IMG/VR virus record: IMGVR_UViG_3300032236_001270
Span: 1-37,423 of that record
DNA from: a virus
Direction: 5' to 3' (one strand)
DNA length: 37,423 nt
This document shows positions 1 through 37,423 of the stretch, one piece after another (position 1 is the stretch's first letter; each line of letters starts with the position of its first letter). The notes below the pieces were generated by a model that was not told the DNA's origin, ran no database searches, and saw nothing but the letters and a program-made list of their open reading frames with translations. Made by a program: the position numbers and the translations under genes.

Positions 1-29
1 ACTTAGACAAATGGGCACACTATGTCTAA
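1..29 (+). CDS. possible C-terminal end of a gene cut by the left edge
   Basis: The third forward frame reads LDKWAHYV and then a TAA stop at 27-29. The residues look protein-like, and the stop lies in an inverted repeat (3-9 with 23-29) followed by a T-rich run, as at the end of a gene. Nine codons are too few to identify anything. It could equally be non-coding. Confidence 0.2.
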
Positions 30-40
30 TTGTTTTTGTT
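3..40 (+). terminator. weak terminator-like inverted repeat
   Basis: TTAGACA at 3-9 pairs perfectly with TGTCTAA at 23-29 across a 13-base loop, and the run TTGTTTTTGTTT follows. The stem is short and AT-rich, so termination here is only possible. It would fit a + strand gene ending at base 29. Confidence 0.25.
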
Positions 41-123
41 TCTCAAACGTGGATCATACAAATTACAAAAAATTTAACATTTTTACCAATTTAAATCCGA
101 CATATAGGACGTGATTTAGAGTA

Positions 124-132
124 TGATATAAT
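124..132 (+). promoter_or_regulatory. extended -10 promoter TGaTATAAT
   Basis: The TG at 124-125 and TATAAT at 127-132 form an extended -10 element 27 bases before the ATG at 160. No TTGACA-like -35 box is visible at the usual distance. The same element recurs at most transcription units in this window. Confidence 0.55.
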
Positions 133-159
133 TACATTCGTCAAGAAAGGCGGGAATAA

Positions 160-285
160 ATGGATTGTCATACAGATGGATGTATTAGAACAGCAAAATA
201 TATGATCGTAGAAGAAAAGCATGTCCATAGATACTGTCTTACATGCATTCAAAAAATAAAAGAGCGGGAATTAGTAAAGTCTTAA
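160..285 (+). CDS. 41-aa cysteine-rich protein, possible zinc ribbon
   Basis: This short ORF reads MDCHTDGCIRTAKY and ends in a charged helix-like tail (KIKERELVKS). Cysteines lie at residues 3, 8, 26 and 29, that is C-x4-C then C-x2-C, with several histidines between, a layout able to bind one zinc ion. An AAAGG ribosome site lies at 146-150, and an extended -10 promoter sits at 124-132. Its last 15 bases overlap the 3' end of the leftward 257-aa gene, so the two genes converge. Phages often carry such tiny zinc-finger proteins, some of which bind DNA or host regulators, but no specific function can be assigned. Codon use and the promoter support a real gene; the length keeps confidence moderate. 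Confidence 0.5.
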   Translation: MDCHTDGCIRTAKYMIVEEKHVHRYCLTCIQKIKERELVKS

Positions 286-1044
286 CCCTAAATCAGTAAT
301 ATCATACTTCTGATAGAACTTATTTCGCTTTCTGAAGATCAAAATGTAGTACATGACCTTTCTGGTAGCAGACATTTTTTCATAATTCATCTTAGATAAG
401 TATTTAAAGGCAATATTTGCCTGTTCTTCAGTAATTGCATGACTACCTTTAAGATCAGATGTTTTAATCTTCTCAAAACCTTTATTCATAATGGATAAAT
501 CTCTACAAATTTTGTCGGGAGACCATGAATCTTCATCTCTGTTAGTGAGAGCTGGATCTATATGACAAGGAGAGACCTTAAAAGAGCCTTTTTCAAGCGA
601 ATATAGCTCAGATGGGTCTAAAAATGTCTGTACAAAGGCTGCTTCTTTTCTATAGTAGTCATTAAGAGCCATTACAGAGTAATTTTTATCTTTCAGAGCA
701 TTTTTCCATCTGGAATCAGCAATATGTTGCTTGCCATTTCTATTTCTGGATTGAGATTTGGCGGGAAGACGAGATAAAAGCTCTGTAGGAACTATAACCT
801 TACCATTAAACTCTTTTCTCTCTATCTGATAGTTAATCTCCTCTATAGCAGAGCGTTTAGGTCTTCTTTTGCCTATCTGAGCAAGCTCTTCATCAGATGA
901 ATCATTGAGATTTTTCATATGCTCAAAATGCAACTGCAGACCAAACTTTAATCTACCTAGATTATTACTCTTGATATAAAATGAATGTTTATCTGTAGAT
1001 ACTAAAATTAGATCATCTTGTTCAGTGTAGGTTATATTTTCCAT
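271..1044 (-). CDS. 257-aa protein of unknown function
   Basis: I do not recognise this protein. It is soluble-looking and rich in charged residues (for example GKRRPKRSAIEE near residue 60) with no membrane segment and no obvious catalytic motif. The central part, near residues 85-135, is basic and contains KSQSRNRNGKQ, which could contact nucleic acid; the C-terminal part looks helical (FKYLSKMNYEKMSATRKV). An extended -10 (TGaTATACT read on the minus strand) ends only seven bases before the ATG, and no Shine-Dalgarno sequence is seen, so translation probably starts on a leaderless mRNA. It is the last gene of the leftward block, but this promoter makes it an independent unit. A DNA-processing or regulatory role is possible but unproven. 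Confidence 0.75.
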   Translation of the reverse strand: MENITYTEQDDLILVSTDKHSFYIKSNNLGRLKFGLQLHFEHMKNLNDSSDEELAQIGKRRPKRSAIEEINYQIERKEFNGKVIVPTELLSRLPAKSQSRNRNGKQHIADSRWKNALKDKNYSVMALNDYYRKEAAFVQTFLDPSELYSLEKGSFKVSPCHIDPALTNRDEDSWSPDKICRDLSIMNKGFEKIKTSDLKGSHAITEEQANIAFKYLSKMNYEKMSATRKVMYYILIFRKRNKFYQKYDITDLGLRLY

Positions 1045-1051
1045 TGTGTAT

Positions 1052-1060
1052 AGTATATCA
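1052..1060 (-). promoter_or_regulatory. extended -10 promoter (TGaTATACT), leaderless layout
   Basis: Read on the minus strand, TG is at 1060-1059 and TATACT at 1057-1052. Seven bases separate it from the ATG at 1044, which puts the predicted transcript start at or next to the start codon. Confidence 0.6.
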
Positions 1061-1090
1061 ACTTTCTATTTTTAAAAAAAGGCGGGAAAC

Positions 1091-1165
1091 AAGGCTGTAA
1101 AGCCTTTCTAGAAATTATCCTGGTAAGGATACTATCCTAGCTATGATAAAAGCTCATAGGGGCTA
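1091..1165. ncRNA. cluster of three hairpins, possible structured RNA
   Basis: Three stem-loops stand in a row in a gene-free stretch: AAGGCT/AGCCTT with loop GTAA (1091-1106), TATCCT/AGGATA with loop GGTA (1116-1131), and CTATGA/TCATAG with a seven-base loop (1141-1159) whose flanks TAG/CTA can extend the stem around a bulge. I could not fold the stretch into a tRNA on either strand. It could be a small RNA, a leader element, or in the minus direction a terminator of the membrane-protein gene, though no good U-run follows directly. Confidence 0.35.
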
Positions 1166-1199
1166 TATTGAACCATTTTCAAATATTTTCCGACATACC

Positions 1200-1517
1200 C
1201 TACGGGTTCATTCTGACATATACGGGCAGATCTTTGACATAGACCCAATCTTTGTACTTATGGGGCATATCGGGCAATATATCAATATCTTCGGTAAAAT
1301 CAAATGTTAAATTGTTGAGGGGGTTTTCATGTTCGGCACTCACTTTTTTCGGCTTCACTAAAAAGATTAATATAAATATAAAAGCTAAGATAAACTTAAA
1401 GTGTGTGGGTTTATATATTGCTGTGAAGGTAGCTGCTAAGGTTAATACTATGCCGAGAATATATCGGTACGTGGATGATTTACTTCCATGTGGCAATTCA
1501 TGCAGAGAACTCTGCAT
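1200..1517 (-). CDS. small membrane protein with two transmembrane segments
   Basis: Starting at MQSSLHELPHGS the product is 105 residues. Two hydrophobic segments follow one another, YILGIVLTLAATFTAIY and FKFILAFIFILIFLV, with the basic KPKK after the second, and then an acidic soluble tail (FDFTEDIDILPD). An alternative ATG ten codons upstream (base 1547) has a GGGAG-like ribosome site. Either start lies inside the HNH gene, giving an overlap of 70 or 100 bases. Beside a secreted lysozyme-like gene two genes away, a holin role is conceivable from the two-segment topology, but this is inference only. The frame is continuous and hydrophobicity is well organised, which supports a real gene. 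Confidence 0.6.
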   Translation of the reverse strand: MQSSLHELPHGSKSSTYRYILGIVLTLAATFTAIYKPTHFKFILAFIFILIFLVKPKKVSAEHENPLNNLTFDFTEDIDILPDMPHKYKDWVYVKDLPVYVRMNP

Positions 1518-1732
1518 TTTCCCATTTCTGCCCAAATTGTATCCCATCCGTATCTCCCGCCTTTTACCATATCAGAGACCTGAACTTTTTTTCCCGACTT
1601 TGTTTTATATTTTGATGAAGGGTCAAGATGATCAAATGATAATGCTGCGGGATGTTTATTATATCCACAGATTGCACAGCCTGCGTTCATCTTGAACTTA
1701 TCTACCTTTTTGCGAATCTCCTGCGGAGTCAT
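1448..1732 (-). CDS. HNH endonuclease
   Basis: This 94-aa protein has the whole HNH fold: a first zinc knuckle CAICG (residues 19-23), the SFDHLDP motif that carries the metal-activating histidine, and a second knuckle CRVLCMNCHMEVNHPR with paired cysteines and the following histidine and asparagine. It is a compact stand-alone domain with only a short basic N-terminal helix, so it may be a free-standing homing-type nuclease or a packaging-associated nickase; many tailed phages keep an HNH gene near the terminase. No terminase lies in this window, so its role stays open. The start codon is about nine bases from a TGaTATAAT promoter, so the mRNA is nearly leaderless. Its 3' end overlaps the membrane-protein gene. 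Confidence 0.85.
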   Translation of the reverse strand: MTPQEIRKKVDKFKMNAGCAICGYNKHPAALSFDHLDPSSKYKTKSGKKVQVSDMVKGGRYGWDTIWAEMGKCRVLCMNCHMEVNHPRTDIFSA

Positions 1733-1741
1733 AATATGATT

Positions 1742-1750
1742 ATTATATCA
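1742..1750 (-). promoter_or_regulatory. extended -10 promoter fused to a stop codon
   Basis: On the minus strand the sequence TGATATAAT begins with the TGA stop codon (1750-1748) of the upstream gene and continues as the -10 hexamer (1747-1742). Nine bases then precede the HNH start at 1732. A TTGACA stands upstream but only 12 bases away, too close for a normal -35 box. Confidence 0.6.
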
Positions 1751-1936
1751 CTCGTCAATTGTCAATGCGGGATCCGGGCATAATACTTTGCCCTGAGTAT
1801 GCATTTGTTCTAATTGTTGCATCTTTTCAGGCAGACGCTCACTCACGAGTACCGCCAATAGATCATATATACGTAATTGTTGAATATATATTCCAGCTAT
1901 TAATTCTTGAAATGCCTGCATTTGCTCTTCAGTCAT
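1748..1936 (-). CDS. 62-aa helical protein of unknown function
   Basis: From MTEEQMQAFQEL the product is a mostly helical 62-residue protein with a leucine- and glutamine-rich pattern (LRIYDLLAVLVSERLPEKMQQLEQM) that could form a coiled coil. A longer frame starts nine codons earlier, but the ATG at 1936 has a good GGAGG ribosome site six to eight bases upstream and overlaps the previous gene's end by eight bases, typical of translational coupling. Not recognised; it may be a small regulator or an accessory subunit. Confidence 0.6.
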   Translation of the reverse strand: MTEEQMQAFQELIAGIYIQQLRIYDLLAVLVSERLPEKMQQLEQMHTQGKVLCPDPALTIDE

Positions 1937-2183
1937 TTTGATCCTCCAAGACTTTATCCACAAGGGCTAGTCCGACTAATTCTGATATCTTGTTATAAAA
2001 ATTTAATCCAGGGTTGATTGTATAATCACAATCCCCGACTTGACATTTAATTTGAGTTGTTTCTGTAAGTACATTCCAGGATGGAACCATAAAAACTTCA
2101 TGATTGTTATTTATGCATCTCCAAGGTTCAACTAAGCCCTCTAAGGATAGTTGATAATATGTTGAGAATATTCTATGTTCCAT
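1929..2183 (-). CDS. 84-aa protein with possible zinc-binding cysteines
   Basis: The product begins MEHRIFSTYYQ and carries a WRCINNNH segment followed some 20 residues later by CQVGDC, so three cysteines and a histidine could form a zinc-ribbon-like site. I chose the ATG at 2183, which has AAGGA five bases upstream, over a TTG at 2234 that lies inside the hairpin after the lysozyme-like gene. The C-terminus is a plain helix (ISELVGLALVDKVLEDQND). Not assigned to a family. It overlaps the next leftward gene by eight bases and so belongs to the same operon. Confidence 0.6.
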   Translation of the reverse strand: MEHRIFSTYYQLSLEGLVEPWRCINNNHEVFMVPSWNVLTETTQIKCQVGDCDYTINPGLNFYNKISELVGLALVDKVLEDQND

Positions 2184-2201
2184 GTTTTCCTTAATTTGAA
2201 A

Positions 2202-2229
2202 TGGGGGACAGATTTTACTCCATCCCCCA
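2202..2229 (-). terminator. hairpin after the lysozyme-like gene
   Basis: TGGGGGA at 2202-2208 pairs with TCCCCCA at 2223-2229 across a 14-base loop. Read leftward it lies just after the stop of the transglycosylase-like gene and before the next ribosome site; the following bases (TTTCAAATT) are only partly T-rich, so it may attenuate rather than stop transcription. Confidence 0.4.
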
Positions 2230-2241
2230 CTCAATAAACTT

Positions 2242-2856
2242 CTATATACTTAACCCAATCGTACGCATCTGTGAATAAACATTTTCAACGTACTGACTAA
2301 TGGTTGGTTGACCAGCGAACCAATGTGTATACCATTTAGAAGTATTTCCAGCATATGATGGCAAATAATGTGTAGCAATTACTTTGGGCCATGAATGATA
2401 TTTCTTCCAAGCCCAATTAACTTCTCCACGCATCTTAGCATCTTGAATATATTCAGGAGCTAGACATGCTGTTTTAAAGCCAGCATATTTGTTCCATGTG
2501 ATCGGCATATATTGATATGCTCCACAAGCATCTGACCAGCGAGATTTAGCGTTATACCTGCCACTTGATTCTACCAATTTGATAGAATACATTAAAATCT
2601 CAACTTTGTCATTGAAACTAAGGAACTGCTGAACTTTCCTTTTGTTTTTATTATTATTAATATATAATTTATTATTTATATATTTAATATATATATTATT
2701 TAACTTATATTTATTATATAATAATATATTCTGATTGTACACATGAACAAATTTCTTGTCAAGTGCACTGGCTGTATCTGTTGCATATCCCATTACAGAA
2801 TTTGCAAATGTTATCAATACAACTAATGTTAGATGGAATTTAGATTTTAGTTTCAT
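2242..2856 (-). CDS. secreted lytic transglycosylase / lysozyme-like protein
   Basis: The 204-aa product has a signal peptide (MKLKSK basic start, hydrophobic LTLVVLITFANSVMG, likely cut after GYA) and a C-terminal transglycosylase (SLT/lysozyme-like) domain. The likely catalytic glutamate is in VESSGRYN, followed by the family motif GAYQYMPITWN and later IATHYLPSYAG. Such enzymes cleave the glycan strands of peptidoglycan; the exported form suggests a lysis enzyme. Between signal and enzyme domain lies a low-complexity linker of N, K, Y and I encoded by almost pure AT DNA (about 2645-2730). The frame extends upstream to 2967, but the ATG at 2856 has a strong AGGAGG site and starts the signal peptide, so I take it as the start. 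Transcribed from the minus half of a divergent promoter pair. Confidence 0.8.
   Translation of the reverse strand: MKLKSKFHLTLVVLITFANSVMGYATDTASALDKKFVHVYNQNILLYNKYKLNNIYIKYINNKLYINNNKNKRKVQQFLSFNDKVEILMYSIKLVESSGRYNAKSRWSDACGAYQYMPITWNKYAGFKTACLAPEYIQDAKMRGEVNWAWKKYHSWPKVIATHYLPSYAGNTSKWYTHWFAGQPTISQYVENVYSQMRTIGLSI
2645..2730. repeat. extreme AT-rich tract
   Basis: About 86 bases hold essentially a single G/C (at about 2704) and consist of TTATTA, ATATAT and TAATAT blocks. It lies inside the lysozyme-like gene and encodes its linker. It could arise by slippage, or could be an easily melted DNA element. Confidence 0.7.
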
Positions 2857-2892
2857 TCCCTTACCTCCTAGTTTTACTGACAGGTAACAATA

Positions 2893-2901
2893 ATTGTAGC
2901 A
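2893..2901 (-). promoter_or_regulatory. extended -10 promoter TGcTACAAT, leftward
   Basis: On the minus strand TG is at 2901-2900 and TACAAT at 2898-2893, 36 bases before the lysozyme-like start at 2856. It stands back to back with the + strand element at 2902-2910. Confidence 0.55.
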
Positions 2902-2910
2902 TGATATAAT
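2902..2910 (+). promoter_or_regulatory. extended -10 promoter TGaTATAAT, rightward
   Basis: TG at 2902-2903 and TATAAT at 2905-2910 precede the glycosyltransferase ATG at 2931 by 20 bases. The two opposed -10 boxes are six bases apart, so polymerase probably cannot bind both at once. Confidence 0.6.
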
Positions 2911-2930
2911 AAAGAAAACAAGGAGCATTA

Positions 2931-3956
2931 ATGATAGTTTCCCTTTCGGGTCCCGCTTTTGCCACAATGGAGAAATCTCTGGGATATGGTCAAGCGTCGT
3001 ATAATATATATAAATCTTTGCAAGCCCTAGGAGTAGAAGTCGGAATTAATTTACCAAAAGCCGACATTGAACTGTGTTTCTCTCATCCGATGGAACATGT
3101 ATTTAATGATCCTGATAGTTATAAGATAGCTTACTCTGCTTGGGAATCAACCGATTTGCATTTTCATTGGAAAAAGAATATGTTACGTGGTGATGAGATT
3201 TGGGGAACATCTGATTGGGTTTCTGATGTATGGAAAATATTATTTCCAACAAAAACAATTTTCACTTATAAGCACGGAATTAATTCTGACTGGAAACCAA
3301 AGTTAAGAACATCAAGACAAAAGCAATTTACATTTTTGCATATTGGAGAACCATTCTCAAGAAAAGATGCACAACTAGTCACTGATTGTTTTATTGAACT
3401 TTATGGAAACAATTCTGACTATAGGCTTGTAATGAAAGCTAATGGAATGAATACTGTTAAGGTACCTCATCCAGAATACGGATACTTAAGTTCTCCGTCT
3501 GCATGCTACGATAATATTATAACGATTGATTCTTTCTTAACGGATGAACAAATGGTTGGTTTGTATGAGCAGTGTGATGTTTTTATTTATCCATCATGGG
3601 GAGAAGGTTGGGGATTGCAACCAATGCAAGCCTTAGCATCAGGAATGCCGGTGATCTCAACAGATGGTTGGGCGGATTATTCAAAATACATAACTTGGGC
3701 AGTAAAGTCAAACTGGCTTAATAGTCCTTGGCAAGATATTCACCCCGGAATGATGATGAAACCAAACAAAACAAGTTTATTAGAAGCAATGAAAAATGCT
3801 GACGAACAATATGACTCAATATTAAAAGATACTTTTAAAAATGCTTTTAAGATGCATGCAGAGTACGATTGGTTAGAAGTTACAAAACCTGCAGTAGCAC
3901 GTTTAAGAGAAATTTATGCAAAGCGAGTTCTTGAAGGAAAAAACTTAAAAGCTTAG
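2931..3956 (+). CDS. GT4-like glycosyltransferase
   Basis: The 341-aa product looks like a GT-B fold retaining glycosyltransferase. The C-terminal half starts at FLHIGEPFSRKDA and holds the family's nucleotide-sugar site: YPSWGEGWGLQPMQALASG with the E-x7-E-type spacing and PVISTDG. The N-terminal half is the acceptor domain (SGPAFATMEKSLGYG; IWGTSDWVSDVW). The start has an AAGGAG site and a nearby extended -10 promoter. Phage enzymes of this type may modify phage structural proteins, phage DNA or host surface glycans; the acceptor cannot be read from sequence. It is separated from the later glycosyltransferase cluster by the reductase and fibre genes. Confidence 0.85.
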   Translation: MIVSLSGPAFATMEKSLGYGQASYNIYKSLQALGVEVGINLPKADIELCFSHPMEHVFNDPDSYKIAYSAWESTDLHFHWKKNMLRGDEIWGTSDWVSDVWKILFPTKTIFTYKHGINSDWKPKLRTSRQKQFTFLHIGEPFSRKDAQLVTDCFIELYGNNSDYRLVMKANGMNTVKVPHPEYGYLSSPSACYDNIITIDSFLTDEQMVGLYEQCDVFIYPSWGEGWGLQPMQALASGMPVISTDGWADYSKYITWAVKSNWLNSPWQDIHPGMMMKPNKTSLLEAMKNADEQYDSILKDTFKNAFKMHAEYDWLEVTKPAVARLREIYAKRVLEGKNLKA

Positions 3957-3973
3957 AACTCAAAATGTTTCTG

Positions 3974-3982
3974 TGATACACT
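3974..3982 (+). promoter_or_regulatory. promoter TGaTACACT before the reductase gene
   Basis: TG at 3974-3975 and TACACT at 3977-3982, with a weak TTAGAA 18 bases upstream at 3953-3958. It lies 36 bases before the reductase start. Confidence 0.45.
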
Positions 3983-4018
3983 AAGCATCTATCAAAATTT
4001 TAAAGAGGAGTATTACCC

Positions 4019-5953
4019 ATGTCACGTTCTATTGAAAACCCGTATGAAAACTTTATTGCACTATCTCGTTATGCGAGATGGTTAGAAAACGAAAACCGCA
4101 GAGAGACGTGGGAAGAAACTGTAGACCGCTACTTTAACTTTATGTTAAATCAGTTATCAACAAAGCATAACTATGTTCCAGATCAAGGTCTTGTTACAGA
4201 ACTTAAGGATGCAGTCTTTAATCGTAATGTTATGCCATCAATGCGATCTGTAATGACTGCAGGTGCAGCACTTGAAAGAGAAAATGTTTCAGGATATAAC
4301 TGTGCATTCCTTCCAGTTGATAACGCTCGTTCATTTGATGAAGCAATGTATATTCTTATGTGTGGCACTGGTGTTGGATTCTCTGTTGAGTATAAGTACA
4401 TCAATAAACTTCCCGCCCTTCCAGAAACACTTGAAAAGTCTAACACAGTAGTTTCAGTTGGAGATTCAAAAGAAGGTTGGGCAAAAGCTTATCGTGAACT
4501 TCTTTCACTTCTTTGGGCCGGACAAATTCCTCAAATTGATATTAGCAAGGTTCGCCCTTCAGGTGCACGTCTTAAGACTATGGGCGGAAGATCATCAGGT
4601 CCACAGCCTCTAGTAAATCTTTTTGATTTTACAATTCAGGTATTCAAGGGAGCACTTGGTCGTCAACTAAAGCCAATTGAATGTCATGACATTATGTGTA
4701 AGATTGGTGAAGTTGTTGTTGTTGGTGGAGTTCGTCGTTCTGCGATGATTTCACTTTCAAACATTAATGACATTGAGATGGCACAAGCAAAGGCAGGTAA
4801 TTGGTGGGAGTCAAACGCACAACGTGCATTGTCAAACAACTCAGTTGCATATTCTCGTAAACCAGATATGGCTCAGTTTATTGCAGAGTGGAAATCTTTG
4901 TATGATTCAAAGTCAGGTGAACGTGGTATATATAATGTTGCAGCAGCACAGAAGCAGGCAGCAAAGTATGGTCGTCGTAATCCAGATATTCATTATGGAA
5001 CTAACCCATGCTCTGAGATTATTCTTCGCCCATATCAATTTTGTAATCTTTCAGAGGTTGTGTTGCGTGAGCAAGATACAGTTGCAGATGTAGAAAATAA
5101 AGTTCGCCTTGCTTCAATTCTTGGAACATGGCAGTCAACACTTACAGACTTTAAGTACATCCGTAAAATCTGGAAAGATAATACCGAAGAAGAACGCCTA
5201 CTTGGAGTTTCTTTGACTGGTCAATTTGGACACAAGTTCTTTTCAGGTCAAGAAGGACTTGAGGAACTATCTTCAACGCTAGACGATCTTCGTAAGTGGG
5301 CAGTAGAAGTAAATATTTTAGAGGCAGAGAAAATTGGGATTCCCGCCTCAGCAGCAGTTACCTGTGTTAAGCCATCAGGAACAGTTTCCCAATTGGTCGG
5401 GGTGAGTTCAGGAATGCATCCGTGGCATTCAGATTATTATATCCGCACAGTTCGTGGGGACAAGAAAGATCCAATTACTCAGTTCTTAAAGGATACCGGA
5501 ATTCCTGTAGAAGATGATGTAATGAAGCCAAATGATACTTATGTATTTTCATTTCCAGTAAAAGCACCTTCAAATGCCATTACTAGAGATAAGCTTACAG
5601 CAATTCAGCAACTTGAGGTATGGTTAGTTTATCAACGTCACTGGTGTGAGCATAAGCCATCTATTACTGTATCCGTAAAGGAAGATGAATGGATGGAAGT
5701 TGGAGCATGGGTATACAAGCACTTTGATGAAGTATCTGGAATTTCATTCCTTCCTTACTCAGAGCATACCTACGTTCAGGCCCCATATCAAGAGGTTACA
5801 GCAGATCAATACCAGGATATGGCTGCAAAGATGCCAAAAGAAATTAATTGGCAAGCACTTTCACTTTATGAGTTAGAAGATACAACAACTGGAACTCAAG
5901 CACTCGCCTGCGTATCTGGAGAATGTGAGATTGTTGATATCGGTAAGAACTGA
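4019..5953 (+). CDS. nrdJ: class II (adenosylcobalamin-dependent) ribonucleotide reductase
   Basis: The 644-aa protein converts ribonucleotides to deoxyribonucleotides for phage DNA synthesis. It shows the cysteines and radical-site residues of the monomeric class II family: C95 (SGYNC) and C342 (QFCNLSE) as the redox pair, N329, C331 and E333 in TNPCSE as the active site, and the C-terminal pair C631/C636 in ACVSGEC. Other conserved pieces are CGTGVGFSVE, GVRRSAMISLSN and CVKPSGTVSQLVG. It is somewhat shorter than the Lactobacillus enzyme (about 739 aa), as in many phage forms. No class I small subunit or class III activase lies nearby, as expected for a B12 enzyme, so the host probably must supply adenosylcobalamin. 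A GAGGAG site precedes the ATG; the gene has its own promoter and a strong terminator. The gene symbol rests on family resemblance. Confidence 0.93.
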   Translation: MSRSIENPYENFIALSRYARWLENENRRETWEETVDRYFNFMLNQLSTKHNYVPDQGLVTELKDAVFNRNVMPSMRSVMTAGAALERENVSGYNCAFLPVDNARSFDEAMYILMCGTGVGFSVEYKYINKLPALPETLEKSNTVVSVGDSKEGWAKAYRELLSLLWAGQIPQIDISKVRPSGARLKTMGGRSSGPQPLVNLFDFTIQVFKGALGRQLKPIECHDIMCKIGEVVVVGGVRRSAMISLSNINDIEMAQAKAGNWWESNAQRALSNNSVAYSRKPDMAQFIAEWKSLYDSKSGERGIYNVAAAQKQAAKYGRRNPDIHYGTNPCSEIILRPYQFCNLSEVVLREQDTVADVENKVRLASILGTWQSTLTDFKYIRKIWKDNTEEERLLGVSLTGQFGHKFFSGQEGLEELSSTLDDLRKWAVEVNILEAEKIGIPASAAVTCVKPSGTVSQLVGVSSGMHPWHSDYYIRTVRGDKKDPITQFLKDTGIPVEDDVMKPNDTYVFSFPVKAPSNAITRDKLTAIQQLEVWLVYQRHWCEHKPSITVSVKEDEWMEVGAWVYKHFDEVSGISFLPYSEHTYVQAPYQEVTADQYQDMAAKMPKEINWQALSLYELEDTTTGTQALACVSGECEIVDIGKN

Positions 5954-5959
5954 TATAAT
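5951..5959 (+). promoter_or_regulatory. extended -10 promoter fused to the reductase stop codon
   Basis: The reductase stop TGA (5951-5953) is followed directly by TATAAT (5954-5959), and TTGTTG at 5931-5936 gives a 17-base spacer. A transcript from here would meet the terminator at 5968 within a few bases, so the element may be inactive, or make a very short RNA, or serve readthrough transcription. Confidence 0.4.
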
Positions 5960-5967
5960 GTTAGAAC

Positions 5968-5997
5968 AACCCCCGTCACTAGTGGACGGGGGTTTTC
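5968..5997 (+). terminator. strong Rho-independent terminator after the reductase
   Basis: AACCCCCGTC (5968-5977) pairs perfectly with GACGGGGGTT (5985-5994), a ten-base GC-rich stem with a seven-base loop, ending in TTTTCT. It isolates the reductase gene from the tail-fibre genes. Confidence 0.92.
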
Positions 5998-6017
5998 TAT
6001 GATTTAAGTCTGTTGAA

Positions 6018-6026
6018 TGTTATAAT
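6018..6026 (+). promoter_or_regulatory. extended -10 promoter TGtTATAAT for the fibre operon
   Basis: TG at 6018-6019 and TATAAT at 6021-6026, 19 bases before the GTG at 6046. No -35 box is visible. It follows directly on the reductase terminator and probably starts fibre transcription. Confidence 0.65.
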
Positions 6027-6045
6027 TACAAAATAAGGAGATTAA

Positions 6046-6405
6046 GTGGCTATTACTTCCGAAGACAGCAAAAATTACAAAATTACCCAAGGCGATACTT
6101 TTAACTTGGAAATTCAGTATGTAGATCCAGATAATAACCCTATCTCTTTAGAAGGTTTTACCTTTTTAATGGAAATAAAAGATAAGCCTGGAGGATCCAT
6201 ACTTTGTGCAAGCTGTACAATTGGAGATGGAATAAACATTACTGACTCTGTAAATGGAATTTTTACGGTTACAGTATCTCCTCAAAAAACAAAAAGCTTT
6301 AACTATCCAAAATCTGCTTATCAAATTCAAATTACTGACCAATATAATCAAAAATACACTCTTTTACAGGGATGGTTTAACGTCAATGCAGGAGTGATTA
6401 ATTAA
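6046..6405 (+). CDS. 119-aa beta-rich tail-associated protein
   Basis: It begins with GTG behind an AAGGAG site. The sequence KITQGDTFNLEIQYVDPDNN, then FLMEIKDKPGG and a final LLQGWFNVN, gives a run of alternating hydrophobic beta strands like the N-terminal beta-sandwich of phage baseplate or fibre proteins (BppU-like). A similar pattern opens the connector protein at 29970, which begins LRGTIATAELEIYSNG. It overlaps the next gene by one base (TAATG) and is first in the fibre operon. A structural or adaptor role in the tail tip is likely but inferred from context. Confidence 0.65.
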   Translation: MAITSEDSKNYKITQGDTFNLEIQYVDPDNNPISLEGFTFLMEIKDKPGGSILCASCTIGDGINITDSVNGIFTVTVSPQKTKSFNYPKSAYQIQITDQYNQKYTLLQGWFNVNAGVIN

Positions 6406-6767
6406 TGACTCAAGTTGATGGTTCTTTTAATAAAGTTGTAATAAGAAAAAGTAGCGATAAAGTTATTGTAGGTGCAGCAGGCGCAAGAGGCCCGAAGGGC
6501 GATAGAGGCGACGCAGCAAGTTTTGATATAAATCAAGTATCATTTAGCTTTGAGCAACAATCTAATGCTCGTGGCGGGAATAGCAATATCAGGTACGACA
6601 ATGGATGGAAAATAACTCATAATTTAGGCTTTAGACCAAATGTAATGGTTATGGATTATGGACAGAATAATATAGAATGTGATATAGAGTATGATCCTAG
6701 CGATCCGTTGAATAAAGTAAATCTTACTTTTTCAGAGTCTGTTTCAGGTCATGCATATTTATCGTAA
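6405..6767 (+). CDS. short fibre protein with a collagen-like stretch
   Basis: This 120-aa protein has an N-terminal segment, then a short collagen-like G-X-Y run (GARGPKGDRGD, about residues 28-38), and a C-terminal beta domain starting at KITHNLGFRPNVMVMDY. The last domain recalls the end of the 762-aa fibre (PITHGLATRDIQVRVY), so both likely fold into the same trimer-ending unit. Translation is coupled to the gene before it. Probably an attachment or tip component of the tail. Confidence 0.65.
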   Translation: MTQVDGSFNKVVIRKSSDKVIVGAAGARGPKGDRGDAASFDINQVSFSFEQQSNARGGNSNIRYDNGWKITHNLGFRPNVMVMDYGQNNIECDIEYDPSDPLNKVNLTFSESVSGHAYLS

Positions 6768-6801
6768 TACAAAATAAAAAAAATAAGGGGAAAACAAAAA
6801 A

Positions 6802-9090
6802 ATGGCAAAAGTTTTTTTAACAAATATTAATCTTAAGGGTAATCAGCTACTCAATGCAGTTATCCATTCTGCTTCCCAGGCTCCAACCGCTTTGGCAGCA
6901 GGTCAACTTTACTACAACACTGGAGATAATACATTCTACTACTCAACCGCTGCGGGCAACTCAAGCTGGTCTCCTGTAGGAGTTCAATATATATCTTCAG
7001 TAGGAACAAACCTTTCAGTAAGCGGAGGCGGACAGCTTACAATTTCAAGTAATCCAGTATTTGAATCTATTGAATTAACTCGCAACGGAGCCGGAACCAA
7101 CATTAAAGTTGGTGACGATGCTTATATTGGTGATGTAAATGTACCAAATCATATTGCAATCATTGGTCAAGAAGATGCAACAGCCGGTGGCATCGTATTT
7201 GGTGATGCTAAAACAGAAGCAATTGACAGCAATGGTCATGATCTAACTCTTACTTCTGCAAATGATATTATCTTGCTTCCAGGAAGCGACTATGCTTATA
7301 TTGGAGAGCCAGCAGTTGATGGTCATAATAGAATTGCAACACTTGCAGATGTTTCACAGGGAGCAATTCAAACTGTAGAAGGAACTACAGATCAAATTGC
7401 TGTATCTAAAACTGGAGAAACAGTAACAATTTCTCTTCCTTCATACATCAATGTTCCAAATGGAGAACTTCACCTAAAGAAGACAGAATATTGGACCGGA
7501 GACAACGATGTTCAATATGGAATTATTGCTGCTAACACTTATAGTAATGCATTTAGTATTTCTTCTGTTGGCTACCCACTTCAATTAGAATCACACACTG
7601 GAGATATTCAAATGCTCCCAGATTCTGGCATAGTAACAATTGGAACCGGTTATGGAGAATTACATCTTCAGAAGACAGAATACTGGAGAGATGGAACTCA
7701 GCAGGGTATTATTGCTGCTCAGTCTGATGGTTCATTAAGACTTACAGGTGTTAACAATAGTCTTCAACTTGAGTCAAATAATGGTAATGTAAATATTACA
7801 TCTTATAACAATGATATTCAACTTAATGCAGATGGTCAAGTTATTGTATCAAGTGGAACAAACCTTGTTGTTGGAAATAACATTTATGTAAAGAATGGTA
7901 TTTATGCAGGTGGTCAAGATACAGCAACAGACGGTGTTATTCGTATACAAGATTACAATGGCAACAATCTATTTACTGTAACTGCTGATGGAAATAATAA
8001 CGGTGGTTCTGCAACAGTTGATGTTAAGGGAACTATTAATGTATACCGTCCAGGCGCAACAGGACCTCAAGTAGGACAATTTATTGGAGATTCAAGTAAC
8101 AATCTTATAATCAATGCTATTGATAATAATTTAATTCTTCAATCTGATAATAGCAACTCAGTTTATATTGGTTCAGTTGCAGATGATAATAAGGTTGTAA
8201 AATTCTCTGATCTTACCGCTGTTCAGTCAGGATTAACTTGGAAAGAAGCAGTAAATCTTCTTTGGAATGATTCAAATGCTGTGCTCACAGGTGCAACAGG
8301 CTCGTTGGAAATTGATGGACACCCAGCACTTGGAACAGCACAAGCTGGATATAGAATCCTTATCACATCCGGAGCAAATGCTGGTATTTGGTCATATGCA
8401 GACGACGGAACTAACTGGACACTTACACGTACAGCTGATGCTGCAACATACCAAGAATTAATTGGCGCAGCAGTGTTTGTAATGGAGGGAACCAATTATG
8501 GTTCAACTTCATGGGTTCAATCAAATCATTACTTAACTAACTTTACTGGTCAATCATGGAGTCAATTCTCGGGTCAAGGTACATACACAGGAAGCTCATC
8601 AATTGGTCTTGATGGAAATGCATTTTATCTAAAGCTTGACTCAGATAGCTTAGCTATAACAGGTTCTGGAGTAAAGGTAAACTATCATACAGATGGCGGT
8701 CTTGATAACGATGGTGGCCTTTATGTAAAAACTGCAGGCGGTGTACAAATTGATGGTGACGGAAATGTTGCAATTAATTATACAACACTTGAGTCACAAC
8801 TTGTTACAGATGGATTTGCAAAAACTTCTGACTACACAGGTGTAACACGTAAGTATGCAGCAAATATTACAGGAAATGGAACAGACTACTCATTCCCAAT
8901 TACTCACGGACTTGCAACAAGAGATATTCAGGTTCGTGTATATCAAACTTCAATGGGTCCAGATACTCAGTATGCTGATGTTGAAGTTGATGTAGTAAGA
9001 GCTTCAGGTTCTGATTTAAATAACGTATCTATCGTGTTTGCATCAGCTCCAGCATTAAATGTTGTTTACAGAGTTGTAGTAATAGGCTAA
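6802..9090 (+). CDS. tail fibre protein (762 aa)
   Basis: The N-terminus (LKGNQLLNAVIHSASQAP, then AAGQLYYNTGDNTFYYS) is the YYNT-type start seen in many aquatic phage fibres and shared with the next gene. The shaft is beta-rich and repetitive: GELHLKKTEYW (about residue 223) and GELHLQKTEYW (about 283) begin similar blocks. From about residue 475 comes a globular module (WKEAVNLLWND, AGYRILITSGANAGIWSY, NWTLTRTADAATYQEL) found in phage fibres and present in diverged form in the 1942-aa fibre. The end carries the ITHGL-type C-terminal domain. Ribosome site AAGGGGA. Likely contacts the host surface. Not cut or frameshifted. Confidence 0.85.
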   Translation: MAKVFLTNINLKGNQLLNAVIHSASQAPTALAAGQLYYNTGDNTFYYSTAAGNSSWSPVGVQYISSVGTNLSVSGGGQLTISSNPVFESIELTRNGAGTNIKVGDDAYIGDVNVPNHIAIIGQEDATAGGIVFGDAKTEAIDSNGHDLTLTSANDIILLPGSDYAYIGEPAVDGHNRIATLADVSQGAIQTVEGTTDQIAVSKTGETVTISLPSYINVPNGELHLKKTEYWTGDNDVQYGIIAANTYSNAFSISSVGYPLQLESHTGDIQMLPDSGIVTIGTGYGELHLQKTEYWRDGTQQGIIAAQSDGSLRLTGVNNSLQLESNNGNVNITSYNNDIQLNADGQVIVSSGTNLVVGNNIYVKNGIYAGGQDTATDGVIRIQDYNGNNLFTVTADGNNNGGSATVDVKGTINVYRPGATGPQVGQFIGDSSNNLIINAIDNNLILQSDNSNSVYIGSVADDNKVVKFSDLTAVQSGLTWKEAVNLLWNDSNAVLTGATGSLEIDGHPALGTAQAGYRILITSGANAGIWSYADDGTNWTLTRTADAATYQELIGAAVFVMEGTNYGSTSWVQSNHYLTNFTGQSWSQFSGQGTYTGSSSIGLDGNAFYLKLDSDSLAITGSGVKVNYHTDGGLDNDGGLYVKTAGGVQIDGDGNVAINYTTLESQLVTDGFAKTSDYTGVTRKYAANITGNGTDYSFPITHGLATRDIQVRVYQTSMGPDTQYADVEVDVVRASGSDLNNVSIVFASAPALNVVYRVVVIG

Positions 9091-9109
9091 TTAAATACAA
9101 ATAGTTATG

Positions 9110-9144
9110 TTAGGGGAGTGAGAATTTACTTCTCATTCCCCTAA
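9110..9144 (+). terminator. long hairpin between fibre genes
   Basis: TTAGGGGAGTGAGAA (9110-9124) pairs with TTCTCATTCCCCTAA (9130-9144): 15 pairs with one G-U, and a five-base loop TTTAC. No T-run follows; a TGcTATAAT promoter starts at the next base. It may act as a partial terminator or protect the 3' end of the upstream message. Confidence 0.65.
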
Positions 9145-9153
9145 TGCTATAAT
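9145..9153 (+). promoter_or_regulatory. extended -10 promoter TGcTATAAT before the giant fibre
   Basis: TG at 9145-9146 and TATAAT at 9148-9153, nine bases before the ATG at 9163. An AGGAG at 9155-9158 lies in the gap, so readthrough messages would have a ribosome site while messages starting here would be nearly leaderless. Confidence 0.6.
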
Positions 9154-9162
9154 AGGAGTAAT

Positions 9163-12100
9163 ATGTCCAGTAAAAAATTTAAAGTACTAATTAACCTAGC
9201 ACACTTGGCTTCCGATCCAGCTGGTGGCGTGTCTGGAGATATATACTATAATACAACAATAAATTCTATTAAATATCACAATGGTTCGGGGTGGACTTCG
9301 TTTTCTTCCGGCGGAACCGCCGGAGTTACTACATTTAATACTCGTTCAGGCGATATAACTCTTTCAAGCACTGATGTTACAGACGCACTTGGATATACTC
9401 CCGCTACACCCACAGATATTTCTAATGCTATTAGTACAGCCGAGGGCTATGCAGACGGACTAGCATCAAATTATGAGCCTGCAGGATCAATTTCTACTGC
9501 AATAGGTGCATTAACAACATCAAATATACCAGAAGGCTCAAGACCATATTTTACTGCTAAAAGGGCTCAAGATGCGGTAGGAAATAATGTTGGAACCGGA
9601 CTTTCATATAATACTTCATCCGGTAGCATTTCTATTGATACAGCCGTAATCCAATTAAGGGTTACGGGGGTTTCTGATACAGAAATTGGATTCCTTGATG
9701 GCGTCACTTCAGGAATTCAATCTCAAATTAATTCTAAAGCACCTATCAATTCACCTACTTTTACTGGAACCGTAATACTACCAAATTCAACCGTAACAAA
9801 TTCAATGTTGGCGGGATCAATTGATAACAGTAAACTATCTAATTCAAGCATTACAATAAATGGAACCTCAGTATCATTAGGAGGATCAAGAACCCTTAAT
9901 ACAGATGATATTTCAGAAGGATCAATACATTTTTATTATACAGATAAAAAGGCACAAGATGCAATAGGAAATCACCTTGGAGCAGGACTTTCCTATAACA
10001 GTACAAGTGGTTCTATATCTGTAACTGCAAATACATATGACGCATATGGTGCAGCATCAACTGCAGAATCAAATGCAAAATCTTATTCAGATGGCCTAGC
10101 GTCAAATTATGATCCAGCAGGATCTGCAACAACTGCACTTAATAGTGCAAAATCCTATGCTGATACAAAGAAAACTGAAGCAATTACTGCTTCTGAGCTA
10201 TATGCAGATGGACTTGCATCAAATTATGATCTTGCGGGATCTGCAACAACTGCTCTTAATAGCGCAAAGTCTTACACAGATGGAAAAATATCAACAGAGG
10301 TAAGCGATAGAAATTCAGCTATATCTGTAGGAGTATCAACAGCAGAATCTTATGCAGATACTAAAAAATCAGAAGCTATTACTACTTCTGAAGGATATAC
10401 TAATAATCAGATTTCAAATCTTATTAATTCCGCCCCCTCAACTTTAGATACATTAAAAGAATTAGCAGATGCTCTAGGGTCAGATCCAAACTTTGCAACA
10501 ACAGTTGCAAACAGTATAGCAACTAAAGTTTCTAAGTCAGGCGATACAATGTCTGGCAATCTTGCTATGGGTACAAATAAAATTACAGGGCTCGGTGCTC
10601 CTTCTGCAAATGCGGATGCAGCTACTAAAAAGTATGTTGATGATTCTGCATCAAGTGCTGTGTCAACAGCAGAAGGATATGCAGACGGTAAATTTGCCCC
10701 ACTAGCAGGAGCTACATTTACTGGCGATGTTGTTATAACAGCAACTGATGATTCAAATTCAACTACAGCAGGAGCACTTGTTGTAGATGGTGGAATTGGT
10801 GTTGCAAAGAATATTCATGCGGGTGGAACAGCATATTTTGGTGCTCCAACATCTCTTACTTTAAATGATCCAATGGCGTTTTTTACAAACAATGTAAACT
10901 CATATACACAAGTAGGATTACAAAATACAAGTAGTGGTGCAGAAGCATCAGCAGACCTAGTTATTACTGCAGATAATGGTACAGATACAACACATTATAT
11001 TGACATGGGTATTGCTTCAAGTGGATATAATTACCCAGACTACAGTCTTACAGGTGCAAATGATGCATACATTCTTGTAGAAGGTGGAGATCTTGCTCTT
11101 AATGCGGGAACCGGCGGTAAAGGAATAGTCTTTGCTGCAGGTGGATTTCAAATTACTGATAAAGTTGGTAAATGGGATGAGACAAAGCTTGAAGTAAATA
11201 ATGATTTTAAAGTAGATGGAAACACCACATTAGTTGGAACATTGAATGCCGGAGATACAACATTAAACTCTTTAAATTCAGGAGATGTAAATGCAGTTGC
11301 ACAAGATGCCACTCATCCTCCATTACAAGTATTTGGTCACACATCTCAATCAGGAAATCTACAAGAATGGTTAGATTCTTCAAATAATGTTCTTGCTTCT
11401 GTAGATAAATTAGGTAATATAACTGCTCCAGCTTTTTATGGAACTAATATTGGAAATCTTTCTTTCTTAGGACATAACAATACCGGATCAACAATTGCAA
11501 AAGGCTCACCAGTTTATTTAACTGGTGTTGATACTAATAATTATGCAACTATAGCATTAGCAAATGTTGCAGATCCCGCCAAAATGCCGGGAGCAGGTGT
11601 TACAGCTGTAGATATTGCTGACGGACAAACCGCAGAAGTTGTTATTATTGGACAACTTCATGGAGTAGATACATCTTCATGGCACTACAATGATGTACTT
11701 TATGTAGATGGTGCAGGTGTACTTACAAATGTTAAACCTACAAATGTAAACTATTCAGTACAACCAATCGGTTCAGTTGAAAAGGTTGGAAATTCATCAA
11801 CCGGAGCAATCCTTGTTAACTCAACAGGAACTACTGTTGATGTACCTAATACAATTTCAATCCCAGGAAACATTACAACTACGGCGGGAAATTTTACAGG
11901 GTCGGGCTCAGGTTTAACTACACTTAATGCTTCAAATCTTTCAAGTGGAACTGTTCCTTCGGCCCGACTTTCATTAACATCTTCAGATATTCCATCTTTG
12001 ACACATTCAAAGATTTCAGATTTTCAATCTACAGTTCTCGGATATACTCTTGATCAATTTGCTACACCTGCTGCAAATGTTGGCATGGGTGGATATAGAA

Positions 12101-14991
12101 TTACAAACCTAGGCACTCCAACACAAACAGGAGATGCTGTAAATAAATCTTATGTTGATGCTTTGTCTTCAGGTCTTTCAATTAAACAAGCTGTTAATTA
12201 TGCAACAACAACAACTCTTCCAAATACACCAACTTATACAGATGGCACTGCAGATCAATCACAAGGTCTAGGTATTGGAGCAAAATTAGAATCTTCAACA
12301 ATTACTCGCCTTTCAATTGATGGTGTAAACGTAAATACTGGTCAAAGAATTCTTGTTAAAAACCAAGCAAATGCTGCTCATAATGGTATATACGATGTAA
12401 CTAACCAGGGATCTGCCGGATCGCATTGGATTCTTACACGCTCATCCGATGCAAATAACAGCATAGCAGGAGAACTTCGTCCAAATGCTTACGTTTCAGT
12501 ACTAGCTGGAAATACCCTCATCGGTACATCTTGGGTTATCTCCGGAACAGGAACTGCTACAACACCTTCAGGTGCAATTAAAATTGGTACTGATGCTGTT
12601 ACGTTTAGTCAATTTAATGGTGCTGCTTCATACAATGCAGGAGCAGGTCTTACCCTCACAGGTCTTACATTTGATATAGTTACAGCAGGATCTGACAGAA
12701 TTGTTGTAAATGCAGATAATATTGATCTTGCTACAGTTACACGTACAGACACTTCAGGTTCTGCAGGCGGAAGCCGTATAACTGCTATTACAACAGATGA
12801 ATATGGTCGTGTAACGGGAGTAACGACGGGAACTCAGGTAGACGCCACCACTTCAGTTAAAGGAATTGCATCGTTTGATTCAGGAGATTTTTCAGTAGCA
12901 TCTGGAGCAGTAAGCATTAAATCCGGTGGAGTAGATAATTCACAGCTTGTTAATTCAAGCGTAACAATTGGTTCAACAAATATTTCACTTGGCTCAAGTG
13001 CTACAAGTTTGGCGGGATTGTCAAGTGTCACATCTACATCATTCTCTGGTAATTTAACAGGTAATGTAACAGGAAATGCTTCAACAGTTACAAATGGAGT
13101 TTATACAACAGACACTGGAACTGTTACAAATACAATGCTTGCAGGGTCTATTGCAGATTCTAAGCTTCTAACAATTTCAACTGCAGGTAAAGTATTAAAT
13201 TCTGCAACTACTGCAACACAGGCAAATACTGCATCAGCAATTGTAGCTCGTGATGCATCAGGAAACTTTACTGCAAATATAATTACAGCAGATTTGGCGG
13301 GGAATGCAAATACTGCAACCAATGCCACAAATGCCACAAATGCTACAAAAGCAGCTATTACAGAAGATACAACTACAAATGCTTCTAAATACATTACATG
13401 GGTTGATGCCAATACAGGTAATAATCCTATTAAGACAACTTCAACCAAGTTAACATTCAATCCATCAACTGGCATTATTTCTGCTACAGGATTTAGCGGT
13501 TCCGGCGCAAATCTTACAAGTATTCCAAATGGTGCATTAACTAACTCATCATTTACTATTAATGGAACTTCAATATCACTCGGAGATACAAAGACAATTA
13601 CAGCTGCTGCTGGAACTTTAACTGGATCCACACTTAATTCAACAGTAACTGCTTCATCACTTACAAGCGTAGGAACTTTATCAAGCCTTACAACATCAGG
13701 AGATGTAGTAGTTGGTGGAAATCTAACTGTTAACGGCACAACCACAACAATTAATTCAACAACAGTAACTACAACAGATACAAACATTGAAATTGCTAAG
13801 GTTGCAAGCCCAACAGATGTAACTGCAAATGGTGCGGGAATTACAATTAAGGGTGCCACAGATAAGACATTCAACTGGTACTCTTCAACTTCCGCATTTA
13901 CCTCATCAGACAATATGGATCTTGCATCAGGTAAAACTTATAAAATTGCGGGAACAACAGTATTATCTGCTACACAAGTATTGGGCAAAGGCTTTACAGA
14001 TGCAAATGGTGAAATATTAACCACAAATGGTGCACAGACGGTATCCGGAAAAATAATTTCAGGTGCAAATAATACCATTTCAAATATCTCTCCTTCATCT
14101 ATAACCAATGGATACATTAAAATTGGTTCAAATACCATTAATATTGGTGATCCAGCAGTTACAACTTTGGCCGGACTTTCAAGTGTTACCTCAACATCAT
14201 TTGTTGGAGCACTTACAGGAAATGCCTCAACTGTAACTAATGGAGTATATACAACTGATACCGGTACAGTAACCAACACAATGCTTGCTGGATCTATTAC
14301 AGACTCTAAACTTAATCAAATTACAACAACTGGAAAAGTTGCAAATTCTGCAACAACAGCTACATCTGCAAATACAGCATCTGCTATAGTTGCAAGAGAT
14401 TCTTCAAATAATTTCTCTGCTGGAACAATTACAGCAGCACTTTCTGGAAATGCTTCAACTGCAACTACCCTTGCAACCGCAAGAGCAATAAATGGAGTTA
14501 ACTTTGATGGCTCTGCACCAATTACAATTAAAGCATCTACAACAAATGCGCTTTCAATAGGAACCGGTCTTTCAGGATCATCATTTGATGGTGGTACGGC
14601 GGGAATAACAATTGCAATAGATACCTCTGTTGTAGTTGACAAAACAACTGTACAAACACTTACTGGCAAAACATTAGGTGCAACATCTACTACAACATTA
14701 TCTGCAAATACTGCAACAGCAATGGATACAGTTCAACTTTCAAGTTTTACTACAGCTAAATATATAGTTTCAATCAAGCAAGGATCAAAGGTCAGAAGCT
14801 CTGAGCTTATGATTCAGACAGATGGAACATCTGTTGATTCTATGGAATATGGTATTGTAGAAACCGGCGGAACTATGAGTGGAATAGTAGTAGCTGGTGT
14901 AGTTTCATCTACAAACATGGTTTTAAATATAACAATAACAGATGCAGCATCTACAAATGCTACTGTGAAAATCCAGAAAGTTCTGTTATAA
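9163..14991 (+). CDS. giant tail fibre protein (1942 aa)
   Basis: This is the longest complete gene in the window. The N-terminus (FKVLINLAHLASDP; DIYYNT; YHNGSGW) matches the fibre type next door. Then come repeats of YADGLASNY(D/E)PAGS (about residues 100-370), the common fibre motifs PSTLDTLKELADALGSDPNF and SGDTMSGNLAMGTNKITGLG, TTAGALVVDGGIGVAKNIH, a domain of the SPVYLTGVDTNN / ADGQTAEVVIIGQLHG kind, a globular NGIYDVTNQG / HWILTRSSDANN module, and GNLTVNGTTTTINSTTV. These are typical of fibres in marine cyanophages. A block near residue 1283 recurs near residue 1669. The end (SSELMIQTDGTSVDSMEYG; SGIVVAGVVSS) is a non-repetitive beta cap. Probably a trimeric, elongated host-binding fibre. 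Confidence 0.88.
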   Translation: MSSKKFKVLINLAHLASDPAGGVSGDIYYNTTINSIKYHNGSGWTSFSSGGTAGVTTFNTRSGDITLSSTDVTDALGYTPATPTDISNAISTAEGYADGLASNYEPAGSISTAIGALTTSNIPEGSRPYFTAKRAQDAVGNNVGTGLSYNTSSGSISIDTAVIQLRVTGVSDTEIGFLDGVTSGIQSQINSKAPINSPTFTGTVILPNSTVTNSMLAGSIDNSKLSNSSITINGTSVSLGGSRTLNTDDISEGSIHFYYTDKKAQDAIGNHLGAGLSYNSTSGSISVTANTYDAYGAASTAESNAKSYSDGLASNYDPAGSATTALNSAKSYADTKKTEAITASELYADGLASNYDLAGSATTALNSAKSYTDGKISTEVSDRNSAISVGVSTAESYADTKKSEAITTSEGYTNNQISNLINSAPSTLDTLKELADALGSDPNFATTVANSIATKVSKSGDTMSGNLAMGTNKITGLGAPSANADAATKKYVDDSASSAVSTAEGYADGKFAPLAGATFTGDVVITATDDSNSTTAGALVVDGGIGVAKNIHAGGTAYFGAPTSLTLNDPMAFFTNNVNSYTQVGLQNTSSGAEASADLVITADNGTDTTHYIDMGIASSGYNYPDYSLTGANDAYILVEGGDLALNAGTGGKGIVFAAGGFQITDKVGKWDETKLEVNNDFKVDGNTTLVGTLNAGDTTLNSLNSGDVNAVAQDATHPPLQVFGHTSQSGNLQEWLDSSNNVLASVDKLGNITAPAFYGTNIGNLSFLGHNNTGSTIAKGSPVYLTGVDTNNYATIALANVADPAKMPGAGVTAVDIADGQTAEVVIIGQLHGVDTSSWHYNDVLYVDGAGVLTNVKPTNVNYSVQPIGSVEKVGNSSTGAILVNSTGTTVDVPNTISIPGNITTTAGNFTGSGSGLTTLNASNLSSGTVPSARLSLTSSDIPSLTHSKISDFQSTVLGYTLDQFATPAANVGMGGYRITNLGTPTQTGDAVNKSYVDALSSGLSIKQAVNYATTTTLPNTPTYTDGTADQSQGLGIGAKLESSTITRLSIDGVNVNTGQRILVKNQANAAHNGIYDVTNQGSAGSHWILTRSSDANNSIAGELRPNAYVSVLAGNTLIGTSWVISGTGTATTPSGAIKIGTDAVTFSQFNGAASYNAGAGLTLTGLTFDIVTAGSDRIVVNADNIDLATVTRTDTSGSAGGSRITAITTDEYGRVTGVTTGTQVDATTSVKGIASFDSGDFSVASGAVSIKSGGVDNSQLVNSSVTIGSTNISLGSSATSLAGLSSVTSTSFSGNLTGNVTGNASTVTNGVYTTDTGTVTNTMLAGSIADSKLLTISTAGKVLNSATTATQANTASAIVARDASGNFTANIITADLAGNANTATNATNATNATKAAITEDTTTNASKYITWVDANTGNNPIKTTSTKLTFNPSTGIISATGFSGSGANLTSIPNGALTNSSFTINGTSISLGDTKTITAAAGTLTGSTLNSTVTASSLTSVGTLSSLTTSGDVVVGGNLTVNGTTTTINSTTVTTTDTNIEIAKVASPTDVTANGAGITIKGATDKTFNWYSSTSAFTSSDNMDLASGKTYKIAGTTVLSATQVLGKGFTDANGEILTTNGAQTVSGKIISGANNTISNISPSSITNGYIKIGSNTINIGDPAVTTLAGLSSVTSTSFVGALTGNASTVTNGVYTTDTGTVTNTMLAGSITDSKLNQITTTGKVANSATTATSANTASAIVARDSSNNFSAGTITAALSGNASTATTLATARAINGVNFDGSAPITIKASTTNALSIGTGLSGSSFDGGTAGITIAIDTSVVVDKTTVQTLTGKTLGATSTTTLSANTATAMDTVQLSSFTTAKYIVSIKQGSKVRSSELMIQTDGTSVDSMEYGIVETGGTMSGIVVAGVVSSTNMVLNITITDAASTNATVKIQKVLL
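13009..13320 (+). repeat. internal duplication in the giant fibre, copy 1
   Basis: This block encodes LAGLSSVTSTSF, NGVYTTDTGTVTNTMLAGSI, NSATTAT and NTASAIVARD in order. Copy 2 at 14167-14466 encodes the same order with few changes, while the DNA has diverged at many third positions. Confidence 0.75.
14167..14466 (+). repeat. internal duplication in the giant fibre, copy 2
   Basis: Second copy of the block at 13009-13320. Both keep the phrase NGVYTTDTGTVTNTMLAGSI exactly; the DNA differs, which points to an old duplication under protein-level selection. Confidence 0.75.
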
Positions 14992-14992
14992 T
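14984..14992 (+). promoter_or_regulatory. extended -10 promoter overlapping the giant fibre stop
   Basis: TG at 14984-14985 and TATAAT at 14987-14992 lie across the last two sense codons and the TAA stop (14989-14991) of the giant fibre gene, 33 bases before the next ATG. Confidence 0.55.
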
Positions 14993-15025
14993 AAGTCTAT
15001 TACATTAGGGGATATGTGAACCAAT

Positions 15026-15682
15026 ATGTCAGATAAGAATTTTAAGGTCAAGAATGGTATTGATGCGGGTGGTGCCATTAATAATGTTACTATTACCGCT
15101 CCCGCCACAGGTTCAACATTAACCATTTTAAATGGTAAGACATTTACAGCAAATAATTCAATCACCCTAGCCGGAACAGATGGAACAACCATTACTCTTC
15201 CATCTACTACAGGAACAATTCCATTAAATAACCAAACATTTTATATTGGAACACAAGCAATTGCAATAAATGCGGGATCGGGAACAATAACAGCATTACC
15301 AGGCGTAACATCTATTAATGGTGCTACACTACCATCATCTGGAACAATTCCTAATACAGGACAAACATTTTATATTGGTACTCAAGCAATTACAATTGCA
15401 CAGGGATCAGGAACAATTACTGCACTTCCAGGTGTAACATCAGTAAATGGAACTACTATTCCATCTTCCGCCACATTATTAACATCAACTTCTACTTCAT
15501 CATCCCTTACATCATTTGGATCGGGAGCAACATTAAATAATGGAGTTTTAACAGGAACCTTAACTGCAAACTCATCTGTTGGAACAAATGGTCAAGTTTT
15601 ATTATCAACCGGAACCGGAGTTCAGTGGGGTAATACAACACCAGTAGCAGACGCAGCAATAGCATCATTTTTATATCGTTAA
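15026..15682 (+). CDS. fibre-like repetitive protein (218 aa)
   Basis: The start MSDKNFKVKNGIDAGG and the phrase LAGTDGTTITLPSTTGT are typical of fibre proteins of aquatic phages. The centre holds two tandem 43-residue repeats beginning QTFYIGTQAI (bases 15233 and 15362), each with GSGTITALPGVTS. The C-terminus NGQVLLSTGTGVQWG also occurs in fibre proteins. No enzyme motif. The nearest ribosome site (AGGGGA) is distant, about 14 bases before the ATG, so the promoter overlapping the preceding stop may matter for its expression. Confidence 0.75.
   Translation: MSDKNFKVKNGIDAGGAINNVTITAPATGSTLTILNGKTFTANNSITLAGTDGTTITLPSTTGTIPLNNQTFYIGTQAIAINAGSGTITALPGVTSINGATLPSSGTIPNTGQTFYIGTQAITIAQGSGTITALPGVTSVNGTTIPSSATLLTSTSTSSSLTSFGSGATLNNGVLTGTLTANSSVGTNGQVLLSTGTGVQWGNTTPVADAAIASFLYR
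15233..15490 (+). repeat. two tandem 129-bp repeats
   Basis: Period 129 bases (43 codons), in frame; both copies begin with a QTFYIGTQAI codon run and contain GSGTITALPGVTS. They lie inside the 218-aa fibre-like gene. Confidence 0.75.
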
Positions 15683-15711
15683 AAAAATAAATCTTTTGAA
15701 AGGAGATTAAA

Positions 15712-16092
15712 ATGGCAACAGCACCAGCATTTGCAGCAACAGTAAGAAATTCAAACGTAGCAATTTCTACTGCAGACACATCTAGAACCGCACCAACTTC
15801 AGTTGGTACAGCATTTACGGCGGGATCTTCAGGAAGTCGTATTGACGAAATTGATATTGTGGCAACAGGAACAACTACAGCAAATGTAGTTCGTTTATGG
15901 ATTTACACTGGATCAACTTATTTCTTGTTACAAGAAGTATTAGTTTCAGCAATTACTCCATCTGTTACACAGGCAGTATTTTCAACTACACTTACATTTA
16001 ACAACTTTATGCTACCTTCAGGATATTCACTTCGTGCAACTACAAATAACGCAGAAGGATATAACGTAATGGTATTTGGCGGGGATTTCTAA
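15712..16092 (+). CDS. 126-aa structural protein, probably fibre-associated
   Basis: It starts MATAPAFAATVRNSNVAIS behind an AAAGGAG site. The body has alternating beta strands (IDEIDIVATGTTTANVVRLWI, split here by a turn) and a C-terminal SGYSLRATTNNAEGYNVMVFGGDF-like beta region. Small proteins of this general look accompany fibre genes in aquatic phages and are presumed virion parts. No signal peptide or membrane segment. It follows the 218-aa protein by 29 bases and precedes the first propeller gene by nine, so all are probably co-transcribed. Specific role unknown. Confidence 0.6.
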   Translation: MATAPAFAATVRNSNVAISTADTSRTAPTSVGTAFTAGSSGSRIDEIDIVATGTTTANVVRLWIYTGSTYFLLQEVLVSAITPSVTQAVFSTTLTFNNFMLPSGYSLRATTNNAEGYNVMVFGGDF

Positions 16093-16101
16093 GGAAATTA
16101 A

Positions 16102-19100
16102 ATGAATTACGGCAGAGAAAAAGGAAACTCAAAAGATAAAACTCTTAATGGAGTTTATAATCCTGTCGTTTTAAATAATAGAGATGATGGCGCAATTCGT
16201 TATTTTCTTAATGGATTCCAGCCAGATAATTCTAAATTAATATCTTTAAATGCATCTAAATATATTCCTAAAATATTTTCCACGGTGCGACAATCAGCAA
16301 CATCATGGATTACAATTAGTAGCCCAACAATTACCTCTAATGCAATAGCATATGGCAATGGAAAGTTAATTGCTATAGGAGCCGGATCTAATAGCTTAAG
16401 TGCATGGACTACACAAACACCTAATATTACAGGTCAAGCTATTTATGGAATGGCATATGGAAACGGAACATGGGTAGCCGGAGGCTCAGCTGGAACTTTA
16501 AGAACCTCAACTAATAACGGAATCACTTGGAACACTCAAACTTCAAATTTTGGAGCTTCTACTATTTATTCAGTTGCTTATGGAGGCGGAACATGGGTAG
16601 CAGTCGGTCAAGGTGGAGCTTTAAGAACCTCAACTGACGCAATCAACTGGAACACGCAAACCTCTAGCTTTACAACTGACATTGAATCAGTAGCTTATGG
16701 CAACGGTATTTGGGTCGCTGGTTCAGTTGGCGGAACAATCAGAACCTCAAACAACAATGGTACATCATGGACTATACAAACAAGTAACTTTGGTACTTCT
16801 GCTATATTTTCAGTAGCCTACGGAAACGGAGCCTGGGTAGCTGTAGGTCAAAGCGGAACTTTAAGAACTTCAAGCGATAACGGTACTACCTGGGTGACAC
16901 AAACTTCTAACTTTGGTACTTCTGCTATACTTTCAGTAGCCTACGGAAACGGAACCTGGGTGGCAGTAGGCGCAGCCGGAACTTTAAAAACCTCAACAGA
17001 TACAATCAACTGGAACACTCAGTTTTCTAATTTTGGAACTTCTAATCTTAACGGAATTACATACGCAAATGGAGTTTGGGTAGCAGTAGGTGATTTAGGA
17101 ACTCTAAGAACTTCAACAAACACAATAAATTGGAATACACAAACTTCTAATTTTGGTATTACTAGCATATCTGTTGTAGCTTCAGGCAATAATAACTTTA
17201 TGGCTGCGGGTCAAACAGTAGTTAGAAATTCAATTCAAACTTATGTAGAGCCAATAAATGTTTCTAACGATCTTGGAGTTTCTTGGAACACACCTGTTTT
17301 TAATTATGGAGTTAATTCTTTATGCTCTATTGCCTATGCAAATAGCACATGGGTGGCAGCCGGACAAAATGGAGAAATTAGAACTTCTACAGATGCAGTA
17401 AACTGGAACAAGCAAAATAATCCTTTTTCTTATAATTCATACAACTATACTCAACCTGTATATACCGTTGCTTATGGAAATGGAACTTGGGCTGCTGGCG
17501 GAGGGGGATCTAGTTATGTAGCAGCTAATACTTGGAACACACAAACTTCTAATTTTGGAACCTCCACCATTTATGGAATTAGTTATGGTTTTGCCACTAC
17601 AGGTAATTTATGGGTGGCTGTTGGAGGAAATGGAAGATTAATAAATTCAACAGATGGCATAACATGGACTACTCAAACCTCTCAATTTGGTACTTCACAA
17701 ATTAACGCAGTTTCTTACGGCAATGGAATTTGGACAGCGGTAGGAAATGCTGGAACAATAAGAACTTCTGCTGATGGAGCCACCTGGACCACACAAACTT
17801 CTAATACAACTAATTCTTTTCAATCAGTTTTTTACGGAAACGGAACCTGGGTGGCAGGAGGCGCAGCTGGAACTTTAAGAACTTCAAATGATAATGGAGT
17901 CACCTGGACCACACAAACTTCTAATTTTGGAGCTTCTACTATTTATTCAGTTGCTTATGGAGGCGGAACATGGGTAGCAGTCGGTGATTCCGGAATCCTA
18001 AGAACATCAACTAATAACGGCATAACATGGAATACGCAAACCTCTCAATTTGGTGCTTCTATTATAAGTACAGTTTCTTACGGCAACGGAACCTGGGTGG
18101 CAGGAGGCGCAGCTGGAACTTTAAGAACTTCAACCGACGCAATAAACTGGATCACACAAACTTCTAACTTTGGTGCTTCTGCTATCTATGCAGTTTCTTA
18201 CGGCAACAGCACTTGGGTAGCTGTAGGTCAAGGAGGAACTTTAAGAACCTCAACAGATACAATAAATTGGAATACGCAAACTTCTAACTTTGGAGCTTCT
18301 AATATATTTGCTGTCGCATATGGAAACGGTATTTTTGTAGATGGAGGAGATGGAGCAACGTTAAGAAAAACACCAGCAATTGATTATCTTATTACCTCAA
18401 CCAATAATGGAATTACTTGGAACACTCAGGTTTCTACATTTTTGTCTGGCATATCTGCTTTATCATATAATAACAATACATGGGTGGGGGTGGGAGCTGG
18501 AATTCTTGCAACAAGCGGTGGTGCTATAAGAACTTCAACAAATGCAACTACATGGATAACTCAATCAGCTCCTGTTGCATATGGAGCTACAGGATATATT
18601 ATTCCTTTTGATGCAATTGCATACGGAAACGGAACTTGGGTAGTGGGCTCTTCTTATGGTGGATCAATAGGTTCATCATGGTTAACACAAAATTCTAATT
18701 TTGGTGGTTCTCTTGTTCTTGCAATAGCATACGGTAATGGAACCTGGGTAGCCGGAGGCGCAGGAGGAACTTTAAGAACTTCAAACGATAACGGAATAAC
18801 TTGGAATACACAAGCTTTTAATTCTATTAATACTATTGTTTCCGTAGCATATGGTAACGGAATATGGATAGCAGGCGCAGTTGGAGGCGTTATAAGAACC
18901 TCAACAGATACAATAAATTGGAATACTCAAACTTCTAATTTTGGTGCCACTAATATAAATGCAATTGCATACGGCAACGGAACCTGGGTGGCCGTAGGCG
19001 CAGCTGGAACTTTAAGAACCTCAACTAATAATGGAGTCACTTGGAATACGCAAACTTCTAACTTTGGTCTTTCAACAATAAATGCAATTGCATACGGAAG

Positions 19101-19821
19101 CGGAACATGGGTAGCTGGAGGCGCAACTGGAACCCTAAGAACTTCAACTAATAACGGTGTAACTTGGAATACACAAAATTCTAACTTTGGCAATAACAGC
19201 ATTAACTCAATAGTTTATGCAAACAGTCTTTGGATAGCAGGAAGCTCAGCAGGACCAATTAGAACTTCTACAGATGCAGTAAATTGGAATATACCATCAA
19301 TAAATTCAATTGGTATTGCCATTAACTGTATTACTTACGGTAACGGTATTTGGATAGCGGTAGGAGGAGGAGGAAATTTAAAAACCTCTACAGATGGGTT
19401 AAACTGGGTTACACCAAATAGTCAGTTCGGAGGAAATACTATTAACTTTGTTTCTTATGGGAATGGAGTATTTCAAGCTGTAGCTTCATCATTTATTAAA
19501 ACTTCATTTGCACTTGAGCCAATCATTACATCAACTAATAACGGAGTAACGTGGACACAATCTAATTCTCAATTTATTGGTGTATCTTCACTATCATATG
19601 GAAATAATATATTTATAGCAGGAGGAAACACTGCTTCTGTTTCAACTTCAATAGATGCCATAAATTGGACGACCACTGCAATAGCTTTTGGAACATCTCC
19701 TGTGGTGCTCACACACACTGGAAACAATTTTGTAGTTGTTGGTTCAGTTTCTAAAAAATCAAATTATAATACATATACTTTGACTTTAAATCCAGCAGGA
19801 ACAGTATACGGTAATGTATAA
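16102..19821 (+). CDS. giant Asp-box-repeat protein, probable multi-propeller appendage
   Basis: The 1239-aa protein has a ~60-residue unique N-terminus (YFLNGFQPDNSKLISLNASK) and then about 27 repeats of ~40 residues of the form AYGNGTWVAVG-x-x-GTLRTST. Each continues with an Asp-box-like turn (STNNGITWNTQTSNFG), the signature of BNR/sialidase-type beta-propellers. No complete set of sialidase catalytic residues is recognisable, so I read it as a binding or structural protein. The repeats form three modules of nine: repeats 1, 10 and 19 are shortened, and repeats 8, 17 and 26 carry an insertion around a P-I/L-x-S-x-NNG segment. It overlaps the next, related gene by one base (TAATG). AAGGAAA precedes the start. 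Likely a virion fibre, perhaps a carbohydrate binder. Confidence 0.75.
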   Translation: MNYGREKGNSKDKTLNGVYNPVVLNNRDDGAIRYFLNGFQPDNSKLISLNASKYIPKIFSTVRQSATSWITISSPTITSNAIAYGNGKLIAIGAGSNSLSAWTTQTPNITGQAIYGMAYGNGTWVAGGSAGTLRTSTNNGITWNTQTSNFGASTIYSVAYGGGTWVAVGQGGALRTSTDAINWNTQTSSFTTDIESVAYGNGIWVAGSVGGTIRTSNNNGTSWTIQTSNFGTSAIFSVAYGNGAWVAVGQSGTLRTSSDNGTTWVTQTSNFGTSAILSVAYGNGTWVAVGAAGTLKTSTDTINWNTQFSNFGTSNLNGITYANGVWVAVGDLGTLRTSTNTINWNTQTSNFGITSISVVASGNNNFMAAGQTVVRNSIQTYVEPINVSNDLGVSWNTPVFNYGVNSLCSIAYANSTWVAAGQNGEIRTSTDAVNWNKQNNPFSYNSYNYTQPVYTVAYGNGTWAAGGGGSSYVAANTWNTQTSNFGTSTIYGISYGFATTGNLWVAVGGNGRLINSTDGITWTTQTSQFGTSQINAVSYGNGIWTAVGNAGTIRTSADGATWTTQTSNTTNSFQSVFYGNGTWVAGGAAGTLRTSNDNGVTWTTQTSNFGASTIYSVAYGGGTWVAVGDSGILRTSTNNGITWNTQTSQFGASIISTVSYGNGTWVAGGAAGTLRTSTDAINWITQTSNFGASAIYAVSYGNSTWVAVGQGGTLRTSTDTINWNTQTSNFGASNIFAVAYGNGIFVDGGDGATLRKTPAIDYLITSTNNGITWNTQVSTFLSGISALSYNNNTWVGVGAGILATSGGAIRTSTNATTWITQSAPVAYGATGYIIPFDAIAYGNGTWVVGSSYGGSIGSSWLTQNSNFGGSLVLAIAYGNGTWVAGGAGGTLRTSNDNGITWNTQAFNSINTIVSVAYGNGIWIAGAVGGVIRTSTDTINWNTQTSNFGATNINAIAYGNGTWVAVGAAGTLRTSTNNGVTWNTQTSNFGLSTINAIAYGSGTWVAGGATGTLRTSTNNGVTWNTQNSNFGNNSINSIVYANSLWIAGSSAGPIRTSTDAVNWNIPSINSIGIAINCITYGNGIWIAVGGGGNLKTSTDGLNWVTPNSQFGGNTINFVSYGNGVFQAVASSFIKTSFALEPIITSTNNGVTWTQSNSQFIGVSSLSYGNNIFIAGGNTASVSTSIDAINWTTTAIAFGTSPVVLTHTGNNFVVVGSVSKKSNYNTYTLTLNPAGTVYGNV
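16342..19770 (+). repeat. about 27 tandem ~120-bp repeats with ~1.14-kb super-period
   Basis: Repeat units encode A-Y-G-N-G-x-W-V-A phrases. Equivalent marker repeats begin at 17176, 18313 and 19450, exactly 1137 bases apart each time. Many units share long identical stretches, so recombination between copies is likely. Confidence 0.8.
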
Positions 19822-20870
19822 TGAATAAAAACAATAAAAACAGTTATTATGAATCAGGCGAAATTATATTTGCAGTACAGTCACCAGGTACAGGGTGGAT
19901 TAAGTTAGATGGATCTATTCAAAAAGTTTCAGCTAAAATTGCTAATAAGTTAATAACTATAGCTTGGAATACACAAACTTCTAACTTTGGATCATCTACT
20001 ATCTATGCTGTTGCCTACGGAAACGGAACCTGGGTAGCAGGAGGCTTAAATGGAACTTTAAGAACTTCAACCGACACAATAAACTGGAATACACAAACTT
20101 CTAGCTTTGGAAGTTCTATTATTTATGTAATAGCATACGGTAATGGAATATGGGTAGCCGGAGGCACAGGAGGCGCAGCTGGAACCCTAAGAACTTCAAC
20201 TGATAACGGTGTAACTTGGAATACACAAACTTCTCAATTTGGTGGTGCTACTATCTATGCAGTTGCTTACGGAAACGGAACATGGGTAGCAGCCGGTCAA
20301 GCTGGAGCTTTAAGAACCTCAACCAATGCTATAAGCTGGAACACCCAAGCATCTAATTTTGGATCATCTAGCATATTTGCAGTAGCTTACGGAAACGGAA
20401 CCTGGGTAGCAGTAGGCGACGGTGGAATCTTAAGAACCTCAACTGATACAATAAATTGGAATACTCAAAATTCTAATTTTAATACTGGAATTAATTCAAT
20501 AGCATACGGTAATGGAATATGGGTAGCCGGAGGTCAAGGAGGAAACTTAAGAACTTCAACCGACACAATAAACTGGAATACACAAACTTCTAGCTTTGGA
20601 AGTTCTATTATTTATGGAATAGCATACGGTAATGGAATATGGGTGGCAGTTAGTCAAATTGGTTCTCTAAGAACTTCAACCGACACAATAAACTGGAACA
20701 CGCAAGCACCTAATGCTGGAACTCTTAGCTTTAGTTCAGTAGCGTATGCTAATTCAACCTGGGTAGCTGTAGGTCAAAGCGGAACTTTAAGAACATCAAA
20801 TGCTTCATCAACATTTATTACTCCTATAATTAACCCTGCATTTAATATATATGGATGGATGAAATTATGA
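19821..20870 (+). CDS. seven-repeat propeller protein, second paralogue
   Basis: The 349-aa protein opens with ESGEIIFAVQSPGTGWIKLDG, which resembles the P-x-GW-x-x-x-DG core of phage tail-collar domains. Then come a half repeat (ITIAWNTQTSNFGSS) and seven full repeats of AYGNGxWVAxG type, and a short end INPAFNIYGWMKL. Half repeat plus seven repeats is what a closed seven-bladed beta-propeller with an exchanged first strand would need. It overlaps both neighbours (TAATG start, ATGA end), so the three paralogues are translated together. Likely a host-binding or decorating virion protein; the ligand is unknown. Confidence 0.75.
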   Translation: MNKNNKNSYYESGEIIFAVQSPGTGWIKLDGSIQKVSAKIANKLITIAWNTQTSNFGSSTIYAVAYGNGTWVAGGLNGTLRTSTDTINWNTQTSSFGSSIIYVIAYGNGIWVAGGTGGAAGTLRTSTDNGVTWNTQTSQFGGATIYAVAYGNGTWVAAGQAGALRTSTNAISWNTQASNFGSSSIFAVAYGNGTWVAVGDGGILRTSTDTINWNTQNSNFNTGINSIAYGNGIWVAGGQGGNLRTSTDTINWNTQTSSFGSSIIYGIAYGNGIWVAVSQIGSLRTSTDTINWNTQAPNAGTLSFSSVAYANSTWVAVGQSGTLRTSNASSTFITPIINPAFNIYGWMKL

Positions 20871-21946
20871 ATAATGGATTAAATAAACAACGTGGTCAAT
20901 ATCAAACAGGTGATTTGATATATAGAAGAAATACAAATTCTTCCCCTGGCCCAGGATGGATAAGCTTAGGCATATCTCAAGATATTACTAAATTTTCAAA
21001 TCTTTCAAAAATTCTTAACGGTTATCAGTACGGATATTGGACTACTCAAGTAACAGTATCTTCAAGCATATCTGCAATAGCATACGGAAATGGAATATGG
21101 GTGGCGGGAGATCGCTATGGCATATTAAGGAATTCAACAGATCAAGGAATGACATGGAATACAATTTCTCAAATTTTTGTGACAGGCTTTGGAGCTTTAG
21201 CCTATGGAAATGGAATCTTTGTTGCCAGCGACTATTTAGGAAATATAAAAACTTCTACAGATACAATAAATTGGAATTTGCAAACTTCTAATTTTGGTTC
21301 TAGCGGAATTTCTGCAATAGCTTATGGAGGAGGAACTTGGGTTGCCGGAGGTGTAGGTGGAGCTTTAAGAACTTCAACGGATAACGGAATTACCTGGAAT
21401 ACACAAACTTCTACTTTTGGTACAAGCCCAATTACTGCAGTAGTTTACGGAAATGGAACATGGGCTGCCGGTGCCAGCGCAGGTTCAAATGCTCCCATAA
21501 GAACTTCAACCGATGGAGGAATCACTTGGAATACGCAAGTTTCTGTTTTTAACAGTACCATAATTCAAATTGTATATGGAAATGGAACTTTTGTAGCAGT
21601 AGGTGACTCGGGCGTAAGAAATTCAACTGATGGAGGAATTACCTGGAATACACAAAATGCAAATTTAGGTGCAAGCGTTACTGCTACTGTGGCATATGGC
21701 AATGGAGTTTTTTTGCTGGGTTCAGGAAGTTCGGGTGGAGATTTAAGATCTTCAACAGACAATGGGGTAACCTGGAACACACACAATTCTAATTTTTCCG
21801 ATATAATTAATAAAATAGCTTATGGAGATGGAAATTTTATACTCACATCCAATGTTGGAACTGTAGGTGGATATATTAAAGCTTTAAAATATGGATATAA
21901 TGTCCCCGCCGGAATAGCAAATTATGTCGCTTGGATAAAAACGTAG
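20867..21946 (+). CDS. seven-repeat propeller protein, third paralogue
   Basis: I choose the ATG at 20867, which overlaps the previous stop as ATGA, over an ATG four codons earlier. The 359-aa product has an N-terminal segment like its neighbour (QTGDLIYRRN; SSPGPGWISLG; FSNLSKILNG) and then seven repeats with Asp-box-like turns such as STDNGITWNTQTSTFG and STDGGITWNTQ. The C-terminus is YGYNVPAGIANYVAWIKT, comparable in position to GWMKL of the second paralogue. Sequence divergence between the three genes suggests they bind different or variable targets. A promoter for the next gene begins directly after the stop. Confidence 0.75.
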   Translation: MNNGLNKQRGQYQTGDLIYRRNTNSSPGPGWISLGISQDITKFSNLSKILNGYQYGYWTTQVTVSSSISAIAYGNGIWVAGDRYGILRNSTDQGMTWNTISQIFVTGFGALAYGNGIFVASDYLGNIKTSTDTINWNLQTSNFGSSGISAIAYGGGTWVAGGVGGALRTSTDNGITWNTQTSTFGTSPITAVVYGNGTWAAGASAGSNAPIRTSTDGGITWNTQVSVFNSTIIQIVYGNGTFVAVGDSGVRNSTDGGITWNTQNANLGASVTATVAYGNGVFLLGSGSSGGDLRSSTDNGVTWNTHNSNFSDIINKIAYGDGNFILTSNVGTVGGYIKALKYGYNVPAGIANYVAWIKT

Positions 21947-21948
21947 TT

Positions 21949-21978
21949 TTGACAAAAAAATAAATATTTTGATACAAT
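21949..21978 (+). promoter_or_regulatory. full promoter TTGACA-18-TACAAT, leaderless layout
   Basis: TTGACA at 21949-21954, an 18-base spacer, and TACAAT at 21973-21978 with TG at 21970-21971. It has the best -35 match in the window. Only six bases follow before the ATG at 21985, so the predicted transcript begins on the start codon. Confidence 0.8.
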
Positions 21979-21984
21979 TATTTA

Positions 21985-22716
21985 ATGTTAAATAAAAAAA
22001 TAATTCAAAAAACCATACTACTTGTTGCAACCCCATGCTATGGTGGTCTTGTTAATGAAAAATATACACAATCTATGATTAATTTAACATCAATGGCTAT
22101 GCAGCATGGTATGGGTTTTGGTTATTTTACTAGATCAAATGAGAGTTTAATTACAAGAGCTAGAAATGATTTGGCTTTTAGTTTTTTGCAAACTCCCGCC
22201 ACACACTTAATGTTTATTGATGCTGATATTAATTTTAATGCTGAAGATGTATTTAAATTAATATCTCATGATAAAGATATAATGACTGGGGCATATCCAA
22301 CAAAGACAATTGACTGGAATAACATGGCAAACTCTAAAGATAAAAGTTTGATGGGACTTCAAAAAAATTCTATATTTTATTCCTCTGAGTTTAATGATAA
22401 AGTAAATAAAGATGGTTTGTTAGAAGTTTCATATGGAGCAACAGGTTTTATGTTGATTAAAAGAGAAGTCATTGAAAAGATGATTAAACATTATCCAGAA
22501 ACTGCATACACGCCAGAAGTTTATGATAATCCATCTGAACGTGGAATGCAAAAGTATGCATTATTTGATACAATGATATATAATGGTAAATATCTAAGCG
22601 AAGATTATACATTTTGTCACAGATGGCAGCAGATGGGCGGGAAAGTTTATATTGACCCATCAATAGTCTTAGATCATGTAGGAACATATACATTTAAAGG
22701 CACAAAGCTTAACTAG
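21985..22716 (+). CDS. GT-A-type glycosyltransferase
   Basis: The 243-aa product has a GT-A layout: nucleotide-binding start LLVATPCYGGLVN, the SLITRARNDLAFSFLQT segment, the DxD metal site in MFIDADINF, then GATGFMLIKREV and the likely catalytic region YLSEDYTFCHRWQQMGG. It resembles the next gene over most of its length. Four sugar- or methyl-transfer genes follow one another without real gaps, so they probably act on one pathway, such as decorating the fibres or capsid or altering host glycans. There is no clear ribosome site and the -10 box is six bases away, pointing to leaderless translation. Confidence 0.82.
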   Translation: MLNKKIIQKTILLVATPCYGGLVNEKYTQSMINLTSMAMQHGMGFGYFTRSNESLITRARNDLAFSFLQTPATHLMFIDADINFNAEDVFKLISHDKDIMTGAYPTKTIDWNNMANSKDKSLMGLQKNSIFYSSEFNDKVNKDGLLEVSYGATGFMLIKREVIEKMIKHYPETAYTPEVYDNPSERGMQKYALFDTMIYNGKYLSEDYTFCHRWQQMGGKVYIDPSIVLDHVGTYTFKGTKLN

Positions 22717-22730
22717 TAGAAAGAAATTTG

Positions 22731-23408
22731 ATGAATAACGAAAGACCACATTTTAATGTTTTAATTGCAACACCCGGACATTCAATGCTTCAAGCATATG
22801 TCAGAAGTCTAGTAAAAACAACATACTTTTTTGATATGAATGGAATTACTTGGAATTTCTTAACTGAATACTCTTCTTTGGTAGCAGATGCTAGAGAAAA
22901 AACAATTGGTGGAACTGCGTATCAAGATCCAAATGATTCCCGTCCCGGTCAAGGTACATATACCTATGATCGCATTCTTTGGATTGACTCAGATATTGAA
23001 TGGGAGCCAGAGGATGTTGTGCAACTTTTAAGTCATGACTATGACGTCGTATCTGGTTGCTATATGCTTACAAATGGTGAAGTTACTGCTTATCCAAAAG
23101 TTCTACGTGGCGGAATGACTAAAGAGCAAATCATGGCAAAGAAAAAGCCATTTGAAGTACGTGGAGTAGGTTTTGGCTTTTTGATGGTAAAGCAGGGAGT
23201 TTTTGAAAAGATTAAGCGTCCCTGGTTTTCTCAGATTGATGTTGAAGTTGAAAACGAGGAAACCGGTGAGATTGAATATAAATTCCCATTAATGGGAGAA
23301 GATTTATCGTGGTGTGAAAAAGTACACAGAATGGGTATTCCAATTATGGTTGACCCCCTAGTACGTGTAAATCACCACAAGCAAGTTAAAATAGAATGGC
23401 CTAAATAA
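22731..23408 (+). CDS. GT-A-type glycosyltransferase, paralogue
   Basis: From the ATG at 22731 (a TTG lies one codon upstream) the product is 225 residues. It repeats the plan of the preceding gene: FNVLIATPGHSM, SLVADAREKTIGG, metal site LWIDSDIEWEPEDV, VVSGCYML, GVGFGFLMVKQGVF, and a likely catalytic MGEDLSWCEKVHRMG. These two genes are clearly related and probably arose by duplication. It joins the next gene by a one-base TAATG overlap. Donor sugar and acceptor cannot be told. Confidence 0.82.
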   Translation: MNNERPHFNVLIATPGHSMLQAYVRSLVKTTYFFDMNGITWNFLTEYSSLVADAREKTIGGTAYQDPNDSRPGQGTYTYDRILWIDSDIEWEPEDVVQLLSHDYDVVSGCYMLTNGEVTAYPKVLRGGMTKEQIMAKKKPFEVRGVGFGFLMVKQGVFEKIKRPWFSQIDVEVENEETGEIEYKFPLMGEDLSWCEKVHRMGIPIMVDPLVRVNHHKQVKIEWPK

Positions 23409-24331
23409 TGACAAATATTGATCCGCTTGGCGGGGAAGACATAATGCTACAAAAGCTAGCAAAATACATAGACCTAGATAAGTATAATGTAAACATCATT
23501 AATTCTAAATGCCGTAGAGAGCTTATTGATCTTGATAAAAGAAATGTTTTATGGCAGCATGTACCTGCAGATCAAAATGCGGTAATGGGGATTAGAGACA
23601 AATACTTTAATCGTATGGTTGATGCATACGTTTATGTATCACATTGGCAGCATGAGAAGTTTCGCTATATTCATCAAATCCCGCTTGAAAATGCTTATGT
23701 AATTAAAAATGCTATTGATCCTATTGAATTTATTGAAAAGCCAAAAGACAAGATAAAGCTTATTTATACATCTATGCCATATCGTGGCCTTGGCGTACTT
23801 CTTGATGCTTTTGAAAAATTAAATAGAGATGACGTTGAACTTGATGTTTATTCATCTAATACAATTTATGGTAAAGAATATGTAGAGCATGTAGGCGATG
23901 AATATGATGCTTTATTTGATCGTGCAAAAAATATGAAGAATGTAAATTATATTGGTTATGCTCCGCATGATGATGTAATTAAGGCTTTGCAACAAGCACA
24001 CATTTTTTCGTATCCATGTGTATTTGAAGAAACTGCTTGTCTTTCTATGATTGAAGCAGGTGCTGCAGGTTGCAATCTTGTCACTACAAATGTGGGCGGG
24101 TTGCCAGAGACAGGTTCCGTCTATGCCAACCTAGTACCAATTCAAGCAGATGAAGATACTCTTATAGAAAATTATGCAAAAGCATTGAATGAAACAATTG
24201 ATAATTACTGGTCTGATTCAAATCAAGAGATGCTTAAAGAACAGTCAGCTTTTTATAACAAGCACTACGGCTGGGAAACAAGAAAGCATGAGTGGATTAA
24301 GCTACTAGATTCATTACCCGAGGTAGAATAA
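23408..24331 (+). CDS. GT4-like glycosyltransferase
   Basis: The 307-aa protein is a short GT-B enzyme. Its N-terminal half has DPLGGEDIMLQKLAKY and VYVSHWQHEKF; the C-terminal half has LIYTSMPYRGLGVLLDAF and the donor-binding motif EETACLSMIEAGAAGCNLV (E-x7-E type), followed by TNVGGLPE. This is a different fold from the two genes before it, so the cluster may assemble or extend a glycan in several steps. It may also be compared with the GT4-like gene at 2931, though the two are not close. Coupled to both neighbours by TAATG overlaps. Confidence 0.85.
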   Translation: MTNIDPLGGEDIMLQKLAKYIDLDKYNVNIINSKCRRELIDLDKRNVLWQHVPADQNAVMGIRDKYFNRMVDAYVYVSHWQHEKFRYIHQIPLENAYVIKNAIDPIEFIEKPKDKIKLIYTSMPYRGLGVLLDAFEKLNRDDVELDVYSSNTIYGKEYVEHVGDEYDALFDRAKNMKNVNYIGYAPHDDVIKALQQAHIFSYPCVFEETACLSMIEAGAAGCNLVTTNVGGLPETGSVYANLVPIQADEDTLIENYAKALNETIDNYWSDSNQEMLKEQSAFYNKHYGWETRKHEWIKLLDSLPEVE

Positions 24332-24846
24332 TGCCAACATCAAACCCAGAAAACAAACTCTGGGTTATTAGAAAAATTAAGTCATTAGAGCATGGCAAAA
24401 TTTTAGATGTTGGAGCGGGCCAAGGAGATTATCTTGAGCTAATAAAAGCATATCTACCAGATAATGTAATTGTAGATGCAGTTGAAGCCTGGGAGCCATA
24501 TATAGAAAAGTTCAATTTGCGTGAAAGATACAATAATGTATTTATACAAGACGTGCGGGAATTTGAAGATTTTAAGTACGACATTGTAATCTTTGGAGAC
24601 GTATTAGAACATATGCCAGAATCAGATGCAGTTGATCTCTGGAACAAAATGTCAAAACAAGCTAAGTGTGCCATTATATCAATTCCAATCATTCATCACC
24701 CACAGGGTGCATATGAAGGTAATCCATATGAAATTCATCATGAGGAAGATTGGACTACAGAGCGGGTATTAGACAAATTTTATGGAATTGTAGAGCATAA
24801 AGAGTTTAAAGTTACAGGAACATTTATAGCTAAGTTTGATAATTAA
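24331..24846 (+). CDS. class I SAM-dependent methyltransferase
   Basis: The 171-aa product has the Rossmann-type SAM site: motif I ILDVGAGQGDYLELI (about residues 26-40), an acidic residue ending strand 2 (VDAVEAWEPY), motif III-like VFIQDVREF, and motif IV IVIFGDVLEHMPES. The region PIIHHPQGAYEGNP may contact the substrate. Downstream of three glycosyltransferases it may methylate a sugar or another small group on the product. Its TAATG overlap ties it to that operon. Confidence 0.82.
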   Translation: MPTSNPENKLWVIRKIKSLEHGKILDVGAGQGDYLELIKAYLPDNVIVDAVEAWEPYIEKFNLRERYNNVFIQDVREFEDFKYDIVIFGDVLEHMPESDAVDLWNKMSKQAKCAIISIPIIHHPQGAYEGNPYEIHHEEDWTTERVLDKFYGIVEHKEFKVTGTFIAKFDN

Positions 24847-24900
24847 TCATTCTAAAAATGTCCATGCAGTGCACAAGTTTTATGCTTAAATAAACGAAAA

Positions 24901-24909
24901 TGGTAAAAT
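24901..24909 (+). promoter_or_regulatory. promoter TGgTAAAAT, leaderless layout
   Basis: TG at 24901-24902 and TAAAAT at 24904-24909; six bases separate it from the ATG at 24916. No ribosome site precedes that ATG. It probably begins the head-gene operon. Confidence 0.55.
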
Positions 24910-24915
24910 GTAGAT

Positions 24916-25251
24916 ATGAAAATGAAAGTCACAGAGGTAGAAGAGGTAAATTACGGAGTTTACCTTTGGCAAATGCCAGACAAGAGTATTGTTGCCGATG
25001 AAGATGGTAACTATATGTGTATCTATTCAATTAAAGGTGATGTAAATAAAATTACAGAATTACGTAATTTTGCTAAGTCCCACGGAATTGATGAAGGACA
25101 ACCTTTGTGGCAATCAGGACACCGCCCCGTTTCTGATGAAGAATATGATCTTCAGAAGCAAAGAATGGAATGGGGAATGGTAGCAGATGAATGGGACATT
25201 CCTGCATTAAAAGAAGACTTGATGAATAAAAAGAAAATGGGGCTTATTTAA
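24916..25251 (+). CDS. 111-aa protein before the portal
   Basis: Start MKMKVTEVEEVNYGVYLWQM, with later DEDGNYMCIYSIKGD, EGQPLWQSGHRPVSDEEYD and WDIPALKEDLMNKKK. From memory, small proteins with this outline stand just upstream of the portal in several actinobacteriophages, but no function is known to me. The layout (promoter 6 bases before ATG, then a TAATG overlap with the portal gene) makes it the first gene of the head operon. It may be a virion or assembly factor. Confidence 0.65.
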   Translation: MKMKVTEVEEVNYGVYLWQMPDKSIVADEDGNYMCIYSIKGDVNKITELRNFAKSHGIDEGQPLWQSGHRPVSDEEYDLQKQRMEWGMVADEWDIPALKEDLMNKKKMGLI

Positions 25252-26825
25252 TGAATCATTCAGCAAACGTAGCAGATGACAACGATCCAATCTTTGATGA
25301 CTCTGGAATCCAGGTTAGCTTAGGAACTTCATCCTATACAACCACAGAGGATTCGTTTAGTGATCCTTTCATGGCTCCCGCTGCTGATTTGTTAAAGTTA
25401 GATAATCTAAATGCTAACTTCAAAAGAAATGCTACACGTAGAATGCAAAAGGCATATACGGGGCAGGACGATGCAAAGTCTAAGAAACTTGATCCCTTAG
25501 ATCTTACAGGTTATTCATTATTCCAAATTGTACAGCCACCATATAACGTTATGTACTTGGCTCAACTATATGATATTTCTCCATACCACCACTCAGCAGT
25601 AAATGCTAAAGTTGCAAATGTGGTGGGACTTGGATATAAGTTTGAAGAAACACAAAAGCTTCTTGATAGATTAGAAGATGCATCAGAAGATGAAAAGAAG
25701 TTAGATAAACTTCGCAGAAGTATTTCTCGTGCAAAGGTTGCAATGAGAGATAAGATTGAATCTCTTAATTCAGATGATTCATTTGAAGAAGTTATTAAAA
25801 AAGTTTATACAGACCTTGAAGTAACCGGAAATGGTTATCTTGAAGTTGGTCGTACATCAAGTGGAGACATTGGCTACATCGGTCATATACCTGCCACTAC
25901 AATGCGTATAAGACGCCATAGAGACGGTTTTGTGCAGGTTGTATACAATCGCTATACCTATTTCAGAAACTTTGGCGACAAGACCACACAGGACCAAATA
26001 GGCACAGATCCACGTCCTAATGAAGTCATTCATTTTAAGAAATATACTCCAACAAATACATACTATGGAGTTCCAGATATTTTGTCTGCAAAGAATGCTG
26101 TTGCTGGAGATGAATTTGCACAGCGTTATAACTTAGATTATTTTGAGAACAAAGCAGTCCCCCGCTACATTATTGTTGTTAAAGGTGCTAAGTTAAATCC
26201 AGACTCAGAGCGTAAGCTTCTTGAGTTTTTCCAAATTGGATTAAAGGGAAGAAATCACAGAACTCTTTATATCCCACTTCCATCTGATGGAGATCAGGGT
26301 CGTGTAGAATTTGACATGAAGCCGGTTGAGGCGGGAATTCAAGATTCATCCTTCAATAACTATGCCATAGAGAATAGAGATCGTATTCTTATTGCACATA
26401 GAACCCCATTGTCTAAGATTGGAAATGGAACCCCAAGTCCACTAGACGATAAGATCTTCAAAGAGCAGGTTACACGTCCTTCTCAAGATGCACTTGAAAT
26501 TCCACTTAATAAGATTATTGCTGAATTTACAAATGCATTCAAACTTAAGTTTAACGAGCTTACTCTCACAGATGAATTGGCTCAAGCTCAAATTGACCAG
26601 ATTTACCTACAGACACAGGTCATTACTGCAAATGAAATTAGAATGCGTCAAGGTAAGAATCCTATTGATTCCGGCGATGAAGTCTTAGACCTTAGCCCGG
26701 GAGATAAGTCTGAGGATAAAGCTCAAGTAACTGATAGTCGTAAAAGAGATCAGAGTCGTAGTGCTGCCCCTGAAGAGGCAGTCAACGGGAGAGCAAGAAA
26801 AGGCGAAGGAAGAAAAGTAGACTAA
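25251..26825 (+). CDS. portal protein
   Basis: The 524-aa product is the dodecameric ring through which DNA enters and leaves the capsid. It has the PBSX/HK97-like portal outline: an N-terminal arm, LYDISPYHHSAVNAKVANVV, an LEVTGNGYLEVGR region, EVIHFKKYTPTNTYYGVPD, the FFQIGLKGRNHRTLYIPL stretch, and the late IENRDRILIAHRTPLSKIG that precedes the crown helices. The C-terminus is charged and low in complexity (KSEDKAQVTDSRKRDQSRS). It is coupled to the gene before it and followed by the prohead protease, the standard order. The terminase usually upstream of the portal is absent here. Confidence 0.9.
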   Translation: MNHSANVADDNDPIFDDSGIQVSLGTSSYTTTEDSFSDPFMAPAADLLKLDNLNANFKRNATRRMQKAYTGQDDAKSKKLDPLDLTGYSLFQIVQPPYNVMYLAQLYDISPYHHSAVNAKVANVVGLGYKFEETQKLLDRLEDASEDEKKLDKLRRSISRAKVAMRDKIESLNSDDSFEEVIKKVYTDLEVTGNGYLEVGRTSSGDIGYIGHIPATTMRIRRHRDGFVQVVYNRYTYFRNFGDKTTQDQIGTDPRPNEVIHFKKYTPTNTYYGVPDILSAKNAVAGDEFAQRYNLDYFENKAVPRYIIVVKGAKLNPDSERKLLEFFQIGLKGRNHRTLYIPLPSDGDQGRVEFDMKPVEAGIQDSSFNNYAIENRDRILIAHRTPLSKIGNGTPSPLDDKIFKEQVTRPSQDALEIPLNKIIAEFTNAFKLKFNELTLTDELAQAQIDQIYLQTQVITANEIRMRQGKNPIDSGDEVLDLSPGDKSEDKAQVTDSRKRDQSRSAAPEEAVNGRARKGEGRKVD

Positions 26826-26831
26826 AAAGTA

Positions 26832-26840
26832 TGGTACAAT
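26832..26840 (+). promoter_or_regulatory. promoter TGgTACAAT upstream of the protease gene
   Basis: TG at 26832-26833 and TACAAT at 26835-26840, 40 bases before the ATG at 26881. A second, closer candidate lies at 26863-26871. Confidence 0.4.
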
Positions 26841-26862
26841 ATTTTGCCTTTGATAGAAATGT

Positions 26863-26871
26863 TGATACTAT
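26863..26871 (+). promoter_or_regulatory. promoter TGaTACTAT near the protease start
   Basis: TG at 26863-26864 and TACTAT at 26866-26871, with TTGCCT at 26844-26849 as a possible -35 box (16-base spacer). Nine bases follow before the ATG, so the message would be almost leaderless. No good ribosome site precedes this ATG. Confidence 0.5.
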
Positions 26872-26880
26872 TTACCTAGT

Positions 26881-28275
26881 ATGAAAATTCAAAAAGCAAG
26901 CTGGACTAACAGCGATAATAATCTTAACATCTCATTTCCTATTACTAAGGTTAATAAGGAAAAGCGTACAGTTTCAGGCTTTGCCACACTTGATAACGTT
27001 GACCGTCATGGCGACGTTGTAACTGCAGAAGCAAGCGAAAAGGCATTTGAACGTTTCAGAGGCAACCTCCGTGAAATGCATGCTCCAATTGCAGTGGGCA
27101 AAGTTTTATCATTCCAGCCAGAAGATTACTTTGATAAGGAATCAGGCAAGACATACAAAGGCATTTATGTAAATGCATATGTTTCAAAGGGCGCACAGGA
27201 TACCTGGGAAAAAGTTCTTGATGGAACAATGACGGGATTCTCAATCGGCGGTAGCATCAATAAGTCCGATACAGAAGTAGATCCAGAAACATCTAAAAAT
27301 CGTAGAGTTATTAAAGAATATGATCTCATGGAATTATCATTAGTTGATTCCCCAGCAAATCCACTCGCAAGCATATTCTCATTTCAAAAGAACATTGACG
27401 GCACATACACCATGAAAGGTATTGCTGCAGACACACAAACAGAAAATGTATTCTGGTGTGCTCTAGACAAGATTGCAACTACAACAAAATCAGATTCAAA
27501 GAGCTGTGTTGTTTGCGATTCAAGAATGGAACAGATTGGTTGGATTGAGTCATCTTCAACTGAAAAAGCTGTTTCAATGAAAAAAGTTATTGACGAATAT
27601 TTAAAGAAAGATGATGCTCCAGGTCCAGACCATGCAGCAACAACAAGAGACGGAGATGCTGGAGTTGTTGATTCAAATACAACCATTAATTTGTATCCCG
27701 ATCAGAATGAAAAGATAAAGAAGTCTGAATCACTAAAAGATTCAGAGAATGCTATGAATGAAGGAGGTATAAAAATGGCAGACGAAACAACAGACGCTGT
27801 TGCTCCAGAAGTAACAGCAGAAGAAGTAGAAGCAGTAGATACTGTAGTTGAAACTGCAGAGGTACCAGCAGAAGCTGCACCAGCAGAAGAAGCAGTAGAG
27901 AAGTCCGTCAATGGCGCAGAATCAGACGATTCTTTTGCAAAGATGTTGACTGATTTGCGTGACCTCTTCGGTGATGCATTACAGAAAAATTCTGCGGAAT
28001 CAGCTGAAGCGATTGCGAAGTCAGTAGATACAGTAGATGCAGCACGTGCAGAAATGACAAATGCTGTTTCAGGCATCAGCAAGGAGATTGAAGGATTGAA
28101 AAATAACATTTCAGATTTCTTCAAGAGAATTGATGAGCTTGAGAAGCGACTCGCAGCTTATGAAAGCGATACCGCAATCAAAAAGTCCAGCGGTGATGTG
28201 GACAACTCATCAAAGGACACAAAACTAACAAAAAGTATTTGGCAAGGATCCTTCCTCGGAGTCCAAAACCTATAA
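26881..28275 (+). CDS. prohead protease fused to a scaffold-like C-terminus
   Basis: The 464-aa protein joins two parts. Residues 1-170 form an XkdF/HK97-type prohead serine protease: TVSGFATLDNVDRHGDVV, the likely catalytic histidine H67 in REMHAPIAVG, serine S121 in MTGFSIGGS, and the ending SLVDSPANPLA typical of the family. Residues 190-240 hold a small cysteine-containing insert (C193, C209, C212). From residue 299 the chain is acidic (EVTAEEVEAVDTVVETAEVP) and then coiled-coil-like (AEMTNAVSGISKEIEGLKNN), as expected of a scaffold that shapes the prohead and is then digested. A strong internal ribosome site allows the scaffold part to be made alone. It stands between portal and capsid genes, the usual order. 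Confidence 0.88.
   Translation: MKIQKASWTNSDNNLNISFPITKVNKEKRTVSGFATLDNVDRHGDVVTAEASEKAFERFRGNLREMHAPIAVGKVLSFQPEDYFDKESGKTYKGIYVNAYVSKGAQDTWEKVLDGTMTGFSIGGSINKSDTEVDPETSKNRRVIKEYDLMELSLVDSPANPLASIFSFQKNIDGTYTMKGIAADTQTENVFWCALDKIATTTKSDSKSCVVCDSRMEQIGWIESSSTEKAVSMKKVIDEYLKKDDAPGPDHAATTRDGDAGVVDSNTTINLYPDQNEKIKKSESLKDSENAMNEGGIKMADETTDAVAPEVTAEEVEAVDTVVETAEVPAEAAPAEEAVEKSVNGAESDDSFAKMLTDLRDLFGDALQKNSAESAEAIAKSVDTVDAARAEMTNAVSGISKEIEGLKNNISDFFKRIDELEKRLAAYESDTAIKKSSGDVDNSSKDTKLTKSIWQGSFLGVQNL
27761..27774 (+). promoter_or_regulatory. internal ribosome-binding site for the nested scaffold
   Basis: AAGGAGGT at 27761-27768, the strongest Shine-Dalgarno sequence in the window, sits six bases before an in-frame ATG at 27775 in the middle of the protease gene. 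Such a match inside a coding region is unlikely to be chance. Confidence 0.8.
27775..28275 (+). CDS. nested scaffold protein (in-frame internal start)
   Basis: The internal ATG begins MADETTDAVAPEV, in the frame of the protease gene, giving a separate 166-aa product identical to its C-terminus. The first 50 residues are acidic and alanine-rich; the middle (DSFAKMLTDLRDLFGDAL and KSVDTVDAARAEM) and the region to about residue 150 are helical and likely coiled-coil. In lambda the same plan is used: protease gene C carries scaffold gene Nu3 inside its 3' end in frame. Making scaffold in excess over protease is the likely purpose. The call rests on the ribosome site, the frame and the sudden change of composition. 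Confidence 0.75.
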   Translation: MADETTDAVAPEVTAEEVEAVDTVVETAEVPAEAAPAEEAVEKSVNGAESDDSFAKMLTDLRDLFGDALQKNSAESAEAIAKSVDTVDAARAEMTNAVSGISKEIEGLKNNISDFFKRIDELEKRLAAYESDTAIKKSSGDVDNSSKDTKLTKSIWQGSFLGVQNL

Positions 28276-28288
28276 ATTCAAAAATAAC

Positions 28289-28304
28289 AAAGGTGGTGAA
28301 ATAA
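28289..28304 (+). promoter_or_regulatory. shared strong ribosome site of capsid gene
   Basis: The 16 bases AAAGGTGGTGAAATAA here are identical to 32648-32663 before the major tail gene. They match the extended anti-Shine-Dalgarno complement AAAGGAGGTGA at all but one position. Confidence 0.75.
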
Positions 28305-28307
28305 ATA

Positions 28308-29465
28308 ATGAGCAATGAACTATTACAAAAAGTAATTGATACAACAAACCTCGGAACGTCAGGTTCTGATCTTTCAGGCGACGGAGTTACCCGCTCAGGT
28401 ACCGGTCTCCTCTATCCAGATCAGGCTAATCGTTTCCTAGATTACATGTGGGATGCAACAATTCTCGCAAAGGCAGCTCGTACAATTCGTATGCGCTCTA
28501 ATACAACTGAAATTGATCGTGTGTCTGTCGGACAGCGTTTAATGACAGTTGCAGCAGAAGATAATCCTCGTGATTATGTTAATGCTAACAACGACCAATT
28601 CACATCAGTCGGTGCAACATTCTCAAAGATTTCCCTTACAACACGCAAGTTGCGTCTTGATTGGGAGCTCTCAGCAGAGTCACTAGAAGATAACATTGAA
28701 GGTCCAGATCTTGAAGATCATATTGCCCGCTTGATGGCAACACAAGCAGGTAATGATATTGAAGACGTCTTGATCAACGGTGTTGGTTCTGGCGGAAGCG
28801 GACTTATGTCAGCTTTTGCAGGATTCCGCTCACAGGCTATCGCTAACGCACACGTCGTTGACGGTAACGGACAGGGACTTGACAAGGCTGTATTCAACAC
28901 AGCAATCAAGACCATGCCACGTAAGTACAAGCAGCGTCGTAATCAACTTCGTTTCTTCACAGGAAGCAACCTAGTTCAAGATTACCTCTACAACCTTACA
29001 GCTAACGCTGGTTCTGTAAATCCTTGGGATATCGCATCAGGCGTTATTCGTGGAGATGTAGTTGCAAACGATGGTGGACCAGGTTCCACAACTCCATTTG
29101 CATTCGGCATCCCTGTGATTAACGTTCCATTGATGGACGAAACCCGTGATTCAACAGGCAAGGCTGTCGGCGATTCTGGATACAACGCATCTTCAGGTCT
29201 CTTCGGTGATGTACATCTTACATTCCCACAGAACTTCATCGTTGGTATCAAGCGTGACGTAGTTGTCTACCGTCTCTTCCAGCCAAAGAAAGACACAATT
29301 GAATACACACTATTCATTCGTGTTGGTTGCGCTTTTGAGAACTATGACGCACACGTCATCGTCAAGAATGTTAAGGTATCAGGAAGCTCCTTCGGAAGCT
29401 TCGGATCTATCACACACGGTGCACTCGTATCTAATGCAGATACACGTACCCGTGGTACATTCTAA
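28308..29465 (+). CDS. major capsid protein
   Basis: The 385-aa product follows the protease/scaffold gene and has an HK97-like capsid outline: an N-terminal arm (LLQKVIDTTNLGTSGSD), VSVGQRLMTVAAEDNPRDY, the RKLRLDWELSAESLEDNIE spine-helix region, GNDIEDVLINGVGSG, and the later axial part NFIVGIKRDVVVYRLFQPKK. Codons here (CTC, CGT, ATC, GGC) are richer in C than in neighbouring genes, which suits a highly expressed gene. The 5' leader holds an excellent ribosome site; a clean terminator follows the stop. The N-terminal segment is probably cut by the protease, but no site is predicted here. Confidence 0.9.
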   Translation: MSNELLQKVIDTTNLGTSGSDLSGDGVTRSGTGLLYPDQANRFLDYMWDATILAKAARTIRMRSNTTEIDRVSVGQRLMTVAAEDNPRDYVNANNDQFTSVGATFSKISLTTRKLRLDWELSAESLEDNIEGPDLEDHIARLMATQAGNDIEDVLINGVGSGGSGLMSAFAGFRSQAIANAHVVDGNGQGLDKAVFNTAIKTMPRKYKQRRNQLRFFTGSNLVQDYLYNLTANAGSVNPWDIASGVIRGDVVANDGGPGSTTPFAFGIPVINVPLMDETRDSTGKAVGDSGYNASSGLFGDVHLTFPQNFIVGIKRDVVVYRLFQPKKDTIEYTLFIRVGCAFENYDAHVIVKNVKVSGSSFGSFGSITHGALVSNADTRTRGTF

Positions 29466-29487
29466 TATAACCCAAAAGGTTCTAATA

Positions 29488-29521
29488 GTAAGGGGGCTAG
29501 AAATAGCCTCCTTACTCTTTT
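29488..29521 (+). terminator. Rho-independent terminator after the capsid gene
   Basis: GTAAGGGGGCTA (29488-29499) pairs with TAGCCTCCTTAC (29504-29515), one G-U among 12 pairs, with a GAAA tetraloop, and TCTTTT follows. It closes the capsid transcription unit. Confidence 0.9.
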
Positions 29522-29532
29522 ATATCTATAAA

Positions 29533-29541
29533 TGGTATAAT
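29533..29541 (+). promoter_or_regulatory. extended -10 promoter TGgTATAAT for connector genes
   Basis: TG at 29533-29534 and TATAAT at 29536-29541, only 12 bases after the terminator and 25 before the ATG. A weak TTACTC stands 18 bases upstream within the terminator stem. Confidence 0.65.
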
Positions 29542-29566
29542 TTGTATGAGATGAAAGGATCTATAC

Positions 29567-29953
29567 ATGTCGTTTGACACATTAAAAGTCTCAGAACTTA
29601 AAAAGATTGCAGAAGGATTTGGCATTGATTTGCCAGAAAAGCCATCAAAGCAGTCAGTAATTTTGGCCCTCCAAGACGAGGGAGTAACTTGGGATATGTA
29701 TTCTAAGTTTAATGAATCAGAAAAAGAAGAGGTAGAAATGCCTGAAGAGAAGAAAAAAGTCACTCTTGAGAAGTCAAAGAGTTTGTTGGTAAGAATGGAT
29801 AAGAGAAATCCTTCCTATACCGTCTATGGATATACATTTACCCAGGAGCACCCATTTGTTGCTATGTCTGAGGAAGATGCCCAGAGAATCTTTGACACGG
29901 AGCCTGGATTCCGTCCAGCCACCCCAAGAGAGGCACAAGATTTTTATAACTAA
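29567..29953 (+). CDS. 128-aa head-associated protein with HeH-like N-terminus
   Basis: Residues 5-45 (LKVSELKKIAEGFGIDLPEK then SVILALQDEGVTWDMYSKF) form a small helix-extended-helix motif like the SAP/LEM-type domains at the start of some phage head proteins. An acidic and lysine-rich linker follows, then a C-terminal unit with MDKRNPSYTVYGYTFTQEHP and FVAMSEEDAQRIF. Genes of this type sit between the capsid and connector genes of actinobacteriophages. A head-fibre, decoration or DNA-packaging role is possible; none is proven. AAAGGA precedes the start. Confidence 0.65.
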   Translation: MSFDTLKVSELKKIAEGFGIDLPEKPSKQSVILALQDEGVTWDMYSKFNESEKEEVEMPEEKKKVTLEKSKSLLVRMDKRNPSYTVYGYTFTQEHPFVAMSEEDAQRIFDTEPGFRPATPREAQDFYN

Positions 29954-29969
29954 ACGGGGGTAACAAAAT

Positions 29970-30920
29970 ATGCATCAAATACTTCGTGGCACAATTGCTA
30001 CAGCAGAGCTTGAGATTTATTCAAATGGAAGGCTAATTAATGCTGATGGCGATGTAACATTAACGATTGTTGATGCAGATTACTCTGACGTTATATTAGG
30101 CGAGAATCTAGTAGCCTATAATGATCCAGCAATTGGTCGTTATACGTTTGACCTAGATTCAACCTATACAAATTTAAACCGTATCTTAATGCTTACATGG
30201 TCATATGAGGTAAATGGTAAGTCTACTTACCAGGAAGACTATTATGAAGTCTATACCCCATATGCCTCTGTAAGCGAAATCATTTCTTATTATGATTTTG
30301 GTACCCGCCCATCTGACGTAAATTATCGCTCAGAAACTGAAATTGCAGCAGCAGAAAAGATTGCTCGTTTACAGATTGAAGGATACGCAGGTCAGGCATT
30401 CGGAAGAGCGTGGGGACAGCAAGAAATCTTTGGAAATGGCTCAGACGCATTAGAGCTAGTTCAAAGAATGATATCAGTTGAAAGACTTTATGAAAACGGA
30501 AGATTGGTAATTGATTATACAACCGATCCCGTAGTAAATACTTTTGGCTGGAATGTAGAATTAACTCCAACAAATAGAGCTATTCGTATATTAAATCAGG
30601 ACTATAATAACTTTATCAATTATGATAATCAAATAGATCCAGTAAACATGTATGTTGGAAGATTCCGTGATCGCTCAAGGTATATGGTTTATGGTGAGCT
30701 TGGATGGACATATGTTCCATCTGACGTTTCAACATGTGCAAAAATACTTGCCGGAGACTATTTAGCCCAAGATTCACAGTGGAGAAATAAGTATCTCAAA
30801 AAGATTAATCTTTCTGAAATCTCATTTGAATTGGCTGGCGGAGCATTTAATGGAACCGGAAATGTTATTGTTGACGGAATCCTAGACAGCTATCGTAATA
30901 CGGGGATAGTGATTATCTAG
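29970..30920 (+). CDS. head-tail connector with N-terminal beta domain
   Basis: The 316-aa product has two parts. Residues 1-95 are beta-rich (LRGTIATAELEIYSNGRLIN; RYTFDLDSTYTNLNRILMLT; YQEDYYEVYTP). The rest is helical with SVSEIISYYDFGTRPSD, AAEKIARLQIEGYAGQAFG and a late VPSDVSTCAKILAGDYLAQD, which resembles the helical adaptor that binds beneath the portal in HK97-like phages. It overlaps the next gene by one base (TAGTG). Its place after the capsid and before the closure and terminator genes fits an adaptor role. The function is inferred from fold features and order. Confidence 0.7.
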   Translation: MHQILRGTIATAELEIYSNGRLINADGDVTLTIVDADYSDVILGENLVAYNDPAIGRYTFDLDSTYTNLNRILMLTWSYEVNGKSTYQEDYYEVYTPYASVSEIISYYDFGTRPSDVNYRSETEIAAAEKIARLQIEGYAGQAFGRAWGQQEIFGNGSDALELVQRMISVERLYENGRLVIDYTTDPVVNTFGWNVELTPTNRAIRILNQDYNNFINYDNQIDPVNMYVGRFRDRSRYMVYGELGWTYVPSDVSTCAKILAGDYLAQDSQWRNKYLKKINLSEISFELAGGAFNGTGNVIVDGILDSYRNTGIVII

Positions 30921-31369
30921 TGAACAATTCTATGATGCAGACTGTCATGAATATGAAAGCTGATTTATATAAGCAGCAAAATGCACAATCCTCTTCAAGT
31001 GGTCGTATTAAAAGAGAATGGGTGTATGACACAACAATTCAATGCAAAGTAGAGCCTGTAAAATCAGGTGGTGCATCAAATAGAGCAGACAATAAAAGAT
31101 TTGATATTGGACCTCATAATGAATATGATGAAAAGCTTCAGTTAAAAATGAAGGTTTTGGTCCCAGTATCTAAACGTTGGAGAATTTACAATATCAAAAG
31201 TAGCGATAATAAGTCAGTTTACACAGAGATGGATCGCATAGATAATCCAGATACCATCTTTGACGTTACCGCCTCACATGCCGTCCTAGACCCATTTGGC
31301 AGAATTGCTTATTATGAGATAACGCTACAGAGAGTACATATCCAAGATGATAGCACTGAAAGCGAATAG
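30920..31369 (+). CDS. probable head-closure (stopper) protein
   Basis: A GTG start overlaps the stop before it as TAGTG; an ATG four codons later is an alternative. The 149-aa product has an N-terminal helix (MMQTVMNMKADLYKQQNAQ) and then beta strands (EWVYDTTIQCKVEPVKSGG; LQLKMKVLVPVSKRWRIYN; RIAYYEITLQRVHIQ), the build of small head-closure proteins that follow the adaptor. The end overlaps the next gene by 23 bases. Assigned mainly by position and shape. Confidence 0.6.
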   Translation: MNNSMMQTVMNMKADLYKQQNAQSSSSGRIKREWVYDTTIQCKVEPVKSGGASNRADNKRFDIGPHNEYDEKLQLKMKVLVPVSKRWRIYNIKSSDNKSVYTEMDRIDNPDTIFDVTASHAVLDPFGRIAYYEITLQRVHIQDDSTESE

Positions 31370-32072
31370 TTTTGACCTTCTTGCAATAGAAAAAGAATTA
31401 GAGCTAAAAGTTGGCGGGATCAAAGAGCTAACATCAAAGGTAGTCCTTGAAGAACTTGCCAGTGCTATATTTACATTAAGTGGCAAAGCATTTATTCGTG
31501 CAATGAATCTAGAGGCAAAATCAAAGCCTAAGTCATATCATCATATTTATGAATGGAACAAGGTTGGTCAAAATCAAGCCAGACTGTTTTTCTTATATAA
31601 AGATTCTGTAGCAGGTGGAGTATTAGTTGTTAAACCAGGATTCATACAATCAAGATCAAAAGTTCCAGTTGCACCAGAACTTATGTCCCCCGGCAAAACT
31701 GGCAAGAGGGTTGCAGCAAAGTATGTATTTCGTGATAAAGCAACTATAATGGAAAATGGTAAGCCAATTATTTATAGAGCTTCTAAGAATCTTCCTATGC
31801 CAGACAACGGTCAAATTAGATTTGTTGCAGCAGGAACAGTAATTAGAAATATGAATCCCGGAGGCAAACAGGTCAAGGGATCATTTGAAAAGTTTTTTAA
31901 TATCTGGTTTAATACAAAAGTAGATTCAATCATTAATGCTTCAGGAATGATTCAAGCAATTGATAATGAAACTGCAGCTATTTTAAATAAAAAGGGGGCG
32001 GGATCCGCAGAGATTAGAAAATCAATAGTAGCACTATTGAGACAATACTCTAAGGGTGAATACGTATTATGA
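31347..32072 (+). CDS. probable tail-completion / neck protein
   Basis: The 241-aa product starts MIALKANSFDLLAIEKELE and continues with a helix and basic beta strands (VVLEELASAIFTLSGKAF; SYHHIYEWNKVGQNQARLF). The region AKYVFRDKATIMENGKPI is also seen in gp10-like neck proteins of siphoviruses as I recall them. It is translationally linked at both ends: a 23-base overlap with the gene before and an ATGA overlap with the gene after. Its position between the stopper and tail terminator genes supports a tail-completion role, stated with moderate confidence. Confidence 0.6.
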   Translation: MIALKANSFDLLAIEKELELKVGGIKELTSKVVLEELASAIFTLSGKAFIRAMNLEAKSKPKSYHHIYEWNKVGQNQARLFFLYKDSVAGGVLVVKPGFIQSRSKVPVAPELMSPGKTGKRVAAKYVFRDKATIMENGKPIIYRASKNLPMPDNGQIRFVAAGTVIRNMNPGGKQVKGSFEKFFNIWFNTKVDSIINASGMIQAIDNETAAILNKKGAGSAEIRKSIVALLRQYSKGEYVL

Positions 32073-32575
32073 GTGTATATTCTAGTTCAGCTTATATGGA
32101 TGTAAGAAAGTATATTTGGGATGAAATTCAAAGCAAAGAATTACTTAACCCTCAAAATTACTATGCAGAAGGATTTGACGATGCATTAGTCCCAATTATT
32201 CCAGTTCAACAGGTTCCAGAATTTAATAATCTTCTCCCTGGTAAAACTTATATGCTATATGATTTTGAGGTTAAAACAGTTCCCGTAGCATGGTGGATGA
32301 CAGAAGAATTAATGTCAATATCCGTCATATCCCAAAACTATGACAAAATCAATGAAATTACAAATCTCTTGCACGATCTGTTTAGACGTTATGACGAGAG
32401 TGCAGGAAATATAAATGAATACTTAGATGGAAATACAGACTTCTTATTCCATCATACAATGATAGACTCAGTAATGTCCCCAGAGCCTTACAGCACAGAA
32501 GGAGATTACCAGATAGCAACAGTTCATTTTACGTATAGCTACTCAAGAAAAACGGGAGCTAACGGAAGGTTTTAA
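32069..32575 (+). CDS. probable tail terminator protein
   Basis: The 168-aa product has an alpha/beta layout with DVRKYIWDEIQSKELLNPQ, YMLYDFEVKTVPVAWWMTE, ISVISQNYDKINEITNLLHD and a late YQIATVHFTYSYSRK. It stands directly before the major tail gene, where siphoviruses place the ring that caps the tail tube. The ATG overlaps the stop before it as ATGA. Function by position and general form. Confidence 0.6.
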   Translation: MSVYSSSAYMDVRKYIWDEIQSKELLNPQNYYAEGFDDALVPIIPVQQVPEFNNLLPGKTYMLYDFEVKTVPVAWWMTEELMSISVISQNYDKINEITNLLHDLFRRYDESAGNINEYLDGNTDFLFHHTMIDSVMSPEPYSTEGDYQIATVHFTYSYSRKTGANGRF

Positions 32576-32604
32576 TTGGCTTTATCCTACCCGTATGCTA
32601 TTAT
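32576..32604 (+). promoter_or_regulatory. promoter TTGGCT-17-TATTAT for the major tail gene
   Basis: TTGGCT at 32576-32581, a 17-base spacer, then TATTAT at 32599-32604 with TG at 32596-32597. It lies 61 bases before the ATG. TTGGCTT also pairs with AAGCCAA at 32625-32631. Confidence 0.55.
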
Positions 32605-32647
32605 TGGTATTACGAGGAAGATTTAAGCCAAATTTATTAAAATAAAT

Positions 32648-32663
32648 AAAGGTGGTGAAATAA
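32648..32663 (+). promoter_or_regulatory. shared strong ribosome site of tail tube gene
   Basis: AAAGGTGGTGAAATAA, identical over 16 bases to the site at 28289-28304. It ends two bases before the ATG at 32666. Confidence 0.75.
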
Positions 32664-32665
32664 TA

Positions 32666-33394
32666 ATGGCAGCAAATGTAAAAAATATTTTGGTCGGCGC
32701 ATCACAGATTTTTCTTTCAACAGGAAGTGGATCAGATCGTCCATCAACAGTTCCAGGTTCGGGAGATCTCGGCTGGGGAACACAGAAGTCAACAGGATAT
32801 CTTGAGAGCTCAAACGCATGGAGAGACCTAGGCTACACAAGCGCAGGTCTTGAAGTTTCTTATGAGCCAGGTTACGGTGAAGTAATGGTTGATCAGCTTC
32901 TTGATGCAGCACGTCTTTTCAAGCAGACAATTAAAGTCATGCTTAAGACAGAACTTTCAGAGGCAACTTTGGAGAATATCCACGTCGTGTTTGGTCAAGC
33001 AGACCAGTACGTAACCTATGCAGGTTCCGTCGGTACAGCAATCAATACACTCACAACAGCTAGCACAACTACAGCATCAGCTGTAAACGCTAAGCTTAAT
33101 ATTTCAGCAGGTGCACTCGGTGACGCTCCAGTAGAGCGTTCATTGGTCGCTGTTGGAAACGCTCCAGGAAATATTGGTACAGCTGCATCTGAAAAGGATG
33201 TATCGGCTACCACAAAGAAAGAGCGTATCTATGTAGCTCGTAGAGTTGTACAGGTTGAAGTTACTTCTCATGCATTAAAGCGTGATACAGCAACTGTATT
33301 CCCAGTTCAATTCCGTTGTCTCCCAGACGACAAAGATGATTACGATGGCGCAGAGTATGGCGTTATTGTAGACAGAGTTTACTCTACATACTAA
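32666..33394 (+). CDS. major tail protein
   Basis: The 242-aa product probably polymerises into the tail tube. It begins with VKNILVGASQIFLSTGSGSD and shows LGYTSAGLEVSYEPGYGEV, LLDAARLFKQTIKVMLKTE, an alanine/threonine-rich insert (TLTTASTTTASAVNAKLN) and a final beta strand FPVQFRCLPDDKDDYDGAEY. C-ending codons are frequent, as in the capsid gene. It has its own promoter, an excellent ribosome site shared with the capsid gene and a terminator after it, all signs of high and separate expression. The next genes (frameshifted chaperone, then tape measure) confirm the assignment by order. Confidence 0.85.
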   Translation: MAANVKNILVGASQIFLSTGSGSDRPSTVPGSGDLGWGTQKSTGYLESSNAWRDLGYTSAGLEVSYEPGYGEVMVDQLLDAARLFKQTIKVMLKTELSEATLENIHVVFGQADQYVTYAGSVGTAINTLTTASTTTASAVNAKLNISAGALGDAPVERSLVAVGNAPGNIGTAASEKDVSATTKKERIYVARRVVQVEVTSHALKRDTATVFPVQFRCLPDDKDDYDGAEYGVIVDRVYSTY

Positions 33395-33410
33395 TACAAT
33401 TTAATACTGA

Positions 33411-33447
33411 CATAAATACCCTTCTTACGGAGGGTATTTATGTTTTT
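33411..33447 (+). terminator. Rho-independent terminator after the tail tube gene
   Basis: CATAAATACCCT (33411-33422) pairs perfectly with AGGGTATTTATG (33431-33442); the loop has eight bases and TTTTT follows. Confidence 0.9.
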
Positions 33448-33458
33448 AATAGCATTCT

Positions 33459-33467
33459 TGATATAAT
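33459..33467 (+). promoter_or_regulatory. extended -10 promoter TGaTATAAT for chaperone genes
   Basis: TG at 33459-33460 and TATAAT at 33462-33467, placed 12 bases after the terminator tail and 27 before the ATG. No -35 box is visible. Confidence 0.65.
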
Positions 33468-33494
33468 TTTAACAAGGTAATCAAAGGAGAAATA

Positions 33495-33836
33495 ATGCCA
33501 ACAACAGTATATGAAACGCTTGATATTAAGCTTTCAAACGGAAAAGATATTTCCGTAAAACCACTTACAATTAACAAGTTGAAGAAATTTTTAGCAGTAG
33601 TCAATGAACTACAGAGTGATACCGTCAAGACAGACGAAGATGCAATGGAAGTCTTTATCAAGGCTGGAATGATTTGCATGGAGCAGTTTGCTCCAGAACT
33701 TTCAACAGACAGAGATGTATTTGAAGATGTTATTGAAGTTCCAACATTAATGAAGATCCTTGAGGTTGCAGGAGGTCTTAAACTTAATAATGATGACCCA
33801 AACTTCCCAGGGGCGAATCTAACTGGCAATCTCTAG
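33495..33836 (+). CDS. tail assembly chaperone, short form
   Basis: The 113-aa product (TVYETLDIKLSNGKDISVKP; KLKKFLAVVNELQSD) is the abundant short chaperone (gpG-like) that coats the tape measure during tail assembly. AAAGGAG precedes the ATG. It lies between the tail tube and tape measure genes, where siphoviruses keep this pair. Near its end is a slip site for the longer product. The 0-frame end NLTGNL follows 11 codons after the slip site. Confidence 0.8.
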   Translation: MPTTVYETLDIKLSNGKDISVKPLTINKLKKFLAVVNELQSDTVKTDEDAMEVFIKAGMICMEQFAPELSTDRDVFEDVIEVPTLMKILEVAGGLKLNNDDPNFPGANLTGNL

Positions 33837-34114
33837 ATCTCGCCTCTTTAGAAGGAGAAGCTTTTTTGCTTGGAATATGGAAGAACTACGAAGAATTAGA
33901 ATCTTCAATATCTATGGAAGAGTTAATGGCTACCTTAGAAGCAGCAAATAAGCGGGATGCAAGAGATAAAAAGTTTTTAGCAGCACTACAAGGCGTTGAC
34001 TTAGATGAAGATTCATCTAAGGAAGAAAATGATATTGTTCAGGTTAAAGGATTTATGGCAAATCAAGAAGGATTTGGTATAGGTCTAGGTCTTGGACATG
34101 TTACGGAGGGCTAA
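33495..34114 (+). CDS. tail assembly chaperone, -1 frameshift long form
   Basis: Join 33495-33803 with 33803-34114. The 0-frame codons CCA AAC are preceded by C, giving the heptamer CCCAAAC (33797-33803), a canonical X XXY YYZ site. After a -1 slip the ribosome reads LPRGESNWQSLDLASLEGEA and continues to GLGLGHVTEG, total about 206 residues. The -1 frame is closed by several stops up to 33796 and open from 33797 on, exactly as a real site requires. There is no plausible separate start for the downstream frame. The long form (gpGT-like) links chaperone to tail tube protein and tape measure. Confidence 0.85.
33797..33803 (+). promoter_or_regulatory. -1 frameshift slip site CCCAAAC
   Basis: In the 0 frame the codons are C CCA AAC; both tRNAs can re-pair after sliding back one base (CCC AAA). 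The downstream frame opens at this point. No strong stimulating hairpin was identified by eye. Confidence 0.85.
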
Positions 34115-34117
34115 TCG

Positions 34118-37100
34118 TTGAATAATATTCAACTAAACATTGTTGCTAATGCTCAATTCCAGCAAGTATATGCTGAGGTAGCAAAACTTAAAGAGGCAAT
34201 GGCATCGCTGCAGAAAGTTTCTGTCGGCGGTCCATTTGCCCCTGGCATAGCCACAGATGTAAAGAATGCACAAATTGCATTTGATAGTGCAATTCAATCA
34301 ACACGTGCATTTACAATTCAACACGTAGCAATGACAGATAGCGTTACCAAGTTTGGTAAGCAGCTAGCAGCAGGTCAACTTAGCCTTAATAATTATTATA
34401 AAATTTGGAGAGAAAGTGCTAAGGGAGTTTCTACAGAACTTGATGCACTCGCTACACAACAAGCTAGATTAAACAGATCAGTCGCAATTGCAGACCCACT
34501 TCGCCCGGGATATGCAAAGCTAGTTACAGATATTAATGGAGTAGTAACAGCACAAGAAAAAGCAATATTCTATCAAAAGGCTTTAAACACAGCACTTCAT
34601 GATGGTGCTACAAAGCTTATTGATTTTGGTAAAAACACACAATGGATGGGTCGTCAGTTAACTGTCGGACTCACGATGCCTTTAGCCATGTTTGGCACAG
34701 CAGCATCTCAGGTTTTCAAGCAGGTTGACCAAGAGCTTACAAGACTTGCAAAGGTTTATGGAACAGGATTAGTCCAACCAACAAAAACACAACTTGATGC
34801 AGTTCGCAAAGATGTATTAAGTTTGGGTAATGAGTTAGCAAGAACATTAGGTATATCTGTTAAAGATACGGCTTCAATGGCAGCAGACTTAGCTGCAACA
34901 GGTCAAACTGGAGCTAACCTTATTAAGGCGACAAGAGAATCACTAAGGCTTGCTACATTAGGTGAACTTGATCACCAGCAAGCGATGAAGGCAACAGTGT
35001 CCCTTCAAAATGTTTATAAGTTAAATACAAATCAACTTGCAGAAGCAGTTAACTTCTTGAATGCAGTAGAAAACCAAACTTCTACAAGCCTGCAAGATCT
35101 TGTTGATGCTATCCCAAGAGTAGGACCAATTGTTCAACAACTCGGAGGTTCTTTTAAAGATACCGCCGTAATGATGGTAGCAATGAAAGAGGCGGGAGTT
35201 CCAGCAGCACAAGGAGCAAACGCAATTAAGTCTGCAATTGCTTCTTTAATCAATCCTACAAAATCTGCTTCAACTGAATTTGCAAAGTACAAGATTAACC
35301 TTGCAAGCATAGCATCATCAACTGGGGGAAATCCAGTAAGAATGATTGAAGCGTTACAGCAATCACTTAAGGGCTTAGCTCCGCTTGTTCAAGCACAATT
35401 AATTGAAAAGCTTTTTGGAAAATTCCAACAAGCAAGAATTCAAGCGTTGATTGATAATTTAGGAAAAGCTGGAAGTCAGACAAAAACTGTATTTGACTTA
35501 ATGGGAGCATCAAGTTCTCAACTTGCAGGAATAGCTGCGGGAGAGTTAAAAACTCAAACAGAATCCGCCAGTGGTAGATTTAAGAGAATGTCTGAAACCA
35601 TTAAAGCAGATCTTCTCCCAGTTGGACAGGCTTTCTTAAACTCTATTTCAAAACTAGGATTGGCTTTAGATAAAGTTCTTTCCGTATTTAAAACAATTGG
35701 TCATGTCCTTGGCCCAATATCAGGTATATTAAGCAAGCTGTTTGGCGGAGCAGCAACAGGATTGATTATTGTTGGACCCATTCTCATGCTTGTTGGACTT
35801 TTTTCCAACTTAGCCGGTAACTTATTAAAAGGTGCCAATTACTTTAGAATGTTTAGGCAGGGAATGGATGCAGCAGCACCATCAACAAATAAATTCCTTG
35901 CAGGCATTCAAAACATGCGTAATTTTTATGAAAACCTTGATGTTGGAATGGTGGCAGCAAGAAATCAATTAGATTTAATGCCTGAATCAATTACGTCAAA
36001 TGCAAAAGCTTTTGAAATTTTAACTACATCTATTAAAACATTAACTACTCAGTTTGAAGCTCTTGCGGTTGCACAAGCCGGAGCTATGGGTGTTCCAATG
36101 GCTGCCTCAGCGTTTGCGGGAATGGCTGCAGCTTCATCAGCAAAAGCGGGATCAGGAAGTTTAAATCTTACACCGCTCGGAGCAAAGCTTCTTCCTATAG
36201 TTGCTAGAAATGGTGGGGGCTTTCTTCCAAGATATCAATCAGGTGGCGGAATATCAATCGTTCCCGGCCCAGATCACATCAATCATGATTCAGTGCTTGG
36301 AAATGTTCCAGTAGGTGGATTTGTATTAAATAAAAAAGCAAGCAAGAATTTATTAAGAGGATATCAATCCGGAGGTACAATTCAAGCAATGCTTACTCCG
36401 GGAGAGCTTATATTTGATCCCAGCATTGCAGGTCCAAACCAATCTCTTTTAAATTCTTTAAATTCAGGTCGTGGTGGAAAAGGTTATGCAGGCGGAGGTC
36501 TTATACAGGGTCTTCTTGAATTAGCAAATTCAGTTAAATTAAGTGGACTTAATGCTGAAGAATTTAGATTGCTAAATCCAAGTTACTCTGGATCATCATC
36601 ACGCATTATAGCAAAAGGAACATCCGGATTATATATTGGTGATATTTCAAATCCATCAGCATTATCAAGAATTCAAACAAAACATCCAGCATTATATGAT
36701 AGACTTGTAAACTCTCAAGGTGTAATTTCAAGACAAAAACTTAATTCTCATTTGATGGAAATGGGACTTCCAGGCGAAGTATTACTTGAAGCTATTAGAT
36801 CAAGACCAGCAGGTATTGCATCAGGATCAACAGAACAATTCTTGCAAGCTCTTTTAGGTCAGGGCGTAATTCCTCAAGCTGAATTTGATCGCATTCATCA
36901 AGCAGTAATGGCAAATTATGAAAAGATGCTTCTTAACAATCCTAAAGTTACAGATATGTCAAACGACTACTGGGGTATCTCAGATAATGCTATAAGAGCA
37001 TTTGGAAGCCAAAATACTGTACAGCTATTCAATGAGTTTTCAGAAAGTGTCGGCGCATATACTTCAGGAGCCAGAAGATCAACATCTTCTAATAAGATCA

Positions 37101-37423
37101 CCATTGGCAATGGAATAAATATTGGCAATTTAAGAGGAAGAAATAAGAGTTTGTTTGCACATGCAACAACTCCTCTACCTTTGCAACAAAGAGCAATAAA
37201 TGCAGGTCTTCATTTTCAAGGCGGGGGTTCACTTGCCCCAGAAATTATTGAAAGATTAACTGCTAAATGGTTTAAGCAAAAGTATCATTCAAGAGTAATT
37301 TATCCAACTCCAGGATGGAGACCTGTACCAAATGAAACAGATCCTTTGCATGGCCCGCTTCATATTGGTAAATTAAATACAACTCAATTTACTCATGAAA
37401 GCTCTACCGACAGAGATCCAAAT
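34118..37423 (+). CDS. tape measure protein (cut by the right edge)
   Basis: A long open frame begins at TTG 34118, seven bases after GGAGGG, and runs to the window end: at least 1102 residues. The N-terminus NNIQLNIVANAQFQQVYAEV is followed by a coiled-coil region, a hydrophobic part LTVGLTMPLAMFGTAASQVF (about 180-200), the TASMAADLAATGQTGANLIK and RESLRLATLG signature of the phage tail tape measure family, and a membrane-like segment GLIIVGPILMLVGLFSNLAG (about 548-568). Later residues hold GGFVLNKKASKNLLRGYQSG (about 733) and TPGELIFDPS, seen in the C-terminal halves of actinophage tape measure proteins. This protein fixes tail length and helps DNA cross the host membrane. The C-terminus lies outside the window. 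Confidence 0.92.
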   Translation, partial: MNNIQLNIVANAQFQQVYAEVAKLKEAMASLQKVSVGGPFAPGIATDVKNAQIAFDSAIQSTRAFTIQHVAMTDSVTKFGKQLAAGQLSLNNYYKIWRESAKGVSTELDALATQQARLNRSVAIADPLRPGYAKLVTDINGVVTAQEKAIFYQKALNTALHDGATKLIDFGKNTQWMGRQLTVGLTMPLAMFGTAASQVFKQVDQELTRLAKVYGTGLVQPTKTQLDAVRKDVLSLGNELARTLGISVKDTASMAADLAATGQTGANLIKATRESLRLATLGELDHQQAMKATVSLQNVYKLNTNQLAEAVNFLNAVENQTSTSLQDLVDAIPRVGPIVQQLGGSFKDTAVMMVAMKEAGVPAAQGANAIKSAIASLINPTKSASTEFAKYKINLASIASSTGGNPVRMIEALQQSLKGLAPLVQAQLIEKLFGKFQQARIQALIDNLGKAGSQTKTVFDLMGASSSQLAGIAAGELKTQTESASGRFKRMSETIKADLLPVGQAFLNSISKLGLALDKVLSVFKTIGHVLGPISGILSKLFGGAATGLIIVGPILMLVGLFSNLAGNLLKGANYFRMFRQGMDAAAPSTNKFLAGIQNMRNFYENLDVGMVAARNQLDLMPESITSNAKAFEILTTSIKTLTTQFEALAVAQAGAMGVPMAASAFAGMAAASSAKAGSGSLNLTPLGAKLLPIVARNGGGFLPRYQSGGGISIVPGPDHINHDSVLGNVPVGGFVLNKKASKNLLRGYQSGGTIQAMLTPGELIFDPSIAGPNQSLLNSLNSGRGGKGYAGGGLIQGLLELANSVKLSGLNAEEFRLLNPSYSGSSSRIIAKGTSGLYIGDISNPSALSRIQTKHPALYDRLVNSQGVISRQKLNSHLMEMGLPGEVLLEAIRSRPAGIASGSTEQFLQALLGQGVIPQAEFDRIHQAVMANYEKMLLNNPKVTDMSNDYWGISDNAIRAFGSQNTVQLFNEFSESVGAYTSGARRSTSSNKITIGNGINIGNLRGRNKSLFAHATTPLPLQQRAINAGLHFQGGGSLAPEIIERLTAKWFKQKYHSRVIYPTPGWRPVPNETDPLHGPLHIGKLNTTQFTHESSTDRDPN

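Follow-up and report, generated by a model that had tools for sequence, protein, structure and literature searches.

How a single phage protein made of 28 similar repeat units might divide into folded domains is the question raised by three adjacent genes in the window analysed here, the full 37,423 nucleotides of IMG/VR virus record IMGVR_UViG_3300032236_001270. The genes lie on the + strand and overlap one another via TAATG and ATGA: gene 1 (16102..19821, 1239 aa, about 130 kDa by residue count), gene 2 (19821..20870, 349 aa) and gene 3 (20867..21946). The open reading frame of gene 3 ends at 21946 and offers candidate starts at 20855 and 20867, of which the second, also used in an earlier sequence-only reading of this DNA, is the better choice because it gives the ATGA overlap with gene 2 and an MN-[NK]-G start as in relatives. 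That reading described all three genes as arrays of ~40-aa Asp-box units, about 27 in gene 1 and seven each in genes 2 and 3, and divided gene 1 into three nine-unit modules made by duplication. The open reading frames and the unit parse bear out the three arrays, and the Asp-box motif S/T-x-D/N-x-G-x-T-W was found in most units.

Units were parsed in all proteins with a 40-column unit profile and a cyclic Viterbi procedure. Gene 1 consists of a leading half unit (from column 21), 27 full ~40-aa units and a trailing half unit; the earlier count thus holds for the full units, and the half units at both ends bring the total to 28 blade equivalents. The leading half unit is numbered 1 here, so that unit n of the earlier reading becomes unit n+1. 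Genes 2 and 3 each comprise a half unit, six full units and another half unit, which supports one seven-bladed propeller in each, at 19956-20801 and 21038-21862, respectively. The half units at the two termini point to velcro closure: one blade is completed by the outer strand D that opens the chain and the strands A, B and C that close it. The same pattern of half, n and half units was found in all complete close relatives.

Six units of gene 1 are irregular. Short units 2, 11 and 20 have strands A (YGNG) and B (WVAGG) and have lost much of the strand-C/Asp-box stretch; insertion units 9, 18 and 27 have their own strand C, followed by a second strand C with an intact Asp-box-like hairpin (INVSNDLGVSW, LITSTNNGITW and IITSTNNGVTW). 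These are the units previously listed as 1, 10, 19 and 8, 17, 26, and the 1137-base spacing reported for the second set is real: the insertion units begin at aa 361, 740 and 1119, 379 aa apart, and 1137 bases is the best self-match lag of the gene (49.2% identity), ahead of 2274 bases (45.5%) and the single unit of 120 bases (40.3%). Taken alone, the periodicity of unit identity gives a weak signal (lag 18, z 3.0, permutation p 0.044), since the units have been homogenised. Exactly seven blades separate each short unit from the next insertion unit, starting with strand D and ending with strand C, a layout that matches a free-standing seven-bladed propeller. Furthermore, the strand C that is absent before each seven-blade block reappears after it.

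Three seven-bladed propellers have probably been inserted between strands B and C of hub blades 1, 3 and 5. The inserted blocks would be units 3-9, 12-18 and 21-27, and the leftover blades 2, 10, 11, 19, 20, 28 and 29 would make up the hub, a fourth and discontinuous seven-bladed propeller, so that 9 = 7 + 2 and 28 = 4 x 7. A velcro-closed propeller would lend itself to such an arrangement, as it begins with strand D and finishes with strand C of the same blade, leaving adjacent ends that could be plugged into the loop of another blade. Along the gene, an N-terminal non-repeat domain (16102..16296, aa 1-65) is followed by putative hub piece 1 (16297..16386, aa 66-95), which holds a strand D followed by the first two strands, A and B, of hub blade 1, the short unit without strand C. 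Proposed propeller A (16387..17241, aa 96-380) is followed by hub piece 2 (17242..17508, aa 381-469), consisting of the second strand C with D, one full blade and A and B of the next blade. Proposed propeller B (17509..18375, aa 470-758) precedes hub piece 3 (18376..18654, aa 759-851), which has an extra strand C and a D ahead of one complete blade and a further A and B. Proposed propeller C (18655..19512, aa 852-1137) precedes hub piece 4 (19513..19776, aa 1138-1225), which is built alike, its final A and B belonging to the closing blade. For the hub to close, strands A and B before each insert would have to pair in one sheet with C and D after it. The blades assigned to the hub are more degenerate than the inserted blades (mean score 72 vs 106 bits, p 0.0008).

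The nine-unit modules described earlier thus capture the period but probably not the architecture: each module would combine a complete seven-bladed propeller with two blades that belong to the common hub. Three nine-bladed propellers, or a single giant ring, would suit the 1137-base period and have a precedent in the ten-bladed Asp-box propeller of sortilin (PMC2716378); such rings are very improbable here, given that gene 1 has 28 blade equivalents and not 27, that single relatives are overwhelmingly seven-bladed, and that the structure model of one module resembles seven-bladed propellers despite its extra flanking units.

Nesting was also approached by listing every way of dividing the blades into non-crossing groups of seven. 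A unit counted as marked when the stretch from the end of strand B to the Trp of strand D had gained or lost a net 3 or more residues. In gene 1 the marked units are exactly {2, 9, 11, 18, 20, 27}. Of the 296,010 possible six-unit sets, 819 are crossing sets of a valid nested structure, and the gene 1 set is one of them (0.0028; permutation p 0.002), values that serve as a guide rather than a clean test because the threshold was chosen after viewing gene 1. In single seven-bladed relatives 3 of 185 units are marked, and five 14-unit tandem phage proteins carry one mark each, always at unit 8, the junction. The same marks bear on a serial arrangement of four seven-bladed propellers with borders at units 8, 15 and 22, in which the nine-unit period would reflect duplication history only. 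This order likewise yields 28 = 4 x 7; bacteria often have uninterrupted arrays of 14 units, and in GH74 enzymes one unbroken run of units forms both tandem propellers (PMC2716378). However, units 8, 15 and 22 of gene 1 are regular, all of its irregular units being the six listed above, whereas in the tandem phage proteins an irregular unit marks the junction; a serial order is accordingly quite unlikely.

Structure prediction of one module with its flanks, proposed as a check in the sequence-only reading, returned a propeller. The AlphaFold segment (gene 1 aa 381-860, 480 aa, 36-row alignment) had a pLDDT of 83.4 and a pTM of 0.67, with propeller B mostly at pLDDT 86-97. In segment numbering, the entry side has strands A at 73-79 and B at 82-87, no C, and D at 99-102; six ABCD blades follow, then A at 355-361, B at 364-369 and C at 373-376, and the exit has an extra C at 381-387 (gene 1 aa 761-767) and D at 393-398. 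This strand order agrees with the nested reading, namely A and B without C, seven blades, and an extra C with D, with the qualification that MAFFT had aligned every one of the 28 rows with seven blades to segment residues 93-369 (propeller B), which may favour the propeller boundary. A model of gene 1 aa 44-1239 (1196 aa, four alignment rows) reached a pLDDT of only 36, and the propeller fold by prediction covers one gene 1 module.

In a Foldseek search with the segment model, the best solved match was Ycf48 (TM 0.70-0.77 by target, rmsd 3.5-4.3), and many phage proteins were matched as well. Gene 1 had no match among the sequences of solved structures. The BNR family (PF02012) was matched by gene 3 above the cut-off (30.9 vs 27 bits) and by gene 1 below it (16.7), and gene 2 had no match to this family; Pfam matches were confined to BNR, BNR_2, Reelin_subrepeat-B and Tli3 and were mostly below cut-off.

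Parts of the flanking hub strands were predicted with lower confidence, and seven-bladed propellers joined by linkers are clearly present in relatives L028, L031, L106 and L029. Both observations favour a string of three seven-bladed propellers in gene 1, in which the two-unit linkers form no fourth ring. Such a string is unlikely, as the leftover pieces total exactly seven blades in gene 1 and again at the end of relative L238, the strand C missing before each insert returns after it, and the arrays of relative L003 nest without linkers.

Insertion of propellers into a hub propeller, the preferred reading, can be followed in relatives, since this type of array recurs among IMG/VR contigs. Comparison of repeat numbers, also suggested earlier, yielded mostly 7, 14, 21, 28, 35 or 42 units. 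Complete, well-scored phage proteins had 7 units (n = 28), 14 (5), 21 (2), 28 (2), 35 (1) or other numbers (10), several of the last including linker units counted by the parse. Arrays at L119 366-1106 (4 units) and L036 5974-7023 (8 units) depart from multiples of seven; the former, whose termini are complete, may represent assembly collapse, and the units of the latter are nearly identical. Three overlapping neighbour genes form the same cassette elsewhere, with 7-7-7 (L111, L023), 35-7-21 (L003) and 7-7-28 units (L027).

In L003, W-x-x-x-G replaces W-N-T-Q-T in strand D of particular units, a change found in 0 of 185 units of single propellers. In the 21-unit protein it occurs exactly at units 3, 6, 13 and 17, an exact nested structure (70/4845) with two insertion levels. 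In the 35-unit protein it occurs exactly at 3, 5, 12, 13, 15, 22, 27 and 31, again an exact nested structure (10,472/18.2 million), here with three levels, the mark having been derived on the shorter protein and generalised during the fit of the longer one. L238 (2058 aa, 42 units) was retrieved once the nesting rule already existed. Its short units are 23 and 32 and its double-C units 30 and 39; by inspection, a hub of seven blades carries two inserted propellers and follows the short/long grammar of gene 1, in a self-contained region of 21 units at about aa 1180-2058. L009 and L027 can be fitted by nesting too, on a smaller number of objective marks (permutation p 0.19 and 0.40), and the top automatic solution for L027 differs from the manual one. 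Long relatives L102, L029 and L026 resemble propellers on a string with linkers. On balance, there is a reasonable probability that these phage adhesins are recursively nested seven-bladed propellers, in which one gene may grow by steps of seven and irregular strand C/D units act as matched brackets. A gain of seven in-phase units at any position would leave the chain foldable, and nesting, if right, explains why array lengths are so often multiples of seven.

Several further arrays were recorded. L029, L041 and L233 (1736 aa) have five seven-bladed propellers, and the linkers between them resemble degenerate blade pieces, possibly representing a further hub, with five inserts. The same unit also forms bacterial arrays (genome contigs, loci L138-L217), whose lengths peak at 7 (n = 18) and 14 (n = 19) units; the continuous 14-unit arrays among them have no consistent marked unit and mostly no linkers and are uninformative on nesting. 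A DNA pattern search for W-x-x-[YH]-G-x-N-F-G retrieved no propeller genes.

The three gene 1 modules share 49-55% protein identity and 61-65% DNA identity, and conserved residues are encoded by identical codons at 58-60%. The duplication proposed earlier is therefore retained as an old one. The longest exact DNA repeats (70, 63, 49 and 37 bp) lie at offsets outside the 1137 register, and the 37 bp repeat is common to genes 1 and 2. Sequence thus seems to be traded between units, with the irregular ones keeping their places. This exchange at the level of the unit looks real, and the fixed positions are as expected if they are structural. The idea that near-identical units can recombine is accordingly upheld for exact stretches of 30-70 bp common to units; the modules themselves are far from identical.

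The cassette is bordered on its 5' side by long genes resembling those of fibres and by a conserved gene of 126 aa (15712..16092, +), which in L009 is likewise immediately 5' of the gene 1 homologue. On its 3' side come glycosyltransferase genes, beyond which lie genes for the portal, the head protease and the head. The propeller of gene 2 is flanked by the collar-like termini GEI..GWIKLDG (N side) and GWMKL (C side), and that of gene 3 sits between GDLIY..SPGPGW and AWIKT. These termini resemble collar-domain halves, and in both proteins a single propeller would be held between the two halves of a collar-like attachment domain. The likeness to phage tail collar domain proteins (PF07484) extends to L134, which has a match just under cut-off (7e-5) directly before its propeller array; the window's own proteins fall below Collar detection and gave no match to PF07484 in Pfam. 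In gene 1, aa 1-65 are probably the attachment part; this domain is conserved in L003 and L009 by alignment and similar by eye in L111, L027 and L023. A cultured relative in a Vibrio phage adjoins a gp37-like tail fibre gene, another in an Actinomycetia phage lies among collagen-like genes, and cyanophage relatives carry a baseplate wedge annotation. Limnohabitans phage DC31 and Actinomycetia phage DSL-LC01 are among the cultured relatives.

Genes 1-3 probably encode tail-tip or tail-fibre adhesins made of seven-bladed Asp-box (Ycf48-like) beta-propellers, and receptor binding is their likely role. For these proteins we infer a virion location, a host surface ligand, perhaps a glycan, and the valency of binding. 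Gene 1 may be an enlarged paralogue whose four rings per chain would form a compact multivalent host-binding head, and its role as a multivalent receptor binder, suggested earlier, is likely.

Ycf48/HCF136-like propellers, of a photosystem II (PSII) assembly factor (PDB 2xbg, 5ojr), are the closest solved fold, being seven-bladed with Asp-boxes, and the family profile matches weakly by sequence. Ycf48 is a single propeller in a photosynthesis protein, whereas the phage proteins may have up to four rings per chain. Another analogue considered was the DDB1-type triple propeller, in which one propeller lies between two others. Four organisational types of Asp-box propellers have been listed, namely single, single with another inserted domain, tandem, and tandem split by domains, and a propeller within a propeller is absent from these four (PMC2716378). 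GH74 xyloglucanases, of the tandem type 3 (Quistgaard and Thirup, PMC2716378), likewise have continuous units, but their two seven-bladed Asp-box propellers are in direct succession, whereas in gene 1 propellers appear inserted into another. In the type 2 Vibrio cholerae sialidase a lectin-like domain interrupts the Asp-box propeller (PMC2716378), whereas each insert of gene 1 would be a seven-bladed propeller of the same family. In the section considered of a study of highly repetitive propellers (Pereira and Lupas, 2022, PMC9218822), such propellers are amplified from single blades into long arrays of similar blades like gene 1; 15 WD40 blades are predicted there as serial rings of 7 + 8, a 47-blade case is left unresolved, and nesting is not described. 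A literature search with partial coverage of structural papers found no account of one propeller being inserted into another. If right, nesting would add a fifth organisational type, provide a domain-border rule for long repeat arrays, which structure predictors and simple counting handle badly, and offer a phage adhesin a route to whole new binding domains with the existing fold intact.

Other features of the window were noted around the cassette. The 218-aa gene that precedes it contains a 129-base direct repeat at 15233-15465 (FYIGTQAI..GSGTITALPGVTS), and a 1942-aa fibre-like protein encoded at 9163-14991 had no PHROG match. After the cassette, 21985-24846 holds two glycosyltransferase-like genes that belong to a single PHROG, a third glycosyltransferase and a methyltransferase, most of which are found in L002 and L005 too, with their order conserved. 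A ribonucleotide reductase (phrog_367; Pfam B12-dependent insertion domain) is encoded at 4019-5953, upstream of the tail genes.
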